Assembly: GCA_014879945.1 (NCBI GenBank)
Contig: JACSRE010000437.1
Location: 1 to 64,000, forward strand
Direction: 5' to 3'
Source: Myxococcus sp.
GTDB lineage: Bacteria; Myxococcota; Myxococcia; Myxococcales; Myxococcaceae
DNA length: 64,000 nt
Positions 1 to 64,000 of the stretch are shown here, in pieces. Numbering within the stretch: position 1 is the stretch's first letter; each line of letters opens with the position of its first letter. The notes under the pieces were generated by a model. It had not been told where the DNA came from. It made no database searches and saw only the letters and a program-made list of their open reading frames with translations. A program made the translations under genes and the position numbers.

Positions 1-64
1 CCCATCATGGGTGCCTTCACGGACTCACGACCTCGCGATCGTGAGCCGGTCGTTTCATATGGTC

Positions 65-976
65 TCAGGTGAGCTGGAGGACCTTCTCTTCCAGCTTCTT
101 GCCCAGCCACACCGTGAGGAACCGCACGTCGCGCTGGGCCAGCAGGCCGGCGACGCGGGTGATGATCTCTTCGGGCTCGACCGCCTGCCCGTCGAACGTC
201 ACGCAGAGCACCTTGTTCGGCTCGAGGCGCGCGTCCTTCACGCCCGAGAGCGCCTTCACCTCGAGCAGCGGCACCTCGCCTTTGGCGATCTGCACCCGGA
301 ACTCGGCGAGCCGGCCGGTGAGATCGGCCATGGTGGCGGCGCTGACGAGCTTGCCCTTGTCGAGGATGGCGGAGGCGTCGCAGAGCTCCTCGAGCTCCTG
401 CAGGTTGTGGCTCGACACCACCACCGTGTGGTTGCCCTTGAGGTCGCGAATGAGCCCGCGCACCGCGGCGGCGATCTTCGGGTCGAGGCCGGCGGTGGGC
501 TCGTCGAGGAAGATCACCGGCGGGCTGCCCATCAGCGCCTGGGCCATCGACACGCGCTTGGCCATGCCGTGAGAGAGCTGGTTGGCGTAGAGGCTCCAGG
601 TCTCGGGCAGCTGCACGCGCTCGAGCACGCGCCGGGCCTCGGCCTCGGCGTTGGGCAGGCCAGACAGCTGGCCGAAGTAGGTCAGCAGCGCGCCCACCGG
701 CCACTGCGGCGGGAGGATGGCGTCTTGCGGCAGCACGCCCACCTTGCCCTTGAGCGCGCCAGGCACGAACGGGTCGACGCCCAGAATCCGAATCGTGCCG
801 GCGGTGGGGAACAGGTAGCCGCACATCATCGAGAACGTCGTCGTCTTGCCGGCGCCGTTGGGGCCGATGAGGCCGTAGGTGTGGCCCTCTTGCACCTCGA
901 AGGTGACGTCGTCGACGGCGCGCTTGGGGCCGAAGTGCTTCGACAGCTTCTCCAGGCGAATGGCGGGCTGGCTCAC
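65..976 (-). CDS. ABC transporter ATP-binding protein
   Basis: ATPase subunit of an ABC exporter, 303 aa, expected on the cytoplasmic face of the inner membrane with the permease encoded just upstream. Visible motifs: Walker A GPNGAGKTT (about residues 38-46), ABC signature LSHGM (134-138) and Walker B VIFLDEP followed by TAGLD (154-165), then the switch histidine in SSHN. The roughly 80-residue tail after the ATPase core is common in ABC-2/GldA-type subunits. The GTG start overlaps the permease stop as GTGA, which argues for translational coupling. A longer open frame runs upstream but only as antisense to other genes. Substrate cannot be told. Confidence 0.93.
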   Translation of the reverse strand: MSQPAIRLEKLSKHFGPKRAVDDVTFEVQEGHTYGLIGPNGAGKTTTFSMMCGYLFPTAGTIRILGVDPFVPGALKGKVGVLPQDAILPPQWPVGALLTYFGQLSGLPNAEAEARRVLERVQLPETWSLYANQLSHGMAKRVSMAQALMGSPPVIFLDEPTAGLDPKIAAAVRGLIRDLKGNHTVVVSSHNLQELEELCDASAILDKGKLVSAATMADLTGRLAEFRVQIAKGEVPLLEVKALSGVKDARLEPNKVLCVTFDGQAVEPEEIITRVAGLLAQRDVRFLTVWLGKKLEEKVLQLT

Positions 977-1932
977 AGGTCCCTCGTCTTGAGCGCGAGC
1001 TGGGCCAGGCCGAGGAACACCAGCGCGAAGCCCAGGTGAACGAGCGCCGCCACCGCGAACCGCAGCGGGTCGGGGTGCAGCAGGTCCTGCCCGTAGTGCC
1101 AGACCGACACGTACTGCAGGTACGCCGCCCAGCTCTCGGTGCGCATGAGCGACAGCAGGTTGGCGCCGTCCTCCACCTTCACGGAGCCGGGGAACGCGAA
1201 GCTCTCGCCGACGAAGGCGAGCGCCCAGATGCCGAAGAGGATCATGATGTTCAGCACCAGCGCGACCGCGCCGCTCTTGACGATGCTGCTGCACAGGGTG
1301 GTGAGCGCGAGGTACGCGGTGGCGAGCACGAACGACGAGGCCAGCAGGCGCAACGTCCAGATGAAGACGTCTTTGGCCGCGAAGTCGGCGTTGAGCAGCC
1401 GCGCCACGCCCACCATCAGCAGGGTGCAGACCGCCAGCAGCACCCCGAAGATCGTCACCTGAGAGAGGAACTTGCCGAGGATGAGGTTGTTGCGCTTGAC
1501 CCGCACCACCAGGAAGCGAATCGACTTGGGGCCGAGCTCTCCGGCGAGCTGATCGAAGCCCATCAGGGCGATCAACAGCGGCACGAAGCGCAGCGTCAGC
1601 TTGAAGACGAACAGCAGCACCACCGGCAGCGCCAGCAGCGAGTCGAGCATCTCTTCGTCGTCGGTGATGACGACCGAGAGGAACTGCTTCTTGCCCTCGT
1701 TGAACTGCGCCTTCACCTTCTCGTCGTTGAGGTCGACGCCCGCCGCCCTGGCCTGCTCCTCGGCCTTGGCGTTGAGCTGGCTGCTCAAGAAGCCCACGAT
1801 GGTGAGCGAGAGGCCCACGAACATCATGAACAGCAGGAGCAGCACCACCACGCGGCCCGAGCGGGTCGCGCGCACCGTCTCGCCCCGCCACACCGCACCG
1901 ATCTCTTGAAGGTCCGTCACGCGCGGCTCCAT
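973..1932 (-). CDS. ABC transporter permease (ABC-2 like)
   Basis: Integral membrane partner of the ATPase at 65-976, 319 aa. An N-terminal membrane anchor (about residues 20-45) is followed by a charged soluble segment and then about five further hydrophobic segments, the layout of ABC-2/Nat-type permeases with a large first extracytoplasmic loop. The ATG at 1932 was chosen; an upstream in-frame start at 1962 would add ten residues. It is first in a two-gene operon and divergent from the transpeptidase gene at 2013. The family is inferred from topology and neighbour, not from a diagnostic motif. Confidence 0.8.
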   Translation of the reverse strand: MEPRVTDLQEIGAVWRGETVRATRSGRVVVLLLLFMMFVGLSLTIVGFLSSQLNAKAEEQARAAGVDLNDEKVKAQFNEGKKQFLSVVITDDEEMLDSLLALPVVLLFVFKLTLRFVPLLIALMGFDQLAGELGPKSIRFLVVRVKRNNLILGKFLSQVTIFGVLLAVCTLLMVGVARLLNADFAAKDVFIWTLRLLASSFVLATAYLALTTLCSSIVKSGAVALVLNIMILFGIWALAFVGESFAFPGSVKVEDGANLLSLMRTESWAAYLQYVSVWHYGQDLLHPDPLRFAVAALVHLGFALVFLGLAQLALKTRDL

Positions 1933-2012
1933 AGCCCGCAGGCCCCTGGTTGTGCTGCACATTCTCGGGCGTGCCCTTGTCTTCGGGGCCGGGGTGGGCG
2001 AATCCTCTTCGG

Positions 2013-3158
2013 GTGAAGTGGCTTCTGGCAGCGGTGCTGCTCGCCCAGACGGCGTGGGCGCAACCCGACGACGACGACAGCCTCGAGGTCGAGGTGCCCA
2101 GCCGGGTCTCGGCGCCGCCGCTGGCGAAGGCCGCGAGCCTGCCGGCGGAGCGCGATCTGCTGCGCCGCGCGGTGAGGGTCGGCGACCACCTCTTCGTGGA
2201 GCACGAGGGCCAGCAGCGCCAGCTCACCATCGACGTGGCGCTGCAGGAGCAGCTGACCGAGGTGCTCAAGACGTACCAGACGCCGTGGGCCGCGGTGGTG
2301 GCCATCGAGCCGTCCACGGGCCGCGTGCTGGCGATGGCGGAGCACAGCGAGGTGGACCCGGGCCTCCGGGGGCTCTCGACGCGCGCGCTGTACCCCGCGG
2401 CGAGCATCTTCAAGCTCGTCACCGCGGCGGCGCTGCTCGACGTGGGCGTGGCGCCCGGAGAGGCGCTCTGCTCCTACGGCGGCAAGCGCAAGGTGACGCC
2501 CGCGCAGCTGCTCGACTCCGAGAAGGACCTCCGCTGCTTCACCTTCGCCAAGGCGCTGGCGATGAGCGCGAACGTCATCTTCGCCAAGTTCACCTCGCGC
2601 TACCTCGACGCCGACAAGCTCAAGGCGGCGGCGCGCGCGTTCCACTTCAACACGCCGTTCCGGTTCCCGGTGCCGACCGACATGTCGCTGGCCTCGGTGC
2701 CGCAAGACACCTTCGAGCTGGCGCTCACCGGCGCGGGCTTCGGCGACGTCTACCTCTCGCCGCTGCACGGGGCCGCCCTGGCCTCGGTGGCCGCCAACAA
2801 GGGCCTCTGGCGGGCGCCGGTGCTCTTCGAGGGCGAGGCGCCGGGCGTCGAGGAGCGCGCCGTCTCCGAAGACGTCGCCGCGGGCCTGACGCAGATGATG
2901 GAAGAGACGGTCACCGACGGCACCGCGCGGCGCATCTTCCACGAGCGCGGCATGCGGGTGCCGGGGGCGGTGGGCAAGACGGGCTCGCTGGCCGACAAGC
3001 AGCCGTTCCGCGACTACACCTGGTTCGTGGGCTTCGCGCCGAAGGAGCAGCCGCGCGTCGCGGTGGCCGCGGTGATCGTCAACGACCCGCGTTGGCGCAT
3101 TCGGGCGACGTGGCTGGGGCGAGAGGCGATGCGGCTGTTCCTCGCCAGGGAGCGCTGA
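2013..3158 (+). CDS. Penicillin-binding D,D-transpeptidase, secreted single domain
   Basis: Peptidoglycan transpeptidase-like protein, 381 aa, probably periplasmic. The GTG start gives a signal peptide (VKWLLAAVLLAQTAWAQ) followed by an acidic stretch. All three serine-acyltransferase motifs are present: SIFK (S131, K134), SAN (185-187) and KTG (322-324). It lacks the N-terminal dimerisation/pedestal domain of class B PBPs, so it is a minimal transpeptidase; a D,D-carboxypeptidase or a regulatory beta-lactam-binding role are alternatives. The open frame extends upstream to 1950, but those residues show no signal sequence. Confidence 0.87.
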   Translation: MKWLLAAVLLAQTAWAQPDDDDSLEVEVPSRVSAPPLAKAASLPAERDLLRRAVRVGDHLFVEHEGQQRQLTIDVALQEQLTEVLKTYQTPWAAVVAIEPSTGRVLAMAEHSEVDPGLRGLSTRALYPAASIFKLVTAAALLDVGVAPGEALCSYGGKRKVTPAQLLDSEKDLRCFTFAKALAMSANVIFAKFTSRYLDADKLKAAARAFHFNTPFRFPVPTDMSLASVPQDTFELALTGAGFGDVYLSPLHGAALASVAANKGLWRAPVLFEGEAPGVEERAVSEDVAAGLTQMMEETVTDGTARRIFHERGMRVPGAVGKTGSLADKQPFRDYTWFVGFAPKEQPRVAVAAVIVNDPRWRIRATWLGREAMRLFLARER

Positions 3159-3164
3159 GGCGCG

Positions 3165-4310
3165 TCAGAGCCTGACCCAGCCCTGCACGCGGAAGCGATC
3201 GAAGTAGGTGAGGGCCTCGAACTCGCGCAGCGGCGCCACCCGCACGATCGCCTCGAGCTCGCGCTTGCCGTCGACGCGCGAGAGCAGGTAGCGCTCGGGG
3301 GCCGACAGGTTGAGCGCGGCCAGGGCCTCGGCGCTCAGCCCGCCCACCGGCACCAGCCGCTTCGCCATCAGGTCGGCGCGCAGCTGCGGGTGCCAGGCCG
3401 CCTCGATCTGCTTGAGCAAGAGCGTCGCGTCGAGCGTCGGCACCAGCTGGTTGGAGCGCCGCGCCAGCGTCCACGCGTCGCGGAAGTTCGACTGCGCGAA
3501 GAAGGCCCGGGCGTTCTGGAGCAGCTGCTCCGGCGAGGGGCTGTCACCCAGGCCGAGGTCGACGTCGATCGACAGCTCGACCTCGCGTTGGGGCCGCGGC
3601 GGCTTCACCACCAGCGCGCCCATGGCGTGCAGCGCGTAGAGCCGCTGGTAGAGGAAGAAGTCGGTCGCGTGCAGCCCCAGGGCGAGCTCTTCGAGGGTGC
3701 GCCCCGACTCGATGCCCTTGAGCAGCTTGGTGTCGAGGGAGCCCTTCTTGGGCGCGAGCTCCACCTGGTCGTGCTTGAGCTCGAGCGTGCAGCGCGGCGA
3801 GGGGAAGACGGTGCGAATCTGGGCCCAGGCCTGCGCGCGGAAGTCGGCCTCTTTGTACACGTCCATCAACGAGACGCGCACCTCGAGGCCGTCGCTCGGC
3901 GCCGGCGGCAGCCCGGGCACGAAGTCGAACATGCCGATGGGCCACTCGCAGGCCTCGTGGAGCGTCTCGCGGAACTTGGTGGCCAGCGCCGCCACCACCA
4001 CGTCCTCCTTCACCAGGCCGATCATCACGAGGATGCGGCCGAGGTACACCTTCGTCTCCTGCTGCGTCTGCCAGGCCTTGTTGAACTGCTCCTCGGTGAT
4101 GTGCCCCATGTTGATGAGGAACTGGCCGAGGTACTCGCGGGGCAGGTTCGACGAGGCGTTGATGATGCGGCCCTCTTCGAGCAGCACCTGCTTCTTCACG
4201 CCCTCGCGCTCGAGGGTGAGCGTGCCGGTGGCCAGCCGGTTGGCGAGGTAGACGATCAGATCCTTCAGCGACATCGTCTCGAAGTCGCCTGACAGCCCGC
4301 GGTGGCTCAC
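3165..4310 (-). CDS. DUF4388 domain protein (PatA-like)
   Basis: 381 aa cytoplasmic protein. The N-terminus (LSGDFETMSLKDLIVYLAN) matches the opening of DUF4388/PatA-type domains common in myxobacteria and cyanobacteria, where they occur in signalling and gliding proteins. The domain start decides the gene start: GTG at 4310 keeps LSGDFETMSL, whereas the ATG at the second Met would cut it. A middle part with the GQFLINMGHIT pattern resembles the GspE N-terminal-like domain often seen with DUF4388. The C-terminal half is helical and unassigned. It is convergent with the transpeptidase gene and divergent from the thioredoxin-fold gene at 4404. Partner unknown. Confidence 0.82.
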   Translation of the reverse strand: MSHRGLSGDFETMSLKDLIVYLANRLATGTLTLEREGVKKQVLLEEGRIINASSNLPREYLGQFLINMGHITEEQFNKAWQTQQETKVYLGRILVMIGLVKEDVVVAALATKFRETLHEACEWPIGMFDFVPGLPPAPSDGLEVRVSLMDVYKEADFRAQAWAQIRTVFPSPRCTLELKHDQVELAPKKGSLDTKLLKGIESGRTLEELALGLHATDFFLYQRLYALHAMGALVVKPPRPQREVELSIDVDLGLGDSPSPEQLLQNARAFFAQSNFRDAWTLARRSNQLVPTLDATLLLKQIEAAWHPQLRADLMAKRLVPVGGLSAEALAALNLSAPERYLLSRVDGKRELEAIVRVAPLREFEALTYFDRFRVQGWVRL

Positions 4311-4403
4311 GGGCCTGATTCCACGCGAAACCCGCGCGCCCCTCAATGGTTGGTTGATGAGGGCGAGTGCTCCGGGTTCGCTGGCGTGTGGTAGCAGGTC
4401 GGC

Positions 4404-4649
4404 ATGCACCTGCTGGTGTACCGCAAGCCGGGCTGCCCCCTCTGCGACGACGCCGAGGAGCTGCTGGACGCCGCGCGCGAGAAGTGGCGCTTCACGGTGG
4501 AAGCGCGGAACATCTTCGAGCAGGACGAGTGGTACGAGGCCTACCGCTACCGGGTGCCGGTGGTCGTCGTGAATGGTACCGAGCGCCTCGAGCTGAGGTT
4601 CTCGGCACAAGAGCTGGATGCAGCGCTAGCCGCAGCACAGGAGTCATAA
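4404..4649 (+). CDS. Glutaredoxin/thioredoxin-fold protein (DUF836-like)
   Basis: 81 aa thioredoxin-fold protein of the DUF836/glutaredoxin-like family. The first strand (MHLLVYRKPGCPLC) ends in a redox-active CPLC motif at about residues 11-14. The conserved cis-proline region is seen as YRVPVVVVNG (about 49-58). Size is right for the family. It lies four bases upstream of the aminotransferase gene and probably shares its transcript. A general dithiol role is known for the family; the specific partner is not visible. Confidence 0.88.
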   Translation: MHLLVYRKPGCPLCDDAEELLDAAREKWRFTVEARNIFEQDEWYEAYRYRVPVVVVNGTERLELRFSAQELDAALAAAQES

Positions 4650-4653
4650 TTTC

Positions 4654-5931
4654 GTGAGCGTCGCCGACGAGTCTCCCATCACCGCCTTCCGCCAGGTGCC
4701 CCGCACCGGCGTCATCTTCGTCACCACCGAGGCGCAGCGGCTGGGCTTCAGCCAGAAGAACCCCGACTGGTGCAACCTGGGCCAGGGCCAACCCGAGACG
4801 GGCGCGCTGCCGGGAGCGCCGCCGCGCGTGCAGACCATTCCCGTCGACGTGGACGATCAGGAGTACGCGCCGGTGCAGGGCCTGCCCGAGCTGCGCGAGG
4901 CCATCGCGAACCTGTACAACCGGCTCTACCGCAAGGGGAAGAAGTCTCAGTACACGGCCGAGAACGTCAGCGTCTCGGGCGGCGGCCGGGCCTCGCTCAC
5001 CCGCGCGGCCGCGGCGCTCGGCCACATCAACCTCGGCCACTTCCTCCCCGACTACACCGCCTATGAAGAGCTGCTCGACATCTTCAAGGCCTTCACGCCC
5101 ATTCCGATTCTGCTCGAGGGCGACCGCGGCTACGCCTTCTCGGCCGACGATCTGCGCCGCGAGGTGCTGGGGCGCGGGCTCTCGGCGGTGCTGCTCTCGA
5201 ACCCCTGCAACCCCACCGGCAAGGTGATTCAGGGCAAGGAGCTCGAGAAGTGGGTCGACGTCGCGCGCGAGCTCGACTGCACCCTGCTGATGGACGAGTT
5301 CTATTCGCACTACATCTGGAACAGCCCGCCCGGCACGCTGCCCGTCGAGAGCGCGGCGCGGTACGTCAACGACGTCAACCGCGACCCGGTGGTGCTCTTC
5401 GACGGCCTCACCAAGAACTGGCGCTACCCGGGCTGGCGCGTGACGTGGACGGTGGGGCCCCGGCAGGTGATCGACGCGGTGGCCTCGGCCGGCTCCTTCC
5501 TCGACGGCGGCGGCAACAAGCCGGTGCAGCGCGCGGCCATTCCGCTGCTCGAAGAGGGCTTCGTGGTGCAAGAGACGATGGCGCTCCACAAGGCGTTTCA
5601 AGAGAAGCGCGACCGGCTGCTCTCGGGGCTGATGCGGCTGGGGGTGCGCTCCGATCGTACGCCCGACGGCACCTTCTACGTGTGGGGCGACGTCTCGCAC
5701 CTGCCGGCGCCGCTCAACGACGGCATGGGCTTCTTCCGCGCGGCGCTCGAGAAGAAGGTGATCACCGTGCCGGGCGAGTTCTTCGACGTGAACCCCGGCA
5801 AGCGCCGCGCGGCGCGGGCCAGCCGCTTTCGCCAGTACGTGCGCTTCAGCTTCGGGCCCTCGATGGCGACGCTCGAGACGGCGCTGGGGCGATTGGAGCA
5901 GCTCATCACCGACGCGATGAAGGCGGCCTGA
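4654..5931 (+). CDS. PLP-dependent aminotransferase class I/II
   Basis: 425 aa fold-type I aminotransferase. Visible features: GQGQPETG near the N-terminus, the cofactor-binding SNPCNPTG (182-189), DEFYSHY around the PLP-ring aspartate (D214), the Schiff-base lysine in LTKNWRYPGWR (K254), and a late arginine in RFSFG that fits substrate-carboxylate binding. Start is GTG at 4654, four bases after the upstream stop. Substrate is not determinable; the family includes aspartate, alanine and aromatic aminotransferases. It forms a run with the thioredoxin-fold gene before it and the zinc-ribbon membrane protein 12 bases after it. Confidence 0.92.
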   Translation: MSVADESPITAFRQVPRTGVIFVTTEAQRLGFSQKNPDWCNLGQGQPETGALPGAPPRVQTIPVDVDDQEYAPVQGLPELREAIANLYNRLYRKGKKSQYTAENVSVSGGGRASLTRAAAALGHINLGHFLPDYTAYEELLDIFKAFTPIPILLEGDRGYAFSADDLRREVLGRGLSAVLLSNPCNPTGKVIQGKELEKWVDVARELDCTLLMDEFYSHYIWNSPPGTLPVESAARYVNDVNRDPVVLFDGLTKNWRYPGWRVTWTVGPRQVIDAVASAGSFLDGGGNKPVQRAAIPLLEEGFVVQETMALHKAFQEKRDRLLSGLMRLGVRSDRTPDGTFYVWGDVSHLPAPLNDGMGFFRAALEKKVITVPGEFFDVNPGKRRAARASRFRQYVRFSFGPSMATLETALGRLEQLITDAMKAA

Positions 5932-5943
5932 TACCGTCGTGGG

Positions 5944-6663
5944 GTGCAGGCCTGCCCCTTCTGCGGCACGACGGTGACGCCCTCGACCGAGGTGTGTCCG
6001 ACCTGCATGGGCACGCTGCCGGTGCAGCACGAGCGCACGGGGCGGGCGGTGACGAGCTCGGCGGTGTCGACCCGGCCGAGGAAGAAGCTCGACTTCGCCG
6101 ACCGCTCGACTGACGCGCAGGCGCCGGTGCTGCAGTCGCTGGCGATGGCGCCTGACGAGCCGGCGGCCTGTGCGCTCCACCCCCGCGCGAAGGCCCGGGG
6201 CGCGTGTTCACGGTGTGGGCAGCCCGCGTGTGAGATCTGCCTGGCGCACGGAGGCGTCTGCGCCGCCTGCCGCCGTCAGCGCGCGCCGGCGCGCATCGCC
6301 GAGCTGTCTCGTGACGTGGGGCTCTTCACCATGCTCGCTGGGGTGGCCCTGTTCGGCTTCGGCGCCTGGCAGCTGTTCGACACCACGGTGCTCGACTTCG
6401 ACCCGCGGCGCGTGGCGGTGGCGGGGCTGTTGGGCCTGCTGCACCTGCTCTTCGGCGCCGGCCTGTGGCGCCGTCGCCGCTTCGGCCTGGCGGTCGGCTG
6501 CACCGGCGTGGTGCTGCTGGGGCTCCTGCTGCCGCTGCTCGGCGGCGAGCCGTGGTGGATGGCGGTGCTGCGCCTTGCGCTCTCGGCCCTGCTGGCGTGG
6601 CGCTCGCTCGAGCTCAAGCGCCAGCTCGACGAGCTCTACCTGGCGCTCGATCGACCGGAGTAG
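5944..6663 (+). CDS. Zinc-ribbon / B-box-type membrane protein
   Basis: 239 aa protein of unknown function. Two zinc-binding regions are visible: an N-terminal ribbon (CPFC...CPTC, about residues 4-21) and a second cluster (CALHP...CSRCGQPACEICL...CAAC, about 76-110) that looks like a B-box-type zinc finger, common in myxobacterial membrane proteins. The C-terminal half has about three hydrophobic segments (roughly 127-210) and an amphipathic end. GTG start at 5944, just after the aminotransferase, suggests the same transcript. Confidence 0.82.
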   Translation: MQACPFCGTTVTPSTEVCPTCMGTLPVQHERTGRAVTSSAVSTRPRKKLDFADRSTDAQAPVLQSLAMAPDEPAACALHPRAKARGACSRCGQPACEICLAHGGVCAACRRQRAPARIAELSRDVGLFTMLAGVALFGFGAWQLFDTTVLDFDPRRVAVAGLLGLLHLLFGAGLWRRRRFGLAVGCTGVVLLGLLLPLLGGEPWWMAVLRLALSALLAWRSLELKRQLDELYLALDRPE

Positions 6664-6700
6664 CGATCGGCGCGGTGGCGCGCCCTGAGCGAGACGGACC

Positions 6701-6991
6701 TCACAGGTACCGCTCCGGCAGCATCTGCACATGCAGCACCCTCAGCACATCCACGCGCTGTTCACTGAACCTGTAGAAGATGACGTGCCGCCCTTCGGTG
6801 ATGCGCCAGGCGCCGGGCTTCAGGTCGTCGCACGAGCGGCCGGACTCCGGGCGTCGCTGAAGCAACCTGATCCGCTCGTCCAACTGGGTGAGGTAGCGCT
6901 CGCACTGGGCCTCACCCCATCGGCCCGCCGTGTACACGCCGATCTCGACGAGGTCGTTCTTCGCGGCACGGCTCAGGCGGAGCCGCCGCAT
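6701..6991 (-). CDS. parE: ParE/RelE-family toxin
   Basis: 96 aa toxin of the ParE/RelE superfamily. It opens with LRLSRAAKNDLVEIGVYTAGRWG, the typical helix pair, then PESGR and the strand WRITEGRHVIFYRF and ends in a V-D-V-L-R-V-L strand, all in family order. It sits two bases downstream of the ParD-like antitoxin gene on the same strand, in the usual antitoxin-toxin order. ParE proteins poison DNA gyrase; RelE-type mRNA cleavage is the alternative, but a ParD-type partner favours ParE. Confidence 0.9.
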   Translation of the reverse strand: MRRLRLSRAAKNDLVEIGVYTAGRWGEAQCERYLTQLDERIRLLQRRPESGRSCDDLKPGAWRITEGRHVIFYRFSEQRVDVLRVLHVQMLPERYL

Positions 6992-6993
6992 CG

Positions 6994-7236
6994 TCAGCGC
7001 TTCTTCCGCGCGACGGCGCTCAGCACCTTCTTCAGGGAGTAGTCCTCGGTGAAGCCGCTCGCCTCGCCTGCTTCAAGCGCGGCGCGAAGGCTCGAGACCC
7101 GGAGCGCCTCTTCCTCGAGCAGTCTGAGCCCTGCGCGAATGACCTCGCTCGTCGTCGCGTACTGGCCGTTCGCGACCTGCTCATTCACGAAGTCCGCGAA
7201 GTGGCTTCCGAGGCTGATGCTGGTGGTTCGGGGCAT
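6994..7236 (-). CDS. parD: ParD-family antitoxin
   Basis: 80 aa ribbon-helix-helix antitoxin. The N-terminus (MPRTTSISLGSHFADFVNEQV) is a ParD/CopG-type strand-helix followed by NGQYATTSEVIRAGLRLLEEE, the second helix characteristic of ParD. The remainder is the acidic, flexible toxin-wrapping tail. ATG at 7236 was chosen because the ribbon-helix-helix begins there; the longer open frame is not protein-like. Expected to bind its own promoter, where a GTGTG/CACAC inverted repeat lies at about 7250-7272. Confidence 0.91.
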   Translation of the reverse strand: MPRTTSISLGSHFADFVNEQVANGQYATTSEVIRAGLRLLEEEALRVSSLRAALEAGEASGFTEDYSLKKVLSAVARKKR

Positions 7237-7249
7237 GGGGCTCCTGCCT

Positions 7250-7272
7250 GTGTGTGATCGATTGGTACACAC
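7250..7272. promoter_or_regulatory. Possible ParD operator
   Basis: An imperfect inverted repeat (GTGTG at 7250, CACAC at 7268-7272) lies 14 bases upstream of the antitoxin start, where ribbon-helix-helix antitoxins usually bind to autoregulate. Short arms; could be chance. Confidence 0.35.
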
Positions 7273-7298
7273 CTGCGCGCTGGGGATCAAGCCCGCGC

Positions 7299-8729
7299 TC
7301 AGCTGCGCGCGGGGCCGCCGATGAGGCCGGTGATGAGCTCGATGGTGGCCGGGTCGCCCTTGTGCACGAAGGCCAGCACGCCGCACTCGGCCGCCCGGGT
7401 CTTGAGCTTCTCGCCCTCGAGCTTCGAGTGCAGCACCAGGGGAATGTGCCCGAGCCCGTTGCGCCGGAGCGCCTCGACCACTACCTGCCCGCTGAGCGAC
7501 ACCAGCTCGCTCTCGAGGAGGATCAGATCGGCCGGGGTGCGCCGCAGCGTCGCCGCCACCATCATCGGGTTGTCGAGCACGTGGGCGTCGTAGCCGGCGC
7601 GCTCCAGCTGCTGCCGGGTGAGGTCGAGGGCGGCGTGATCGTCATCGACGACCAGCACGCGCCGCTTGCGGTGGGCCACCGGCGGCGGGGGCAGGGTGGC
7701 GGTCGCCCCGCGGCAGACCTCGCTGGCCCAGGCCGCGAGCTTCTCGACGCTCATGGCGACGTCGGTGGCGCCCACCTCGAGGGCCGCCCGCGGCATGCCC
7801 CAGACGATGCAGCTCTGCCGGTCCTGCACGGCCGTGCGCGCGCCCATGCGCCGCATGCGCAGCAGGCCCTGGGCGCCGTCGTCGCCCATGCCGGTGAGGA
7901 GCACGCCCACGCCGCGGCCCTTCAGCGCGGTGGCCATCGAGAAGAAGAGGCTGTCGACCGACGGTGAGATGAGCTGCCCCGGCGGCGGGTGGAGCAGCTT
8001 CACGGTGAGGTTCTCGCGAACGAAGAGCTCCTGGCGGGGCGGCGCGACGCAGATGGTGCCGGCCACCAGCGGCATGTCGGCGGTGCCCGCGATGACGCGG
8101 CGGCGGGTCGAGTCGCCCAGGAAGCGCACGAAGCTCTCGAAGAAGTCTTCGGCCATGTGCTGCACCACGACGATCGGCAGCGGGAAGTCGAGCGGCAGCT
8201 CCGTGAAGAACTTCGAGAGCGCGCGCGGGCCGCCGGTCGAGGCGCCCACCCCCAGCAGCAGCGGCGTCTCTTTGCTGACGGGGATCGACGGCGTCGAGCC
8301 GAGCCGCGCGGGGGCGTCGGCGCTCAGGCCCTCTTCGCCCAGGCGCCGAATGCGGTCGGCGAAGCGCCGCACGTCGTCAGGCCCCTGGCCGAACACCGAC
8401 GACTTCGGCACCAGCTCGAGCGCGCCGCGGCTGATCGCCTCGTAGTTGTAGTCGACGACGCCGGTGGAGCTGCGCTCGCTGATCACCACGATCGGCGTGG
8501 GCCGATCGCGCATGATCACCTCGATGGCCTTCAGCCCGCCCATGCCCGGCATCTGCAGGTCCATCGTCACCAGGTCGGGCGAGAGCGCGTGCACCAGCTC
8601 GATCGACTCTTCGCCCGTCTTCGCCTCGCCGACGACCTTGATGCGCGGGTCGAGCTCGAGGGTGCGCCGCAGCGTCTCGCGCGTCAGCGCAGAGTCATCG
8701 ACGACGAGAACGCGAATCGGGGCGGCCAT
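7299..8729 (-). CDS. cheB: CheB methylesterase with an extra degenerate C-terminal receiver
   Basis: 476 aa chemotaxis-type protein-glutamate methylesterase. Domains: receiver with phosphoacceptor D57 (VTMDLQMPG); CheB catalytic domain with the triad S164 (GASTGG), H191 (VVQHM) and D283 (TGMGDDG); then, after a proline-rich linker, a second receiver (356-476) opening LVVDDDHAALD. In that second receiver the phosphorylation-site position reads LILLESEL, with Glu at 406 where Asp is expected, while the conserved Ser (435) and Lys (457) remain. CheB removes methyl groups from or deamidates chemoreceptors. No receptor, CheA or CheR gene is adjacent, so its pathway is not visible here. Confidence 0.92.
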   Translation of the reverse strand: MAAPIRVLVVDDSALTRETLRRTLELDPRIKVVGEAKTGEESIELVHALSPDLVTMDLQMPGMGGLKAIEVIMRDRPTPIVVISERSSTGVVDYNYEAISRGALELVPKSSVFGQGPDDVRRFADRIRRLGEEGLSADAPARLGSTPSIPVSKETPLLLGVGASTGGPRALSKFFTELPLDFPLPIVVVQHMAEDFFESFVRFLGDSTRRRVIAGTADMPLVAGTICVAPPRQELFVRENLTVKLLHPPPGQLISPSVDSLFFSMATALKGRGVGVLLTGMGDDGAQGLLRMRRMGARTAVQDRQSCIVWGMPRAALEVGATDVAMSVEKLAAWASEVCRGATATLPPPPVAHRKRRVLVVDDDHAALDLTRQQLERAGYDAHVLDNPMMVAATLRRTPADLILLESELVSLSGQVVVEALRRNGLGHIPLVLHSKLEGEKLKTRAAECGVLAFVHKGDPATIELITGLIGGPARS

Positions 8730-8894
8730 GGAGCGAGCGGTACAGGGTACAACGTCCTCCAGACCGCGTATCGAGGTGAATGCGCCCGCGCCGCTCGGGG
8801 CGGGGCGCCCGGGCACGCGAGGGGCGGGTGCTACAGCCGTGCAGCAGGCGGGAGGGAAAATTCCCCTGTCAGGCCGAGCCCGTAAGGTGGCCGC

Positions 8895-9227
8895 ATGAAG
8901 AAGGACGATCGCCAGCTCACCTTGCCGCTCCACGCCGCGCCGAAGCTCCGCGTCATCAAGGGGCTGGGCCAGAAGCAAGAAGAGCCGCTGGCCGATCGCG
9001 ACGCGGTGGCGCGGGTGCTGATCGAGGCCGGCGCCGACCTGCTGCTGCGGCGCATCAGCGCCGAGCGCGCCGAGGCCATCGAGAAAGAGGTCGACGAGAT
9101 CCTCTCGTTGTTCGACCGCGTCGATCAGAACCCCATCTTGATGCCGGTGCTCAAGCGCAAGCTCGACGAGCTCGAGGGTCTGGTGCGCGAGACCCGTCAG
9201 AAGCGCGCCGAGCGCCGCCGGAGATGA
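8895..9227 (+). CDS. Small charged helical protein, unknown
   Basis: 110 aa, highly charged and predicted helical, with a basic end (QKRAERRRR). No family recognised. A central segment (ADLLLRRISAERAEAIEKEV) is amphipathic and may form a coiled coil or oligomerise. It lies 84 bases upstream of the PEGA kinase gene on the same strand, separated from it by a small hairpin. Codon use looks normal for the region. Real-gene status rests on coding bias, strand and length. Confidence 0.65.
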   Translation: MKKDDRQLTLPLHAAPKLRVIKGLGQKQEEPLADRDAVARVLIEAGADLLLRRISAERAEAIEKEVDEILSLFDRVDQNPILMPVLKRKLDELEGLVRETRQKRAERRRR

Positions 9228-9247
9228 TCAGCGAAGGGAACTAATCT

Positions 9248-9270
9248 TCTGACTCGTTTGCTCAGTCAGA
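9248..9270 (+). terminator. Short hairpin between two genes
   Basis: Perfect 7-bp inverted repeat TCTGACT/AGTCAGA with a 9-base loop, upstream of the kinase gene. No T-tract follows, so it could be a weak attenuator or an operator rather than an intrinsic terminator. Confidence 0.35.
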
Positions 9271-9311
9271 CCGCCGGGCCTACCATCGAGGCTTCCTGAA
9301 GAAGGACCCCC

Positions 9312-11339
9312 GTGTCACTCGAGACCTACGGCCGCTACCAGCTGCTGAAGAAGCTCGCCACTGGAGGCATGGCCCAGATCTATCTGGCGCGTCAGCTCGG
9401 CGTGCAGGGCTTCGAGAAGCTGCTGGTGGTCAAGCGCATCCTCCCGCACCTGGCCGAGAACGAAGACTTCATCACCATGTTCCTCGACGAGGCCCGCATC
9501 GCGGCGCGCCTCAACCACCCGAACGTGGTGCAGATCTTCGACCTCGGCCAGCAGGACGACACCTTCTTCATCGCCATGGAGTACATCCACGGCGAAGACG
9601 TTCGCAAAGTCTGGAAGCAGGCCGAGCGGCAGGGCGTTCCGATTCCCATCGCGCTGATCTGCCGCATCATCATCGAGTCGTGCTCGGGCCTCGACTACGC
9701 GCACAAGAAGACCGACCCCGCGGGGCGCCCGCTCAACATCGTGCACCGCGACATCTCGCCGCAGAACCTGCTGGTGTCGTTCGAGGGCGGCGTGAAGGTG
9801 GTGGACTTCGGCATCGCCAAGGCCGCCGATCAGGCCACCGTCACCAAGTCGGGGGTGCTCAAGGGCAAGTACTCGTACATGTCGCCGGAGCAGGCCCAGG
9901 GCCGGCCGGTCGACGCCCGCACCGACGTCTTCGCGCTCGGCGTGGTGCTGTACGAGCTGCTCACCGGCACCCGGCTCTTCAAGCGCGCCAACGACATTCA
10001 GACGCTCAACGCCGTCACCGAGTGCAAGGTGGAGCCGCCGTCGACCATCGACTCGCGGCTGCCGGCCGACCTCGACCCCATCGTGATGCGGGCGCTCGCG
10101 AAGGACCGCGACGAACGCTACGCCGACGCGCGCGAGCTGCAGCAGGCCCTCGAAGACTGGGTGATCAAGAACAAGCTGCCCTCGGGCTCGGTGCACCTCG
10201 CCGCCTTCATGCAAGACATCTACGCCGAGCGGCTGGCGCGCGAGGCCGAAGAGGGCCGGCTGGCGTTCACTGAGTCGGGCGGCGACCCCTCTCAGAGCGA
10301 GCGTATCGACAAGGCCACGCCGGCCCGGCCCACGAAGTCGGTGCGCACGCCGACGGTCTCGAAGCAGAGCTCGGCGGCGAAGTCGGGGCGCAACGAGGTG
10401 ACGCGCGCGGGGCGCTCGGGCCCGCTGTCGAAGCCCAACCTCGCCCAGGTCGAGAGGGAAGCGCCGCCCCGGCACACCGAGAACAGCCTGCCCACGCAGC
10501 AGGGGGCGCGCGCGAAGGGGCCGCTGATCGCGCTGGCGGCGGTGATGGTGGTCGCCCTGGGGCTGGGCGGCTACGTGGCGCTCCGGCCGACCCGCGCGCA
10601 CGTCGAGGTGACGTCGACGCCGCCGGGCGCGGCGGTCACCATCGACGGCCGGGCCATCGACTGCCGCACGCCGTGCACGCTGCCGTCGCTGGCCGCCGGG
10701 CCGCACGAGGTGTCGCTCCGCAAGGACGGGTACGCGCCCGGCGCGCTCGCCATCTCGGTGCCCTCGTCGGGAGAGGCGTCGTTCGCCCTGACGTTGACGA
10801 AGGAGCCGACGCAGCCGCTCGTCGCCGCCGAGGTGAAGGTGACCATCTCGTCAGCGCCGGCAGGGGCCACCGTCAGCCTCGACGGCGTCAAGCGCGGCGT
10901 GACGCCCCTGTCGGTGGTGCTCGCCGCCGGGAGCACCCCCGCGGTGACGCTCGAGCACGAGGGCTACCAGGGCCTCTCGGAGCGCCTCGAGGTGCCCAGA
11001 GACCAGCCCGAGCTCGAGAAGGCCTTCACGCTGAGCCCGCTCGACGGGGTGAAGAAAGATCCCACCGTGGTGGTGAAGAAGGACCCCGTCGTGCGGAAGG
11101 ACCCCGAGGTGCGGCCGGTCGGCACGGGCACGGTGCGCTTCGTCGTCTCGGGAGGCACCTACGCCACCGTCGACTGCCCGCCCTACGCCTCGTTCGGCTC
11201 GACCCCGTTCGGCGACAAGCAGATGAGCGCGGGCGACTACAAGTGCACCTTCGCCAACGCCGACCTGGGCAAGACGTTGACCAAGACGGTGCACGTCGAG
11301 CCGGGCGAGGTGCAGAAGGTGAAGATCTCGTTCGAGTAG
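9312..11339 (+). CDS. Ser/Thr protein kinase with PEGA domains
   Basis: 675 aa Hanks-type kinase of the myxobacterial PEGA class. Kinase domain (about 8-285): glycine loop [15 protein letters not shown]-binding lysine in VVKRI (K41), catalytic HRDISPQN (145-152), DFG (165-167), SPEQ. A Ser/Thr/basic juxtamembrane region follows, then one transmembrane helix (about 400-422). The extracytoplasmic part holds two PEGA-type repeats with the phrase [13 protein letters not shown] and [13 protein letters not shown], then a Lys/Asp-rich linker (KKDP repeats) and a final beta-rich domain. Likely a membrane sensor kinase; ligand unknown. GTG start. Confidence 0.93.
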
Positions 11340-11346
11340 CGGGGCG

Positions 11347-12453
11347 TCACCGGGCCAGCGCGTTGAGCTCCCCCAGCTCGGCGCCGACGCCGGGCGGGAG
11401 GTCGAGGCCGCCGCGGCCGGTGTACGAGAACCAGGTGCGCTCGGTGAGGCGCTCGGCGCAGCGGCGGGCGAGCTCGGTCTTCGGGTTCTCGCGAATGCAC
11501 GACTCGAGGGTGATCCACTCCAGGCGCCACAGGTGCGGGTCGGCGGTGGCGGCGCTCACCACGCCCAGCAGGTAGAGGGCCTCGCCGCGGGTGCTGGCGT
11601 CGGGCTCGCGGCGCAGGGCCTCTTGCAGGTAGCTGGCGGCGCGCAGGTGGCTGACCAGGCGCATGTCATCGGGCGCGACCGACTTCGCGGTGCCGGCGAC
11701 GTCGATGAGGGCCTTCGCGCGCGCCACCAGCTGCGGGGGCGTCTTCTTTCGGGCGTCGAACTTCTCCGCTTGCCATGCCTTCGCCTCGACCAGCCAGCGC
11801 ACCATCTGCCGGGTGACGAAGCCGGGGAGCTCGGGGCGGTCCTTGTTCTGCGCCAGCAGCGCGACGGTGCGCTTTGGATCGTCGAGCCCCTGAACGGTGA
11901 CTGACAGCGCCTGCCGCAAGGCCTCGGTCTGCTCGAAGGCCTCGACGTCGTTCTTCGGCTTGACGGTGAAGGCCTGGTTCCACTCGGTGAAGGCGCGCTC
12001 GAACTGGCGGGTCGAGGCGAAGAACGAGGCGCGCTCGAGGTGGGTGAGGTCGAGCGCGTCGAGGGCGGCCGAGCTGGTGGCGAGGTCGGCGTCGGTCGGC
12101 TCGCGCAGGTGGCAGCCGAAGCACAGCGAGGTGAGGGAGCGCAGGCGAATGCGCGCGGCCTCGTAGCCCCGGCGCTGGTACTCGTCGTTCGCGGCGCGCA
12201 GCTCGCGGGCGAAGAGGGTGGCGATGCCGGCTGACGGCGAGCGCTTGGTGAAGAAGTGCTCCAGCGGCGCCAGCACCTCGAGGCTCTGGCGGATCTTCGC
12301 GGCGTTCGCCGGGTCTCTGAAGCCCACCGGGCTGGCCACCAGCGGCTGGAGGGTGATGACGGCCGCCAGGGCCGACTGCATCGACGGCTTGAGCGGAGCG
12401 CCCGCGTCGGGGGGCGCGGCGGCGACGACCAGGGCAGTCAGGAGTGCGTGCAT
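11347..12453 (-). CDS. Secreted CxxCH protein (possible c-type cytochrome)
   Basis: 368 aa, with a short signal peptide (MHALLTALVVAAAPPDAG) and a single CFGCH motif at about residues 110-114, which could bind covalent c-type haem. The rest is mostly helical and TPR-like (repeated alanine- and aromatic-rich helices), without other cytochrome signatures. Family not recognised. It could be a periplasmic monohaem protein with a helical scaffold, or the CxxCH could be coincidental. Convergent with the kinase gene with only seven bases between. Confidence 0.72.
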   Translation of the reverse strand: MHALLTALVVAAAPPDAGAPLKPSMQSALAAVITLQPLVASPVGFRDPANAAKIRQSLEVLAPLEHFFTKRSPSAGIATLFARELRAANDEYQRRGYEAARIRLRSLTSLCFGCHLREPTDADLATSSAALDALDLTHLERASFFASTRQFERAFTEWNQAFTVKPKNDVEAFEQTEALRQALSVTVQGLDDPKRTVALLAQNKDRPELPGFVTRQMVRWLVEAKAWQAEKFDARKKTPPQLVARAKALIDVAGTAKSVAPDDMRLVSHLRAASYLQEALRREPDASTRGEALYLLGVVSAATADPHLWRLEWITLESCIRENPKTELARRCAERLTERTWFSYTGRGGLDLPPGVGAELGELNALAR

Positions 12454-12519
12454 GCCGGCGGTCTACTTCACCTCGGCGCGCTCCGGCGCGGCTGATGTGC
12501 GGGCACGCCCCATGGGCCG

Positions 12520-13278
12520 TCAGCGCCGCGGTGGCAGCGGGAAGAAGGCGCTCGTGGCCTCGATGTACTCGGCGTAGCCGGGCCGGTGCTTCATGGCCGA
12601 CTCGAGCAGCGCCACGCCCGACACGCGCACCAGCAGGAACGTCATCACCCCAGCCGAGGCCACGGTGTACCAGGCGCCGCTGAGCACGCCGAAGCCGGCC
12701 AGGCCCCACCAGACGACCGCGTCGCCGAAGTAGTTGGGGTGGCGGGTGTAGCGCCATAGGCCGCGGTTCATCACCGTGCCCTTGTTGGCGGGGTCGGCCT
12801 TGAAGCGGGCGAGCTGAACGTCTCCCGCCGTCTCGAAGGCGACGCCGAAGAGCACCACCGCGGCGGCCACGACGTCGAAGAGGCCCAGCGCGCCGCCGGT
12901 GGTGATGGCGGCCTGCACCGGCAACGAGATGAACCACATCAGCGCGCCCTGGAAGCCGAAGACGATGAAGAGGCTGCGGAGGGGCCAGGCGGGGCCGTGG
13001 TTCTTGCGCATGGCGACGTAGCGAGGGTCTTCGCCGCGGCCGTGGTTTCGCCAGGTGAGGTAGGCGGCCAGGCGCAGGCCCCAGAGCGAGACGAGCGCGG
13101 TGACGAGCGCGCCCCGAGGCGAGGGGCCGGTGAGGAAGAGCGAGACCCAGGCGATCACCACGAAGCCGAAGCCCCAGAAGAGGTCGACGATGCTGGAGTC
13201 GGCCAGGCGCAGCGACAGCAGCCACAGCAGCAGCATGCAGCCGGCGATGACGGCGGCGGTGACGAGGAGGGGGCTCAT
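12520..13278 (-). CDS. DUF1295 membrane protein (steroid 5-alpha reductase-like)
   Basis: 252 aa polytopic membrane protein of the DUF1295/steroid-5-alpha-reductase-like family, with about six hydrophobic segments. The family signature is clear: GLWRYTRHPNYFGD at about 182-195 and an upstream FWGFGF motif. The final segment HRPGYAEYIEATSAFFP also matches. Family members bind NADPH and reduce lipids, but the exact substrate of DUF1295 proteins is uncertain. ATG start overlaps the acyltransferase stop by four bases, suggesting coupling. Confidence 0.9.
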   Translation of the reverse strand: MSPLLVTAAVIAGCMLLLWLLSLRLADSSIVDLFWGFGFVVIAWVSLFLTGPSPRGALVTALVSLWGLRLAAYLTWRNHGRGEDPRYVAMRKNHGPAWPLRSLFIVFGFQGALMWFISLPVQAAITTGGALGLFDVVAAAVVLFGVAFETAGDVQLARFKADPANKGTVMNRGLWRYTRHPNYFGDAVVWWGLAGFGVLSGAWYTVASAGVMTFLLVRVSGVALLESAMKHRPGYAEYIEATSAFFPLPPRR

Positions 13279-14297
13279 CCCGTTGCCTTCAAGGGGCGCG
13301 CGGCCGGCGCGGTCTTCGAGAGCCAGGCGTCCATGCGCTCCCAGTGGTGGTGGAGCCAGGCGAGGCGCTCGTCGCGCGAGACGGGGATGGAGGCGGCGGG
13401 CTCGCGCCAGAAGCGGATGTGCACGGGGCGGTTGACGAGGCCGCCGCTCCAGATCTCACGGAAGCTCGAGAAGCCCTCGAGGCCGGTGTGGCCGACGAAG
13501 AGCACGTCGCAGGCCGGCGCGGCGTCGAGCAGGGTGAGGGCGCCGCCGGGGCGGGGCGGGAGCAGGTGGTGCAGGCGGGTGGCGCGCTCGAGGGCCTGGG
13601 GCTCGTGCTTGAGGCGCTCGAGGGCGCGGGCGCGCTTGGCCTTCGAGAAGCGGGTGCCCTCGGGGTACAGCAGCACGCCCTGCTGGCTGCCGAGGCCTTC
13701 TTTGAGCTGGGCGATGGCCTTCAGCTCGGCCGCGGTGTCGGCGCCGTCGCGCGCGACGAAGTGGTTGGGCAGCCAGTGGCCGGCGACGTCGAGGCAGGGG
13801 TCGACGAGGAGCTCCTTCTTGAGCACGTAGCGCAGCTCGAGCAGGTGGCGGTTGGCGAGGAACACCCCGGGGATGATGGTGTCGACGATGCTGGAGTGGC
13901 GGATGAAGACGAGCAGCGGGCCCTGGCCGACGAGCTCGTCGCCTTCGACCTCGAAGCGCAGGCCGTAGAGGTGGCGCACGAAGAAGAAGTGCATGGCGAC
14001 GTAGCGGCGCTGCACCGGCCAGGTGTGGCGCTCGAGCGCGTCGCGCCGGCCCAGGCACCGCACCCAGAGCGCGAAGAGCTGGAGCAGCCCCAGGCTCTCG
14101 GTGAAGAGGTACGAGAGGAAGAAGGCGAACAGCCGGGTGGTGGGGAGCGCTGGCCTTCGGCGCGCGAGGTCGAAGAGCAGCGCCAGGGTGAGCGCGAGCG
14201 GGGCGAGGGCGAGCGCGAGGAGGAAGCCGAGGCCGACCGCGGGAATGGTGACGGCGCGCCGGGTGAGGCGGCGGAGGACGGGCTCGGGGGTGACCAT
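13275..14297 (-). CDS. 1-acyl-glycerol-3-phosphate acyltransferase-like (PlsC family)
   Basis: 340 aa membrane-associated acyltransferase. The N-terminus has two or more hydrophobic helices (about 15-45 and 60-80). The catalytic motif H-x4-D is RHSSIVD, and the acceptor-binding YPEGTRF follows about 80 residues later. It is longer than plain PlsC and resembles the lysophospholipid acyltransferase branch. Middle gene of a three-gene operon, one base downstream of the membrane protein gene and overlapping DUF1295; the set points to membrane-lipid modification. Confidence 0.9.
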   Translation of the reverse strand: MVTPEPVLRRLTRRAVTIPAVGLGFLLALALAPLALTLALLFDLARRRPALPTTRLFAFFLSYLFTESLGLLQLFALWVRCLGRRDALERHTWPVQRRYVAMHFFFVRHLYGLRFEVEGDELVGQGPLLVFIRHSSIVDTIIPGVFLANRHLLELRYVLKKELLVDPCLDVAGHWLPNHFVARDGADTAAELKAIAQLKEGLGSQQGVLLYPEGTRFSKAKRARALERLKHEPQALERATRLHHLLPPRPGGALTLLDAAPACDVLFVGHTGLEGFSSFREIWSGGLVNRPVHIRFWREPAASIPVSRDERLAWLHHHWERMDAWLSKTAPAARPLKATG

Positions 14298-14298
14298 G

Positions 14299-14892
14299 TC
14301 ACTGCTCCGTACGGAGCAGGCCGATCGATGTTGCGGTGATCCACGCGAGCCAGACGGGGCCGGCGAGCGCCAGCAGGCGGGCGGCGTCGGCCGAGGCCCA
14401 CTGGAAGGCGACGGGCCCCGAGAGGATGCCGGCGCCCAGGGCCAGCCAGCGCAGCTTGCCGGGCTGGGCGAAGAAGGCGGCGATGAGGCCGATGGCGATG
14501 CAGCCGTTGAAGGTGGCGTCGAGGAGCAGGGTGAAGCGCAAGAAGGCTTCGCCGATGGCGGGCTCGGTGTTGAGGGCCACGAGCGGGGCGGGCGTGCCGG
14601 CGGCGTCGAGGAGCGCGCCCAGGCCGATGAAGACGCCCGCGACGATGGCGGGGCCGGTGCGGAGCTTCGCGGCGAACCCCGCGGCGAAGGCGGCCAGGGC
14701 CACCAGCCCGAAGGTGAAGGCGAACGACGAGACGGCGGTGCGAATGGGGTACTGCGCGCAGCTGGCCAACCACCCGGGCACGTCGGCGGGGGAGTAGGGC
14801 GAGGTGAACGGCTGCAGCGCCACCACCGCGACGATGTTCAGGGCCACGCCGACGAGGCCGGCGATGCCGATGGCGCGTGTGCTCCCGGTCAT
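14299..14892 (-). CDS. Integral membrane protein, unknown
   Basis: 197 aa, about six hydrophobic segments, alanine-rich, no signature motif recognised. The first gene of the operon with the PlsC-like and DUF1295 genes, separated from the next by a single base. Function cannot be assigned; context suggests the envelope. Confidence 0.78.
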   Translation of the reverse strand: MTGSTRAIGIAGLVGVALNIVAVVALQPFTSPYSPADVPGWLASCAQYPIRTAVSSFAFTFGLVALAAFAAGFAAKLRTGPAIVAGVFIGLGALLDAAGTPAPLVALNTEPAIGEAFLRFTLLLDATFNGCIAIGLIAAFFAQPGKLRWLALGAGILSGPVAFQWASADAARLLALAGPVWLAWITATSIGLLRTEQ

Positions 14893-14942
14893 TGCGGCAG
14901 GGTAACGCGGGGCGCGTCAGGAATCGGGGGTGATTTCCTTCC

Positions 14943-14972
14943 TTGACGGGGCGGGCTCAAGTCACGTAGTGA
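14943..14972 (+). promoter_or_regulatory. Likely tRNA-fMet promoter
   Basis: TTGACG at 14943-14948 is a good -35 box; TAGTGA at 14967-14972 is a weak -10 at 18-base spacing. The start would lie about five to ten bases before the mature tRNA. The match to the housekeeping consensus is only partial. Confidence 0.45.
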
Positions 14973-14984
14973 GCCGACACATCT

Positions 14985-16805
<1,821 letters not shown>

Positions 16806-16808
16806 GGA

Positions 16809-17114
16809 TCACCAGCCCTTCGCCTTCGCCGCATGGGAGAGCCACGCCGCTGCGCTTCTCTTCGCCAAGGCCTTGAGGAACGATCTCACCATCGGGTTCG
16901 CTGGAGGCGTCGGGCTTGGCCGGCCGGGCGGAATGAACTCCTTCTGGAAGCTCAACCACCACTCGATGGACTCTGGCCTTCCCTCGCTGCCGTCGGTGAG
17001 AACCGGGCGCGAGCCGATGAACATGCTGGTTCGACCGCCCATGCGCTCGTCGAGCGTGGCGAGGTCCTCGGCGTTCCGGGGGTAGTGAGCGAACGGAATC
17101 GGGATTCGAGGCAT
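16809..17114 (-). CDS. Small protein upstream of the recombinase
   Basis: 101 aa from the ATG at 17114 (an upstream start at 17219 would add 35 residues). Unknown family. It has an aromatic central segment (ESIEWWLSFQKEF), a proline-rich linker and a basic alanine-rich end (FLKALAKRSAAAWLSHAAKAKGW opening part). The stop lies three bases before the recombinase start, so the two are very likely co-transcribed. A role as an excision or integration accessory is only a guess from position. Confidence 0.6.
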   Translation of the reverse strand: MPRIPIPFAHYPRNAEDLATLDERMGGRTSMFIGSRPVLTDGSEGRPESIEWWLSFQKEFIPPGRPSPTPPANPMVRSFLKALAKRSAAAWLSHAAKAKGW

Positions 17115-17407
17115 GGGATGAAGAGTATCGCCCGGCGCTGACAGGACCGCAGCACGATGCAACTCAGATTCGCTCTGCCGCCGCCGCAGAACTGAATCGC
17201 TAGGAATCTCGAATCGCATCTCGCTGTCGTCGACTTGGCGAAGGCGGCGAAGGCACGAGCCTCCTTCCCTCTATGCACCCATCGCCACCCGGCGGATACT
17301 GCTCGTGGGGCAAGGGTTCGCGGCCCGATGGCTCGTCTTCCTCGGCGAGCCGCCCCACTTCTTCACTTTCCGAGGATCCGCCGTGCCCCAGGGCACGAGG
17401 AGGCGGT

Positions 17408-18421
17408 GTGCATCCGACACACGGGCTCGTCGTCGCTTCAGATCCGAGCGCGCCAACCTTCTGGCTGTTGGCGAACACCCAACTCTCGACCCAGCACCAG
17501 CGGTACCTTCTCGAACGCGGTGTTCCTATCGAGTGGGCCGCGCCAAGGGGCTTTCGGACCGTTGACGCCTGGCTCGCAGCGAAGTTGCTCGGCTTCAAGC
17601 GCAAGACCGTCGTGTCTGGGGGGCTGGCGATCCCAATGGCCGGGGACTATTGGATCGTCCGCCAGGATGTCACGGTTGACGGTCGGAAGTTCCTCTACCC
17701 GGCTGCCTCGCCGACCATGCCTTACCTGCCGCCGTTGGCTGACCCCGGCGTTTGGTCGAACCCGACTGTCCCGCTGGTCATCGTCGAAGGCCCAGTGAAG
17801 GCCGCCTCGCTGACCTGCGCCGGCATTCACGCCATCGGTCTGGCGGGAGCAACTGGTGGGGGCCACGATTCACAGAAGCGCCGAGATGAGGGCGTCACCG
17901 AGCTGCATCCCTTCCTTCGGCACAACGTCGTCTGGGCCGGGAGGCAGGTCACCATCATGATGGACTCCGACGCGTGGACGAACAGCACCGTGCGCCTTGG
18001 CGAGAACATCGTTGCCACGGCGCTGACCGATGCCGGGGCCATTGTGTTGATCGCGCGCGTTCCGGTCTTCCCCACCCATCCGAAGCTCGGGCCCGATGAC
18101 TACCTGGTTCGGGTCGGCCCGGTCGCCCTCCGGCAGCATCTGGCGACAGCTCGACGCTGGTCGCCACCAAAGAAGAGGAACGACTGGCCACGGTGGTCGC
18201 CCAAGAGGCAGGTCGAGCTGGAGACCTTCCTCAAGAAGCACCTGCCGGAACGAGACCGGGTTCAAGCGCACGAGCTGTACGTCGCCTACGGCAAGTGGTG
18301 CGACGACCTTGCAGTGCCCCAGCTCTCGGAGACGCTGTTCGGTGCGAAGGTGCCCAAGATCGTCCAAGTGACGAAGACGACCTCTCGCGGGAAGATCTAC
18401 TGGCGCAGGGGCGGAGGGTAG
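17408..18421 (+). CDS. TOPRIM (DUF3854-like) primase-related protein
   Basis: 337 aa. A TOPRIM-like core is visible: LVIVEGPVKAASL with the conserved Glu at about 127 and IMMDSDAW with the DxD pair at about 186-188. DUF3854-type proteins with this arrangement occur on plasmids and integrative elements next to replication genes. The C-terminal 80 residues, basic and helical, could bind DNA. GTG at 17408 follows a GAGGAGG; the frame is open to an ATG at 17273, but the extra 45 residues are Ser/Pro/Gly low complexity. Probably primes or supports replication of the element; no helicase gene is adjacent. Confidence 0.7.
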   Translation: MHPTHGLVVASDPSAPTFWLLANTQLSTQHQRYLLERGVPIEWAAPRGFRTVDAWLAAKLLGFKRKTVVSGGLAIPMAGDYWIVRQDVTVDGRKFLYPAASPTMPYLPPLADPGVWSNPTVPLVIVEGPVKAASLTCAGIHAIGLAGATGGGHDSQKRRDEGVTELHPFLRHNVVWAGRQVTIMMDSDAWTNSTVRLGENIVATALTDAGAIVLIARVPVFPTHPKLGPDDYLVRVGPVALRQHLATARRWSPPKKRNDWPRWSPKRQVELETFLKKHLPERDRVQAHELYVAYGKWCDDLAVPQLSETLFGAKVPKIVQVTKTTSRGKIYWRRGGG

Positions 18422-18827
18422 AGGGTTTTGGTTCTCCCCCGGACCCCCTCTCCGGTGGGCGGAGCATGATGAACATGGACGAGGAGCATCTGGATCTCGT
18501 CGGCCGCCTTCTGGGCGTTCTGGCTGGCCCTTCTTGGGCGCGCTGAGTGCGCCCCACGCTGAGCGCCTCAAGGAACGCCATCATGAGCTGCTCTGGAAAG
18601 GGGGTTTCTCCCTCCCTCCCCATATGAACAACCCTCTACCCCTGCGACTGGGTTCTGCTGTTTACGCAGGAATTCGACGCCCAGCCGGCCCCCGTTCCTA
18701 CACACCGGACACCCCGACCCGTGCATGGGGCTGCGCGTATGCCTTCTGCCAGAGGGCTCGGACTTCTCCCTCTCGGACGAGAAGACTTCTTCTTCCCACA
18801 GGTGACCGCGTCCTGAAGACTGAGAAG
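18422..18827. other. Intergenic, no gene seen
   Basis: About 400 bases between the primase-like gene and the 293-aa gene. The frame is open upstream of the next gene from 18534, but its translation is Pro/Arg/Ser-rich and not protein-like. No clear promoter, hairpin or RNA was recognised. Confidence 0.5.
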
Positions 18828-19709
18828 ATGAAGATTGCAGACCTCAACGAACTCGCCGCCGATGCCAAGAGGCTCACCGACCGCGCCAAGTCGACAGGGC
18901 CCAAGTCGCCCGAAGGCAAGCTCAGGTCGGCGATGAACGCGGTGAAGCACGGGCTGGCCGCCAAGAACCTGCTGCTGCCCGGTGAAGACGTTGAGAGTTA
19001 CGAATCCCGGCTCGACGGCGTCTTCATGGCGCTCGCCCCCGCCGACGAGGCCCAGGCCCAGCTTGCTGCGCTCATCGGTGACGATCTCTGGAAGCTGGCG
19101 CGTCTTGATCGCATCGAGCAGGGCATCGTCTTGGGCCGAATCGAGGAGCTACTCGGCCTCACCCACACGTCGGACGCGGCGGCCAGAACCACGAGCGCAC
19201 TGGTAGTGCTGGGCACGGCGCTTCGCCAGTGGGAGGCGCAGCCACAGCCGACTGAGCGCAACGCCGACTTCATCCGCAGGCTCACAGCGATGTCCGATGC
19301 GGTGGACACCGTCGAGAACCTGGTGATCGACCTCCCGGTCGAGTTGATGAGCCGCTGCAACGAGCTTCTTGCCCGCCTTCACATTCCGATTGGCGGGAAC
19401 GTCGTGCCCATGGACGTCTACACCGAGGTCTTCCAGGCGGCCGGCAAGGTGATGGGCGTGCTGATGAACAAGGGTGACCAAGACGAGGCCGCACAGGGCG
19501 AGCTGCGCAAGGCCATCGCCACCATCGCCCTGCCCAACGAGGCCGAACTCAAGCGACTGGCCCGCTACAAGAAGATGCTCGAAGACAGCCTTCAGCGACG
19601 GCTCCAGACTCTTGAGCAACTCCGCAAGCTGGTAGTGGCGTCACCGGCGACGGCGGAGACCACCGAGAGGGCCCGCGAGTACCGGGTGAAACTCCGCCTG
19701 GTTGGGTAG
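18828..19709 (+). CDS. Mobile-element protein, unknown
   Basis: 293 aa, mainly helical. The N-terminus carries the phrase STGPKSPEGKLRSAMNAVKHGLAAK, which recurs in a widespread family of uncharacterised proteins on phages and integrative elements, followed by acidic helices and a leucine-rich C-terminus (KKMLEDSLQRRLQTLEQLRKL opening). Start ATG at 18828 is the first Met of the conserved part. Role unknown; the family usually sits near integrases or replication genes. Confidence 0.72.
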   Translation: MKIADLNELAADAKRLTDRAKSTGPKSPEGKLRSAMNAVKHGLAAKNLLLPGEDVESYESRLDGVFMALAPADEAQAQLAALIGDDLWKLARLDRIEQGIVLGRIEELLGLTHTSDAAARTTSALVVLGTALRQWEAQPQPTERNADFIRRLTAMSDAVDTVENLVIDLPVELMSRCNELLARLHIPIGGNVVPMDVYTEVFQAAGKVMGVLMNKGDQDEAAQGELRKAIATIALPNEAELKRLARYKKMLEDSLQRRLQTLEQLRKLVVASPATAETTERAREYRVKLRLVG

Positions 19710-20019
19710 GCCCAGTTCGTTCTGCACGGGTTTCAGAACGTTCCTCGCCTGGCACTTCGGCTACCAGATCACGAAAGCGGCCCCCGGCATGGGCCCCTGT
19801 GCTCCGACAAATTCTGGTACGCGTGAGAGGGTTCGGCCGCCCGACCAGCCCGACTTCTGGTCGGCCCACTCCGCCGCTGCCGAACCAGTCGTAGAACTGG
19901 CCGGGGAATGCGGACTTACACGAGCGGTCCCCCGATCCACCCCCGGCCTTCGAAATCGGGGGTGGGGTCACCGGCGGCGCTGAAAATTCTCGGGGTGTTG
20001 GTGGAGCCGGGCGACTGGC
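19710..20019. other. Intergenic with two hairpins between convergent genes
   Basis: 310 bases between convergent genes, without a convincing gene. Two perfect inverted repeats: CCGACCAG/CTGGTCGG (19841-19864) and CCACCCCCG/CGGGGGTGG (19937-19965). GTTCTG/CAGAAC near 19728-19748 may form a third. No long T-tract follows either side. They may terminate the converging transcripts; an origin or transfer site is possible but unsupported. Confidence 0.5.
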
Positions 20020-20916
20020 TCACCGAGCCGGCGGCTGGAACTCGAACGGCAGCGTGACGGTGACCGTGCCGACACCGGCGGACCTGGGGAACTTCCAGGT
20101 GCTCACCCTGCCTGCGGTGCAGGTCGCCAGTTCGGCACTGGAGACCGTCTTCTGGGCCACCTGCGACTTCGACACCGAGCCGTTCGCCGAGATGACCACC
20201 TTCACGACGACTTGCCCGGTCAGGGTCGGGTCCTTGGTCAGCGCAGCTTCGTAGCAGAACCGAATCTGGCCTAGGTTGCTCTGAGCGACCTTCTGGACGG
20301 CGTCCTTGGCGAGTGACCCGGTGATGGTCGGGTCGCCCACCGAAACGCCAGGCTGGCCCCCCTGCGCGACGGCTGCGGCACCAGCTCCTGCCTCCGCTGG
20401 CGGCGCGGCAACGTCGATGGAAGCAGGTGCGTCGTCGCCGTAGGCCGCTGCGCAGAGCCCGGTCATCGTGGCGAGCTCCTCGTCGTCGGCCTGGCCCTCA
20501 TGGTCCCGGAGGTACTGGCCATACTCACGCGCGGTGGCGAACTTGTTCATCACCACCTCCATCGTGCATTCGCACATCCGGCGATTGATGCTCGCGTCGT
20601 CCTTCTTCGCGGCCTCGCAGCTCGCCAGGTACTCGCCCTGCGCGACGGCTGGCCAGCGGTTCTTCGAGTGCATGGGTGCGAGTTCCTCTCGAACCGTGCG
20701 CAGCTCTTCGGCGCTCATCTCGGCGCGCAGCTTCTGGGCCCTAGATGGCGTAGCCGCCTCCTCCGTCTCTGCTCCACGCGTGACGGCTGGCGAGCGAGTA
20801 GGCTCCTCGTCTACGGCGACAGCGTCCGGCGCGTCGCCCTTGTCCTTGCAACCGATGAGTGCCCAGCCGACGCCGACCGCAACGGCCGCAAGCACTGCGA
20901 GTCTGGCCATGGTCAT
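20020..20916 (-). CDS. Lipoprotein with AgmX/PglI-type C-terminal domain
   Basis: 298 aa. The start at 20916 follows GGGGGGA. A signal peptide with lipobox (ALIGC) marks an outer-membrane or periplasmic lipoprotein. The C-terminal 90 residues (IRFCYEAALTKDPTLTGQV ... VSKSQVAQKTVSSAELATC ... WKFPRSAG) match the AgmX/PglI C-terminal domain of myxobacteria, which resembles the TonB C-terminus. The middle part has several cysteines (MCECTMEVV). AgmX-like proteins are linked to gliding and envelope machinery, but this one is mobile-element cargo. It precedes nothing on its strand; the membrane gene at 20939 is upstream. Confidence 0.82.
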   Translation of the reverse strand: MTMARLAVLAAVAVGVGWALIGCKDKGDAPDAVAVDEEPTRSPAVTRGAETEEAATPSRAQKLRAEMSAEELRTVREELAPMHSKNRWPAVAQGEYLASCEAAKKDDASINRRMCECTMEVVMNKFATAREYGQYLRDHEGQADDEELATMTGLCAAAYGDDAPASIDVAAPPAEAGAGAAAVAQGGQPGVSVGDPTITGSLAKDAVQKVAQSNLGQIRFCYEAALTKDPTLTGQVVVKVVISANGSVSKSQVAQKTVSSAELATCTAGRVSTWKFPRSAGVGTVTVTLPFEFQPPAR

Positions 20917-20938
20917 CGTTCCCCCCACCGTGGTTCGG

Positions 20939-21679
20939 TCAGTTGGCACCCGGAGTGGCAGCCCGCGATGAGAGCGCCAACTTGAGACGGCGGACACCCG
21001 TGGCGACGAGGAGGATCGCCGTGAATGCGAGCGCCACAACCTCAGACGAGTGGTTCTTCGGGATCAGCGCAATCATGAGTCCGACGACAACAGCTGCGAC
21101 GAATGCGACGCCCGCAAGCAGCTTCGCCATTCCGGAGACCGCTTGCGCGTCGGTATCGATGGGCGGACTGCTCACGATCAGAAGGATGAGCGCGATGACG
21201 GCCGCCACCAGCGAAAGCGAGAACCGCATCATTCCATCCGCCGAGTCGCTCGCCAGCACGGCCCGCGACTTCTCGTAGGTGGCCAGGACGTCGTTCCTTC
21301 TCGCGTACTGCTGGCACGTCTCTCCGAGGAACTCGGACATGCCGGTGGTGTTCTTGCCCAGCACCCTCGATGTAGAACGGTCGCGGTCGCTGTGCTTCTC
21401 CTTGCACTCTTGGAAGCGCCGCTGAGCCTCCGATTCCTCAAGGACGAGGAACTCCGGGAAGCCGAACTTGGTCTTGCCCGTCGGCATGACCACCCAGTCG
21501 CCGGACGTCTTGCTCTCCAGTTCCTTCGGGATGTTGCCGAGATTCTCGACGGTGTTTCTGGCCTTCCTCACCTCGTCGGACTTCGTCGCGCGGCCCATCA
21601 CGCCAACGGCAATGTCGAGCGCGAGAACTGCGCCAATACCGACGAGCGTGACCATCAACTGCACGGACCGGCCGCTCAT
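20939..21679 (-). CDS. Membrane protein, unknown, paired with the AgmX-type lipoprotein
   Basis: 246 aa. One N-terminal hydrophobic helix (about 8-28), a long soluble central region (30-155) with two cysteines, then two or three hydrophobic helices near 155-225. No family recognised. It lies 22 bases upstream of the lipoprotein gene on the same strand and probably shares its transcript; together they look like a small envelope unit carried by the element. Confidence 0.75.
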   Translation of the reverse strand: MSGRSVQLMVTLVGIGAVLALDIAVGVMGRATKSDEVRKARNTVENLGNIPKELESKTSGDWVVMPTGKTKFGFPEFLVLEESEAQRRFQECKEKHSDRDRSTSRVLGKNTTGMSEFLGETCQQYARRNDVLATYEKSRAVLASDSADGMMRFSLSLVAAVIALILLIVSSPPIDTDAQAVSGMAKLLAGVAFVAAVVVGLMIALIPKNHSSEVVALAFTAILLVATGVRRLKLALSSRAATPGAN

Positions 21680-21784
21680 GGTGATCTCTCCGTGTGCATG
21701 TTCCCCTCCTCAATGGAGCCTATCTTTCAAAGTGGGTGCTATCGACACCTGTTTGTGTGCGGCCGGTGAACGCACCGTGCGGAA

Positions 21785-22090
21785 ATGTCCGGCGACCCGG
21801 CGCGGCCCTACCTCGACTACGTCTCGGCTCACGTTCGCCGGCGGCGCGAGAAGCTCAAGCTGACGCAGGAGCAGTTCGCCGAGAAGGCCGGCTTCGACAC
21901 CCGGTTCTTTCGGTTCATCGAGCAGGGCACGAAGGACCTCTCCGTCACGACCCTGGTGCGCCTTGCCGCTGCGCTGGGGTGCGAGCCCGCCGCCTTGCTT
22001 CGGCCCACCCGGCCCGTGGTGAGGAAGCCGGGCAGGCCGAAGCAGAGGTCCCAGAGTTCATCGATGCCGACGCGACGGACGCGGCGCTGA
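21785..22090 (+). CDS. XRE-family helix-turn-helix regulator
   Basis: 101 aa. An HTH_3 domain is visible at about 15-70: RRRREKLKLTQEQFAEKAGF followed by DTRFFRFIEQGTKDLSVTTLVRLAAALG. The tail is basic (KPGRPKQR...RRTRR). Divergent from the membrane gene at 21679. Likely a cI/Cro-like switch for element genes; operator not identified. Its 3' end overlaps the convergent 106-aa gene by 33 bases. Confidence 0.85.
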   Translation: MSGDPARPYLDYVSAHVRRRREKLKLTQEQFAEKAGFDTRFFRFIEQGTKDLSVTTLVRLAAALGCEPAALLRPTRPVVRKPGRPKQRSQSSSMPTRRTRR

Positions 22091-22378
22091 CACTGGCAGG
22101 TGGACGTCTGGATCGTCACCGCGCTGGCGCTGCCCAACCCGGTTGTGTCGCGCCACCAGGTTTTCAACGTCGACTGACCCGATGACCACCTTCCGCAGGA
22201 GCCGCACCCGCTCGATGGCCAGCGCGAGCATCGCCTCCAGCATCTTCGGTGCCCTGGACTTGCTCTCGGCATCCGGCAGGCCCTCGGTGACGAGCAGCTC
22301 GGCGATGAGCTGCGCGGACTCCAGGACGTGGACCACCTCGGCCAGTTCGTCGGCCAGGCTCACCTTGGCCGACCTCAT
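22058..22378 (-). CDS. Small helical protein, unknown
   Basis: 106 aa. Amphipathic helices (LADELAEVVHVLESAQLIAE ...) with an arginine-rich end. The ATG overlaps the stop of the upstream 77-aa gene by four bases (ATGA), which supports both being translated. Last gene of the annealase/nuclease operon. Function unknown. Confidence 0.58.
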   Translation of the reverse strand: MRSAKVSLADELAEVVHVLESAQLIAELLVTEGLPDAESKSRAPKMLEAMLALAIERVRLLRKVVIGSVDVENLVARHNRVGQRQRGDDPDVHLPVSAPRPSRRHR

Positions 22379-22608
22379 GGAGATTCCCCCGACGTCGGGG
22401 ACATCTTGCAGCTCGGTGGAGTGCGGCGACCCCACCGACTGCCGCCCTGGAGGTACTCCTGGTCGCCCACCACCAGGTATGTGGGCTTCCAGTCCGGCGC
22501 GTTGGTGACGCGGACGAGGCCGCACCGCTTGCACCACTCGACCATCTTCTTGTCCCGCCCGTCGTCGAACGTCTCGACGGCGAGTACCGCGAACGAGTGC
22601 CCGGTCAC
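22375..22608 (-). CDS. Small CxxC protein, unknown
   Basis: 77 aa from a GTG two bases after the nuclease stop codon, with AGGAGG about 11 bases upstream. It holds a WCKRCG knuckle (one CxxC) in a segment reading TFDDGRDKKMVEWCKRCGL. A second pair needed for a zinc finger is absent, apart from one cysteine near the end. Coupled to the genes on both sides. The end of the gene contains the 14-bp palindrome at 22387-22400. Confidence 0.5.
   Translation of the reverse strand: MTGHSFAVLAVETFDDGRDKKMVEWCKRCGLVRVTNAPDWKPTYLVVGDQEYLQGGSRWGRRTPPSCKMSPTSGESP
22387..22400. repeat. 14-bp palindrome, copy 1
   Basis: CCCCGACGTCGGGG, also at 29126-29139. Here it lies near the end of the 77-aa gene and nine bases before the start of the 106-aa gene. 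Confidence 0.5.
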
Positions 22609-22610
22609 GA

Positions 22611-23414
22611 CTACCGATCCTCCTGGCAGCGGGAGCGGTAGGGGCACGACTTGCAGGCCCAACCTCGCACCGGAAAGCTGACCCCGGCATCGACGGCCTT
22701 GAGGACACCAGCGGCCTGGCGAAGAAAGTCTGCCTGGTCGCCATCGTCGCGGCGCACGTCCTCGACCTGCACTGCCGGTGACTTCGTCTTCGTGGTGACG
22801 CTGAACCTCAACCCGACCTCACCCCAGCCGAGCTGTTCAGCGGCGAAGCCGTAGGCGCTCAACTGGGTGTCGAAGATGAGCTGGTCGAGCGTGTACTTCT
22901 TGCTGCTGGTCTTGTGTTCGACCAGCACGCGATGGCCGTCTTCTTCGATGACCAGGTCTATGACCCCCTTGAGCTTCTCGTCGATGACCTCGCCGGTCTC
23001 GACGTCGTAGAGGTCCACCACGAAGGGCTGCTCGACGCCGACCACCTTCACGGGCTGCGCCGTGGGGTGGGACAGCGTGACGTCGAGCATCTGGAGACCC
23101 TTCTTTACGGCGTCCTCGAACCCAGTGCCCTCCTCGTCCTCTTGGAGCGGCACCGGCCCGTTCTTCGCCAGAGTCATGGCGTCGAGGAACCTCTGCTTCA
23201 CCTCGTCCACCGGAGCCGGCTCCTCCCGCATCAGCCACTGGTAGTGGTGCGCAAGCGCCGTGTGGAAGGCGGAGCCGAACGCCAGCGGCATCGGCACGAA
23301 CTCCGGGTCAGCCCCAGCGATGTAGCGGTACTCGAACCTCTTGGGGCAGAGCATCCACGTCTTCAACTGCGTGACGGAGAAGTGGAGACCGTCGGGCTTC
23401 ATGGGCGCGTTCAC
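22611..23414 (-). CDS. PD-(D/E)XK nuclease with Fe-S cysteines (Cas4/RecB-like)
   Basis: 267 aa. Opens LHFSVTQLKTWMLCPKRFEYRYI, the typical RecB-nuclease helix with the first cluster cysteine (about C22), and closes with CKSCPYRSRC, which supplies the other three. Between lie the catalytic parts: GVIDLVIEEDGHRVLVEHKTSS with D...E-x-K. This is the Cas4/AddB-like 4Fe-4S exonuclease type. GTG start overlaps the annealase stop as GTGA (an ATG at 23402 is an alternative). With the Rad52-like gene it makes a phage-type recombination pair: nuclease resects, annealase pairs the single strands. Confidence 0.87.
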   Translation of the reverse strand: MNAPMKPDGLHFSVTQLKTWMLCPKRFEYRYIAGADPEFVPMPLAFGSAFHTALAHHYQWLMREEPAPVDEVKQRFLDAMTLAKNGPVPLQEDEEGTGFEDAVKKGLQMLDVTLSHPTAQPVKVVGVEQPFVVDLYDVETGEVIDEKLKGVIDLVIEEDGHRVLVEHKTSSKKYTLDQLIFDTQLSAYGFAAEQLGWGEVGLRFSVTTKTKSPAVQVEDVRRDDGDQADFLRQAAGVLKAVDAGVSFPVRGWACKSCPYRSRCQEDR

Positions 23415-24217
23415 GCCGCACCATCGGGCTGTTGCTCGTGGTGCTCGCCCCCGTTGTGGAGCTGCGCGTTGAGCGTGGTGATGAGCTCGGAGGCCTGCTG
23501 CCGGGAGAGGAACTCCAACTGGCAGCCGAACTTGGTCTTCACCTGCGAGCGGAAGCTCGACTGCTCGACGACGCCCAGCTTCCGGGCGATGCTCCAGATG
23601 GCGGCCAACTGCTTTGAGCTGAGCCGGTTCCGCTCCTGCACCTGTGAGCGCACCTCAGCAGCCGTGGCAGTTCGGGTGAAGCCGGGTGGCGTCGTGTCCA
23701 CGGCGGCCGGAGCGGCCGGCACGGGGGCCCGGACCACGGTCGTCGTGGCCTGGAACGGCGCGGCACCGTCCTCGGGCAGGTTGTCGTCGTCGAGCGTGCC
23801 CTCGTAGGCAGCCTTGCCGACACCATGGAAGGCAGCGCCCTTCTTGAAGGCGTTGGTGAACGCGCCCTTCCTGGCATCAGCCTCGCTGCTGGCGATGTGG
23901 CCGCCGTCGGCCAGCGACTCCGCGAACACCACGAAGTTCCCGTCGACCCACTGGCCCAGCTCCAAGGTTAGGTCGCAGATGGCCTCGAACGCCGGCCTTC
24001 CGTTGCTGCGCTTCACTTCCTTCACGGTGACGGTGCGGTGGGCGCGGAACCCGCCGATGCCCAGCACCTCGTTCAGTCGGTTGACGATGTGCTGGTAGCC
24101 GATGCCGGTGGTGTCGTACCCGCGCCCGGTCAGCTTGCCCTCGGTGCGCTGGATGCAGCTCTCGGGAAACGGCGCGGCGAGGGCGGCGTAGATCTTCCTG
24201 CGGGTGTTCTCGTCCAT
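23411..24217 (-). CDS. Rad52/22-like single-strand annealing protein
   Basis: 268 aa. The N-terminal 150 residues follow the Rad52 pattern: GRGYDTTGIGYQHIVNRLNEVLGIGGFRAHRTV, then a beta strand region and SSEADARKGAFTNAFKKGAAFHGVGKAAYEG. A Pro/Ala linker leads to a C-terminal helical region (SSKQLAAIWSIARKLG) that could bind a partner. Expected to anneal ssDNA in element recombination. Stop overlaps the nuclease start. ATG at 24217 chosen; the leader before it is not conserved. Confidence 0.86.
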   Translation of the reverse strand: MDENTRRKIYAALAAPFPESCIQRTEGKLTGRGYDTTGIGYQHIVNRLNEVLGIGGFRAHRTVTVKEVKRSNGRPAFEAICDLTLELGQWVDGNFVVFAESLADGGHIASSEADARKGAFTNAFKKGAAFHGVGKAAYEGTLDDDNLPEDGAAPFQATTTVVRAPVPAAPAAVDTTPPGFTRTATAAEVRSQVQERNRLSSKQLAAIWSIARKLGVVEQSSFRSQVKTKFGCQLEFLSRQQASELITTLNAQLHNGGEHHEQQPDGAA

Positions 24218-24247
24218 GTGGTGCTTCTCCCTGTGGGTGGAAACGGC

Positions 24248-24287
24248 GAAGCCCCCGCTCCGCGACATGCGGAACGAGGGCCTCTTC
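24248..24287 (-). terminator. Hairpin between the VWA operon and the annealase operon
   Basis: GAAGCCCCCGCTCCGC pairs imperfectly with GCGGAACGAGGGCCTCTTC around a GACAT loop. The arm set is typical of phage and element terminators. It lies after the 35-aa gene and 31 bases before the annealase start on the leftward strand. Confidence 0.5.
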
Positions 24288-24308
24288 GGTACTTCGGTGG
24301 AACGACGT

Positions 24309-24416
24309 TCAGCTCGGGCTCAGCGGCTTCGGCTTCGACTTCCTGGTGGCGCAGTAGGCATCGAGCGCGAGCAAGATGGCCTGCACCGCAATCTTCACGA
24401 GCGGTTTCCAGTTCAT
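24309..24416 (-). CDS. Possible 35-residue membrane peptide
   Basis: Short frame MNWKPLVKIAVQAILLALDAYC opening (first 20: one hydrophobic helix) with a basic Pro/Lys tail. GAGGT lies six bases upstream of the ATG. It follows the VWA gene on the same strand by 14 bases. Too short for coding statistics; judged by ribosome site and topology. Confidence 0.42.
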   Translation of the reverse strand: MNWKPLVKIAVQAILLALDAYCATRKSKPKPLSPS

Positions 24417-24430
24417 GTTTCGACCTCGGG

Positions 24431-25693
24431 TCAGATGGTGAAGGCCGCCTCGGCGGCGGCTTCTTCCACCGTGTCGAGGCGGTGAATTGCAGTGACCTCG
24501 TCGCACCACGGCTTCAGCGCGGCGATGTCGACTCCGATGCCGAAGCCGAGGATGGTTGCCCCGAGGCCCTCGGCCAACTGCCTGACGACGGGCGCGTCCT
24601 GAGTCTCAGACTCGCCGTCGGTGATGATGACGACGTCGGCCTTCTTCATGGCCCCGCCGCTCTCTTGGATGATGGACAGCGCCCTGGCGAGGACGCCGGT
24701 GATGTTCGTTCCGCCGCCGGCGTTGACGAAGAGGCACTGCTCCGGGAGCGCCTCGCCGATGCCCACGCGGGCCTCATGCTTCACGGCACCGTCGAAGCAC
24801 AGCAGCGCGAAGGGCCGCCGCTGCCGATGCGCCACCTCAAGCAGCGCAAGGGCGACGGCGGTGGCCCAGATGTCCTTCGGCCCGTCCATGGACCCGCTCT
24901 TGTCGAGGCAGACGACCAGTGGCCCGCGCCCCAACGAGTCCGTGCCCTGGAGGCGGTACTGCATGACGCGCCCCTCCACCAGGCTGGCGAGGAAGGACTT
25001 CCTGAGAAGCGGGTGAGTCAGCTTCGCCAGCTCGGAGGGCAGCAGCCGGGAGAGGTTCGCCCCGAGCTCGACGTCGGACACCTCGTCGGCCCCGTGGCGC
25101 ACCTTGGCCTTCTGCTTCGCGGCGGCGATGCGCTTGAACTTCCCGGCCAGCATGGCGATGCGGGCGAGCCGGTCATCCCGCTTGAGCCGCTGAGCAAGCC
25201 GGCGAGCCTGGGAGCCGGAAGACCGAGCGCCAGTGGTGGAGCCAGTGCCGAACCCCACCGACGAGAGGCCCTCCATGGACTCCCTCTGCTGCTCGATGAC
25301 CTGCGACGACTTCTCGCAGGCCCCGGTGACGGACCGCCGCAGCGCGGGAGCCGGAACCTCTTCGGGCTGCTGCCGGAGGTGGGGCTCCAGCGCCTTCATC
25401 AGCGTCTCCACCGCAGCCCCGGCGGCGTCAGCGTCACCCAGGCACTCGGCAGCAAGCCGAGAGAAGGCCGGCAGTTCGGCGCAGAGGGTGTGCAGCTTCT
25501 CGGCCCAGCCGGTCAACTCTTCGGTGTTGTCGTTGGCGACGGCCGTCTCGGAGCCGCCGGAGTAGAGCTTGTCGAACAGCTCGTCCTCCAGCTTGCGGGT
25601 GGCCGAGTCGTCCTTCTGCACGGGCGGCAAATCTCGAGCCTCGCGGTGGAGGAAGACGTGCCACCGGGGGACGTCATGCACGAGGCGGAGCAT
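24431..25693 (-). CDS. VWA-domain protein (ViaA-like)
   Basis: 420 aa. The N-terminal 230 residues are helical; the C-terminal part (about 250-410) is a von Willebrand A domain with the MIDAS motif VVCLDKSGSM (DxSxS), a conserved threonine in GGGTNITG and VVIITDGES. Layout matches ViaA-type partners of MoxR/RavA AAA+ ATPases. It starts two bases after the ATPase stop. Probably acts with the ATPase as a chaperone-like or conflict-related complex; target unknown. Confidence 0.86.
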   Translation of the reverse strand: MLRLVHDVPRWHVFLHREARDLPPVQKDDSATRKLEDELFDKLYSGGSETAVANDNTEELTGWAEKLHTLCAELPAFSRLAAECLGDADAAGAAVETLMKALEPHLRQQPEEVPAPALRRSVTGACEKSSQVIEQQRESMEGLSSVGFGTGSTTGARSSGSQARRLAQRLKRDDRLARIAMLAGKFKRIAAAKQKAKVRHGADEVSDVELGANLSRLLPSELAKLTHPLLRKSFLASLVEGRVMQYRLQGTDSLGRGPLVVCLDKSGSMDGPKDIWATAVALALLEVAHRQRRPFALLCFDGAVKHEARVGIGEALPEQCLFVNAGGGTNITGVLARALSIIQESGGAMKKADVVIITDGESETQDAPVVRQLAEGLGATILGFGIGVDIAALKPWCDEVTAIHRLDTVEEAAAEAAFTI

Positions 25694-25695
25694 GA

Positions 25696-26847
25696 CTACT
25701 TCTCCACCCGGCGAAGGCCGAGCCCCGAGCTGACGGCACGGGCCAGCTCCGCGTGCATCTCGGTGATGTCAGCGGTGGCGGCGTCGATGGTGTCCTTCGC
25801 TCGACGCCCGGCCGACTTGGCCAGCTTCTCCAGCTTCGACACCTGCTGGGTGAAGGCCTCCAGCGCCTGCGCGGCCTGGGCGATGTACGCCTTGCGGTCG
25901 CCGGACCTGAGCCCGGCCACCTTGTCGGCCGTCTCGCGCGCGGCATCGAGAATCTCGACCGCCTGCGTGGCCACCGGGTCGGCAAGACGGCCAACCAGCT
26001 TGGCCACCTTGCTGCGCTCCTTGGGCTCCCGCCAGAGCGCGTCGACCAGAAGAGTGAGGTCCTCCGGCGTCGTCTGCTTCTCGCCCGCCATCCATGCCGC
26101 CGCCTGCACGAGCCGCAGGGACTTCTTCCAACGGCGGTCGCTGGCGATGATGCCCTCCGTTCTGCACGCATCTCGAATGGCGATGAGCGCGTCGACGGTG
26201 GCGTCGGAGACCTTCACCTTGGCGACCTCGGCCTGGGCGGCGCGGAGCGTCTTCATGTCCAGCGAGCCGCTGAGCTTCGGCTCGGCCGCACCGAGGATGT
26301 TCTTCAGGTTCTGAGGACGCAGCAGGTAGTCGACTTGGAACCGCAGCGCGAAGCGGTCGAACAGGGCCTCCAGTTCCTTCCCCTCGGGCAGCTCGTTCGA
26401 CGCGCCGAACATCGACACGAGCGGCACCGGCATCGGCTTCCCGTCGTTGTGGAAGATGCGCTCGTTCACCACCGAGAGCAGGGCGTTGAGGATGGCGCTG
26501 TTCGCCTTGAAGACCTCGTCGACGAAGGCGAACTCGGCTTCAGGCAGCATCCCGGCGGTGACGCGGGTGAATCGGTCGGCCTCCAGGCCCTTCAGGGACA
26601 CGGGCCCGAACAGCTCCTCGGGCGTGGAGAACTTGGTGAGCAGGCGCTCAAAGTAGGTGCCGCCGAAGGCCTGGGCGAGCACGCGCACCAGGGCGGACTT
26701 CGCGGTGCCAGGGGGACCGAGGAGCAGGACGTGCTCACCAGCGAGAACGGCGGCGAGCGAGCCGTCGATGACGGGCTGGCGCTCGGGGAACAACAGCAAC
26801 AACTGCGCCCGAAGGGCGGCGATGGCCTTGTGCATGTGGAACTCCAT
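25696..26847 (-). CDS. MoxR-family AAA+ ATPase (RavA-like)
   Basis: 383 aa. Walker A LLGPPGTAKSALV (about 38-46), RavA-like FERLLTKFSTPEELFGPVSL, Walker B FAFVDEVFKAN, sensor 1 in FGASNELPEG and the RFALRF arginine-finger region. The C-terminal 120 residues are helical and acidic, like the RavA discoidin-linking region but shorter. ATG at 26847 chosen; TTG at 26871 and ATG at 26835 are in frame. Middle gene of the triad with the 293-aa and VWA genes. Confidence 0.88.
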   Translation of the reverse strand: MEFHMHKAIAALRAQLLLLFPERQPVIDGSLAAVLAGEHVLLLGPPGTAKSALVRVLAQAFGGTYFERLLTKFSTPEELFGPVSLKGLEADRFTRVTAGMLPEAEFAFVDEVFKANSAILNALLSVVNERIFHNDGKPMPVPLVSMFGASNELPEGKELEALFDRFALRFQVDYLLRPQNLKNILGAAEPKLSGSLDMKTLRAAQAEVAKVKVSDATVDALIAIRDACRTEGIIASDRRWKKSLRLVQAAAWMAGEKQTTPEDLTLLVDALWREPKERSKVAKLVGRLADPVATQAVEILDAARETADKVAGLRSGDRKAYIAQAAQALEAFTQQVSKLEKLAKSAGRRAKDTIDAATADITEMHAELARAVSSGLGLRRVEK

Positions 26848-26875
26848 GGTGGGGTGGGCGAAGCCGGCCAAGCCG

Positions 26876-27757
26876 TCAGGCCGCGTGCTTCGCGTTGAGC
26901 AACGTCTCGATGGACGACGCGAGCTGCGTGAGCGTCGAGTCCAGGTCCTTCACCTGCACCTGCAAGATGTCGCGGTAGAGCTGGGCGCGCGACTTCAGCG
27001 CATCGAAGGCGTCGAATCGGCGCACCAGGGTCGACGTGCGTTCCGGCGGCTGGGCTAGGAAGGACTCGACCTCGGCCTTCAGTTCGGTGAGTTCGGTCTC
27101 CAGCGACTTGGCAGCGGCGTCGCCAAGGGTGCGGTGGGCATCGGCGGAGTCATGGACGGGGAGCAGGTAGAACCGCGACGAGCCGATGGACTCGATGGCC
27201 GCCTGCAATTTGCGAAGCGGCTCCGCGTGCGGCGCGGGAACCCACCAGACGCCACCGTTCTCCCGCAGCAGCACCGCCGAGAAGGACTGCAAGGTGCGCG
27301 TGATGGTGCGGCGCACGTCGTCGGCGGTGTGCGTGTCCCTCAACGCGGTGAACCGGGACTTGATGGCCACCACCAGCTCGTGTGCCGGGCTGTCGGTGCC
27401 CAAGGTGCCGGTGAGCAGTTCCAGCGCGACCTTGGCCTCCTGCGTGTAGGTCAGGGTGCCGTCGTCGTGCTTCTGCTCGTGGACCACCGCGAACACCACG
27501 GACGCCTCGTTGTCGATGACGGGGCGGATGAGGCGGTCGACGAGGCCCACCTGGGTCTCACGAACCGCCAGCTTGAAGGCCTTCTCGACGGTGGGCGGCT
27601 CGGGGAGCAGCTCCTTCGGGAGGCCGGTGTTCTTCCACTTCGATTCCAACGACTGCCGGTCGATGCTCGCGTCGGCGAGGCTCCACCAGCAGAGGTCTCC
27701 GAGGTGCGTGCCGCCGGTGGCGAGCACGTTCACCAACTGCGTGAGCGCAGCGTTCAT
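26876..27757 (-). CDS. Unknown partner protein of the MoxR-VWA unit
   Basis: 293 aa, no recognised domain. Notable parts: CWWSLADASID near the N-terminus, GGVWWVPAPHAEPLRKLQ in the middle followed by SSRFYLLPVHD, and a long C-terminal coiled-coil segment (KSLETELTELKAEVESFL). AGGAGC precedes the ATG. First gene of the operon. The WWVP...FYLLPV pattern looks like a beta-barrel or substrate-recognition core. It may define what the ATPase-VWA pair acts on. Confidence 0.7.
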   Translation of the reverse strand: MNAALTQLVNVLATGGTHLGDLCWWSLADASIDRQSLESKWKNTGLPKELLPEPPTVEKAFKLAVRETQVGLVDRLIRPVIDNEASVVFAVVHEQKHDDGTLTYTQEAKVALELLTGTLGTDSPAHELVVAIKSRFTALRDTHTADDVRRTITRTLQSFSAVLLRENGGVWWVPAPHAEPLRKLQAAIESIGSSRFYLLPVHDSADAHRTLGDAAAKSLETELTELKAEVESFLAQPPERTSTLVRRFDAFDALKSRAQLYRDILQVQVKDLDSTLTQLASSIETLLNAKHAA

Positions 27758-28121
27758 GTCGGGGCTCCTGGTGCACGCCGTACGACTGCTTCGGCTGTGC
27801 ACAGGAAAGGCCGGCGGCATCACCGGCAGAGAGGCGAAGGCCCCTCTGTCTTCTTCTTCCGAAGAAACCCCTCGAATTGCCAAAGTGCGGCCCGCCCGGT
27901 GGCGAAGGGTCGGGCGTTTCAGGCATAATGCTCCCGCTCGCTGCCATTCGGCGCGCACCCGTCGGCCCAATGGTTGGGCCTCGCAATCGGCGGGTTGATG
28001 GTGCCCAGGGCTGAATTGGTTGCCTTGCCCTGGTTCTCAGTCAGCGCCTGCCTGCCCCCAAGGGGAGGTCGTGTGCCCTGAGAGCCAGGTCAAACAGCAG
28101 TCAGTCCAAGAGGGCATCACC
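27758..28121. other. Divergent regulatory region
   Basis: 364 bases between the divergent MoxR operon and the 327-aa gene. It contains a perfect inverted repeat GGCCCAA/TTGGGCC with a 3-base loop (27964-27980) and AT-richer stretches near 27840-27890 and 27920 (GGCATAAT). Probably holds both promoters. No gene seen. Confidence 0.5.
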
Positions 28122-29105
28122 ATGAAAGCAACGAAGTCGAATCCGAACCGGGCGTCGAAGTTCGTCGCCCTGCTGAAAGGCACCTCAAAGAAGAGCGTGC
28201 CGGCGGAACTGAATCGGGCCGTGAAGAAAGCGGCGGCGATTTTGAACCACCTCTTCGAGAACGAGCTCGGTGGGCGGTACACGCTGGGAGTACTGGTCCG
28301 CGACGCGATGGAGGACGCCACGTACGGCGATGCGGCGCTGGCCGCGTTCGCCGAGAAGCTGCACCTGGACGAGAGCACGCTGCGGATCCACGCGACGGTC
28401 ACGCGGGTCTGGGACGAAAAGGAGTTCAAGGCCCTGGCGAAGAGGCGGGGCGACACCAAGCCGAGCTACCGGCTCTCCTGGTCCCACTTCGTCCTGCTGG
28501 CAGGTGTTGAAGATGGTCGAACCCGCAACGCCCTCATCAGCGCCTCATTCGCCGAGGCCTTGTCCGAGAAGGCGCTCCGGTCTCTGCGCACCGGCCGGTC
28601 AGAGAGCGAAGGCGTAACCAACCCGCCGAGCAAGCGGCTGGACATCGTTGGTGCCGTGCGGGACATCGCTGACGCTGGAAGCCACCTTCAGTCGCTGCTG
28701 AGCGACGCAGCCGAGGGAACCGCGCCCACCATCGAGCAGCTCAAGAAGGCCGAGGAGGCGCTCAAGCAGATCGCGTCCCTGCTCAAGGCCGTACAGGAGC
28801 GCATCGCGCAGAGCGAGCTGGCCAGCGCGGCAGCCACCTCGCCAGTGCCGCAGTCTTCCACCGGGTCGCCGGTGGCAGAGCAGCGACGGGCCCCTGGATA
28901 CCAAGAGCCCGCTCCGGTGTCGTACCCTCCGACAGCACTGCCGGCCGGGCAGGCGATGGCCCAGCTCCCGTTTCAGGTCCCGTTCACCGCGCCCGCCGAC
29001 ATTCAGCCAGCGGTGCGCATCGTGCAGGCACCCGCGCCGGTTCAGTCCCCGATGTCGGCGCTCTCCAATGAAGCGCTCGGCCGGTTGAAGTCGCAGATCC
29101 CGTAG
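28122..29105 (+). CDS. DUF1016-N-like DNA-binding protein, unknown
   Basis: 327 aa from an ATG after AGAGGG. The N-terminal half contains AAFAEKLHLDESTLRIHATV and SYRLSWSHFVLLAGVED, a pattern like the DUF1016/YhcG N-terminal domain and some plasmid DNA-binding proteins (helix-turn-helix plus LSWSHF). The C-terminal 130 residues are Pro/Ala/Gln-rich and probably disordered. The nuclease half found in YhcG is missing. It could be an element regulator or partition-type protein. Sits 228 bases before the restriction operon. Confidence 0.62.
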   Translation: MKATKSNPNRASKFVALLKGTSKKSVPAELNRAVKKAAAILNHLFENELGGRYTLGVLVRDAMEDATYGDAALAAFAEKLHLDESTLRIHATVTRVWDEKEFKALAKRRGDTKPSYRLSWSHFVLLAGVEDGRTRNALISASFAEALSEKALRSLRTGRSESEGVTNPPSKRLDIVGAVRDIADAGSHLQSLLSDAAEGTAPTIEQLKKAEEALKQIASLLKAVQERIAQSELASAAATSPVPQSSTGSPVAEQRRAPGYQEPAPVSYPPTALPAGQAMAQLPFQVPFTAPADIQPAVRIVQAPAPVQSPMSALSNEALGRLKSQIP

Positions 29106-29125
29106 GACCGGCAGTCGACGGAAGT

Positions 29126-29139
29126 CCCCGACGTCGGGG
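29126..29139. repeat. 14-bp palindrome, copy 2
   Basis: CCCCGACGTCGGGG, identical to 22387-22400. It follows the 327-aa gene by 20 bases. It may be part of a terminator (it is followed by CTTCTCC) or a repeated operator. Confidence 0.5.
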
Positions 29140-29154
29140 GCTTCTCCACGGGCA

Positions 29155-29182
29155 GGGGGGGCGCGGAGTCGACCGCGCCCCC
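29155..29182 (+). terminator. Hairpin before the restriction operon
   Basis: GGGGGCGCGG and CCGCGCCCCC form a strong stem around AGTCGA, with GTTCCTCCTT downstream. Likely ends the 327-aa gene transcript. Confidence 0.5.
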
Positions 29183-29333
29183 GTTCCTCCTTCCACCGAT
29201 AGCAGCAGCTTGGCGAAGAGCCAGGTGCGACCCCTCGTGTCACGGGGGTGGCGCAAAATCAGGGGCTTGCTTGCACTCACCGCGAGGACTTCGCGGGCGG
29301 CTGAGGTAGATCTGCACCTCGGAGGGGTTGCTG

Positions 29334-31796
29334 ATGGCCATCAAGAAGTCGGAGCTCTACTCGTCGCTCTGGAAGAGCTGCGACGAGCTGCGCGGCGGCA
29401 TGGATGCCTCGCAGTACAAGGACTACGTCCTGGTCCTGCTGTTCGTGAAGTACGTCTCCGACAAGTGGGCGGGCCAGAAGGACGCGCTGCTCGACGTGCC
29501 GAAGGGCGGGAGCTTCGCCGACATGGTCGCCCTCAAGGGCGACAAAGAGATCGGCGACAAGATGAACAAGATCATCTCGAAGCTCGCCGAGAAGAACGAC
29601 CTCAAGGGCGTCATCGACGTCGCGGACTGGAACGACTCCGACAAGCTCGGCAAGGGCAAGGAGATGGTCGACCGGCTCTCCAACCTGGTCTCCATCTTCG
29701 ACACGCCCGCGCTCGACTTCAGGGGCAACCGGGCCGAGGGCGATGACCTGCTCGGTGACGCCTACGAATACCTGATGCGGCACTTCGCCACCGAGTCGGG
29801 CAAGAGCAAGGGGCAGTTCTACACCCCGGCCGAGGTCTCCCGAATCATGGCGCGGGTCATCGGCATCGGCGACGCCACCAAGGCGAACCAGACCATCTAC
29901 GACCCCACCTGCGGCTCCGGCTCGTTGCTGCTCAAGGCCTGGGACGAAGCGAAGAGCCACGCCGGCCGCGAGCTCGCCTCCTACGGGCAGGAGATGGACA
30001 ACGCCACCTGGGCGCTCGCCCGGATGAACATGATTCTCCACGACTGCACCACGGCGGAGATCTGGAAGGACAACACGCTCGCCGCGCCGCACTTCAAGGA
30101 CCCGAAAGGGGCGCTCAAGACCTTCGACTACGTGGTCGCAAACCCGCCGTTCTCCAACAAGGCGTGGATGACGGGGCTACACCCCGAGGAAGACGAGTTC
30201 AACCGCTTCGAGTTCGGCATCCCGCCGAAGAAGAACGGCGACTTCGCCTTCCTGCTGCACGTGCTCACGTCGCTCAAGAGCACTGGCAAGGGGGCCATCA
30301 TTCTGCCCCACGGAGTGCTCTTCCGAGGCGGGGCCGAGGCGACCATCCGGCGCGAGGTCGTCAAGCGCGGGTACATCAAGGGCATCATCGGCCTGCCGGC
30401 GAACCTCTTCTACGGCACCGGCATCCCCGCGTGCATCGTGGTTCTCGACAAGGAGAACGCCCAGTCGCGCAAGGGCATCTTCATGGTCGACGCATCGAAG
30501 GGCTTCATCAAGGACGGCAACAAGAACCGCCTGCGAGCCCAGGACCTCCACCGCATCGTCGACACCTTCAACAAGCAGCTCGAAGTGCCGCGCTACTCCC
30601 GCCTGGTGCCACTGTCGGAAATCGGCGATGAGAAGAACGACTTCAACCTGAACCTCCCGCGCTACATCGACAGCTCGGAGCCCGAGGACCTCCAAGACAT
30701 CGACGGCCACCTTCGGGGTGGCATCCCCGACCGAGACCTCGATGCGCTCGACCGCTACTGGAAGGTCTTCCCTTCGGTGCGCCAGCTCTTGTTCGAAGCA
30801 GCCGGCCGGCCTGGCTACAGCCGCTTGAAGGTGCCGCCCGCCGAATTGAAGGCGGCCATCTTCGCTCACCCGGAGTTCACGACCTTCAACAAGTCGGTGA
30901 CGGCGCTCTTCTCGAAGTGGCGCTCGGACAACACGAAGCGACTGATGGGCATCGCCAAGGGCGACAAGCCCAAGGCGCTCATCGACGAGTTGTCGGAGAG
31001 CCTCTTGGCCACGTTCAGCAAGGCGAAGCTGGTCGACGCCTACGACGTGTACCAGCACCTCATGGACTACTGGGCCGTGACGATGCAGGACGACGCGTAC
31101 CTCATCGCGCACGCCGGCTGGGTGGAGGCCGCGAAACCGAGGCTCATCGTCGAGACCAAGGAGCAGAAGAGCAAGGACGAGCCCGACTTCACCGTGGGCA
31201 AGCAGAAGTTCAAGTCGGACCTGGTTCCGGCGGCGCTGCTGGTCGAGCGTTACTTGTTCAAAGAGCGAACCGCCATTGAAGGCATCGAGGCAGAGCTGGC
31301 CTCGCTGGAGCACAAACTCGACGAATTGAAGGAGGAGCAGGGCGGAGAAGGTGGCCTCCTCGAAGAGGTTGTCGACGACAAGGGAAAGATCTCGAAGAAG
31401 GCAGTCGCGGCGCGGCTCAAGGAGATTGGGCGTGATGCCGAGGCCTCCGATGAGCGGCAGGCGCTTGCCGAGTACTCAGACGTGCTCGACAAGGAGGCCG
31501 AGGCGAAGGGCCGGCTCAAGGCTGCGCAAGCCACCTTGGAGGAGAACGTCGCCGCTCGGTACGGCAAGCTCTCGGCCGACGACATCACGTCGCTGGTGGT
31601 CGAAGACAAGTGGCTGGCGACGCTGTCGGCCGATGTTCAGACCGAACTTGATCGTGTCTCTCAGGCCCTCACTGGTCGCATCCGCCAACTTGCGGAGCGG
31701 TACGCTGCGACGCTCCCGGACGTCTCCGAAGAGGTTGCCGCTCTCGCCGCCAAGGTGCAGGCGCACCTGACGAGGATGGGGGCGCGGTGGAACTAA
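29334..31796 (+). CDS. hsdM: Type I restriction-modification methyltransferase subunit
   Basis: 820 aa N6-adenine methyltransferase. HsdM N-terminal helical domain (YKDYVLVLLFVKYVSD), SAM-binding motif DPTCGSGSLL (190-199) and catalytic NPPF (270-273). The remaining 350 residues extend well past the usual HsdM length; they include KPRLIVETKEQKSKDEPDF and a coiled coil. A ribosome site GGAGGGG precedes the ATG; a TTG at 29328 is in frame. Works with HsdS to methylate the host and with HsdR to cut unmodified DNA. Overlaps hsdS by 10 bases. Confidence 0.95.
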   Translation: MAIKKSELYSSLWKSCDELRGGMDASQYKDYVLVLLFVKYVSDKWAGQKDALLDVPKGGSFADMVALKGDKEIGDKMNKIISKLAEKNDLKGVIDVADWNDSDKLGKGKEMVDRLSNLVSIFDTPALDFRGNRAEGDDLLGDAYEYLMRHFATESGKSKGQFYTPAEVSRIMARVIGIGDATKANQTIYDPTCGSGSLLLKAWDEAKSHAGRELASYGQEMDNATWALARMNMILHDCTTAEIWKDNTLAAPHFKDPKGALKTFDYVVANPPFSNKAWMTGLHPEEDEFNRFEFGIPPKKNGDFAFLLHVLTSLKSTGKGAIILPHGVLFRGGAEATIRREVVKRGYIKGIIGLPANLFYGTGIPACIVVLDKENAQSRKGIFMVDASKGFIKDGNKNRLRAQDLHRIVDTFNKQLEVPRYSRLVPLSEIGDEKNDFNLNLPRYIDSSEPEDLQDIDGHLRGGIPDRDLDALDRYWKVFPSVRQLLFEAAGRPGYSRLKVPPAELKAAIFAHPEFTTFNKSVTALFSKWRSDNTKRLMGIAKGDKPKALIDELSESLLATFSKAKLVDAYDVYQHLMDYWAVTMQDDAYLIAHAGWVEAAKPRLIVETKEQKSKDEPDFTVGKQKFKSDLVPAALLVERYLFKERTAIEGIEAELASLEHKLDELKEEQGGEGGLLEEVVDDKGKISKKAVAARLKEIGRDAEASDERQALAEYSDVLDKEAEAKGRLKAAQATLEENVAARYGKLSADDITSLVVEDKWLATLSADVQTELDRVSQALTGRIRQLAERYAATLPDVSEEVAALAAKVQAHLTRMGARWN

Positions 31797-32974
31797 AAGC
31801 CGGTTTCAAGGACAGCGACGTTGGTCCGATCCCCGCCGACTGGGTCACGAACCCTTTCTTGGGCGTACTGCAAAAGATCGAGGCCAAGCGGCACCAAATT
31901 CTCGCGTCCGAGTACCTCGCAGCGGGCTCAATCCCGGTCGTGGACCAGGGCCAATCGGCGATAGCGGGCTACTCGGACCGCTTGGACAAGCGCCTTGTTC
32001 GTCCAGATGGCGGCGTGATCATCTTCGGCGACCACACGCGTACCGTGAAGTACGCGGACTTCGATTTTGTTGTCGGAGCCGACGGGACCCAACTCCTCAT
32101 CGGGAAGAACGGGAACGACACCCAATTCCTCTTCTACCAATTGCAGGCCAAGTCGATCCCGAGCACGGGCTATGCGCGGCATTTCAAGTTCGTGAAGGAG
32201 ATGGTGTTCCGAGTCCCGCCCGTCCCTGTGCAACGCGCCATCGCGGCGGCGCTGGGGGACGTGGACGCGCTACTGGCCGGGCTGGACAAGCTCATCGCCA
32301 AGAAGCGCGACCTCAAGCAGGCAGCGATGCAGCAGTTACTCACCGGCGAGACCAGGCTGCCTGGATTCCGAAAGGCCTGGGAGTTGACGACGCTCGGCCA
32401 CCTCTTTGAGTTCAGAAATGGAGTCAATGCGGACAAACGCGCCTACGGACGAGGCGTTCCGTTCATCAACGTCTTGGAGGTCATCACCAAACCGCATCTC
32501 CATGCTGGTGATGTCCCTGGAAGGGTGAGCCTCTCCCAGAGTCTCATCGAGGCCTACGCGGTACGGCGAGGCGACGTCGTCTTCAATAGAACCTCTGAGA
32601 CACAGGAGGAGGTCGCTCTCGCCTCGGTCTACATGGACACGACCACCGTGGTTTTCGGCGGCTTCGTCATTCGGGGCCGACCGAGTGGTGATCGCCTCGA
32701 CGCCACCTATTCGGGATACGCGCTGCGTGCCCCCGAGGTGCGGCAACAGCTCGTTGCCAAGGGCCAAGGCGCTATCCGCGCCAACGTTGGTCAATCAGAG
32801 ATGCGTACGGTTCGCATTCGGTTGCCCGAAGTGGACGAGCAGAAGGCGATTGCCGCCGCCCTCTGGGACATGGATGCCGAGGTTGCTGCGCTTGAAGCCC
32901 GCCGCGACAAGACCCGAGCCGTCAAACAGGGGATGATGCAGGAGTTGCTCTCGGGAAGGACGCGCCTCGTATGA
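31787..32974 (+). CDS. hsdS: Type I restriction-modification specificity subunit
   Basis: 395 aa with two target-recognition domains (about 1-150 and 195-345), each followed by a conserved helix (VQRAIAAALGDVDALLAGLDKLIAKKRD and EQKAIAAALWDMDAEVAAL...). The repeated AIAAAL-D-DA...L pattern marks the spacer helices. It sets the DNA sequence recognised by the complex. GTG start overlaps hsdM and its stop overlaps the hsdR start. Recognition sequence cannot be read from the gene. Confidence 0.94.
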   Translation: MELKAGFKDSDVGPIPADWVTNPFLGVLQKIEAKRHQILASEYLAAGSIPVVDQGQSAIAGYSDRLDKRLVRPDGGVIIFGDHTRTVKYADFDFVVGADGTQLLIGKNGNDTQFLFYQLQAKSIPSTGYARHFKFVKEMVFRVPPVPVQRAIAAALGDVDALLAGLDKLIAKKRDLKQAAMQQLLTGETRLPGFRKAWELTTLGHLFEFRNGVNADKRAYGRGVPFINVLEVITKPHLHAGDVPGRVSLSQSLIEAYAVRRGDVVFNRTSETQEEVALASVYMDTTTVVFGGFVIRGRPSGDRLDATYSGYALRAPEVRQQLVAKGQGAIRANVGQSEMRTVRIRLPEVDEQKAIAAALWDMDAEVAALEARRDKTRAVKQGMMQELLSGRTRLV

Positions 32975-35900
32975 GCGCCGTCGGCCAGATCGAAAAGAAG
33001 ACGCAAGCCCGCGTTCGCAAGCTCTTCTGCGACGACCTCAAGTACGAGTACCTCGGCGACCGAAGCGAGTCGGAGAACCGGAACGTCGAGACGGCCCGGC
33101 TCGAAGACTTCCTGATGAAGTACCAGGGCTTCATCGAGCGCGAGGACGGTGACGTTCTCGTGCGTCGCGCCATAGCGGAGTTCGTCAAGGCGGCCGAGAA
33201 CACCAGCCTCAGCCTCTACGACCGAAACCGCGCCGTGTACGGCCTGCTCCGGTACGGGGTGAAGGTGAAGGGCGAGGTCGGCACCAACACCGAAACGGTG
33301 TGGCTCATCGACTGGAAGACTCCCGAGCGCAACCAGTTCGCCATCGCCGAGGAAGTGACCGTCAAGCCGAACGACCCAAAGGCGCACGGCAAGCGGCCCG
33401 ACTTGGTGCTCTACGTCAACGGCATCGCGCTTGGCGTCCTAGAGCTGAAGCGGTCGACCGTCTCGGTGTCCGAGGGAATCCGGCAGAACCTCGACAATCA
33501 GAAGAAGGAGTTCATCCAGCCCTTCTTCTCCACCATGCAGCTCGTCATGGCGGGCAACGACACCGAGGGGCTGCGCTACGGCACCATCGAGACGCGTGAG
33601 AAGTACTACCTGACCTGGAAGGAGCTCGGCCCGGAGACCAACACGCTCGACCGAGGGCTCAAGCAGCTCTGCTCGAAGGCCCGCTTCCTGGAGCTGCTTC
33701 ACGACTTCGTCGTCTTCGACGCGGGCATCAAGAAGTTCTGCCGGCACAACCAGTACTTCGGAGTGAAGGCCGCGCAGGACCATGTGAAGCGCCGCGAGGG
33801 CGGCATCATCTGGCACACGCAGGGCAGCGGGAAGAGCCTGACGATGGTCTGGCTCACGAAGTGGATTCGTGAGCACGTCAAAGACGCTCGGGTCCTCATC
33901 ATCACCGACCGCACCGAGCTCGATGAGCAAATCGAGAAGGTCTTCATGGGCGTCAACGAGACCATCTACCGCACCAAGAGCGGCGCGGACCTGGTCTCGA
34001 CCCTGAACGCCACGACGCCTTGGCTCGTGTGCTCGCTAGTCCACAAGTTCGGAGGGAAGGAAGAAAGTGACGAAGAGGTCGCGGGCTACATCGAGGAGCT
34101 CAAGAAGGCCCTGCCGAAGGACTTCAAGGCCAAGGGCGACATCTTCGTCTTCGTCGACGAGTGCCACCGCACCCAGTCGGGCGAGCTGCACGACGCGATG
34201 ACGGCCATCCTCCCCAACGCCATGTTCATCGGCTTCACGGGCACGCCGCTCCTCAAGGCCGACAAGAAGCGAAGCATCGAGGTCTTCGGGCGGTACATTC
34301 ACACCTACAAGTTCGACGAAGCCGTGAAGGACGGCGTGGTGCTCGACCTCCGGTACGAGGCCCGCGACATCGACCAGGCCATCACGTCGCAGAAGAAGAT
34401 CGACCAGTGGTTCGACGCGAAGACCAAGGGCCTCACCGACCTCGCACGGGCCCAGCTCAAGGCGCGGTGGGGCACCATGCAGAAGGTGCTCTCCAGCCAA
34501 TCGCGGCTCCAGAAGATCGTCGCCGACATCCTCTTCGACATGGAGACCCGCGACCGGCTCAGCAGCGGGCGCGGTAACGCGCTCCTGGTCGCGGGAAGCA
34601 TCTACGAGGCGTGCAAGTTCTACGAGCTGTTCTCCAAGACGCCGCTCAAGGGGAAGTGCGCCATCATCACGTCCTACGCGCCCAAGGCCGCCGACATCAA
34701 AGGCGAAGAGAGCGGCGAAGGCGCAACGGACACGCTGGAGAAGTACGCCATCTACCAGCAGATGCTCGCCGACTGGTTCAACGAGTCGCCCGAGAAGGCC
34801 GTCGCCCGCGTCGAAGAATTCGAAAAGGTGGTGAAGAAGAAGTTCGTCGAAGAGCCGGCGCAGATGAAGCTGCTCATCGTCGTCGACAAGCTCCTCACCG
34901 GGTTCGACGCGCCGTCGGCCACCTACCTCTACATCGACAAGCAGATGCGCGACCACGGCCTCTTCCAGGCCATCTGCCGAGTGAATCGTCTCGACGGCGA
35001 CGACAAGGAGTACGGCTACATCGTCGACTACAAGGACCTCTTCAAGAGCCTGGAGGGGGCGGTCGAGGACTACACCTCGGGTGCGCTCGACGGCTACGCC
35101 AAGGAGGACGTCGCCGGCCTGCTGGAGGACCGGCTCGGCAAGGCGAAGGAGCGTCTGGAGGAGACCCGCGAAACGGTGAAGGCCCTCTGCCAGAAGGTCG
35201 AGGCCCCCCAGGATACCGAGGCGTATATCCGGTACTTCTGCGCCAAGGAATCCGGGAACGCGGCGCAGCTCAAGGCGAACGAGCAGCTCCGCCTGGCCCT
35301 CTACAAGCACGTCGCCGCCTTCATTCGCGCCTACGCGAACCTGGCGAACGAGCTGGAGGACGCCGGCTACAACAAGGCGGAAGTGGCGACCCTCAAGGCC
35401 GAGGTGGAGCACTTCGAGAAGGCGCGGACCGAAGTGAAGCTGGCCAGCGGCGACTACATCGACCTGAAGATGTACGAGCCTGCGATGCGGCACCTCATCG
35501 ACACGTACATCCAGGCCGAAGACAGCGAGAAGGTCTCGGCCTTCGATGACACGTCGCTCATCCAGCTCATCGTCGAGCGCGGTGTCGAGGCGGTGAAGGC
35601 GCTGCCCGCGTCAATCCAGAAGAACAAGGAGTCGGTGGCCGAGACGATTGAGAACAACGTCCGGAAGCTCATCGTCGACGAGCAACCCATCAACCCGAAG
35701 TACTACGAGGAGATGTCCCAGCTCCTCGACGCGCTCATGCAGAAGCGGCGCGAGCAGGCGCTGGAGTACCAGGAGTACCTGCGGCAAATCGTCGAGCTCA
35801 CCAAGAAGGTGAAGAACCCTGCCGTTGGTGGGAGCTACCCGAAGACGTTGAACACCACCGGCCGCCGTGCCCTGTACGACAACCTCGGGCGCAAGGAGGC

Positions 35901-36069
35901 GCTGGCGCTGGCTGTGGACGCCGGTGTTCGCGGGAACCTCCAGGACGGGTGGAGGACCAACACGTTCAAGGTGAAGAAGGTCAGGAACGCCATCAAGGCG
36001 GCGCTCGATGGCGATGAGGCCACCACCGACCGGATTCTGGAGCTGGTGAAGAAGAACGATGAGTACTGA
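32971..36069 (+). CDS. hsdR: Type I restriction endonuclease subunit
   Basis: 1032 aa. N-terminal nuclease domain with PDLVLYVNGIALGVLELKRS opening (D...E-x-K, about 142-161). SF2 translocase: QGSGKSLT (about 285-292), VDECHR (about 394-399), FTGTPL, and helicase motif VI region QAICRVNRLDG. The C-terminal helical region links to the methyltransferase. It cleaves unmodified DNA after ATP-driven translocation. ATG overlaps the hsdS stop as ATGA; the next gene overlaps its end by 11 bases. Confidence 0.95.
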   Translation: MSAVGQIEKKTQARVRKLFCDDLKYEYLGDRSESENRNVETARLEDFLMKYQGFIEREDGDVLVRRAIAEFVKAAENTSLSLYDRNRAVYGLLRYGVKVKGEVGTNTETVWLIDWKTPERNQFAIAEEVTVKPNDPKAHGKRPDLVLYVNGIALGVLELKRSTVSVSEGIRQNLDNQKKEFIQPFFSTMQLVMAGNDTEGLRYGTIETREKYYLTWKELGPETNTLDRGLKQLCSKARFLELLHDFVVFDAGIKKFCRHNQYFGVKAAQDHVKRREGGIIWHTQGSGKSLTMVWLTKWIREHVKDARVLIITDRTELDEQIEKVFMGVNETIYRTKSGADLVSTLNATTPWLVCSLVHKFGGKEESDEEVAGYIEELKKALPKDFKAKGDIFVFVDECHRTQSGELHDAMTAILPNAMFIGFTGTPLLKADKKRSIEVFGRYIHTYKFDEAVKDGVVLDLRYEARDIDQAITSQKKIDQWFDAKTKGLTDLARAQLKARWGTMQKVLSSQSRLQKIVADILFDMETRDRLSSGRGNALLVAGSIYEACKFYELFSKTPLKGKCAIITSYAPKAADIKGEESGEGATDTLEKYAIYQQMLADWFNESPEKAVARVEEFEKVVKKKFVEEPAQMKLLIVVDKLLTGFDAPSATYLYIDKQMRDHGLFQAICRVNRLDGDDKEYGYIVDYKDLFKSLEGAVEDYTSGALDGYAKEDVAGLLEDRLGKAKERLEETRETVKALCQKVEAPQDTEAYIRYFCAKESGNAAQLKANEQLRLALYKHVAAFIRAYANLANELEDAGYNKAEVATLKAEVEHFEKARTEVKLASGDYIDLKMYEPAMRHLIDTYIQAEDSEKVSAFDDTSLIQLIVERGVEAVKALPASIQKNKESVAETIENNVRKLIVDEQPINPKYYEEMSQLLDALMQKRREQALEYQEYLRQIVELTKKVKNPAVGGSYPKTLNTTGRRALYDNLGRKEALALAVDAGVRGNLQDGWRTNTFKVKKVRNAIKAALDGDEATTDRILELVKKNDEY

Positions 36070-36787
36070 CCACGCCATCCAGGTGCGCGGCATCAAGGTG
36101 CAGGTGGTCCGCAAGGCCATCAAGAACCTGCACCTCGGCGTGTACCCGCCCAATGGGCGCGTGCGCGTGGCCGCCCCGAAGGCGGTCTCCAACGACGCCG
36201 TGCGGCTCGCGGTCATCGGCAAGCTCGGGTGGATTGGTCGCCAGCGCCGCAAGTTCCTTGGGCAGGCCAGGCAGTCGAGGCGCGAGATGGTCAGCGGGGA
36301 GAGCCACTACTTCCTTGGACGGCGCTACCGGCTCCGGGTTGTCGAGTTCGAGGGCTCAGCCGCGCAGGGCGTGAAGGAGCGCCCCGGCATCATCGAGCTC
36401 AACGTTCGCGTCGGCGCGGGGACCTCCGGCCGCGAGGCCGTGCTCGATGCTTGGTATCGGGAGCAGCTCCGTGAGGTCGCAGGTTTGCTGATGGAGAAGT
36501 GGCAGCGGAAGCTGGGCGTCGAGGCGGCCGACTGGGGCATCAAGCGGATGAAGACGAAGTGGGGGGCGTGCAACGCAGATTCACGGCGCGTGTGGCTCAA
36601 TCTGGAGCTGGTGAAGTCGCCCCCGCAGTGCATCGAGTACATCGTGGTCCACGAGCTCGTGCATCTGGTGACCCGCCGCCACGACGAACGGTTCTTCTCG
36701 CTGATGGACCGCCACCTGCCGAGCTGGCGTGCCCGGCGCGAGCTGCTGAACTCAGCGCCGCTGCCGCATGTGGTGTGGCCATGCTGA
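36059..36787 (+). CDS. M48/YgjP-type (DUF45) metallopeptidase of the restriction operon
   Basis: 242 aa. Zinc-protease motif HELVHL at H198-H202, followed by RRHDERFFSLMDRHLPSWRA. The N-terminal part (VQVVRKAIKNLHLGVYPPNGRVRVAAP) and KTKWGACNADSRRVWLN match the YgjP/WLM-type DUF45 family, which often follows hsdR in type I operons; its job there is not settled. Overlaps hsdR by 11 bases. A decayed relative lies at 42457-42600. Confidence 0.9.
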   Translation: MSTDHAIQVRGIKVQVVRKAIKNLHLGVYPPNGRVRVAAPKAVSNDAVRLAVIGKLGWIGRQRRKFLGQARQSRREMVSGESHYFLGRRYRLRVVEFEGSAAQGVKERPGIIELNVRVGAGTSGREAVLDAWYREQLREVAGLLMEKWQRKLGVEAADWGIKRMKTKWGACNADSRRVWLNLELVKSPPQCIEYIVVHELVHLVTRRHDERFFSLMDRHLPSWRARRELLNSAPLPHVVWPC

Positions 36788-36851
36788 TCTTCATTGGCAA
36801 GCCAGACTGGTCTCGGTGTGCTGGGGCGTGGTCCAAGAAAGAGGGGGGGCG

Positions 36852-38702
36852 ATGACAGCCGAAAGCGGTTCCAGTGGCGTGATCTTGTCCGATGTACGGG
36901 TGTCGAACTTCCGCTCGCTCGCCAATATCGAGGTTCAGCTCGGCCGGTTGACCCTTCTTGTTGGGGCGAACAACGCAGGGAAGACCAGTTTCCTGGACGC
37001 TCTGTACGCCGCCCTTGGGGCGGGCAGGAAGTTTCTGGGGCAAGACGACGTCCGAGTTGCACCCGGCGAAGCGCTTCCTCCGAAAGACAGGTCGATCACC
37101 ATCGATGTCAAGGTGCGGCCAGCGGATGCTTCTTCGATGCCCGCTGCGCAGTTCCCGGCGGGCAGCTTCTGGACGCAACTCTGGGGGACAGGAATCAGTC
37201 AGGCACTCGAAACCGATAGTCACGAGTTCATGGCCTTCCGGACAACCCTTTCCTGGAGCCCGGCGCGAGGCGAGTACGTTCTGACGCGGAAGTTCCTGAA
37301 AGAGTGGCTGCCCCTGGACAAGTGGCTCGCTGCTTCGACCCAAGACCAGGTCATCACCGCCACGCAAATCGAACCTATCGCGCTGCATTACATCGATGCG
37401 AAGCGCGACCTCGACGAAGACCTTCGTCGTCAGGGCTCCTTCTGGCGTCGCCTGACCGACGACCTCGGTTTGTCGCCAGAGGACGTAGAAGCCGTGGAGC
37501 AGGAACTCACCGAACTAAATCAGGGGATCGTCGAAAAGAGCGAGGTGCTGAAGCACCTGAAGACTCACCTCAGCGACATTCAACAGGTCGACAGGCCGGG
37601 AGGCACTGGTGTTGAGGTCGCCCCTGTCGCTCGCCAGCTCCGCGATCTTTCGAAGGGCGTGGACGTCACCTTCTCCTCAACTGGAGCTCAGGCCTTTCCG
37701 CTAACGCGACACGGAATGGGCACGCGTAGCCTTGCGTCACTCTTGGTCTTCCGAGCATTTGCCTCCTGGCGCACCGTCCAAGCCGCGAAAGAGGACGACT
37801 CGCTTCACACCTTGCTTGCGCTGGAGGAGCCGGAGGCGCACTTGCACCCGCATACCCAGCGATCCTTGTTCTCTCAGATCCGGGAAATGCCGGGGCAGCG
37901 CATTGTAAGCACGCACTCGCCGTTTTTTGCTGCGCAGTCCGAGCTCGGCGATCTGCGGCTATTCTGCAGGACGGACGGTGGAACGTCGGTAAGCCAGATC
38001 GACCTAGCGCTCCTGACCAACAAGGACGACGTGCGGAAGCTACGCCAGCGGGTCTTGGCGTCCCGAGGCGACGTCCTCTTCTCTCGGGCTGTCGTGTTCT
38101 TCGAAGGCGAGACCGAAGAGGTCGCGCTTCCGGTCTGGGCGGAGAAGTACTGGGGGACGAACATTCATGAATTGGGGCTCAGCTTTGTCGAGGTGGGTGG
38201 GAGCGCTGGCTACTTTCCATTCCTCTTGTTGGCTCACAGCCTCCGGATCCCCTGGTACGTGATGTCGGACGGGGAGCCGGAGCCGCTCAAGCAGCTCGAC
38301 GCGGCGCTGAAGAAGGTAGTCGGCAAGGAACGAGGGGCATGCGGAAACGTCGTCGTGCTTCCTGACGGCAACAACTTTGAGTCGCAGTTGATCGCCGATG
38401 GCTACCTTGCCGAAGTCGAGCAGGCAATTTCGGAGGTGTTTGGAAAGGACTATTTCGACTGGTACGTGAAGAACCAAGATGGCCAGCCGGGCCCCAAGAA
38501 GACGATCAGAGACTACAAGGGGGAGGCAGGCAGGAAGCGGGCGGCGCTGGACCTTCTCACGAATGAGAAGACCAAGATCGCAGCTCCGCTCGCCAAGGTG
38601 ATCGCGGGACTCGACGAACCTCGGAGGTTTCCGCCAATGATCAAGAAACTCCTTGAGACCATCTCGACGGAACAACAGCTCAAGAAGAAGGCTGCGCCGT
38701 GA
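36852..38702 (+). CDS. gajA: Gabija GajA-like OLD-family nuclease
   Basis: 616 aa. N-terminal SMC/OLD-type ATPase: Walker A GANNAGKT (38-45), Walker B LLALEEPEAHLHP (321-333) and STHS (353-356). C-terminal TOPRIM: VVFFEGETEE (E418, E420, E422) and YVMSDGEPE (D473-G-E475). The second TOPRIM motif has DGE rather than a canonical DxD. In Gabija, GajA is a DNA-nicking nuclease held in check by nucleotides. Its stop overlaps the helicase start as GTGA, the canonical gajAB order. Codon use is less GC-biased than the core. Confidence 0.9.
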   Translation: MTAESGSSGVILSDVRVSNFRSLANIEVQLGRLTLLVGANNAGKTSFLDALYAALGAGRKFLGQDDVRVAPGEALPPKDRSITIDVKVRPADASSMPAAQFPAGSFWTQLWGTGISQALETDSHEFMAFRTTLSWSPARGEYVLTRKFLKEWLPLDKWLAASTQDQVITATQIEPIALHYIDAKRDLDEDLRRQGSFWRRLTDDLGLSPEDVEAVEQELTELNQGIVEKSEVLKHLKTHLSDIQQVDRPGGTGVEVAPVARQLRDLSKGVDVTFSSTGAQAFPLTRHGMGTRSLASLLVFRAFASWRTVQAAKEDDSLHTLLALEEPEAHLHPHTQRSLFSQIREMPGQRIVSTHSPFFAAQSELGDLRLFCRTDGGTSVSQIDLALLTNKDDVRKLRQRVLASRGDVLFSRAVVFFEGETEEVALPVWAEKYWGTNIHELGLSFVEVGGSAGYFPFLLLAHSLRIPWYVMSDGEPEPLKQLDAALKKVVGKERGACGNVVVLPDGNNFESQLIADGYLAEVEQAISEVFGKDYFDWYVKNQDGQPGPKKTIRDYKGEAGRKRAALDLLTNEKTKIAAPLAKVIAGLDEPRRFPPMIKKLLETISTEQQLKKKAAP

Positions 38703-40552
38703 AGCGGGCGAGTCTGTCAGCTCAGCAGCGGAAAGTGGTCGAGCGCGTTGAGGGTGCATTGCTGGTTGTCGCAGGCCCTGGGTCGGGCAAGACGCGAGTC
38801 ATCACGGAGAGAGTGCGCAGGCTGCTCACAGACGTGCCCGGCCATTTTCGGGTGCTCGCTTTGACCTTCACGAACAAGGCTGCGAACGAGATGAAGGAAC
38901 GTCTCGTGGACCTGCCCGACGCGAAGACACGAGCCTTCATTGGCACGGTGCATAGCTTCTGCTTGGAGGTGCTCTCTGAGCGCGGGAAGCTCGTAGGGGT
39001 CGAGGGACTCCCGCAGATATTCGAGCAGAGCCAGGACCGAAAGCAGGTGCTGCTTGAGGCGGCCCAGTCGGATCCAGCACTTGCCGGAATGTTGGCTGAC
39101 GCACGGGACTCCAAGGCGCGGAACGCAGTTCTTGATGGCTGGATGAGGCTAATTTCTTGGAGGAAGGCACACCCAGTCTCCGCTGCCGAGGATGAAGACG
39201 ACGACGTCGGTCGCCGTGTTGTCGAGGCCTACGATGCGGGCCTACGTGCGTGTTCGGCATATGACTTCGATGACCTTCTTCTCCTCGTCTATCGCCTTCT
39301 GACGGAGTATCCACAGGTCGCGGACTTCTATCGGCGGCTTTATAGATTTGTGTGCGTTGATGAGGCTCAGGACTTGAATGAGGCGCAGTACTCGGTCCTG
39401 CGTGCGCTCTGCGGTGCTGAATTCAGAAACGTCGTCCTTGTCGGCGATCCGAAGCAGTCGATCTATGGATTCAATACGGCGAGCCCTGACTTCATGTATC
39501 GCTTTCGAGATGAATTTCACGCGGAAGAGGTGACGCTGACCGAGAACTTCCGCTCTTCGAAGGCCGTCGTGAAGATGGCCCAGCATCTCGATCCCAAGTA
39601 CATGGTGGAAGCGCAGCTTCCGATTCAGGGGCAGGTGTCCTTGCTCGTTGGGGTCAACGAGGCGGACGAGGCCCGGTTGGTGGTTGACGAGCTCCAACGA
39701 CTCACTGCTGAAGGACATGAGGACATCGAGTCGGACATTACGCCGTCGAGATGCGCAGTTCTGGGCCGCACCCGGTTCGCACTGATGGCAGTCGAGCGTG
39801 AACTGAAGCAGCGGGCGATTCCGTTCTACAAGCGGCTATCGGCCAACCACGAGAACGAGTCGGCAACGGTCGATGAGTTTCAACTCGCTCTTCGAGTCGT
39901 CGCCAACCCAAGGGACAGTCTTCACCTGGCTGCGCTCGCCAAGAAATGGGGTCGGAAGGTCGCTGAGAGAAGCCTTGGCGACCAGCCAGATGTTGCCAAA
40001 GCGCTGGCCGCGCTGGCGGGGGGGAGTGCTAGGGCCACGGCGGTTTCTGGGGCGGTGGCCACGGTTCTTCGCAAGCAGCGATTCGATCTGATGCCAGCGA
40101 TTCAGCACCTTCGGACGTATGCGGATTCACTTGGCGAGGCCGAAAGGCTGGAGATCTACGAGGACCTAACCGTGTTTGAGGAGGAGTGGGACCAGTACCT
40201 TCGAACTGCACCCGCTCCTCGCACCATCGGCGGGTTCATGAGCAGCAAGGCTCTCGGGGCGACCCAGCAGGCGAGCCGAGACGGTGTCGCGCTGCTTACG
40301 GTTCACTCCTCAAAGGGGCTTGAATTTGACGTCGTGTTCATTGCCGGAATGGCCAACGGCGTCTTCCCCGACTATCGAGCACAGGGGCGACCGAAGGAGA
40401 TGGCCGAGGAACGTCGGAATGCGTTCGTGGCCGTCACGCGTTCGCGGAGGCTCCTCTACTTCTCCTATGCCCAGCTTCGACTGATGCCCTGGGGCGACGA
40501 GAAGCGTCAGCAACCGTCCCCGTATCTGCGCGAGGCGGGACTTGTGACGTGA
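38699..40552 (+). CDS. gajB: Gabija GajB-like UvrD/PcrA helicase
   Basis: 617 aa SF1 helicase. Motif I GPGSGKT (26-32), LALTFTNKAANEM, IGTVHSFC, Walker B CVDEAQDLN, VGDPKQSIYGFN, LTENFRSS and the motif V-VI area LTVHSSKGLEFDVVFIAG, VAVTRSRRLLYFS. It is somewhat longer than the original GajB (494 aa). In Gabija it senses DNA ends and activates GajA. Coupled to gajA by a 4-base overlap. Confidence 0.91.
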   Translation: MKRASLSAQQRKVVERVEGALLVVAGPGSGKTRVITERVRRLLTDVPGHFRVLALTFTNKAANEMKERLVDLPDAKTRAFIGTVHSFCLEVLSERGKLVGVEGLPQIFEQSQDRKQVLLEAAQSDPALAGMLADARDSKARNAVLDGWMRLISWRKAHPVSAAEDEDDDVGRRVVEAYDAGLRACSAYDFDDLLLLVYRLLTEYPQVADFYRRLYRFVCVDEAQDLNEAQYSVLRALCGAEFRNVVLVGDPKQSIYGFNTASPDFMYRFRDEFHAEEVTLTENFRSSKAVVKMAQHLDPKYMVEAQLPIQGQVSLLVGVNEADEARLVVDELQRLTAEGHEDIESDITPSRCAVLGRTRFALMAVERELKQRAIPFYKRLSANHENESATVDEFQLALRVVANPRDSLHLAALAKKWGRKVAERSLGDQPDVAKALAALAGGSARATAVSGAVATVLRKQRFDLMPAIQHLRTYADSLGEAERLEIYEDLTVFEEEWDQYLRTAPAPRTIGGFMSSKALGATQQASRDGVALLTVHSSKGLEFDVVFIAGMANGVFPDYRAQGRPKEMAEERRNAFVAVTRSRRLLYFSYAQLRLMPWGDEKRQQPSPYLREAGLVT

Positions 40553-40631
40553 GGCGGCAATCGGCCCGTAGCCAGCGAAGCTCCGAGCGGCCAGCGGTGA
40601 GAGACGTCGTTCGAACAACCGGAGGACAAGC

Positions 40632-40955
40632 ATGGCAACGCGACGCGGAGTGCCTGGCCCACGAGCGGTCCAGCGAATTCTCAACGAGTATCTGGCGGGC
40701 GGGCCGGACCTTCGGGAAGCCGAGGCGCAGATCGGGCTAATTCGCCGAGCATGCGAGAAGAACGTGCAGACAGCTCAAGCAGCGCTGGAGCGGATGACCA
40801 TCTCCGGTAGCGCGGACGACGAGACGCTCGGGGTTCTCCTTGAGCTTTTGTCGCGCCCCCAGCGACAGGCACTTCAGGCGGCAAAGGACACGCTTACGAC
40901 CGTGGAACATGCGTTGACGCGTGTTCGACAGGCGCGAGGCGACCGCGAGCGATGA
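40632..40955 (+). CDS. Small helical protein downstream of Gabija
   Basis: 107 aa, helical (KNVQTAQAALERM, ALQAAKDTLTTVEHALTRV), with a strong ribosome site (GGAGGACAAGC) before the ATG. No family recognised. ATGA overlap with the next gene argues for a two-gene unit, perhaps with this as the small regulatory or antitoxin-like member. Confidence 0.65.
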   Translation: MATRRGVPGPRAVQRILNEYLAGGPDLREAEAQIGLIRRACEKNVQTAQAALERMTISGSADDETLGVLLELLSRPQRQALQAAKDTLTTVEHALTRVRQARGDRER

Positions 40956-41632
40956 CAACCAAACAGCAGCCAACGCCGACCACGGCTCCCTTGCTCGGCT
41001 ACAGGGGGAAGCACGAATGGCTCGACATGTCGGACTTCCTCGTTCACCTCATTCGCAAGGGTGACGGGGCGTATCGGGGCTTTATGTCGATTCTTGCTGG
41101 TGGCGTGCTCAAACCCGGTCCGAAGGCATTCGGGGCGGCCCGCGAGATGGGCGAGTCGCAGCGTTCGGTCTGCTTCAGCGAAGTTCCACTGGGGTTCCTG
41201 ACGAGATTCATGGCGAGCAGAAGCACGATGGGCATCGCGTTCCACAAGTCCATTGCGGTCGCCCGTGGATGCGCCCCCGTCTGGTACGTCCGCCCCAAGA
41301 GCAAGCCCTTCAGCGCAGTCAAGAAGCTGATCGCTGAGGCGAAGGCGTCGGGTGAAAGCGACTCACCCGTCTGGGCTCTTACGCCGTTCATCGACCATCC
41401 CGCCGCAGCGTACAAGTACGAGTTCGAGTGGGAGCGGGAATGGCGACACGTCGGCGCTTTCGAATTCAAGCCGCCCGACGTCGCGTTCCTACTCCTTGAG
41501 GGGGAGAACCACGCTCGAGCCCGCAGCTTCCTTGCGGCGGCTGAGGCCGAGAATCTAGGGCCGAACTACCCGTGCCCCTTCGTTGATCCTCGGTGGTCGA
41601 CAACAGAAGTGGCCGCAGCCCTGGGGCCCTAA
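40952..41632 (+). CDS. AbiGi/DUF2971-like protein (tentative)
   Basis: 226 aa. The order HLIRKGDG...MSILAGGVLKPG, QRSVCFSEVPLGFL, GIAFHKSIAVARG and finally YEFEWEREWRHVG resembles the AbiGi/DUF2971 family tied to abortive infection, where a late E-x-E-W-R is conserved. This is a by-eye match, not a search. ATGA overlap with the 107-aa gene, position right after Gabija and before the island end all fit a phage-defence role. Confidence 0.6.
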   Translation: MTTKQQPTPTTAPLLGYRGKHEWLDMSDFLVHLIRKGDGAYRGFMSILAGGVLKPGPKAFGAAREMGESQRSVCFSEVPLGFLTRFMASRSTMGIAFHKSIAVARGCAPVWYVRPKSKPFSAVKKLIAEAKASGESDSPVWALTPFIDHPAAAYKYEFEWEREWRHVGAFEFKPPDVAFLLLEGENHARARSFLAAAEAENLGPNYPCPFVDPRWSTTEVAAALGP

Positions 41633-41706
41633 ACATGAATCAGGGCCGCCGGTGCCAGCCGAGTTCATCAGATCGCCCTTTGCGTCCAGCGAAGCTCTCT
41701 GGGACG

Positions 41707-42168
41707 TCAGCGCTCGAACAGAGAAAAGCGCACCCAAGTGCCTCGGTCGAACTTCTCGATTGTCGTCCAGAGAGCAGATGGAACCGCATCAAAGGTCGCT
41801 CGCCAATCGTTCGGGTTCGCCCCGTCGGACTTCGCCACCAGCGCAAGCGCCTTGGCGTGCGACGGGTTGATTCCGCTCAGATGACGGAACCGCACCCACG
41901 TGTGCGGTGCGGTCTCCAGAGCAACAGCGATTCGGACCAAACCGCCTCCGAGCGTGTTCATCTCCTCCATGGTCGCAGTACGGCGGACACCAGCGACCAC
42001 GATTCCCTTGCTCGCCGTCCTCTCCCAGACCTGATTGAACGAGAACCAAACGGCCGGCTTCTCGCCTGTGGGCACGTTTTCAACTGCCGGTTTGATCGTG
42101 CCTTCTCGGCTGATGGCTTCGAACTTCTCCCCGGTCGTGTAGTGCCAGAGCCTCTTGGTGTTCGACAT
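41707..42168 (-). CDS. Unknown protein at the right end of element A
   Basis: 153 aa from the ATG at 42168. Opens KRLWHYTTGEKFEAISREGTIKPA and continues VWFSFNQVWERTA, a layout seen in small uncharacterised proteins distantly like ADP-ribosyltransferases or DUF2971 (aromatic H-Y-T strand, then a V-W-F-S strand). Convergent with the AbiGi-like gene. Function unknown. Confidence 0.6.
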   Translation of the reverse strand: MSNTKRLWHYTTGEKFEAISREGTIKPAVENVPTGEKPAVWFSFNQVWERTASKGIVVAGVRRTATMEEMNTLGGGLVRIAVALETAPHTWVRFRHLSGINPSHAKALALVAKSDGANPNDWRATFDAVPSALWTTIEKFDRGTWVRFSLFER

Positions 42169-42349
42169 CTTGTCCCCGCCCTTCTTTGCCCGAGAACCGA
42201 CCAAGCGGTGGCCTCCTGGAGTTCGGGCCGCTACATCTTGGCGCTTCTAGGCCGCTAGGTGCTTCCTCCAGCCCACCTCGACTACGAAGTTCAGAGGAAT
42301 CAATAGGTTCTGGCGGGGCCGCCGACCGTTTGACCACCGGTTTGAGAGC
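42169..42349. other. Right terminal region of element A
   Basis: No gene seen. If the element circularises across the 10-bp repeat, the recombinase frame would continue from the left end into this region and stay open to a TAG near 42249. Confidence 0.45.
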
Positions 42350-42359
42350 GCCCCCGCAA
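42350..42359. repeat. Right attachment site core (attR), element A
   Basis: GCCCCCGCAA, matching the 3' end of tRNA-fMet (15049-15058). Directly followed by TTCAAGAACGGCCGG, which opens a terminator. Confidence 0.68.
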
Positions 42360-42362
42360 TTC

Positions 42363-42408
42363 AAGAACGGCCGGAGATCCCCTGGGTCCCCGGCCGTTCT
42401 TCTTTCTG
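42363..42408 (+). terminator. Probable native tRNA-fMet terminator, displaced
   Basis: Perfect 12-bp stem AAGAACGGCCGG (42363-42374) and CCGGCCGTTCTT (42390-42401) followed by CTTTCT. It starts four bases after attR, where the tRNA terminator would lie if element A were removed. Confidence 0.75.
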
Positions 42409-42412
42409 CTCG
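42371..42412. repeat. 42-bp direct repeat, left copy (element B boundary)
   Basis: Identical to 46101-46142; covers the right half of the terminator stem-loop and the bases after it. The left copy keeps the full stem on its left side, as expected for the host-flanked side of an attachment site. Confidence 0.8.
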
Positions 42413-42456
42413 GGGGCTCGTCATCAGGGCGCGATGGGCAGAACCGCGGGGGGGGC

Positions 42457-42600
42457 ATCGTGGTCAACGAATTCGTTCAACCGGTGGCCCGCCACCACGA
42501 CGAGCGGTTCTTCAAACTGATGTCCCGCCGCGTGCCGGGCTGGCGTGCTCGGCGGCACCTGTTGAATAGCCAGCCGCCGCCTGTGGTGTGGCCCTCATGA
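42457..42600 (+). pseudogene. Remnant of an M48/DUF45 metallopeptidase gene
   Basis: 47 codons plus stop aligning to the end of the intact gene at 36059-36787: IVVNEFVQPVARHHDERFF against IVVHELVHLVTRRHDERFF, then WRARR...LLNS...VVWP in both. The zinc motif HELVH has become NEFVQ, so it is catalytically dead, and everything upstream is missing at the repeat junction. It shows that a second type I-like operon once lay here. Confidence 0.85.
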
Positions 42601-42624
42601 TCGCAAACGAGGAAGGGTGAGACG

Positions 42625-44421
42625 ATGCCTACGCAGAGATACTCGGTCACGCAGCCGCCCATCGAGACCCTGTTCACCTGGATAAACTCGGGGGAAATCG
42701 CCATCCCTGAGATCCAGCGCCCATTCGTCTGGGACGCTTCGAAGGTCCGCAATCTCCTGGACTCGCTCCTTCAGGGCTTCCCGGTCGGCTACCTCATCGC
42801 GTGGCGGAATCCGGACGTCCGACTCAAGGATGGAACGAAAGCGTCGGGCAAGCGCATCCTCATTGACGGCCAGCAGCGAGTGACCGCCCTGATGGCGGCG
42901 CTCCTCGGGCGGGAGGTCGTGACCAAGGACTACGAAACGACCCGCATCCGAATCGCCTACCAGCCCACCACCAGGAAGTTCGAGGTCCACAACCCAGCTA
43001 TCGCCAAGGACAAGTCGTGGATCGCTGACGTCTCCGCGGTTTTCGACCCGGGCACGAAGCTCTTCGGGTTGGTGAACGAGTACTGCAAGGCGAACGCTGG
43101 TACGTCGCAGGAGGACATCTTTGCGAGCCTTGAGACCCTCAGGGGCATCACGAGCAACCAGATCGGCCTCATCGAGTTGGCCTCGGAGCTCGACATCGAG
43201 ACGGTCACCGAGATCTTCATCCGCGTGAACTCCGAGGGCGTTCCGCTCGGTCAGGCGGACTTCGCCATGTCGAAAATCGCCGTGAACGAAGCCTACGGCG
43301 GGAACGCGCTCCGGAAGGCAATCGACTACTTCTGCCACCTCGCGGTCGCGCCAGACTTCTACAGCGTCATCACCAAGAACGACGTCACCTTCGCGAAGTC
43401 GGACTTCCTGCAGCAGATGGCTTGGCTGCGAAAAGAGAACGACGACCTCTTCGACCCCTCGTACACCGACATGCTTCGGGTCGCGTTCACCTCGGAGTTC
43501 CGTCGCGGGAAGTTGGAGGACCTGGTGGCGCTTCTCTCGGGCCGCAATTTCGAGACGAAGCAATACGAGGAGGCGATCGTTCAGGACTCCTTCTCGCGCC
43601 TGAGGAGCGGCGTCGAGCGGTTCATGAACGAGACGCACTTCAAGCGTTTCATCATGATCATCAGGTCGGCGGGGTTCGTGGACGCGTCGATGATCGGCTC
43701 GCAGAACGCACTCGACTTCGCGTACATCCTGTACCTGACGCTTCGTGAGCTGAAGGTGCCCGACGCCGATATCGAGCGCCACGTTCGACGGTGGTTCGTG
43801 ATGTCGCTGCTGACGGGGCGCTACTCGGGCTCGCCTGAGTCGACCATCGACTACGACATCCGACAGATCCACGCCCAGGGCGTGGTCGCGTTCACGGACT
43901 CGATCATTCGCGGAGACCTGTCGGATGCGTTCTGGGGCGCGTCGCTGCCGCAGGAACTCGATACCTCGTCGTCGTCGAGCCCTCACTTCCGCGTCTTCAA
44001 GGCCGCCCAGGTCAAGCTGGGAGACAAGGGGTTCCTGTCGAAGGACATCTCGGTTCGGGAACTCATCGAGGTGAAGTCTGACGTGCACCATCTCTTCCCC
44101 AAGGACTTCTTGAAGAAGAACGGGCTCGCCCGAGGCCAGTACAACCAGGTCGCCAATTACGCGGTGACCCAGAGCGAGATCAACATCGCGATCGGGAACA
44201 AGGAGCCGGCGACGTACTTCGCGCAACTGCGTGAGCAGTGCACCGGCGGCAAGAAGCGGTACGGGAACATCACCAACGAGGATGACCTTCGAGCGAATCT
44301 GGCCTCACACTGCATTCCCGAGATCATTGGGCAGTCTGGGCTCAGCGACTTCCCTCGGTTCCTCGCGGAGCGGCGAAAGTTGATGGCGGCGAAGATCCAC
44401 AAGTACTTCGACACGCTGTAG
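42625..44421 (+). CDS. DUF262/HNH protein (GmrSD-like restriction)
   Basis: 598 aa. N-terminal DUF262: [10 protein letters not shown] (about 27-36), [10 protein letters not shown] and DGQQR (81-85), the nucleotide-binding ParB-like motif of this family. C-terminal HNH-like part (DUF1524 type): [15 protein letters not shown] with H488-H489, [20 protein letters not shown]. This arrangement is that of GmrSD and related modification-dependent or phage-restricting nucleases, here as a single chain. Preceded by the metallopeptidase remnant, ribosome site GAAGGGTGAGACG. Confidence 0.87.
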
Positions 44422-44497
44422 CGGTCGGCCTGGAAACCGCTCCTTCTATTGCCCTCGAGTTGCCCGCCATGGCGTCACTGCCTGCTGCCCACCTGCA

Positions 44498-45208
44498 TCA
44501 GTTCGGGCGCAGCGCCTTCTTGGTCCGGGCCGCAGTGAAGGACGAGTCGTCGCCCTGGTGGAAGAAGATGCGCCCGGTCAGTTTCCCGTCCTGGTCGACC
44601 ACCGCCCACCCTCGGCCGCTCGCCTCAGTGCCCTCGTCGTCGCCCTGCCAGGAGAACTCGACCAGCGGCAGGCCGTCTCGTTCGCCGTAGCGGCAGTCGA
44701 GCCAACCTCGAACGGCGATGAACTGGAGTTCGCCGCTCTGCTCCTCGTCGAACCGGAAGAAGCCGGGGCCGAGCAGCTCGATGGCGTCCAGGTCCCACAA
44801 CTCCATCTCTGTGATGAGCCAGTCGCCCTCGAACGCCTTCACGGGGCCGGTGCGCTTCTTCTGAACCTCAACCTCGGGCCGGGCGTAGCGGCTCAGGTCG
44901 GCCTTCGAGCCTCGCCAGTGGTGGATGATGCCGTTGTTCCCGCAGGACGGGCACTCCCAGGAGATGTCCTCCCGGCTGCGGCTCCTGGTTGTGACGATCC
45001 TCCCGGAGCACGCCCGCCTCGCCGGCTTCTTGAAGCAGCGCACGTCGGTTCGGATGGTCCCCAAGGACTCCCGGCTGGCGACCCGCACGAGCTCGTCGAA
45101 GAACTTGGCGAGCTTCTTCGCCGGAGCCGGGGCGTTGGAGCCCGGGTCGAGCGCTCCGTCAAAGTGGGTGAGGTCCGTGACGTAGGTGGCGGGTTCGGCT
45201 CTGGGCAT
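44498..45208 (-). CDS. Unknown protein with a CPSCG zinc knuckle
   Basis: 236 aa from the ATG at 45208 (GGAGG upstream). Contains RCFKKPARRACSG and WECPSCGNNGIIHHWRG, probably one zinc site built from four cysteines, and a C-terminal beta-rich half (WLDCRYGERDGLPLVEFSWQGDDEG). Related uncharacterised proteins occur in myxobacteria. Divergent from the 211-aa gene with 70 bases between the starts. Confidence 0.68.
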   Translation of the reverse strand: MPRAEPATYVTDLTHFDGALDPGSNAPAPAKKLAKFFDELVRVASRESLGTIRTDVRCFKKPARRACSGRIVTTRSRSREDISWECPSCGNNGIIHHWRGSKADLSRYARPEVEVQKKRTGPVKAFEGDWLITEMELWDLDAIELLGPGFFRFDEEQSGELQFIAVRGWLDCRYGERDGLPLVEFSWQGDDEGTEASGRGWAVVDQDGKLTGRIFFHQGDDSSFTAARTKKALRPN

Positions 45209-45278
45209 GACGCCTCCGATGGAGATGGCGGCCGAGAATACGACCAGCCATCCCGGCCGGCAGCTATCTTCGGTTCCG

Positions 45279-45914
45279 ATGACGAGGCGCCGACCAGCGA
45301 AGACGAGCACCGGCGACCAGCAGCTCCGCCGCCAACTCAAGTCGATGTCGAAGGACCAGCTCGTCGAGCTGGCACTCTCACGAATGGTGAGTGACCCGCA
45401 AGGTCGGTGGGACGTCGAGCACCAGCGCCAGCCCGTTGCCCAGGCCCTGCGAGACGCCTTCGACCGGGCGATGAACACCCGAGGCGTCGAGTGGAAGGCC
45501 CTCACCGGCTACATGAGCCAGCTCAACCAGTTCCTCAAAGACGCCGAGGCGCTGGCCAAGGTGGACCCGGCCGAGGGCCTTGCCGTCATCGAGCACTTCA
45601 TCGCCGGCATCCCCAAAGTGTTCGACCGCGTTCACGACGAGTGCGAGCTCGCCGAGTTCTGTGACTCGCTGACCGAGGTCGGCATCGCCACCGCCCGCAG
45701 GGCGAAGGTGGACGTCGTGCCCCTTGCCACGACCGTCATAGACGCCTTCATCGCCGACGGCACGATGCGGTGGACCTATGCCTTGAGGACGCTGGCGAGG
45801 GAGCTGAAGGGGAGGGAACGGAAGGTGGTCGCCGAGCACGCCACGAGCAAAGCGGCGACTGCAGGCGAGTTCTTCGTTCGGGATCTCAACGAACTGGCGA
45901 CGAAGCTCGGGTAG
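45279..45914 (+). CDS. Unknown helical protein
   Basis: 211 aa from an ATG, helical throughout (SMSKDQLVELALSRMV, HFIAGIPKVFDRVHDECELAEF). No family assigned. The N-terminus is basic (MTRRRPAKTS). Pairs divergently with the CPSCG gene and ends nine bases before the toxin fragment on the opposite strand. Function unknown. Confidence 0.68.
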   Translation: MTRRRPAKTSTGDQQLRRQLKSMSKDQLVELALSRMVSDPQGRWDVEHQRQPVAQALRDAFDRAMNTRGVEWKALTGYMSQLNQFLKDAEALAKVDPAEGLAVIEHFIAGIPKVFDRVHDECELAEFCDSLTEVGIATARRAKVDVVPLATTVIDAFIADGTMRWTYALRTLARELKGRERKVVAEHATSKAATAGEFFVRDLNELATKLG

Positions 45915-45923
45915 CAGGTCCGG

Positions 45924-46100
45924 TCAGTCGTCGGGAGGGTTGCCGTTGTCGAGCATCTTCCTGAAGACAGCGTAGGCGTCGTTCTTCGAGCCGTAGGTGC
46001 GCTTGGTATCTTCATCGTTGACCCACGCGTAGATGATGACCTTCGCCTTGGTGTCGAAGCGGAGGAAGAGCCGAAACCGCTGGCCGCGGCTTAAGTTTCC
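45924..46100 (-). pseudogene. Truncated YhaV-family toxin
   Basis: C-terminal 58 codons of a YhaV-like RNase toxin: RFRLFLRFDTKAKVIIYAWV and NDEDTKRTYGSKNDAYAVFR, then KMLDNGNPPDD, close to the end of E. coli YhaV. The N-terminal two thirds are lost exactly where the 42-bp repeat begins. No PrlF antitoxin gene remains. The frame stays open into the repeat but that part is not coding. Confidence 0.85.
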
Positions 46101-46142
46101 CCGGAGATCCCCTGGGTCCCCGGCCGTTCTTCTTTCTGCTCG
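46101..46142. repeat. 42-bp direct repeat, right copy
   Basis: Identical to 42371-42412. The left arm of the terminator stem is missing here, so only a fragment of the hairpin forms. Core sequence resumes after it. Confidence 0.8.
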
Positions 46143-46168
46143 CGCCTCAAGGATCGGGTCTTCGAGGC

Positions 46169-46831
46169 TCAGCGCTCGCCTTCCCCCTTCCACAACCGAA
46201 ACCCACCCTCGAAGGCGCTCGCGTTGGTGCCCAGGCGCACGCCCTCGGGTGGATCCTCGAGCAGCGCCGCGTTGCCCCCGCCGATCACCACCTCGCCCGG
46301 TTGCAGCGCCTCGCGGAACAGCGCCACCACCTTCCACACGTGCCGCCGCCACTTCTTCTTCCCCATGCGCTCGAGCCCCGCCTTGCCGAGGTACTGCTCG
46401 TAGCTGCGGTGCTTGCGGTAGGGCAGGTGGGCCAGCTCGAGCGGCTGAACCCTTCCCTCGACCACCAGCGCCGAGCCCAGGCCGGTCCCCAGGCCGAGGA
46501 AGAGCAGGCTCCCGCCTCGGTCGTTCCCCAGGGCCTGCATCGCGGCGTCGTTGATCAGCTTCACCGGCCGACCGAACGCGCGCGCGAAATCGAAGCCCAC
46601 CCAGCCGCGCCCCAGGTTGGCCGGCTCCGCCACCACCCGCTCCCGCACCACCACGCCCGGGTAGCCGATGGAGATGGCCTCGTACGCCCAGTCGGCGGTG
46701 AGCTGCTTCACCTGCTCCACCATCGCCTCGGGCGTCAGCGCCTCGCCCGACGCGAACTTGCGCCGCTGCTCCTGCCCGGTGGCCAGCACCTTCACGTTGG
46801 TGCCGCCGATGTCGATGCTGAGCACCTTCAT
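46169..46831 (-). CDS. ppgK: ROK-family (polyphosphate) glucokinase
   Basis: 220 aa. ROK kinase: phosphate loop SIDIGGTNVKV at the N-terminus, GYPGVV, the catalytic region LINDAAMQALG (NDA), and FLGLGTGLGSALV. Size and the NDA motif fit the short polyphosphate-dependent glucokinase group. ATP-glucokinase is the alternative. ATG at 46831; a GTG-type start at 46855 is in frame. Ppk and a Ppx/GppA gene lie further along this window. Confidence 0.82.
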   Translation of the reverse strand: MKVLSIDIGGTNVKVLATGQEQRRKFASGEALTPEAMVEQVKQLTADWAYEAISIGYPGVVVRERVVAEPANLGRGWVGFDFARAFGRPVKLINDAAMQALGNDRGGSLLFLGLGTGLGSALVVEGRVQPLELAHLPYRKHRSYEQYLGKAGLERMGKKKWRRHVWKVVALFREALQPGEVVIGGGNAALLEDPPEGVRLGTNASAFEGGFRLWKGEGER

Positions 46832-46868
46832 CGCCTGACCTCTGGTCGCGCTCACGAACGCCTCACCG

Positions 46869-47669
46869 TCAGCCCAGCAGGTCTTTCATCTGCTTGGCGA
46901 TGAACGTGGCCGCCCGCTTCGGGTTCAGCCGGTACAGCTTGTCGAGCAGCTTCGAGTCGCTCCCCACCAGCACGCGAAAGCGGTTGCGCTCCATGCCGTC
47001 GAGGATGTCCTTCGCCGCCGAGTTGGCCGGGTACGCCGAGCGCGGCTTGCCCTCTTTGGGCGCCGACGGCACCTCGACGCCCGAGTTGGCGGTGATGTTG
47101 GTGGCCACCGCGCCGGGGAACACCACCGTCACGTGCACGTTGGTGTCCTTGAGCTCCGAGCTCAGCCCCTCGGTGAAGAGCTTCACCGCCGCCTTCGACG
47201 CGCCATAGATGGTCTGCCCCGGCACCGGCAGGAACCCGCCCATGCTCGAGATGTTCACCACGTGCGCCTCGGGCCGCTTCAAGAGCGACGGCAGGAACGC
47301 CTTCGTCATCTGCACCGTGCCCCACCAGTTCACGTTCATCACCCGCTCGATCGACGCGTAGTCGAGCTCGTTCACCCGCACGAACTTCTGAATGATGCCC
47401 GCGCAGTTGATGACGCCGTCGACCGCGCCGAGCTTCGCCACCACCGCCTTCGGCAACGCCTCGACCGCCGCGCGATCGGTGATGTCGAGCGTGAACGTCG
47501 CCAGCTGGCTCTTCGGCACCGCGGCCAGCGCCTGCGTCTCACGCAGCGTCACCTCGTTCAGATCGACCGCCGCCACCTTCGCGCCCCGCCGCACCAGCCC
47601 GAGCGCGAGCTCCCGCCCCATGCCGCTGCCAGCGCCCGTCACCACCACCACCTTGCCTTCGACCTTCAT
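46869..47669 (-). CDS. Short-chain dehydrogenase/reductase
   Basis: 266 aa classical SDR. Rossmann motif VTGAGSGMG (about 10-18), NCAG, catalytic Ser in VNISSMGG and YGASK (Y and K of the triad), then PGAVATNIT. Substrate unknown; the C-terminal basic extension is common in myxobacterial and mycobacterial SDRs. Next gene downstream is the glucokinase; co-transcription is possible. Confidence 0.92.
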   Translation of the reverse strand: MKVEGKVVVVTGAGSGMGRELALGLVRRGAKVAAVDLNEVTLRETQALAAVPKSQLATFTLDITDRAAVEALPKAVVAKLGAVDGVINCAGIIQKFVRVNELDYASIERVMNVNWWGTVQMTKAFLPSLLKRPEAHVVNISSMGGFLPVPGQTIYGASKAAVKLFTEGLSSELKDTNVHVTVVFPGAVATNITANSGVEVPSAPKEGKPRSAYPANSAAKDILDGMERNRFRVLVGSDSKLLDKLYRLNPKRAATFIAKQMKDLLG

Positions 47670-47717
47670 GGCGTACCTCCTGTTGTGGGTTGCAGCCGGT
47701 AGGAGCCAGCCCGACGC

Positions 47718-48650
47718 TCAGGGGATGTACTTCGACTCCACCGAGCCGCGGCCGTGCTCGAACTTCACTTCGAACTTCGGCAGGTTCACGACCTCGAAGG
47801 TCGCCGACGCCAGGCGGATGGTGTCGTTCGACTTGTCCACCTCTTCGAGGATGCGGGTGAAGAGCTGGTCCTTCACGCGACGCCGGCGCCGGTAGTCGAC
47901 GATGTAGCGCACGGTGAACTGGAGCCAGTTGTCGTTGGCCTCCATCGTCACCATCGGGGCGATCTGCGCGTCTTCGAGGCGGTACTTGTCCACCGACGAG
48001 GCCCACGCCTCCTTCGACGCGTCGGCGAAGGGCTCACACACCTCTTTGGCGACGTCGACCAGCATCGCCTTGGCGCGCTTCCAGTCGGAGCCGTAGCGCA
48101 CCGGCAGGGTGATCTCGTCCCACAGGAAGGGGAAGTCGGCCGAGTAGTTGAAGACCGGCTCCTTGAAGACGTAGCTGTTGGCGATCTTCACGATGCGGCC
48201 GTTGTAGAGATCGGCCTGCACCCACTGGCCCATCTCCATCAACGTCGTGCGCAGCACGCCGATGTCGATGACGTCGCCCTTGATGCCGCCGAGCTGCACG
48301 CGATCGCCGGTCGAGTAGAAGCCGCCCGACGAGATCGCGATCCACCCCGCGACGCTGGCGATCACCTCTTGCAGCGCGAAGGCGATGCCGGCGCCGGCGA
48401 CGCCGAAGGCCACCGTCAGGCCCGCGAGGCGATCGCTGAACACCGTGATGAGCAGCACCGCCGCGGCCAGGTAGCGGAGGAACGAGACCAGCTTGCGGGC
48501 GCGGTACCGCGCCGCGTTCTCGTGAACGTACTTCTCGACCGAGCGCTGGAGCAGCCGGCTAAGCACGTAGACGACGAGGAGGCCGACGACGGCGGCGATG
48601 ATCTTGCCGGTGGTGGGATCGTAGAGCAGGGCCTTGAGCTGGTCTTCCAT
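47718..48650 (-). CDS. MscS-family mechanosensitive channel
   Basis: 310 aa. Membrane helices at about 15-35 and 55-75; the pore helix region VAFGVAGAGIAFALQEVIAS (about 79-98) is the MscS TM3 pattern, followed by the MscS beta domain (GGFYSTGDRVQLGGIKGDV, VLRTTLME) and a C-terminal domain. Opens under membrane tension to release solutes. Small-conductance MscS type; first gene on its strand. Confidence 0.92.
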   Translation of the reverse strand: MEDQLKALLYDPTTGKIIAAVVGLLVVYVLSRLLQRSVEKYVHENAARYRARKLVSFLRYLAAAVLLITVFSDRLAGLTVAFGVAGAGIAFALQEVIASVAGWIAISSGGFYSTGDRVQLGGIKGDVIDIGVLRTTLMEMGQWVQADLYNGRIVKIANSYVFKEPVFNYSADFPFLWDEITLPVRYGSDWKRAKAMLVDVAKEVCEPFADASKEAWASSVDKYRLEDAQIAPMVTMEANDNWLQFTVRYIVDYRRRRRVKDQLFTRILEEVDKSNDTIRLASATFEVVNLPKFEVKFEHGRGSVESKYIP

Positions 48651-48749
48651 GGGCGGGGCGTCGCACGGGGCCCGCGGGCAGTCAACGCGCGCTGGCTGAC
48701 GGCAGTGACGGTTGTGTCGCGACCAGCGCCCCTGCTACCTGCGCGGGTG

Positions 48750-49808
48750 ATGTGCCGCCTCGCCCCGCTGACCGTGTTGGCAAGCCTGCTCGCCTGTGGC
48801 GCGCCGCAGGTGCTTACGCACGACGTGTCGTTTCTCGTGCCGCTCTCGCAGAGCCAGAGTTTCCTCTCGGCCGCCACCGTCTTGCCGCGGTGGCAGTTCG
48901 ATCGCCTCCACCCGTTGACCGTGGTGGACGAGCCCGACGCGCTCTACGGCGCGCTCTCGGTGGTGTCGGTGCGCCTCGACGCGTGCTTCCGCGAGGGCGC
49001 CACGCCGGGGCCGTGTCGCCCGCAGGTGCGGCTGGTGCTCCAGCCGGTGTTCGACGACGGCCCAGGTGGCCTGACGACGCGTGACGCCGCGGTGCACCTC
49101 TTCTTCTCCACTACCGAGGGCGAGCTCGAGACCCTGGTGCGCGGCCTCGCAGCGCTGCGGACCGAGCGTCGGGTGGCGGCAGGGGACGCGACCGCGCCGC
49201 ACCCCGGCTTCAGCGACGCCGCCTTCGTGAAGGCGCTGCGCGAGCGCCTCACGCCGTTCCTCCAGCCGCCGGCCCTCGTGCGCATCACCTCGATGAGCGT
49301 GCACGCGAGCAACCTGGCGTGGGTCTTCTCGGGCGCCGACGTGGTGAACGGGGTGACGACCGATCTCGACATTCCAACGCTCGGAGCTGAGCACCACGAC
49401 CACGTGACCAGCACCGGCAAGGACCAGGCTATGGAGGTGACGTTGGATCCAGGGTCGCGGGTGGAGCCCGCGCTGACGACGCTGGTCGCTCCGGGCGGCC
49501 TTGCGCGCGCGACGCCCGAGGCGTTGAGCGCAGCGGCGTTGGCGGTGCAGCGCCTCGAAGATCCGGCCACCCACAACCCCGGCACCGTCGACTGCGCCTC
49601 GTGTCACGTGGCGGCGCTGGCGCAGCGCGCGCTCGTGAAGGCGGGCCAGGCGGTCGAGGGCAGCCCCGGCGCGTCGGGCGCCTACGACGACACCCGCAAC
49701 CTGCGCGCCTTCGGCTACTTCTTCGCGACGCCCGCGGTCAGCCCGCGCGTGCAACGAGAGACCGCCCTGGTCCGCGATGACTTCGCCCGCCGCCTGGAGA
49801 CGAAATGA
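48750..49808 (+). CDS. CxxCH lipoprotein, unknown
   Basis: 352 aa. Lipobox LASLLACGAP at the N-terminus. One haem-type motif CASCH near residue 285. No other domain recognised; long beta-rich middle. A GTG three bases upstream is an alternative start. Overlaps the next gene by four bases (ATGA). Probably an outer-membrane or periplasmic lipoprotein. Confidence 0.75.
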   Translation: MCRLAPLTVLASLLACGAPQVLTHDVSFLVPLSQSQSFLSAATVLPRWQFDRLHPLTVVDEPDALYGALSVVSVRLDACFREGATPGPCRPQVRLVLQPVFDDGPGGLTTRDAAVHLFFSTTEGELETLVRGLAALRTERRVAAGDATAPHPGFSDAAFVKALRERLTPFLQPPALVRITSMSVHASNLAWVFSGADVVNGVTTDLDIPTLGAEHHDHVTSTGKDQAMEVTLDPGSRVEPALTTLVAPGGLARATPEALSAAALAVQRLEDPATHNPGTVDCASCHVAALAQRALVKAGQAVEGSPGASGAYDDTRNLRAFGYFFATPAVSPRVQRETALVRDDFARRLETK

Positions 49809-50392
49809 ACCTGCGCCTGCCCCTCACGCTTTCCCTCGCCGTGACGTTCTTCCCCGCCGTCGGCGCCGCGCAGACCTGCCTGGCCACGGTGTTCGGCGAC
49901 GGGAAGTGCGACTGCGGGTGCGGCGTCGTCGACTCCGACTGCCCGGCGGGCGCGAAGTTCACCGCCTGTGAGGTGACCCACTGCGGGCCCGGCACCGTGC
50001 CCTGGGAGCACAACCCGCACACCTGCATGATGTCGGCGTGCGGCGATGGGTGGAACGACACGGCCGGGAACGAAGTGTGTGACGACGGCAACGCGCTCGC
50101 GAGCGGAGGGTGTGCGGCAAACTGTCGCGCGGTGAACCCGGGCTACGTCTGCGGGGCAGGGGCGTCGGGGTGCCGGTTGGCGCCGGCCGATGGTGGGCAG
50201 GGTGATGCAGGCGCTCCCGACGCCGGCGCGCCGGCCATCGACGCGGGGGCGACGGTGGCAGACGGCGGGCAGGTGCTCGGGCCGACTGCGACGACGCAGG
50301 GGTGTGCGGCCTCGGGGGGCGGAGCGCAGATGCTGGTGGTGCTGGCGGGCGTGATGGCATCGCGCCGTCGCCGGTCAGTGTCGTCCGGGTAG
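49805..50392 (+). CDS. Cysteine-rich surface protein with MYXO-CTERM-like tail
   Basis: 195 aa. Signal peptide (MNLRLPLTLSLAVTFFPAVGAAQ opening). Cys-rich repeats GDGKCDCGCGVVDSDCP and EVCDDGN...GCAANC (CDDGN myxococcal repeat), then a Gly/Ala/Asp linker. It ends GCAASGGGAQMLVVLAGV followed by RRRR, the pattern of MYXO-CTERM sorting signals: Cys, hydrophobic helix, basic end. Probably outer-surface anchored. Coupled to the lipoprotein gene upstream. Confidence 0.84.
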   Translation: MNLRLPLTLSLAVTFFPAVGAAQTCLATVFGDGKCDCGCGVVDSDCPAGAKFTACEVTHCGPGTVPWEHNPHTCMMSACGDGWNDTAGNEVCDDGNALASGGCAANCRAVNPGYVCGAGASGCRLAPADGGQGDAGAPDAGAPAIDAGATVADGGQVLGPTATTQGCAASGGGAQMLVVLAGVMASRRRRSVSSG

Positions 50393-50425
50393 GCCCATCG
50401 CGCCTGCGCTGGTAAAGCTCCCGGC

Positions 50426-50968
50426 ATGCACCGCTTCAACCGCACTGCCTCGGCCCTGTTGATCATCGACCTGCAGGAGCGCCTCGCGGCGGCCATGAAC
50501 CCGGCCCGCCTCGAGCGCGTCATCAACCGCACGCTCGCGGCCATCGACGGCGCCAGGGCCCTCGGCCTGCCCATCGTCATCACCGAGCAGTACCCGAAGG
50601 GCCTGGGCCCCACGATGAAGGCGATCGCGGAGCGCATTCCCGACTTCAAGCCCATCGAGAAGCTCGAGTTCTCGGCCTTCGTGCCCGAGGTGAAGGAGCG
50701 CCTGGCCGGGCGCCCGTCGGTCCTCATCGCCGGCATGGAGACCCACGTCTGCGTCTTCCAGACGGTGCGCGCGCTCGCCGACGCCGGCCTCACCCCGTAC
50801 CTCGCCGCCGACGCCGTGCTGTCACGCACCGAGGCCGATGAGCGCGTGGGCCTCGAGCTCTGCCGCGCCTCCGGGGCGATGATCACCACCGTCGAGACGG
50901 CCCTCTTCGACGCCCTCGGCCGCGCCGGCGGCCCCGAGTTCAAGGCGGTGTCGGCGGCGGTGAAGTGA
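50426..50968 (+). CDS. Isochorismatase-family hydrolase
   Basis: 180 aa. Catalytic triad of the cysteine-hydrolase fold: D15 (LLIIDLQERL), K79 (IEKLEFSAF) and C109 (METHVCVFQT) with the cis-peptide GMETHV. Substrate not determinable; relatives include nicotinamidases and YcaC-type hydrolases. The end overlaps the Rieske gene start (GTGA). Confidence 0.9.
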   Translation: MHRFNRTASALLIIDLQERLAAAMNPARLERVINRTLAAIDGARALGLPIVITEQYPKGLGPTMKAIAERIPDFKPIEKLEFSAFVPEVKERLAGRPSVLIAGMETHVCVFQTVRALADAGLTPYLAADAVLSRTEADERVGLELCRASGAMITTVETALFDALGRAGGPEFKAVSAAVK

Positions 50969-51306
50969 CCGACTTCGTCGACGTGGGCCCCTCGAGCGCG
51001 GTGCCCGAGCAGGGCCGACACGTCGTCACGGCGGGCGGCCACTCCATCGCCCTGGTGCGCGTCGAGGGCCGCGTCTACGGCGTCGACAACCGCTGCCCGC
51101 ACCGCGACGGCGAGCTGGGGCAGGGCGACCTCGACGGCTTCCACCTCTTCTGCCCGCTGCACGCGTGGGTCTTCGACGTGCGCGACGGGCGCGGCTTCTT
51201 CCCCAGAGGCGCCGAGGTCGCGTGCTTCGAGGTGAAGGAGGAGCACGGCCGCCTGCTGGTCGCCCTCCGCGGGGTCAAGCCGAGCCAGACCGATCGCTGG
51301 CCCTGA
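50965..51306 (+). CDS. Rieske [2Fe-2S] ferredoxin
   Basis: 113 aa. Rieske motifs NRCPHRDGELG (C-x-H) and FCPLHAWVFD (C-x2-H) about 19 residues apart. Small soluble type, as in nitrite reductase small subunit/dioxygenase ferredoxins. Coupled to the isochorismatase gene. Its 3' end overlaps the convergent LysR gene by 32 bases. Confidence 0.93.
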   Translation: MTDFVDVGPSSAVPEQGRHVVTAGGHSIALVRVEGRVYGVDNRCPHRDGELGQGDLDGFHLFCPLHAWVFDVRDGRGFFPRGAEVACFEVKEEHGRLLVALRGVKPSQTDRWP

Positions 51307-52210
51307 GCTCTGACAGCGTCATGCCCGGCACGGTGGCGAAGCGGCGCTTGAGCAGCTTCAGGAACTCGCGCACCCGCGTCGGCGTGTACTTCGCCGAGGG
51401 CACCACCGCGCTCACCTCGAGCGGGGCCGGAGGGGCGCCGGGCAGCACCACCACCAGCTTGCGGCGCTTGAGCTCCTCCTCGACCAACCAGCGCGTCACC
51501 AGGCCAACCCCCAGCTCGCCCACCAAGGCCTGCCGCAGCGTCACCGCGTTGTTGGAGAGGTATGACGGCGTCAGCTCCACCGTCACCGGCCCCGCGCCCG
51601 GGTAGAGCGTCAACGCGTCACCTTGCGGCAGGCCGGTGAAGCGGACCGCGCGATGCCCGGTCAGCTCCTCGGCGCGCCTGGGCACCCCATGCCGCTTCAG
51701 GTACCCGGGCGCCGCCACCACCAGGCGCTCCATCGAGCCCAACCGCTGGCGCACCACTGAGGGGTCGCTGATCGTCCCGAGCCGAATGGAGAGCTCCGCG
51801 CCCTCGGCCACCAGGTCGACGAAGCGATCGAGCAGCGTCAACTCGCACCGCACCTGCGGGAAGGCCTGCTGGAAGGCCACGCTGGCCGGGCCGAGGAACG
51901 TCTCTCCCAGCACCACCGGCCCGTGCAGCTTGAGGGTGCCGCGCGGCACGTCTCCCTCGGCCACCTCGGCCTCGGCCTCCTCGAGCACCGCCAGGGCCTG
52001 ACGGCACCGCTCGTAGTAGCGCCGCCCCGCGTCGGTCAGCGTCAGGGTGCGGGTGCTCCGCAGCAGGAGCCGCACGCCCAGCGCCTCCTCCATCGCCGCC
52101 ATCGCCTTGCTCACCGCGGGCTGGCCCACGCCCACGTCACGCGCGGCCTTCGACAGGCTGCCGCGCTCCACCACCTTCGTGAACAACCTCAGCCGCTGGA
52201 GCTGGTCCAT
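51275..52210 (-). CDS. LysR-family transcriptional regulator
   Basis: 311 aa. N-terminal winged helix: LRLFTKVVERGSLSKAARDV, GVGQPAVSKAMAAMEEALGV, then the substrate-binding domain. ATG at 52210 sits seven bases from a palindromic T-N11-A site. Divergent from the reductase gene at 52336, its likely target; effector unknown. Confidence 0.93.
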   Translation of the reverse strand: MDQLQRLRLFTKVVERGSLSKAARDVGVGQPAVSKAMAAMEEALGVRLLLRSTRTLTLTDAGRRYYERCRQALAVLEEAEAEVAEGDVPRGTLKLHGPVVLGETFLGPASVAFQQAFPQVRCELTLLDRFVDLVAEGAELSIRLGTISDPSVVRQRLGSMERLVVAAPGYLKRHGVPRRAEELTGHRAVRFTGLPQGDALTLYPGAGPVTVELTPSYLSNNAVTLRQALVGELGVGLVTRWLVEEELKRRKLVVVLPGAPPAPLEVSAVVPSAKYTPTRVREFLKLLKRRFATVPGMTLSELRASDRSGSA

Positions 52211-52216
52211 GCCACC

Positions 52217-52233
52217 CATTCCACGCTGGAATG
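52217..52233. promoter_or_regulatory. LysR-type operator
   Basis: Perfect palindrome CATTCCA-CGC-TGGAATG; the core TTCC-N5-GGAA fits the T-N11-A LysR box. It lies between the regulator gene and the divergent reductase gene. Confidence 0.65.
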
Positions 52234-52335
52234 AACGATATGGCCAGCGGCGACCTTCTGCCGTCCAGGCGCGGCTCGTAGGGTGGCTGCAACACGCGAC
52301 GGAGCCGACTCCGCGCGAAACCAAGGGAGCACCTC

Positions 52336-52998
52336 ATGAAGATCGCGATTCTGGGCACGGGCATGGTGGGCGTGACGATTGGCACGAAGCTGGTCGAGCT
52401 GGGCCACGAGGTGCGCATGGGCTCGCGCACGGCCACCAACGAGAAGGCCGCGGCGTGGGTGAAGACGGCGGGCGCGAAGGCCTCGGCCGGCACCTTCGAG
52501 GCCGCGGCGGCGTTCGGCGAGGTCGTCTTCAACTGCACCTCGGGCAGCGGCGCGGTCGAGGCCCTGGTGATGGCCGGCGAGAAGAACCTCGAGGGCAAGG
52601 TGCTCATCGACGTCTCCAACCCGCTCGACTTCTCGAAGGGCATGCCGCCGACCCTCTTCGTCAGCAACACCGACTCGCTCGCCGAGGTGATTCAGCGCCG
52701 CTTCCCCAAGGCGCAGGTGGTGAAGGCGCTCAACACCATGAGCTGCTCGGTGATGGTCAACCCGCGCCTGTTGCCCGACACCCACACCACCTTCCTCTCG
52801 GGCAACGACGCGAGCGCGAAGGCCACGGTGAAGGCGCTCCTCTCGCAGTTCGGGTGGAAGCGCGAAGAGGTGCTCGACCTGGGTGAGCTCTCCACGGCGC
52901 GGGGCACCGAGAGCCTGCTGCCCCTGTGGCTGCGGGTGTGGGGCGCGACCCAGAACGGCACCTTCAACTTCAAGCTCGTCGCCGCGAAGCCGGGCTGA
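52336..52998 (+). CDS. NADP-dependent F420-reductase-like dinucleotide-binding protein
   Basis: 220 aa. Rossmann N-terminus MKIAILGTGMVGVTIGTKLVELGHEV, dinucleotide site SRT, then VLIDVSNPLDF, AQVVKALNTMSC. This is the F420:NADP oxidoreductase/pyrroline-reductase-like family; many bacterial members use NADPH but not F420. Divergent from the LysR gene and probably its target. Substrate unknown. Confidence 0.87.
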   Translation: MKIAILGTGMVGVTIGTKLVELGHEVRMGSRTATNEKAAAWVKTAGAKASAGTFEAAAAFGEVVFNCTSGSGAVEALVMAGEKNLEGKVLIDVSNPLDFSKGMPPTLFVSNTDSLAEVIQRRFPKAQVVKALNTMSCSVMVNPRLLPDTHTTFLSGNDASAKATVKALLSQFGWKREEVLDLGELSTARGTESLLPLWLRVWGATQNGTFNFKLVAAKPG

Positions 52999-53041
52999 GT
53001 CTCGATGGCCAAGCGCCGGCCGCCGAGTTAACCCTGCGGCC

Positions 53042-53770
53042 ATGCCGACGGCGGTGGTGACAGGGGCGGGAGTGCGGGTCGGGCGCGCCATCGCGCTCGC
53101 CCTCGGCGCCCACGGGTTCGACGTCGTGCTCCACGCCAACCGCTCGGTGGCGCCGGCGCGCGAGGTGAAGGGGCTGCTCGAGGCGATGGGCCGGCGCGCG
53201 TGGGTGGAGCAGGCCGATCTCTCGCAGGCCGACGCCGTCGCCGGGCTCGTTCGCCGGCTTGGCGCTGCGCACCCGGTGCTCGAGCTGCTCGTCAACTCGG
53301 CCGCCGCCTACGCGCACGTGGACTTCGCCGAAGTGACCCCGGCGCAGCTCGACACCATGTGGCGGGTGAACGTGTCGGCGCCCTTCTTCCTCGTGCAGGG
53401 GCTCTTGCCGTCGCTGCGCGCGTCGACCTCGGCCAGCGTCGTCAACATCACCGACATGGCGGTCTCGCACGCGTACACGACGACGCACTTCTTCTCGCAC
53501 TACCTCGCCTCGAAGGCTGCGCTGGAGCAGTTGACCCGCGCGTGGGCGCTGGAGCTGGGGCCCGCCCTGCGGGTCAACGCGGTCGCGCCCGGGCCGGTGG
53601 CGATGGCCGGCGAGACGACCGACGCCCAGCGCGCCGACATCTTGAAGCGCGTGCCGCTGGGCCGTGAAGGCAGCCCCGACGACGTGGCGCGCGCCGTCGT
53701 CTACCTCGCGACCGCCTCGTACGTCACCGGGCAGGTCCTGCGCGTCGATGGAGGCCTGAGCGTCGCATGA
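53042..53770 (+). CDS. SDR, pteridine-reductase-like (FolM type)
   Basis: 242 aa SDR. AVVTGAGVRVGRAIALALG with the TGxxxRxG variant typical of pteridine reductases and FolM, LLVNSAA, NITDMA, Y-x3-K in HYLASKAAL, and TGQVLRVDGG. Position at the head of the folB-queD-folE run supports a dihydropterin or dihydrofolate reductase role. Substrate is inferred. Coupled to the FolB-cupin gene by ATGA. Confidence 0.8.
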   Translation: MPTAVVTGAGVRVGRAIALALGAHGFDVVLHANRSVAPAREVKGLLEAMGRRAWVEQADLSQADAVAGLVRRLGAAHPVLELLVNSAAAYAHVDFAEVTPAQLDTMWRVNVSAPFFLVQGLLPSLRASTSASVVNITDMAVSHAYTTTHFFSHYLASKAALEQLTRAWALELGPALRVNAVAPGPVAMAGETTDAQRADILKRVPLGREGSPDDVARAVVYLATASYVTGQVLRVDGGLSVA

Positions 53771-54513
53771 GCACTCCCCTTGATCGTCTCTCCCTGCGCG
53801 GCATGCGCTTCGACTGCATCGTGGGCCTGTTCGACTTCGAGCGGAACACCCCGCAGCCGGTCGAGCTCGACGTCACGCTGCACTTCGACACCCGCGCCGC
53901 GGCGCGCGAGGGCAAGCTGACGAGCACCGTCGATTACTCCCGGGTGCTGGGCGAGCTGCGCTTCATCCTGGTGGCGGGGCGCTTCCGGCTGCTCGAGAGC
54001 GCCGCCGAGGCCGTGGCCGCCTGGCTGCTCGCCCCGCCGAGCGACGACGTGCCAAGGCCCCACGTAGAGCGCGTGGACGTGAAGCTCTCGAAGCTGGTGG
54101 CCTTGTCGGGCGCGGCGGTGCCGACCCTCGAGATCCACCGGCAGCGCAGCGACTTCAAGCTGGTCACCGAGCACAAGTCGTTCGGCTTCGTCGACGTCAT
54201 CTTCGAGAGCCGCGAGTGCGGCGTCTACCGGGAGCGCATCAGCCCGAAGACGGTGCTGCCGACCCACGTGCACCAGCACCTCGACGAGTCGGAGCTGGTG
54301 CTGGGTGACGGCCTGTTGCTCCAGGGGCACCCGGTGGCGGCGGGCCTCGCCCACACCTGGCCGCGCGGCTTCCCCCACCGGTACGAGAACGTCACCGAGG
54401 TGGAGCAGAGCTTCATGTGCATCGATCGGCCCGCCTTCATCCCCACCGACGAGGTCGAGGTCGACGTGCCGGTCGAGAAGCTCACCCGCACCGAGCCGAC
54501 CCGCTTCTTCTGA
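53767..54513 (+). CDS. folB: FolB-type dihydroneopterin aldolase fused to a cupin-like domain
   Basis: 248 aa. N-terminal FolB domain (about 1-125): LSLRGMRFDCIVGLFDFER, TVDYSRV, and the late lysine strand VDVKLSKLVALSGAAV. C-terminal domain (about 130-248) with cupin-like elements: VLPTHVHQHLDESELVLGDGLLLQG, HTWPRGFPHRY. FolB converts dihydroneopterin to hydroxymethyl-dihydropterin and glycolaldehyde. The fused cupin is unusual. Member of a pterin operon. Confidence 0.82.
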   Translation: MSTPLDRLSLRGMRFDCIVGLFDFERNTPQPVELDVTLHFDTRAAAREGKLTSTVDYSRVLGELRFILVAGRFRLLESAAEAVAAWLLAPPSDDVPRPHVERVDVKLSKLVALSGAAVPTLEIHRQRSDFKLVTEHKSFGFVDVIFESRECGVYRERISPKTVLPTHVHQHLDESELVLGDGLLLQGHPVAAGLAHTWPRGFPHRYENVTEVEQSFMCIDRPAFIPTDEVEVDVPVEKLTRTEPTRFF

Positions 54514-54542
54514 CAGTCAGTCGGGGTGACAGTCAGTCGGGG
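54511..54542. repeat. 16-bp tandem repeat, two copies
   Basis: TGACAGTCAGTCGGGG twice in a row; the first three bases are the stop codon of the FolB-cupin gene. Lies in the 65-base gap before the next gene. Confidence 0.85.
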
Positions 54543-54578
54543 TGGCGCGCGCCGTCACACCCGGGTAGAGGCGCCCCC

Positions 54579-54929
54579 ATGGAGATGTCGCTGTCAGTCG
54601 AGTTTCACTTCAGCGCCGCGCACCAGCTGCCGTTCTACGACGGCCCGTGCAAGCGCCTGCATGGCCACAACTACGTGCTGCACGTGGTGCTGGCCGGTCG
54701 CCCCTCGCCGAAGGACGGCATGATCCGCGACTTCGACGAGGTGAAGAAGACCGTCTGGGACAAGGTGCTCACCAAGGTCGATCACTATTACCTCAACGAC
54801 ATCGTCGAGAACCCGACCGCCGAGAACATCGTGGTGTGGATGTGGGCGCAGCTCGAGCCCCTGGTGCCCGGGCTGGTGGAGCTGCGGCTGTGGGAGACTC
54901 CGGAGTACTGCGTCACCTACCGGAAATGA
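54579..54929 (+). CDS. queD: 6-pyruvoyl-tetrahydropterin synthase / QueD-family
   Basis: 116 aa. Zinc histidines in FSAAHQL and HGHNY, with the catalytic cysteine spaced C-x3-HGH (CKRLHGHNY), the QueD type. ENPTAENIVVW follows. Product could be 6-carboxy-tetrahydropterin for queuosine, or a pterin intermediate in the neighbouring folate genes. Stop overlaps the folE start as ATGA. Confidence 0.87.
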   Translation: MEMSLSVEFHFSAAHQLPFYDGPCKRLHGHNYVLHVVLAGRPSPKDGMIRDFDEVKKTVWDKVLTKVDHYYLNDIVENPTAENIVVWMWAQLEPLVPGLVELRLWETPEYCVTYRK

Positions 54930-55531
54930 GCGCCGCCCGTCGCCCGCCGAAGTCGAAGCGCCCCGATCGCGCCGCGATGCAGCGGGCGGTGCACGACTTC
55001 CTGGTGGCCGCCGGGCTCGACCTCACCGACCCCAACCTCGCCCAGACGCCCGAGCGGGTGACTGAGGCGTGGGCCGACGAGTTCCTCGACGGGTACCTGA
55101 AGTCGCCGGCCGAGGTGCTGGCGGAGCGCTTCCCCGTCTCGAAGGCGTCGGAGCGCGAGGTGGTGGTGGTGACCGACCTCTGGTTCCGGTCGATGTGCCC
55201 GCACCACCTGCTGCCGTACTCGGGGCGCGCGCACCTGGCCTACGTGCCCGGTGACGACGTCGTCGGCTTCGGGCGCCTCGCGACGCTGGTCGACGTGTTC
55301 GCGCATCGCCTGGTGCTCCAGGAGGAGCTGGCGCGGCAAGTGGCCACCGCGTTGATGACCGAGCTGGGCTCCAGAGGGGCGGCCTGCGTGCTCGAGGCCG
55401 AGCAGACCTGCCTGCGCCTGCGGGGCGGTGAGCAGTGTGACGCCGTCACCCACGCCGAGGCCTACGAGGGCGTCTTGAAGGAGCCGGGCCTGCGCGCCGA
55501 GCTGTGGGCGCGCCTCGGTCGTCGCGCGTGA
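54926..55531 (+). CDS. folE: GTP cyclohydrolase I
   Basis: 201 aa. Zinc and GTP-site motifs: LAQTPERVTEAW, FRSMCPHHLLPYSG (zinc C and H), GFGRLATLVDVFAHRLVLQE, and EAEQTCLRLRGG with the second zinc cysteine. First enzyme of pterin synthesis: GTP to dihydroneopterin triphosphate. Coupled both to queD and, by GTGA, to the GlcD gene. Confidence 0.94.
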   Translation: MSAARRPPKSKRPDRAAMQRAVHDFLVAAGLDLTDPNLAQTPERVTEAWADEFLDGYLKSPAEVLAERFPVSKASEREVVVVTDLWFRSMCPHHLLPYSGRAHLAYVPGDDVVGFGRLATLVDVFAHRLVLQEELARQVATALMTELGSRGAACVLEAEQTCLRLRGGEQCDAVTHAEAYEGVLKEPGLRAELWARLGRRA

Positions 55532-56919
55532 CGGTGTCGAAGGAGCGCCTCGAGGCGTTCGAGGCCGCGCTCCGTGCGTCTTTCCCCGAAGGGCTCGCGC
55601 TCTTCACCGACGCCGAGACGCTGGCGCCCTACGCGCGCGACGAGTCAGACCTCGGCGAGTTCCCGGCTCAGCTGTTGGTGCGCGCCGCCAACACGGCCCA
55701 GGTGTCGCGGGTGCTGGCGCTGGCGACCGAGCTCGAGGTGCCGGTCACTCCGGTCGGCGCGCGCAGCGGCAAGAGCGGCGGCAGCCTGGCCGTGCAGGGT
55801 GGGGTGGTGCTGTCGCTCGAGGCGATGAACCGCATCGTCGAGGTGAACGCCGACGACCTGTTGATGGTGGTTCAGCCCGGCGTGCTCACGGCCCAGGTCG
55901 ACGAAGCGGCCGCGCGGCTGGGGCTGTTCTACCCGCCCGATCCCAACTCGGCCGGCTACTGCACCATGGGCGGCAACGTGGCCGAGAACGCCGGCGGGCC
56001 TCGCGCGCTCAAGTACGGCGTCACCCGCGACTACGTCATCGGCCTCGAGTGGGTGCTCCCGACGGGCGAGGTGCTGCGGGTGGGGCGACGCACCGGCAAG
56101 GGAGTCGCCGGGTACGATCTGGTGGCGCTCTTCGTCGGCAGCGAGGGCACCCTCGGGGTGGCCACCGAGATCACGGTCAAGCTCATCCCCCGGCCGCGGG
56201 TGGTGAAGACCGCGCTCATTCCATTTCGGAATGTCGCTGACGCCGCGCGCGCGCTCACCTCGGTGCTGACCTCAGGCGTGTGGCCGCGAACGCTCGAGCT
56301 GCTCGACGAGGTGGCGCTCCAGGCGGTGGCCGGGCGCGGCCTGCCGGTGCCGGCCGAGGCTGGCGCGGTGGTGATCGCCGAGCTCGACGGCAACTACGAG
56401 GAGGGCGTGCTCTCGGAGCTGGCGATGCTGGTCGATCAATGCGCCAGCTGGGGCAGCCTCGAGGCCGTCGTGGCCCAGGACGAGGCGCAGCGGGAGCGCC
56501 TGTGGGCCGTGCGCAAAGAAGTCTCGCCGGCCCTGCGCGCGCTGGCCGGAAAGAAGATCTCGGAGGACATCGTGGTGCCGCGCTCGAAGGTCCCCGAGGC
56601 CATCGAGCGCTTCAAGGCCGCCGGCGCGAAGGCCGGCCTCACCGTCGCCACCTACGGCCACGCAGGCGACGGCAACCTGCACTCCAACGTGCTCTACGCC
56701 TCGAAGGCCGACTGGCCTCGCGTCGAAGTCGTGCTGGCCGAGCTGATGGCCATTACCGTTGACCTCGGCGGCACCATCACCGGCGAACACGGCGTGGGCC
56801 TCGCGAAGAAGCGGTTCCTGCCGCTCGAACAACCCCTCGCCTTGCGCGAGCTCCAGCGCCGGCTCAAGGTCTTTTTCGACCCATCGGTCACCCTGAACCC
56901 GGGCAAGATCTGGGATTAG
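55528..56919 (+). CDS. FAD-binding oxidoreductase (GlcD/D-lactate dehydrogenase-like)
   Basis: 463 aa. PCMH-type FAD domain: PVTPVGARSGKSGGSLAVQGG, YPPDPNSAGYCTMGGNVAENA and the C-terminal GYGHAGDGNLH-type strand (ATYGHAGDGNLHSNV), then ITGEHGVGLAKK. Family oxidises 2-hydroxy acids such as glycolate or D-lactate. GlcE/GlcF genes are not adjacent. GTG start overlaps the folE stop. Confidence 0.92.
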   Translation: MTVSKERLEAFEAALRASFPEGLALFTDAETLAPYARDESDLGEFPAQLLVRAANTAQVSRVLALATELEVPVTPVGARSGKSGGSLAVQGGVVLSLEAMNRIVEVNADDLLMVVQPGVLTAQVDEAAARLGLFYPPDPNSAGYCTMGGNVAENAGGPRALKYGVTRDYVIGLEWVLPTGEVLRVGRRTGKGVAGYDLVALFVGSEGTLGVATEITVKLIPRPRVVKTALIPFRNVADAARALTSVLTSGVWPRTLELLDEVALQAVAGRGLPVPAEAGAVVIAELDGNYEEGVLSELAMLVDQCASWGSLEAVVAQDEAQRERLWAVRKEVSPALRALAGKKISEDIVVPRSKVPEAIERFKAAGAKAGLTVATYGHAGDGNLHSNVLYASKADWPRVEVVLAELMAITVDLGGTITGEHGVGLAKKRFLPLEQPLALRELQRRLKVFFDPSVTLNPGKIWD

Positions 56920-57109
56920 CCTCCTAAGTCATCGATTTCAAAGCCGTATCTCCGAGGGTGAGTCAGGCCCCAGCCTTGCTCTGAACGGTCTTCGTCGATG
57001 ACCTGACGGTGCAGGGAGGTATGCGGTGGCCTTTTTCGAAACCGAAGTGCTTGGAGCGCATCTTTTCCTCGAGCTTGAACAAACCTTGTTCACGACTGAG
57101 GAGGTAAAG

Positions 57110-57862
57110 ATGCTCGCGAAGACCAGTAGCGGTGCCGACGGACTGTCGCACTACATGCGGAGCATGGGCGGCCACAAGCAGCTGACCCGTGAAGACGAAT
57201 ACGAGCTCTCGGGCAGGGCCCGGAAGGGCGACGAGGCCGCGCGGCGAACGCTGGCGGTCAGCAACCTGCCGTTCGTGGTGGCGGTGGCGAAGAAGTTCAC
57301 CAGCCGCGGCGCCCGGCTCGACGATCTCATTCAAGAGGGCAACGTGGGCCTGATGAAGGCCATCGAGCACTTCGACTCGCGCAAGAACGTGCGCTTCGCC
57401 ACCTACGCCGTCTGGTGGATCCGCGCGTACATCACGCGCTACCTCAAGGACAACCGCAGCCACGTGCGCGGCGGCGAGCACGAGCGCATCTCGATGAACG
57501 ACTTCTCGCTCGACACCCCGCTCGATGACGAGGGCGACTCGACCTACATGGAGCGCCTCGAAGACGCGGGGCCGACGCCCGACGTCACCTTCCTCAAGCT
57601 GGAGCAGGACGAAGGCGTCGCCGAAGCGCTGCAGAAGGTCCGCCGCCGCCTCGGCGACCTCGGCTGGGACATCCTCCAGGAGCGCCTCACCCAGGACAAG
57701 CCGCGCACCCTCGAGGAGCTCGGGCAGCGCTGGGGCGTCAGCCGTGAGCGCGTTCGTCAGGTGGAGCTGAAGACCAAGAGCTTCCTCGCGCGGTACCTCG
57801 AGGAGCACGCCCAGGCCGAGAACGAGCTCAGCCCTGGCGATGACTACAACGCCGCGGCGTAG
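57110..57862 (+). CDS. RpoH-like alternative sigma factor
   Basis: 250 aa sigma-70 family. Region 2: VAVAKKFTSRGARLDDLIQE, GNVGLMKAIEHFDSRKNVRF, ATYAVWWIRAYITRYLKDN. Region 4: RTLEELGQRWGVSRERVRQVE. No region 1.1. It resembles RpoH and the myxobacterial SigB/SigC group. ATG at 57110 is set by a strong GGAGGT; a GTG at 57026 is open but lacks one. Ends with an intrinsic terminator at 57922. Confidence 0.92.
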   Translation: MLAKTSSGADGLSHYMRSMGGHKQLTREDEYELSGRARKGDEAARRTLAVSNLPFVVAVAKKFTSRGARLDDLIQEGNVGLMKAIEHFDSRKNVRFATYAVWWIRAYITRYLKDNRSHVRGGEHERISMNDFSLDTPLDDEGDSTYMERLEDAGPTPDVTFLKLEQDEGVAEALQKVRRRLGDLGWDILQERLTQDKPRTLEELGQRWGVSRERVRQVELKTKSFLARYLEEHAQAENELSPGDDYNAAA

Positions 57863-57921
57863 GTGAAGGCGTCGGCGGCGGGCCCGTCTGGCCGCCATGC
57901 CCTGCACTCCCGACGTGATTG

Positions 57922-57960
57922 CCGCGATGCGCCACCCCGGTGCATCGCGGTTTTCGTTTT
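57922..57960 (+). terminator. Intrinsic terminator after the sigma factor gene
   Basis: CCGCGATGC/GCATCGCGG, perfect 9-bp stem, then TTTTCGTTTT. One of the clearest terminators in the window. Confidence 0.93.
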
Positions 57961-57989
57961 GGCCGCGATCTCGGGGAGCATGCGCCCCC

Positions 57990-58729
57990 ATGCGCCTCCT
58001 CCTCCTCTCGCTCCTCGTCGCTCTGCCCGCGTTTGCCCAGCCCGCCTCTGCCGCCGAGGTGGCCTCGAAGCTCGACGAGCTATGGAAGACGCGCGACGAC
58101 GCCGCGACGCTGAAGGCCGCCGACGAAGCCATCTCCGAGGGCCTCAAGGCCTTCCCCGACGATTACGAGGTGCTGTGGCGCGCCGCCCGCCAGCGCTGGT
58201 GGGTGGCCGACGGCGCCACCGACACCAAGCTGATGAGGCAGATGGCCAAAGAGGGGTGGACGTTCGCCGAGCGCGGCGTGAAGGCGAAGGCCGATGGCAT
58301 GCAGGCCCACTACTACGTGGCGCTCAACATCGGCGCTTACAGCCAGGCCGTCGGCATCTTGAAGGCGCTCGGTGAAGGCCTCGAGGGCAAGTTCAACGAC
58401 GAGCTCGAGAAGGCCCGCAAGGCCGACGCCGCGTACGACCGCTACGGGCCCGTCAACGCCAAGGGCCGCTACTACTGGGAGCTCCCGTGGCCCAAGCGCG
58501 ACCTGGGCAAGTCGCGCGCCGAGCTGGCGCTGGTGACCTCGAAGCAGCCCGAGCACCTGCGCGCCTGGCTCTACCTCGCCGAGACCGAGCTCAAGGACGG
58601 CAACGCGAAGGAGGCGAAGGCGGCCATCGACAAGGTGCTGGGCGGCGCCGACGCGTACGATCCGCCCGAGGCCCGCCGCGTCAAGCGCTGGGCCAAGCCC
58701 GTCGCGGAGGCCATCGAGAAGGAGCTGAA

Positions 58730-58733
<4 letters not shown>
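57990..58733 (+). CDS. TatT/TPR-like periplasmic protein
   Basis: 247 aa. Signal peptide MRLLLLSLLVALPAFAQPAS. Helical repeats: AISEGLKAFPDDYEVLWRAARQ, WTFAERGVKAKADGMQAHYY, AELALVTSKQPEHLRAWLYLAE. Resembles the TRAP transporter TatT family of TPR-like proteins. Coupled to the acyl-CoA synthetase gene by GTGA. Role unknown. Confidence 0.78.
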
Positions 58734-60541
<1,808 letters not shown>

Positions 60542-60550
60542 AACGACGAC

Positions 60551-60580
60551 GGGCCGCGCATCACGTCAGGAGCGCGGCCC
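60551..60580. terminator. Hairpin between convergent genes
   Basis: GGGCCGCGC/GCGCGGCCC, perfect 9-bp stem with a 12-base loop, between the acyl-CoA synthetase and TatA genes. No T-tract on either strand, so termination is inferred from position. Confidence 0.6.
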
Positions 60581-60609
60581 GCGGAGGCTGGACGACTGGG
60601 CGAGAGGCC

Positions 60610-60831
60610 TCAGCCCTGCTTGTGGGCGGCCTTGTCGTTGGGCTGCACCTGCGAGCCCGACGAGTCGGTCAGCTTCTTCTCGTCGGCCTCGGCCTCGCCC
60701 GACAGCCCCTTCTTCAGGTTCTTCACGAACGAGCCGATCGACGAGCCGAGCGCCGGCAGCCGCGAGGCGCCGAAGAGCATCACGATCACGACCACGATCA
60801 GCAGAATTTCCCAGCCGCGAAGACCACCCAT
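60610..60831 (-). CDS. tatA: Twin-arginine translocase TatA/TatE subunit
   Basis: 73 aa. N-terminal transmembrane helix (WEILLIVVVIVMLFGASRLP) followed by the amphipathic helix SIGSFVKNLKKGLSGE and an acidic/polar tail. TatA/TatE pattern with FGASRLP (FG-x-x-x-LP). Forms the protein-export pore. tatB and tatC are not adjacent. Confidence 0.92.
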   Translation of the reverse strand: MGGLRGWEILLIVVVIVMLFGASRLPALGSSIGSFVKNLKKGLSGEAEADEKKLTDSSGSQVQPNDKAAHKQG

Positions 60832-60941
60832 GATGTGCTCCTTCGTTTCCTGCGCTCGCCTCGAGTGTAGGCCCAACGTCTGTACCACCGCCACGGCACG
60901 GCGTCATGCTCCAGTGACGGCGGGGGGTTGACCCCGATCGG

Positions 60942-63101
60942 TCAGGACCCGGCGAGAGGGCCTGGCGGCTGGCGCTCGCTCTTCTCGACCGGCGAGGCGA
61001 CGTGGCGCAGCACCGGCTCGGTCAGCGGCGGGGCCAGCCGCTTCACCACCTCGAGCGTCAGCATCTGGCTGCGAACGGTCTGCCCGTCGAGGGCGAGCGG
61101 CCGCGGGGTGTAGGTGCCGTCGGGCTGGAGCTGGCGCGCCTTGACGTTGTCCTTGAGCCCCAGGCCGATCACCTCGTCGAGCAGCCGCAGCTTGAGGGCG
61201 GGGTCTTCGACCGGCGTCATCACCTCGACCCGGCGGTGGAAGTTGCGCGGCATCCAGTCGGCAGACGAGATGAAGACGTCGGGCGACGGGCCGGCGCCGA
61301 AGGCGAACACCCGCGCGTGCTCGAGGAAGCGGTCGATGACCGAGATCACCCGAATGCGCTCGCTCACGCCGGGCACCCCGGGCCGCAGGCAGCAGATGCC
61401 GCGCACCAGCAGGTCGATCTCGACGCCGGCCTGGCTGGCGGCGTACAGCGCGCGAATGGCCACCGGGTCGACCAGCGCGTTCATCTTGCAGAGGATCCGC
61501 GCCGGCTCTCCTTTGCGGGCCTTCGCCGCCTCGCGCTCGATCAGCTCGAGCACCTTCGTCTGCAGGGTGTTCGGCGCGACCGCCAGGCGCTTCCAGTTGG
61601 GCTGGGTCGAGTAGCCGGTCAGCAGGTTGAAGAGCGCGGTGACGTCGTCGGCGATCTCAGGGCGCACCGTGAAGAGCGAGACGTCGGTGTACAGGCGCGC
61701 GGTGGCCGAGTTGTAGTTGCCGGTGCCCAGGTGCACGTAGCGGCGAATGCCGTTGCCCTCGCGGCGCACCACCAGCGTCACCTTGCAGTGCGTCTTGAGG
61801 CCGATGAGGCCGTAGACGACGTGCACGCCGTTGTCCTCCATGCGGCGGGCCCAGGCGATGTTGTTGGCCTCGTCGAGGCGGGCCTTGAGCTCGACCAGCA
61901 CGGCCACCTGCTTGCCGTTCTCTGACGCGCGCACCAGGGCGCGGCCGATGGGGCTGTCGCCGGTGGTGCGGTACAGCGTCTGTTTGATCGCCAGCACGTT
62001 GGGGTCGTCAGCCGCCTCTTCGAGGAAGCGCACCACCGGGTCGAAGGACTCGTAGGGGTGGTGCACCAGCTGATCGCGCTGGGCGATGGCGGTGAAGATC
62101 GAGTCCTCCTTCATGAAGGCGGGCATGGCCGGCACCAGCGGCTCCACCCGGTTCTCGGGGCGCGGGTCGGCGTCGCTGATCGCCGTCAGATCAGACAGCT
62201 GGAGCGGCCCCTGCACCCGGTAGACGTCCGAGGGCGTCAGCTTCAGCGCCGCGGTCAACATCGCCTCGATGGCGGGGCTCGCGCTGGCGTCGATCTCGAG
62301 GCGCACGGCGGCGCCGCGGTCGCGTCGCCGGAGCTCCTGCTGAATCGAGGCCAGCAGATCGATCGACTCCTCTTCGTCGACGTCGATGTCCCAGTTGCGG
62401 GTGACGCGGAAGGTGAACGACTGCTCGACCGCGAACCCGGGGAAGAGCTCCGAGGCGTGCATCGAGATCAGCTCCTCGAGGAGCAGGAAGGCCGAGCCCG
62501 TCGCCGTCGGCATCGGCACCAGCCGCGGCAGCACCGAGGGCACCTGCACCACCGCCATCGACGACTCGGTCGCGTCCTTCTTGCGGCGGCGATCGCCCCG
62601 GCGCACCACCATGGCGAGGTTCAGCGACTTGTTGCGCAGGTGGGGGAAGGGGTGGCCCGGGTCCACCGCCAGCGGGGTGAGCGCGGGGAAGATCTGCGTC
62701 TGGAAGGCCAGCCGCGCGGCCGCCTTCTGCTCGGGGAGCAGGTTGTCGCGGGTGAGCAGGTTGAGCCCGTTGGCCGACAGCAGGGGCACCAGCTCTCGCG
62801 TCCACACCCGTGACTGCTCGGTCACCATGAGGTGCGCGCGGTCCGAGATCGCCGCCAGCTGCTCCTGCGGCATCATGCCGTCGTCGGGCAGCTCGGCCAC
62901 GCCCCCGCTGGCCTGTTGCTTGAGGCCGGCCACGCGCACCATGAAGAACTCGTCGAGGTTGCTCGAGACGATCGACATGAACTTGATGCGCTCGTGAATC
63001 GGGATGGTCGGGTTGCGGGCCTCCGAGAGCACGCGCTCGTTGAAGGCCAGCCACGACAGCTCTCGGTTGATGAACAGGTGGCGGTCGGACGGGTCGACCA
63101 T
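60942..63101 (-). CDS. ppk1: Polyphosphate kinase 1
   Basis: 719 aa. Full-length Ppk1: N-terminal LFINRELSWLAFNERVL, FIKYMS-like region FMSIVSSNLDEFFMVRV, and the autophosphorylated histidine in GLKTHCKVTLVVRREG (H438). C-terminal HLGTGNYN. Makes polyphosphate from ATP. Divergent from the Ppx/GppA gene with 124 bases between starts. Confidence 0.95.
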   Translation of the reverse strand: MVDPSDRHLFINRELSWLAFNERVLSEARNPTIPIHERIKFMSIVSSNLDEFFMVRVAGLKQQASGGVAELPDDGMMPQEQLAAISDRAHLMVTEQSRVWTRELVPLLSANGLNLLTRDNLLPEQKAAARLAFQTQIFPALTPLAVDPGHPFPHLRNKSLNLAMVVRRGDRRRKKDATESSMAVVQVPSVLPRLVPMPTATGSAFLLLEELISMHASELFPGFAVEQSFTFRVTRNWDIDVDEEESIDLLASIQQELRRRDRGAAVRLEIDASASPAIEAMLTAALKLTPSDVYRVQGPLQLSDLTAISDADPRPENRVEPLVPAMPAFMKEDSIFTAIAQRDQLVHHPYESFDPVVRFLEEAADDPNVLAIKQTLYRTTGDSPIGRALVRASENGKQVAVLVELKARLDEANNIAWARRMEDNGVHVVYGLIGLKTHCKVTLVVRREGNGIRRYVHLGTGNYNSATARLYTDVSLFTVRPEIADDVTALFNLLTGYSTQPNWKRLAVAPNTLQTKVLELIEREAAKARKGEPARILCKMNALVDPVAIRALYAASQAGVEIDLLVRGICCLRPGVPGVSERIRVISVIDRFLEHARVFAFGAGPSPDVFISSADWMPRNFHRRVEVMTPVEDPALKLRLLDEVIGLGLKDNVKARQLQPDGTYTPRPLALDGQTVRSQMLTLEVVKRLAPPLTEPVLRHVASPVEKSERQPPGPLAGS

Positions 63102-63225
63102 GGTGCGCTCCTCAGGGCTGCGTTCTTGGCACGTCGCGACGGGTTCGCAAGCAGGCCCACCTCACCGGGGGGGCGCGAGAAACGTGGCGGGCCCGGCCCG
63201 GTTGACTACCCTCGGCCATCACTCC

Positions 63226-64000
63226 ATGACGACGCGACGCCCGGACTCTGGTGGTGAGGTGCTGGCGGCGATCGACGTCGGCACCAACGCCGTGCGCCTC
63301 GAGATCGCCATGGCGTTCGCGGACGGCACCCTCGAGACGCTGCACACCGAGCGAGACCCGGTGCGGCCGGGCGAGGGGCTGTTCAAGACGGGCGTCATCT
63401 CGAAAGAGGTGGCCGGGCGGCTGGTGTCGACGCTCCGGCGCTACGCGGTGGTGTGCAAGCGGCACGGCGCCCGCGTTCGCGCCGTCGCCACCAGCGCGCT
63501 GCGGGAGGCGAAGAACCGCGACGAGATCGTGCGGCGGGTCAAGCGCGAGGCCGGCGTCACCCTCGACGTGGTGTCGGGGCGTGAAGAGGCGCGCCTCATC
63601 TGCCTGGGGGTGCTGGCCGGCAAGCCCGAGGGCCAGCGCGCGCTGTGCATCGACATCGGCGGCGGCAGCACCGAGGTGATCTCGGCGCTCGGGGAGCAGC
63701 CCAAAGAGCTCTGGAGCGTCGACATCGGCGCGGTGCGGCTGACCGAGTTGTTCGAGGTCAAGGGCGAGGTGCCCCGGCGCCAGCTCACCCTGATGCGCTC
63801 GTTCGTCCGTGAGCTGATGGAGGAGTCGATTCCCCACGGGGTGGGCGGGCTGCCGCGCACCGCGCTGGGCTCGAGCGGCACCATCGGCGCCGTCGTCACC
63901 CACGCGCGCTCCGAGGGCGTGGGCCACGCCACCCTGCTCGAGGTCTCGCGCACCGTCGAGGCGCTGGCGGACATGGATCTGGCCAAGCGGCGCAAGCGCT
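63226..64000 (+). CDS. Ppx/GppA phosphatase, partial (cut by window end)
   Basis: First 258 codons of an exopolyphosphatase/guanosine pentaphosphatase family gene; no stop before the window ends. ASKHA phosphate motifs: VLAAIDVGTNAVRLEI, VRAVATSALREAKN, SGREEARLI and CIDIGGGSTEVI. ATG at 63226. Opposes ppk1 across a shared promoter region; the pair makes and degrades polyphosphate. Confidence 0.92.
   Translation, partial: MTTRRPDSGGEVLAAIDVGTNAVRLEIAMAFADGTLETLHTERDPVRPGEGLFKTGVISKEVAGRLVSTLRRYAVVCKRHGARVRAVATSALREAKNRDEIVRRVKREAGVTLDVVSGREEARLICLGVLAGKPEGQRALCIDIGGGSTEVISALGEQPKELWSVDIGAVRLTELFEVKGEVPRRQLTLMRSFVRELMEESIPHGVGGLPRTALGSSGTIGAVVTHARSEGVGHATLLEVSRTVEALADMDLAKRRKR

What the first reader, a model, noticed from the sequence alone, without database searches (positions are those of the whole stretch)
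40632..42168. Unannotated small genes after Gabija as possible new defence units
The 107/226-aa pair overlaps by four bases, and a 153-aa gene converges on it. The 226-aa protein shows F-S-E-V-P and E-W-E-R-E-W-R elements reminiscent of AbiGi/DUF2971. The 153-aa protein has H-Y-T-T and V-W-F-S strands that look loosely similar in layout, so both may belong to one broad fold. The small 107-aa helical gene could be an antitoxin.
Basis: inference. Interest (0 to 1): 0.65.

Follow-up and report, generated by a model that had tools for sequence, protein, structure and literature searches.

The report
AbiGi gene and ART-like neighbour beside Gabija
In a bacterial defence island, the gene after the Gabija anti-phage system is a member of the known AbiGi family and the gene facing it belongs to a small unnamed family; both probably share the fold of ADP-ribosylating enzymes, while the little gene in between looks like a one-off with no known relatives.

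Summary
The three genes are real at the stated coordinates. The 226-aa protein (40952-41632 +) is an AbiGi-family member: Pfam PF10899 30.7 bits against a cut-off of 22.4. It is normally a stand-alone gene. It is universal in the sampled Myxococcus/Pyxidicoccus and Corallococcus genomes, but sporadic elsewhere, where it often sits in defence islands. Gabija (GajA+GajB) lies in 7 of 51 non-redundant AbiGi neighbourhoods besides this one, in varying order and strand, so it is a recurrent neighbour rather than a subunit. The 153-aa protein (41707-42168 -) has no named family. Its relatives are phage and plasmid genes, and its AlphaFold model matches the ADP-ribosyltransferase (ART) fold: 46 of the top 50 PDB hits are ARTs. 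Profile comparison links it to Tpt1/KptA over 65 columns (E 3.6e-4; best of 120 decoys 8e-3). AbiGi shows the same fold weakly here, and a 2018 paper (PMC6192313) had already placed AbiGi with DUF4433 in the ART superfamily. The 107-aa 'antitoxin' is not: it has no detectable homologue, including in 94 AbiGi loci. Most likely: a solo AbiGi ART-type effector plus a second, phage-derived ART-fold gene. Toxicity, NAD use and protection are untested.

The parts
40632..40955 (+). 107-aa helical ORF, no known family, coupled start with the next gene
   Evidence: no hit in Pfam, PADLOC, PHROGs or plasmids, and no real relative in 60 genomes; no relative in 94 AbiGi loci
40952..41632 (+). AbiGi-family protein (PF10899), predicted ADP-ribosyltransferase fold; H32, C74-F-S-E77, W160-EREW-R165 conserved
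41707..42168 (-). 153-aa ART-fold protein of an unnamed phage/plasmid-borne family (H9-Y-T11, W41, S43, R79 invariant)
36768..38702 (+). GajA of the neighbouring Gabija system (context)
   Evidence: PADLOC GajA E 7e-220
38699..40552 (+). GajB of the neighbouring Gabija system (context)
   Evidence: PADLOC GajB E 1.5e-229
42625..44421 (+). DUF262/GmrSD_N protein downstream, similar to PADLOC candidate HEC-05 (context)
   Evidence: PF03235 E 7.5e-29, HEC-05 E 5e-32

Best explanation
The locus holds two independent ADP-ribosyltransferase-fold genes placed tail to tail next to a complete Gabija system. The 226-aa gene is a solo AbiGi-family gene. I infer that on phage infection it uses NAD+ at a pocket built from H32 (first strand), the CFSE strand and the EREW motif, to modify a phage or host molecule or to destroy NAD+, so aborting the infection. 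The 153-aa gene is a member of a small unnamed, phage- and plasmid-borne ART-fold family close in layout to Tpt1/KptA; it is probably prophage-derived cargo with defence or counter-defence use. The 107-aa ORF is a lineage-specific small gene, co-translated with AbiGi, of unknown role. Shown: genes, families, mostly solo distribution, fold of the 153-aa protein by model and profile. Inferred: enzyme activity, target, defence role.
For: AbiGi membership above the curated cut-off and in PADLOC. Model pLDDT 91.5; four of its top five PDB matches are ARTs, although E is about 1. E77 and WEREWR are invariant in 41 sequences and H32 is present in the 40 that cover it. The 153-aa model (pLDDT 78) matches ARTs in 46 of the top 50 PDB hits, Foldseek probability up to 0.99. 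Profile comparisons: 153-aa family to KptA E 3.6e-4, to DUF2971 E 2.7e-4, to AbiGi E 0.0054, none equalled by 117-120 decoys; the known ART pair KptA-DarT scores only 0.054. Published profile work puts AbiGi with DUF4433 (DarT) in the ART fold (PMC6192313). AbiGi is solo in most of 51 neighbourhood clusters. ART-based defence is established for CmdTAC (PMC11618068).
Against: No catalytic activity, toxicity or protection of a stand-alone AbiGi was found in the papers read. Lactococcal abiGi and abiGii expressed singly were not toxic in E. coli (PMC3985639). AbiGi to KptA by profile is not significant (E 0.26) and AbiGi to DarT is borderline (3 of 120 decoys as good). Foldseek E-values for the AbiGi model are about 1. 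In Myxococcus and Corallococcus the gene is universal, which fits a housekeeping role as well as defence.
Confidence: 0.5

Rival explanations
1. The 226-aa protein is what its curated name says: an antitoxin or regulator of an AbiGii nucleotidyltransferase, here an orphan that lost or works in trans with its toxin.
For: Pfam and NCBI call the family 'AbiGi, antitoxin'. Lactococcal abiGi/abiGii form a bicistronic operon (PMC3985639).
Against: No AbiGii neighbour in the window and solo in most relatives. An invariant enzyme-like E-x-E motif and H32 are kept. AbiGii was not toxic alone in E. coli, so the antitoxin label is itself by analogy.
Confidence: 0.15
2. The 107/226-aa pair is a toxin-antitoxin module with the 107-aa protein as antitoxin.
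For: ATGA overlap and shared strand suggest translational coupling; small helical protein.
Against: The 107-aa protein has no homologue in libraries, plasmids or relatives' genomes and no similar protein in 94 AbiGi loci. Only 13 of 51 clusters have any close same-strand upstream gene and these are unrelated, 162 to 1138 aa.
Confidence: 0.1
3. AbiGi is an add-on effector of Gabija, functionally coupled to GajA/GajB.
For: GajA+GajB lie in 7 of 51 non-redundant AbiGi neighbourhoods besides the window, in several phyla and on scattered branches. GajA is the commonest identifiable defence gene among immediate neighbours (5-6 of 99). In Sphingobium AbiGi directly follows GajB on the same strand (L035).
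Against: Order and strand vary (before, after, divergent) and most AbiGi genes have no Gabija nearby. Gabija is present in over 15% of genomes (PMC10781630, abstract), so sharing defence islands is expected.
Confidence: 0.15
4. This AbiGi lineage has a non-defence, housekeeping role in Myxococcota and is in the island by chance.
For: Present in all 16 sampled genomes of one genus (Corallococcus) and all 27 of another (Myxococcus/Pyxidicoccus), one intact full-length copy each. The window copy groups with Myxococcota sequences (97/88 and 87/83 support).
Against: Absent from the six other genomes of the window's genus. The window copy lies among Gabija, type I restriction-modification and DUF262 genes; relatives elsewhere are on plasmids, some next to Shedu, SIR2 or Gabija genes.
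Confidence: 0.15

Closest known systems
AbiGi (Pfam PF10899; PADLOC PDLC02331)
   Same: 226-aa protein scores above the family cut-off across residues 69-173, a stretch that holds the CFSE and WEREWR core
   Different: No AbiGii partner; only 10.5 bits to the AbiGI model NF042957 (cut-off 300)
DarT/DUF4433 of DarTG (ADP-ribosylates DNA)
   Same: First-strand H-[I/F/Y]-T motif; published as one ART assemblage with AbiGi (PMC6192313); among the PDB matches of the 153-aa model
   Different: No DarG macrodomain antitoxin beside either gene; profile match to AbiGi borderline
Tpt1/KptA RNA 2'-phosphotransferase (PF01885)
   Same: 153-aa family aligns over 65 columns, HGT..I..G..HVHLS against HYTT..I..G..VWFS; top fold matches
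   Different: No Pfam match to it; KptA's second histidine motif is replaced by VWFS, so the same chemistry is unlikely
DUF2971 (PF11185)
   Same: H-Y-T, CF(S) and E-x-E-[FW]-R layout; profile E 2.7e-4 to the 153-aa family, 0.015 to AbiGi
   Different: Neither window protein matches the Pfam model
CmdTAC (ART toxin, antitoxin, chaperone)
   Same: ART-fold defence effector; toxin alone not toxic in E. coli
   Different: Three-gene system; no such partners here

Membership tests
AbiGi (PF10899) | Pfam score at or above the gathering cut-off | tested here: met
   30.7 bits against 22.4
AbiGi/AbiGii two-gene Abi system | AbiGii nucleotidyltransferase encoded next door | tested here: not met
   No AbiGii or nucleotidyltransferase match in the adjacent genes
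ADP-ribosyltransferase fold, 153-aa protein | ART-like structure | tested here: met
   46 of top 50 PDB matches are ARTs, probability up to 0.99, though best E is 0.025; KptA profile match E 3.6e-4
ADP-ribosyltransferase fold, 226-aa protein | ART-like structure | tested here: inconclusive
   ARTs at ranks 2-5 but E about 1; published profile assignment
Active ADP-ribosyltransferase | NAD+ use and ADP-ribose transfer | not testable with these tools
   Needs an assay
DUF2971 (PF11185) | Pfam match | tested here: not met
   Neither protein matches it
Toxin-antitoxin pair 107/226 | Conserved two-gene linkage | tested here: not met
   No 107-aa homologue in 94 AbiGi loci
Gabija subunit | Constant linkage with GajA/GajB | tested here: not met
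   7 of 51 clusters besides the window, variable order

The most novel reading that the evidence does not exclude
AbiGi-family ARTs are stand-alone NAD-using anti-phage effectors that repeatedly team up with Gabija, and the 153-aa family is a second, unrecognised phage-borne ART family whose presence tail to tail with AbiGi reflects an ART-based defence and counter-defence exchange.
Probability: 0.15. Interest if true: 0.65.

Novelty: new member of a known kind. Interest (0 to 1): 0.35.

Why it matters
AbiGi is annotated as an 'antitoxin' by analogy, yet most relatives found here are solo genes with a strictly kept enzyme-like motif. If they are ART effectors, a large set of database labels is wrong and a common solo defence gene is open to direct test. 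The 153-aa family adds an unannotated phage-linked ART-fold family.

Tried and rejected
Sequence search of the PDB with both proteins and their profiles found nothing significant; the only ART hits were DarT at E 0.5 and 1.8 on the first-strand motif of the 153-aa profile. Viral-contig scans with the 153-aa family found few relatives. Search for the 153-aa family in 195 genomes of the window's phylum and 274 gammaproteobacterial genomes found only the window copy; the 274 held no positive control. Direct AbiGi to KptA profile match rejected (E 0.26, 19 of 120 decoys as good). DNA-level search of the block found no copy of it in the plasmid collection. The L076 UvrD-like and lone L085 GajA-like neighbours were not counted as Gabija.

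Full report
Observation. The three ORFs are present as described: 107 aa at 40632-40955 +, 226 aa at 40952-41632 + with an ATGA overlap, and 153 aa at 41707-42168 - (an in-frame TTG extends it to 165 aa). GajA (36768-38702) and GajB (38699-40552) match PADLOC Gabija models at E below 1e-200, so the genes do follow a Gabija system. Further context is a type I restriction-modification set and a YgjP-like metallopeptidase gene upstream, and a DUF262/GmrSD_N gene downstream.

The 226-aa protein. It matches Pfam AbiGi (PF10899) at 30.7 bits against a cut-off of 22.4 and PADLOC AbiGi at 5e-7. Several plasmid relatives, of 25-42% identity, are already annotated 'abortive infection system antitoxin AbiGi family protein'. 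Across 41 sequences E77, P79 and W160-R165 (WEREWR) are invariant, and D25, S27 and H32 are present in all 40 that cover them. AlphaFold gives a confident model (pLDDT 91.5, pTM 0.85). Foldseek against the PDB has no significant hit, but ranks 2-5 are KptA, Tpt1, Arr and Tpt1, all ADP-ribosyltransferase (ART) superfamily. A published profile-profile study had already put AbiGi together with DUF4433 in one ART-fold family (PMC6192313). So family membership is certain here, the ART fold is likely, and its proposal is not new.

Distribution. AbiGi homologues occur as one intact full-length copy in all 16 sampled genomes of one genus and all 27 of another (Corallococcus and Myxococcus/Pyxidicoccus, judged from matching contig lengths and titles), plus both genomes of a third genus, but in none of the six other genomes of the window's genus. 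A tree places the window copy with a Polyangiaceae sequence (97/88) and then the Myxococcus/Corallococcus group (87/83). Elsewhere the family is sporadic in Alphaproteobacteria, Actinomycetota, Chloroflexota and others. In 51 clusters at 70% identity the gene is mostly alone on its strand: 13 have a close same-strand upstream gene, and these are unrelated.

Gabija link. Both GajA and GajB relatives lie in the fetched neighbourhood of L035, L043, L045, L054, L075, L078, L100 and L101, that is 7 of 51 clusters, on scattered branches for those in the tree. Among 99 immediate neighbours GajA models are the most frequent PADLOC match (5-6 members), GajB 4; Shedu (Pfam) 2. Order and strand vary. Gabija occurs in over 15% of genomes (PMC10781630, abstract), and no matched control was run, so I read this as shared defence islands with a possible preference, not a subunit.

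The 107-aa ORF. A GGAGGA box precedes it, but it has no match in Pfam, PADLOC, PHROGs or plasmids, only chance-level hits in NCBIfam and in 60 related genomes, and no similar protein in 94 AbiGi loci. An antitoxin role is therefore unsupported, though it cannot be excluded for this one locus.

The 153-aa protein. No family library recognises it. Relatives at 28-36% identity are in Vibrio, Photobacterium and Cupriavidus plasmids, Pseudomonas phage phiAH14b and viral contigs; none was found in other genomes of the window's phylum. A model from only four sequences reaches pLDDT 78. Its PDB matches are ARTs in 46 of the top 50 rows (Tpt1/KptA, DarT, toxin catalytic domains, PARP3), with probabilities up to 0.99 although E-values are 0.025 or worse. 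Against viral models the two hits at E below 1e-3 are unnamed phage G proteins; a phage DarT ranks sixth. Profile comparison against KptA built from genomes of the window's phylum aligns 65 columns through both core motifs, E 3.6e-4, with no block-shuffled decoy better than 8e-3. The same family matches DUF2971 at 2.7e-4 and AbiGi at 0.0054, again with no decoy as good. The accepted ART pair KptA-DarT scores 0.054 in the same test, so these values are meaningful. H9-Y10-T11, W41, S43 and R79 are invariant in seven sequences, while the late acidic position is E or Q, so activity is uncertain.

How it may work. By analogy with CmdTAC, an ART defence effector in which the toxin alone is harmless until conditions change (PMC11618068), the AbiGi protein could be a conditional NAD-dependent effector. 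The non-toxicity of lactococcal abiGi expressed alone (PMC3985639) fits this but equally fits a non-toxic antitoxin. This step is inference.

Verdict. A known family (AbiGi), a second small and unnamed ART-fold family, and an orphan ORF. Moderately interesting; the main value is doubt about the 'antitoxin' label and a new unannotated ART-fold family.

Noticed in passing
42371-42412 and 46101-46142: A perfect 42-bp direct repeat, the only two copies in the 7.7-Mb genome, flanks the DUF262 block; the left copy is part of a strong hairpin (-32 kcal/mol). It may be an integration-site or terminator duplication.
   Followed up: partly
about 42452-42600 against 36059-36787: A truncated copy of the 3' end of the YgjP-like metallopeptidase gene lies before the DUF262 gene, so the Gabija/AbiGi/153-aa block sits between an intact and a broken ygjP copy, suggesting it was inserted as a cassette.
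   Followed up: partly
L002-L030 (Myxococcus, Pyxidicoccus, Corallococcus): A single-copy AbiGi homologue is universal in sampled genomes of these predatory bacteria, outside obvious defence islands in the loci looked at.
   Followed up: partly
L033:5932-7864: On a Rhizobium plasmid AbiGi directly precedes a Shedu nuclease gene, another defence pairing.
   Followed up: no
42625-44421: DUF262/GmrSD_N-only protein with similarity to PADLOC candidate HEC-05.
   Followed up: no
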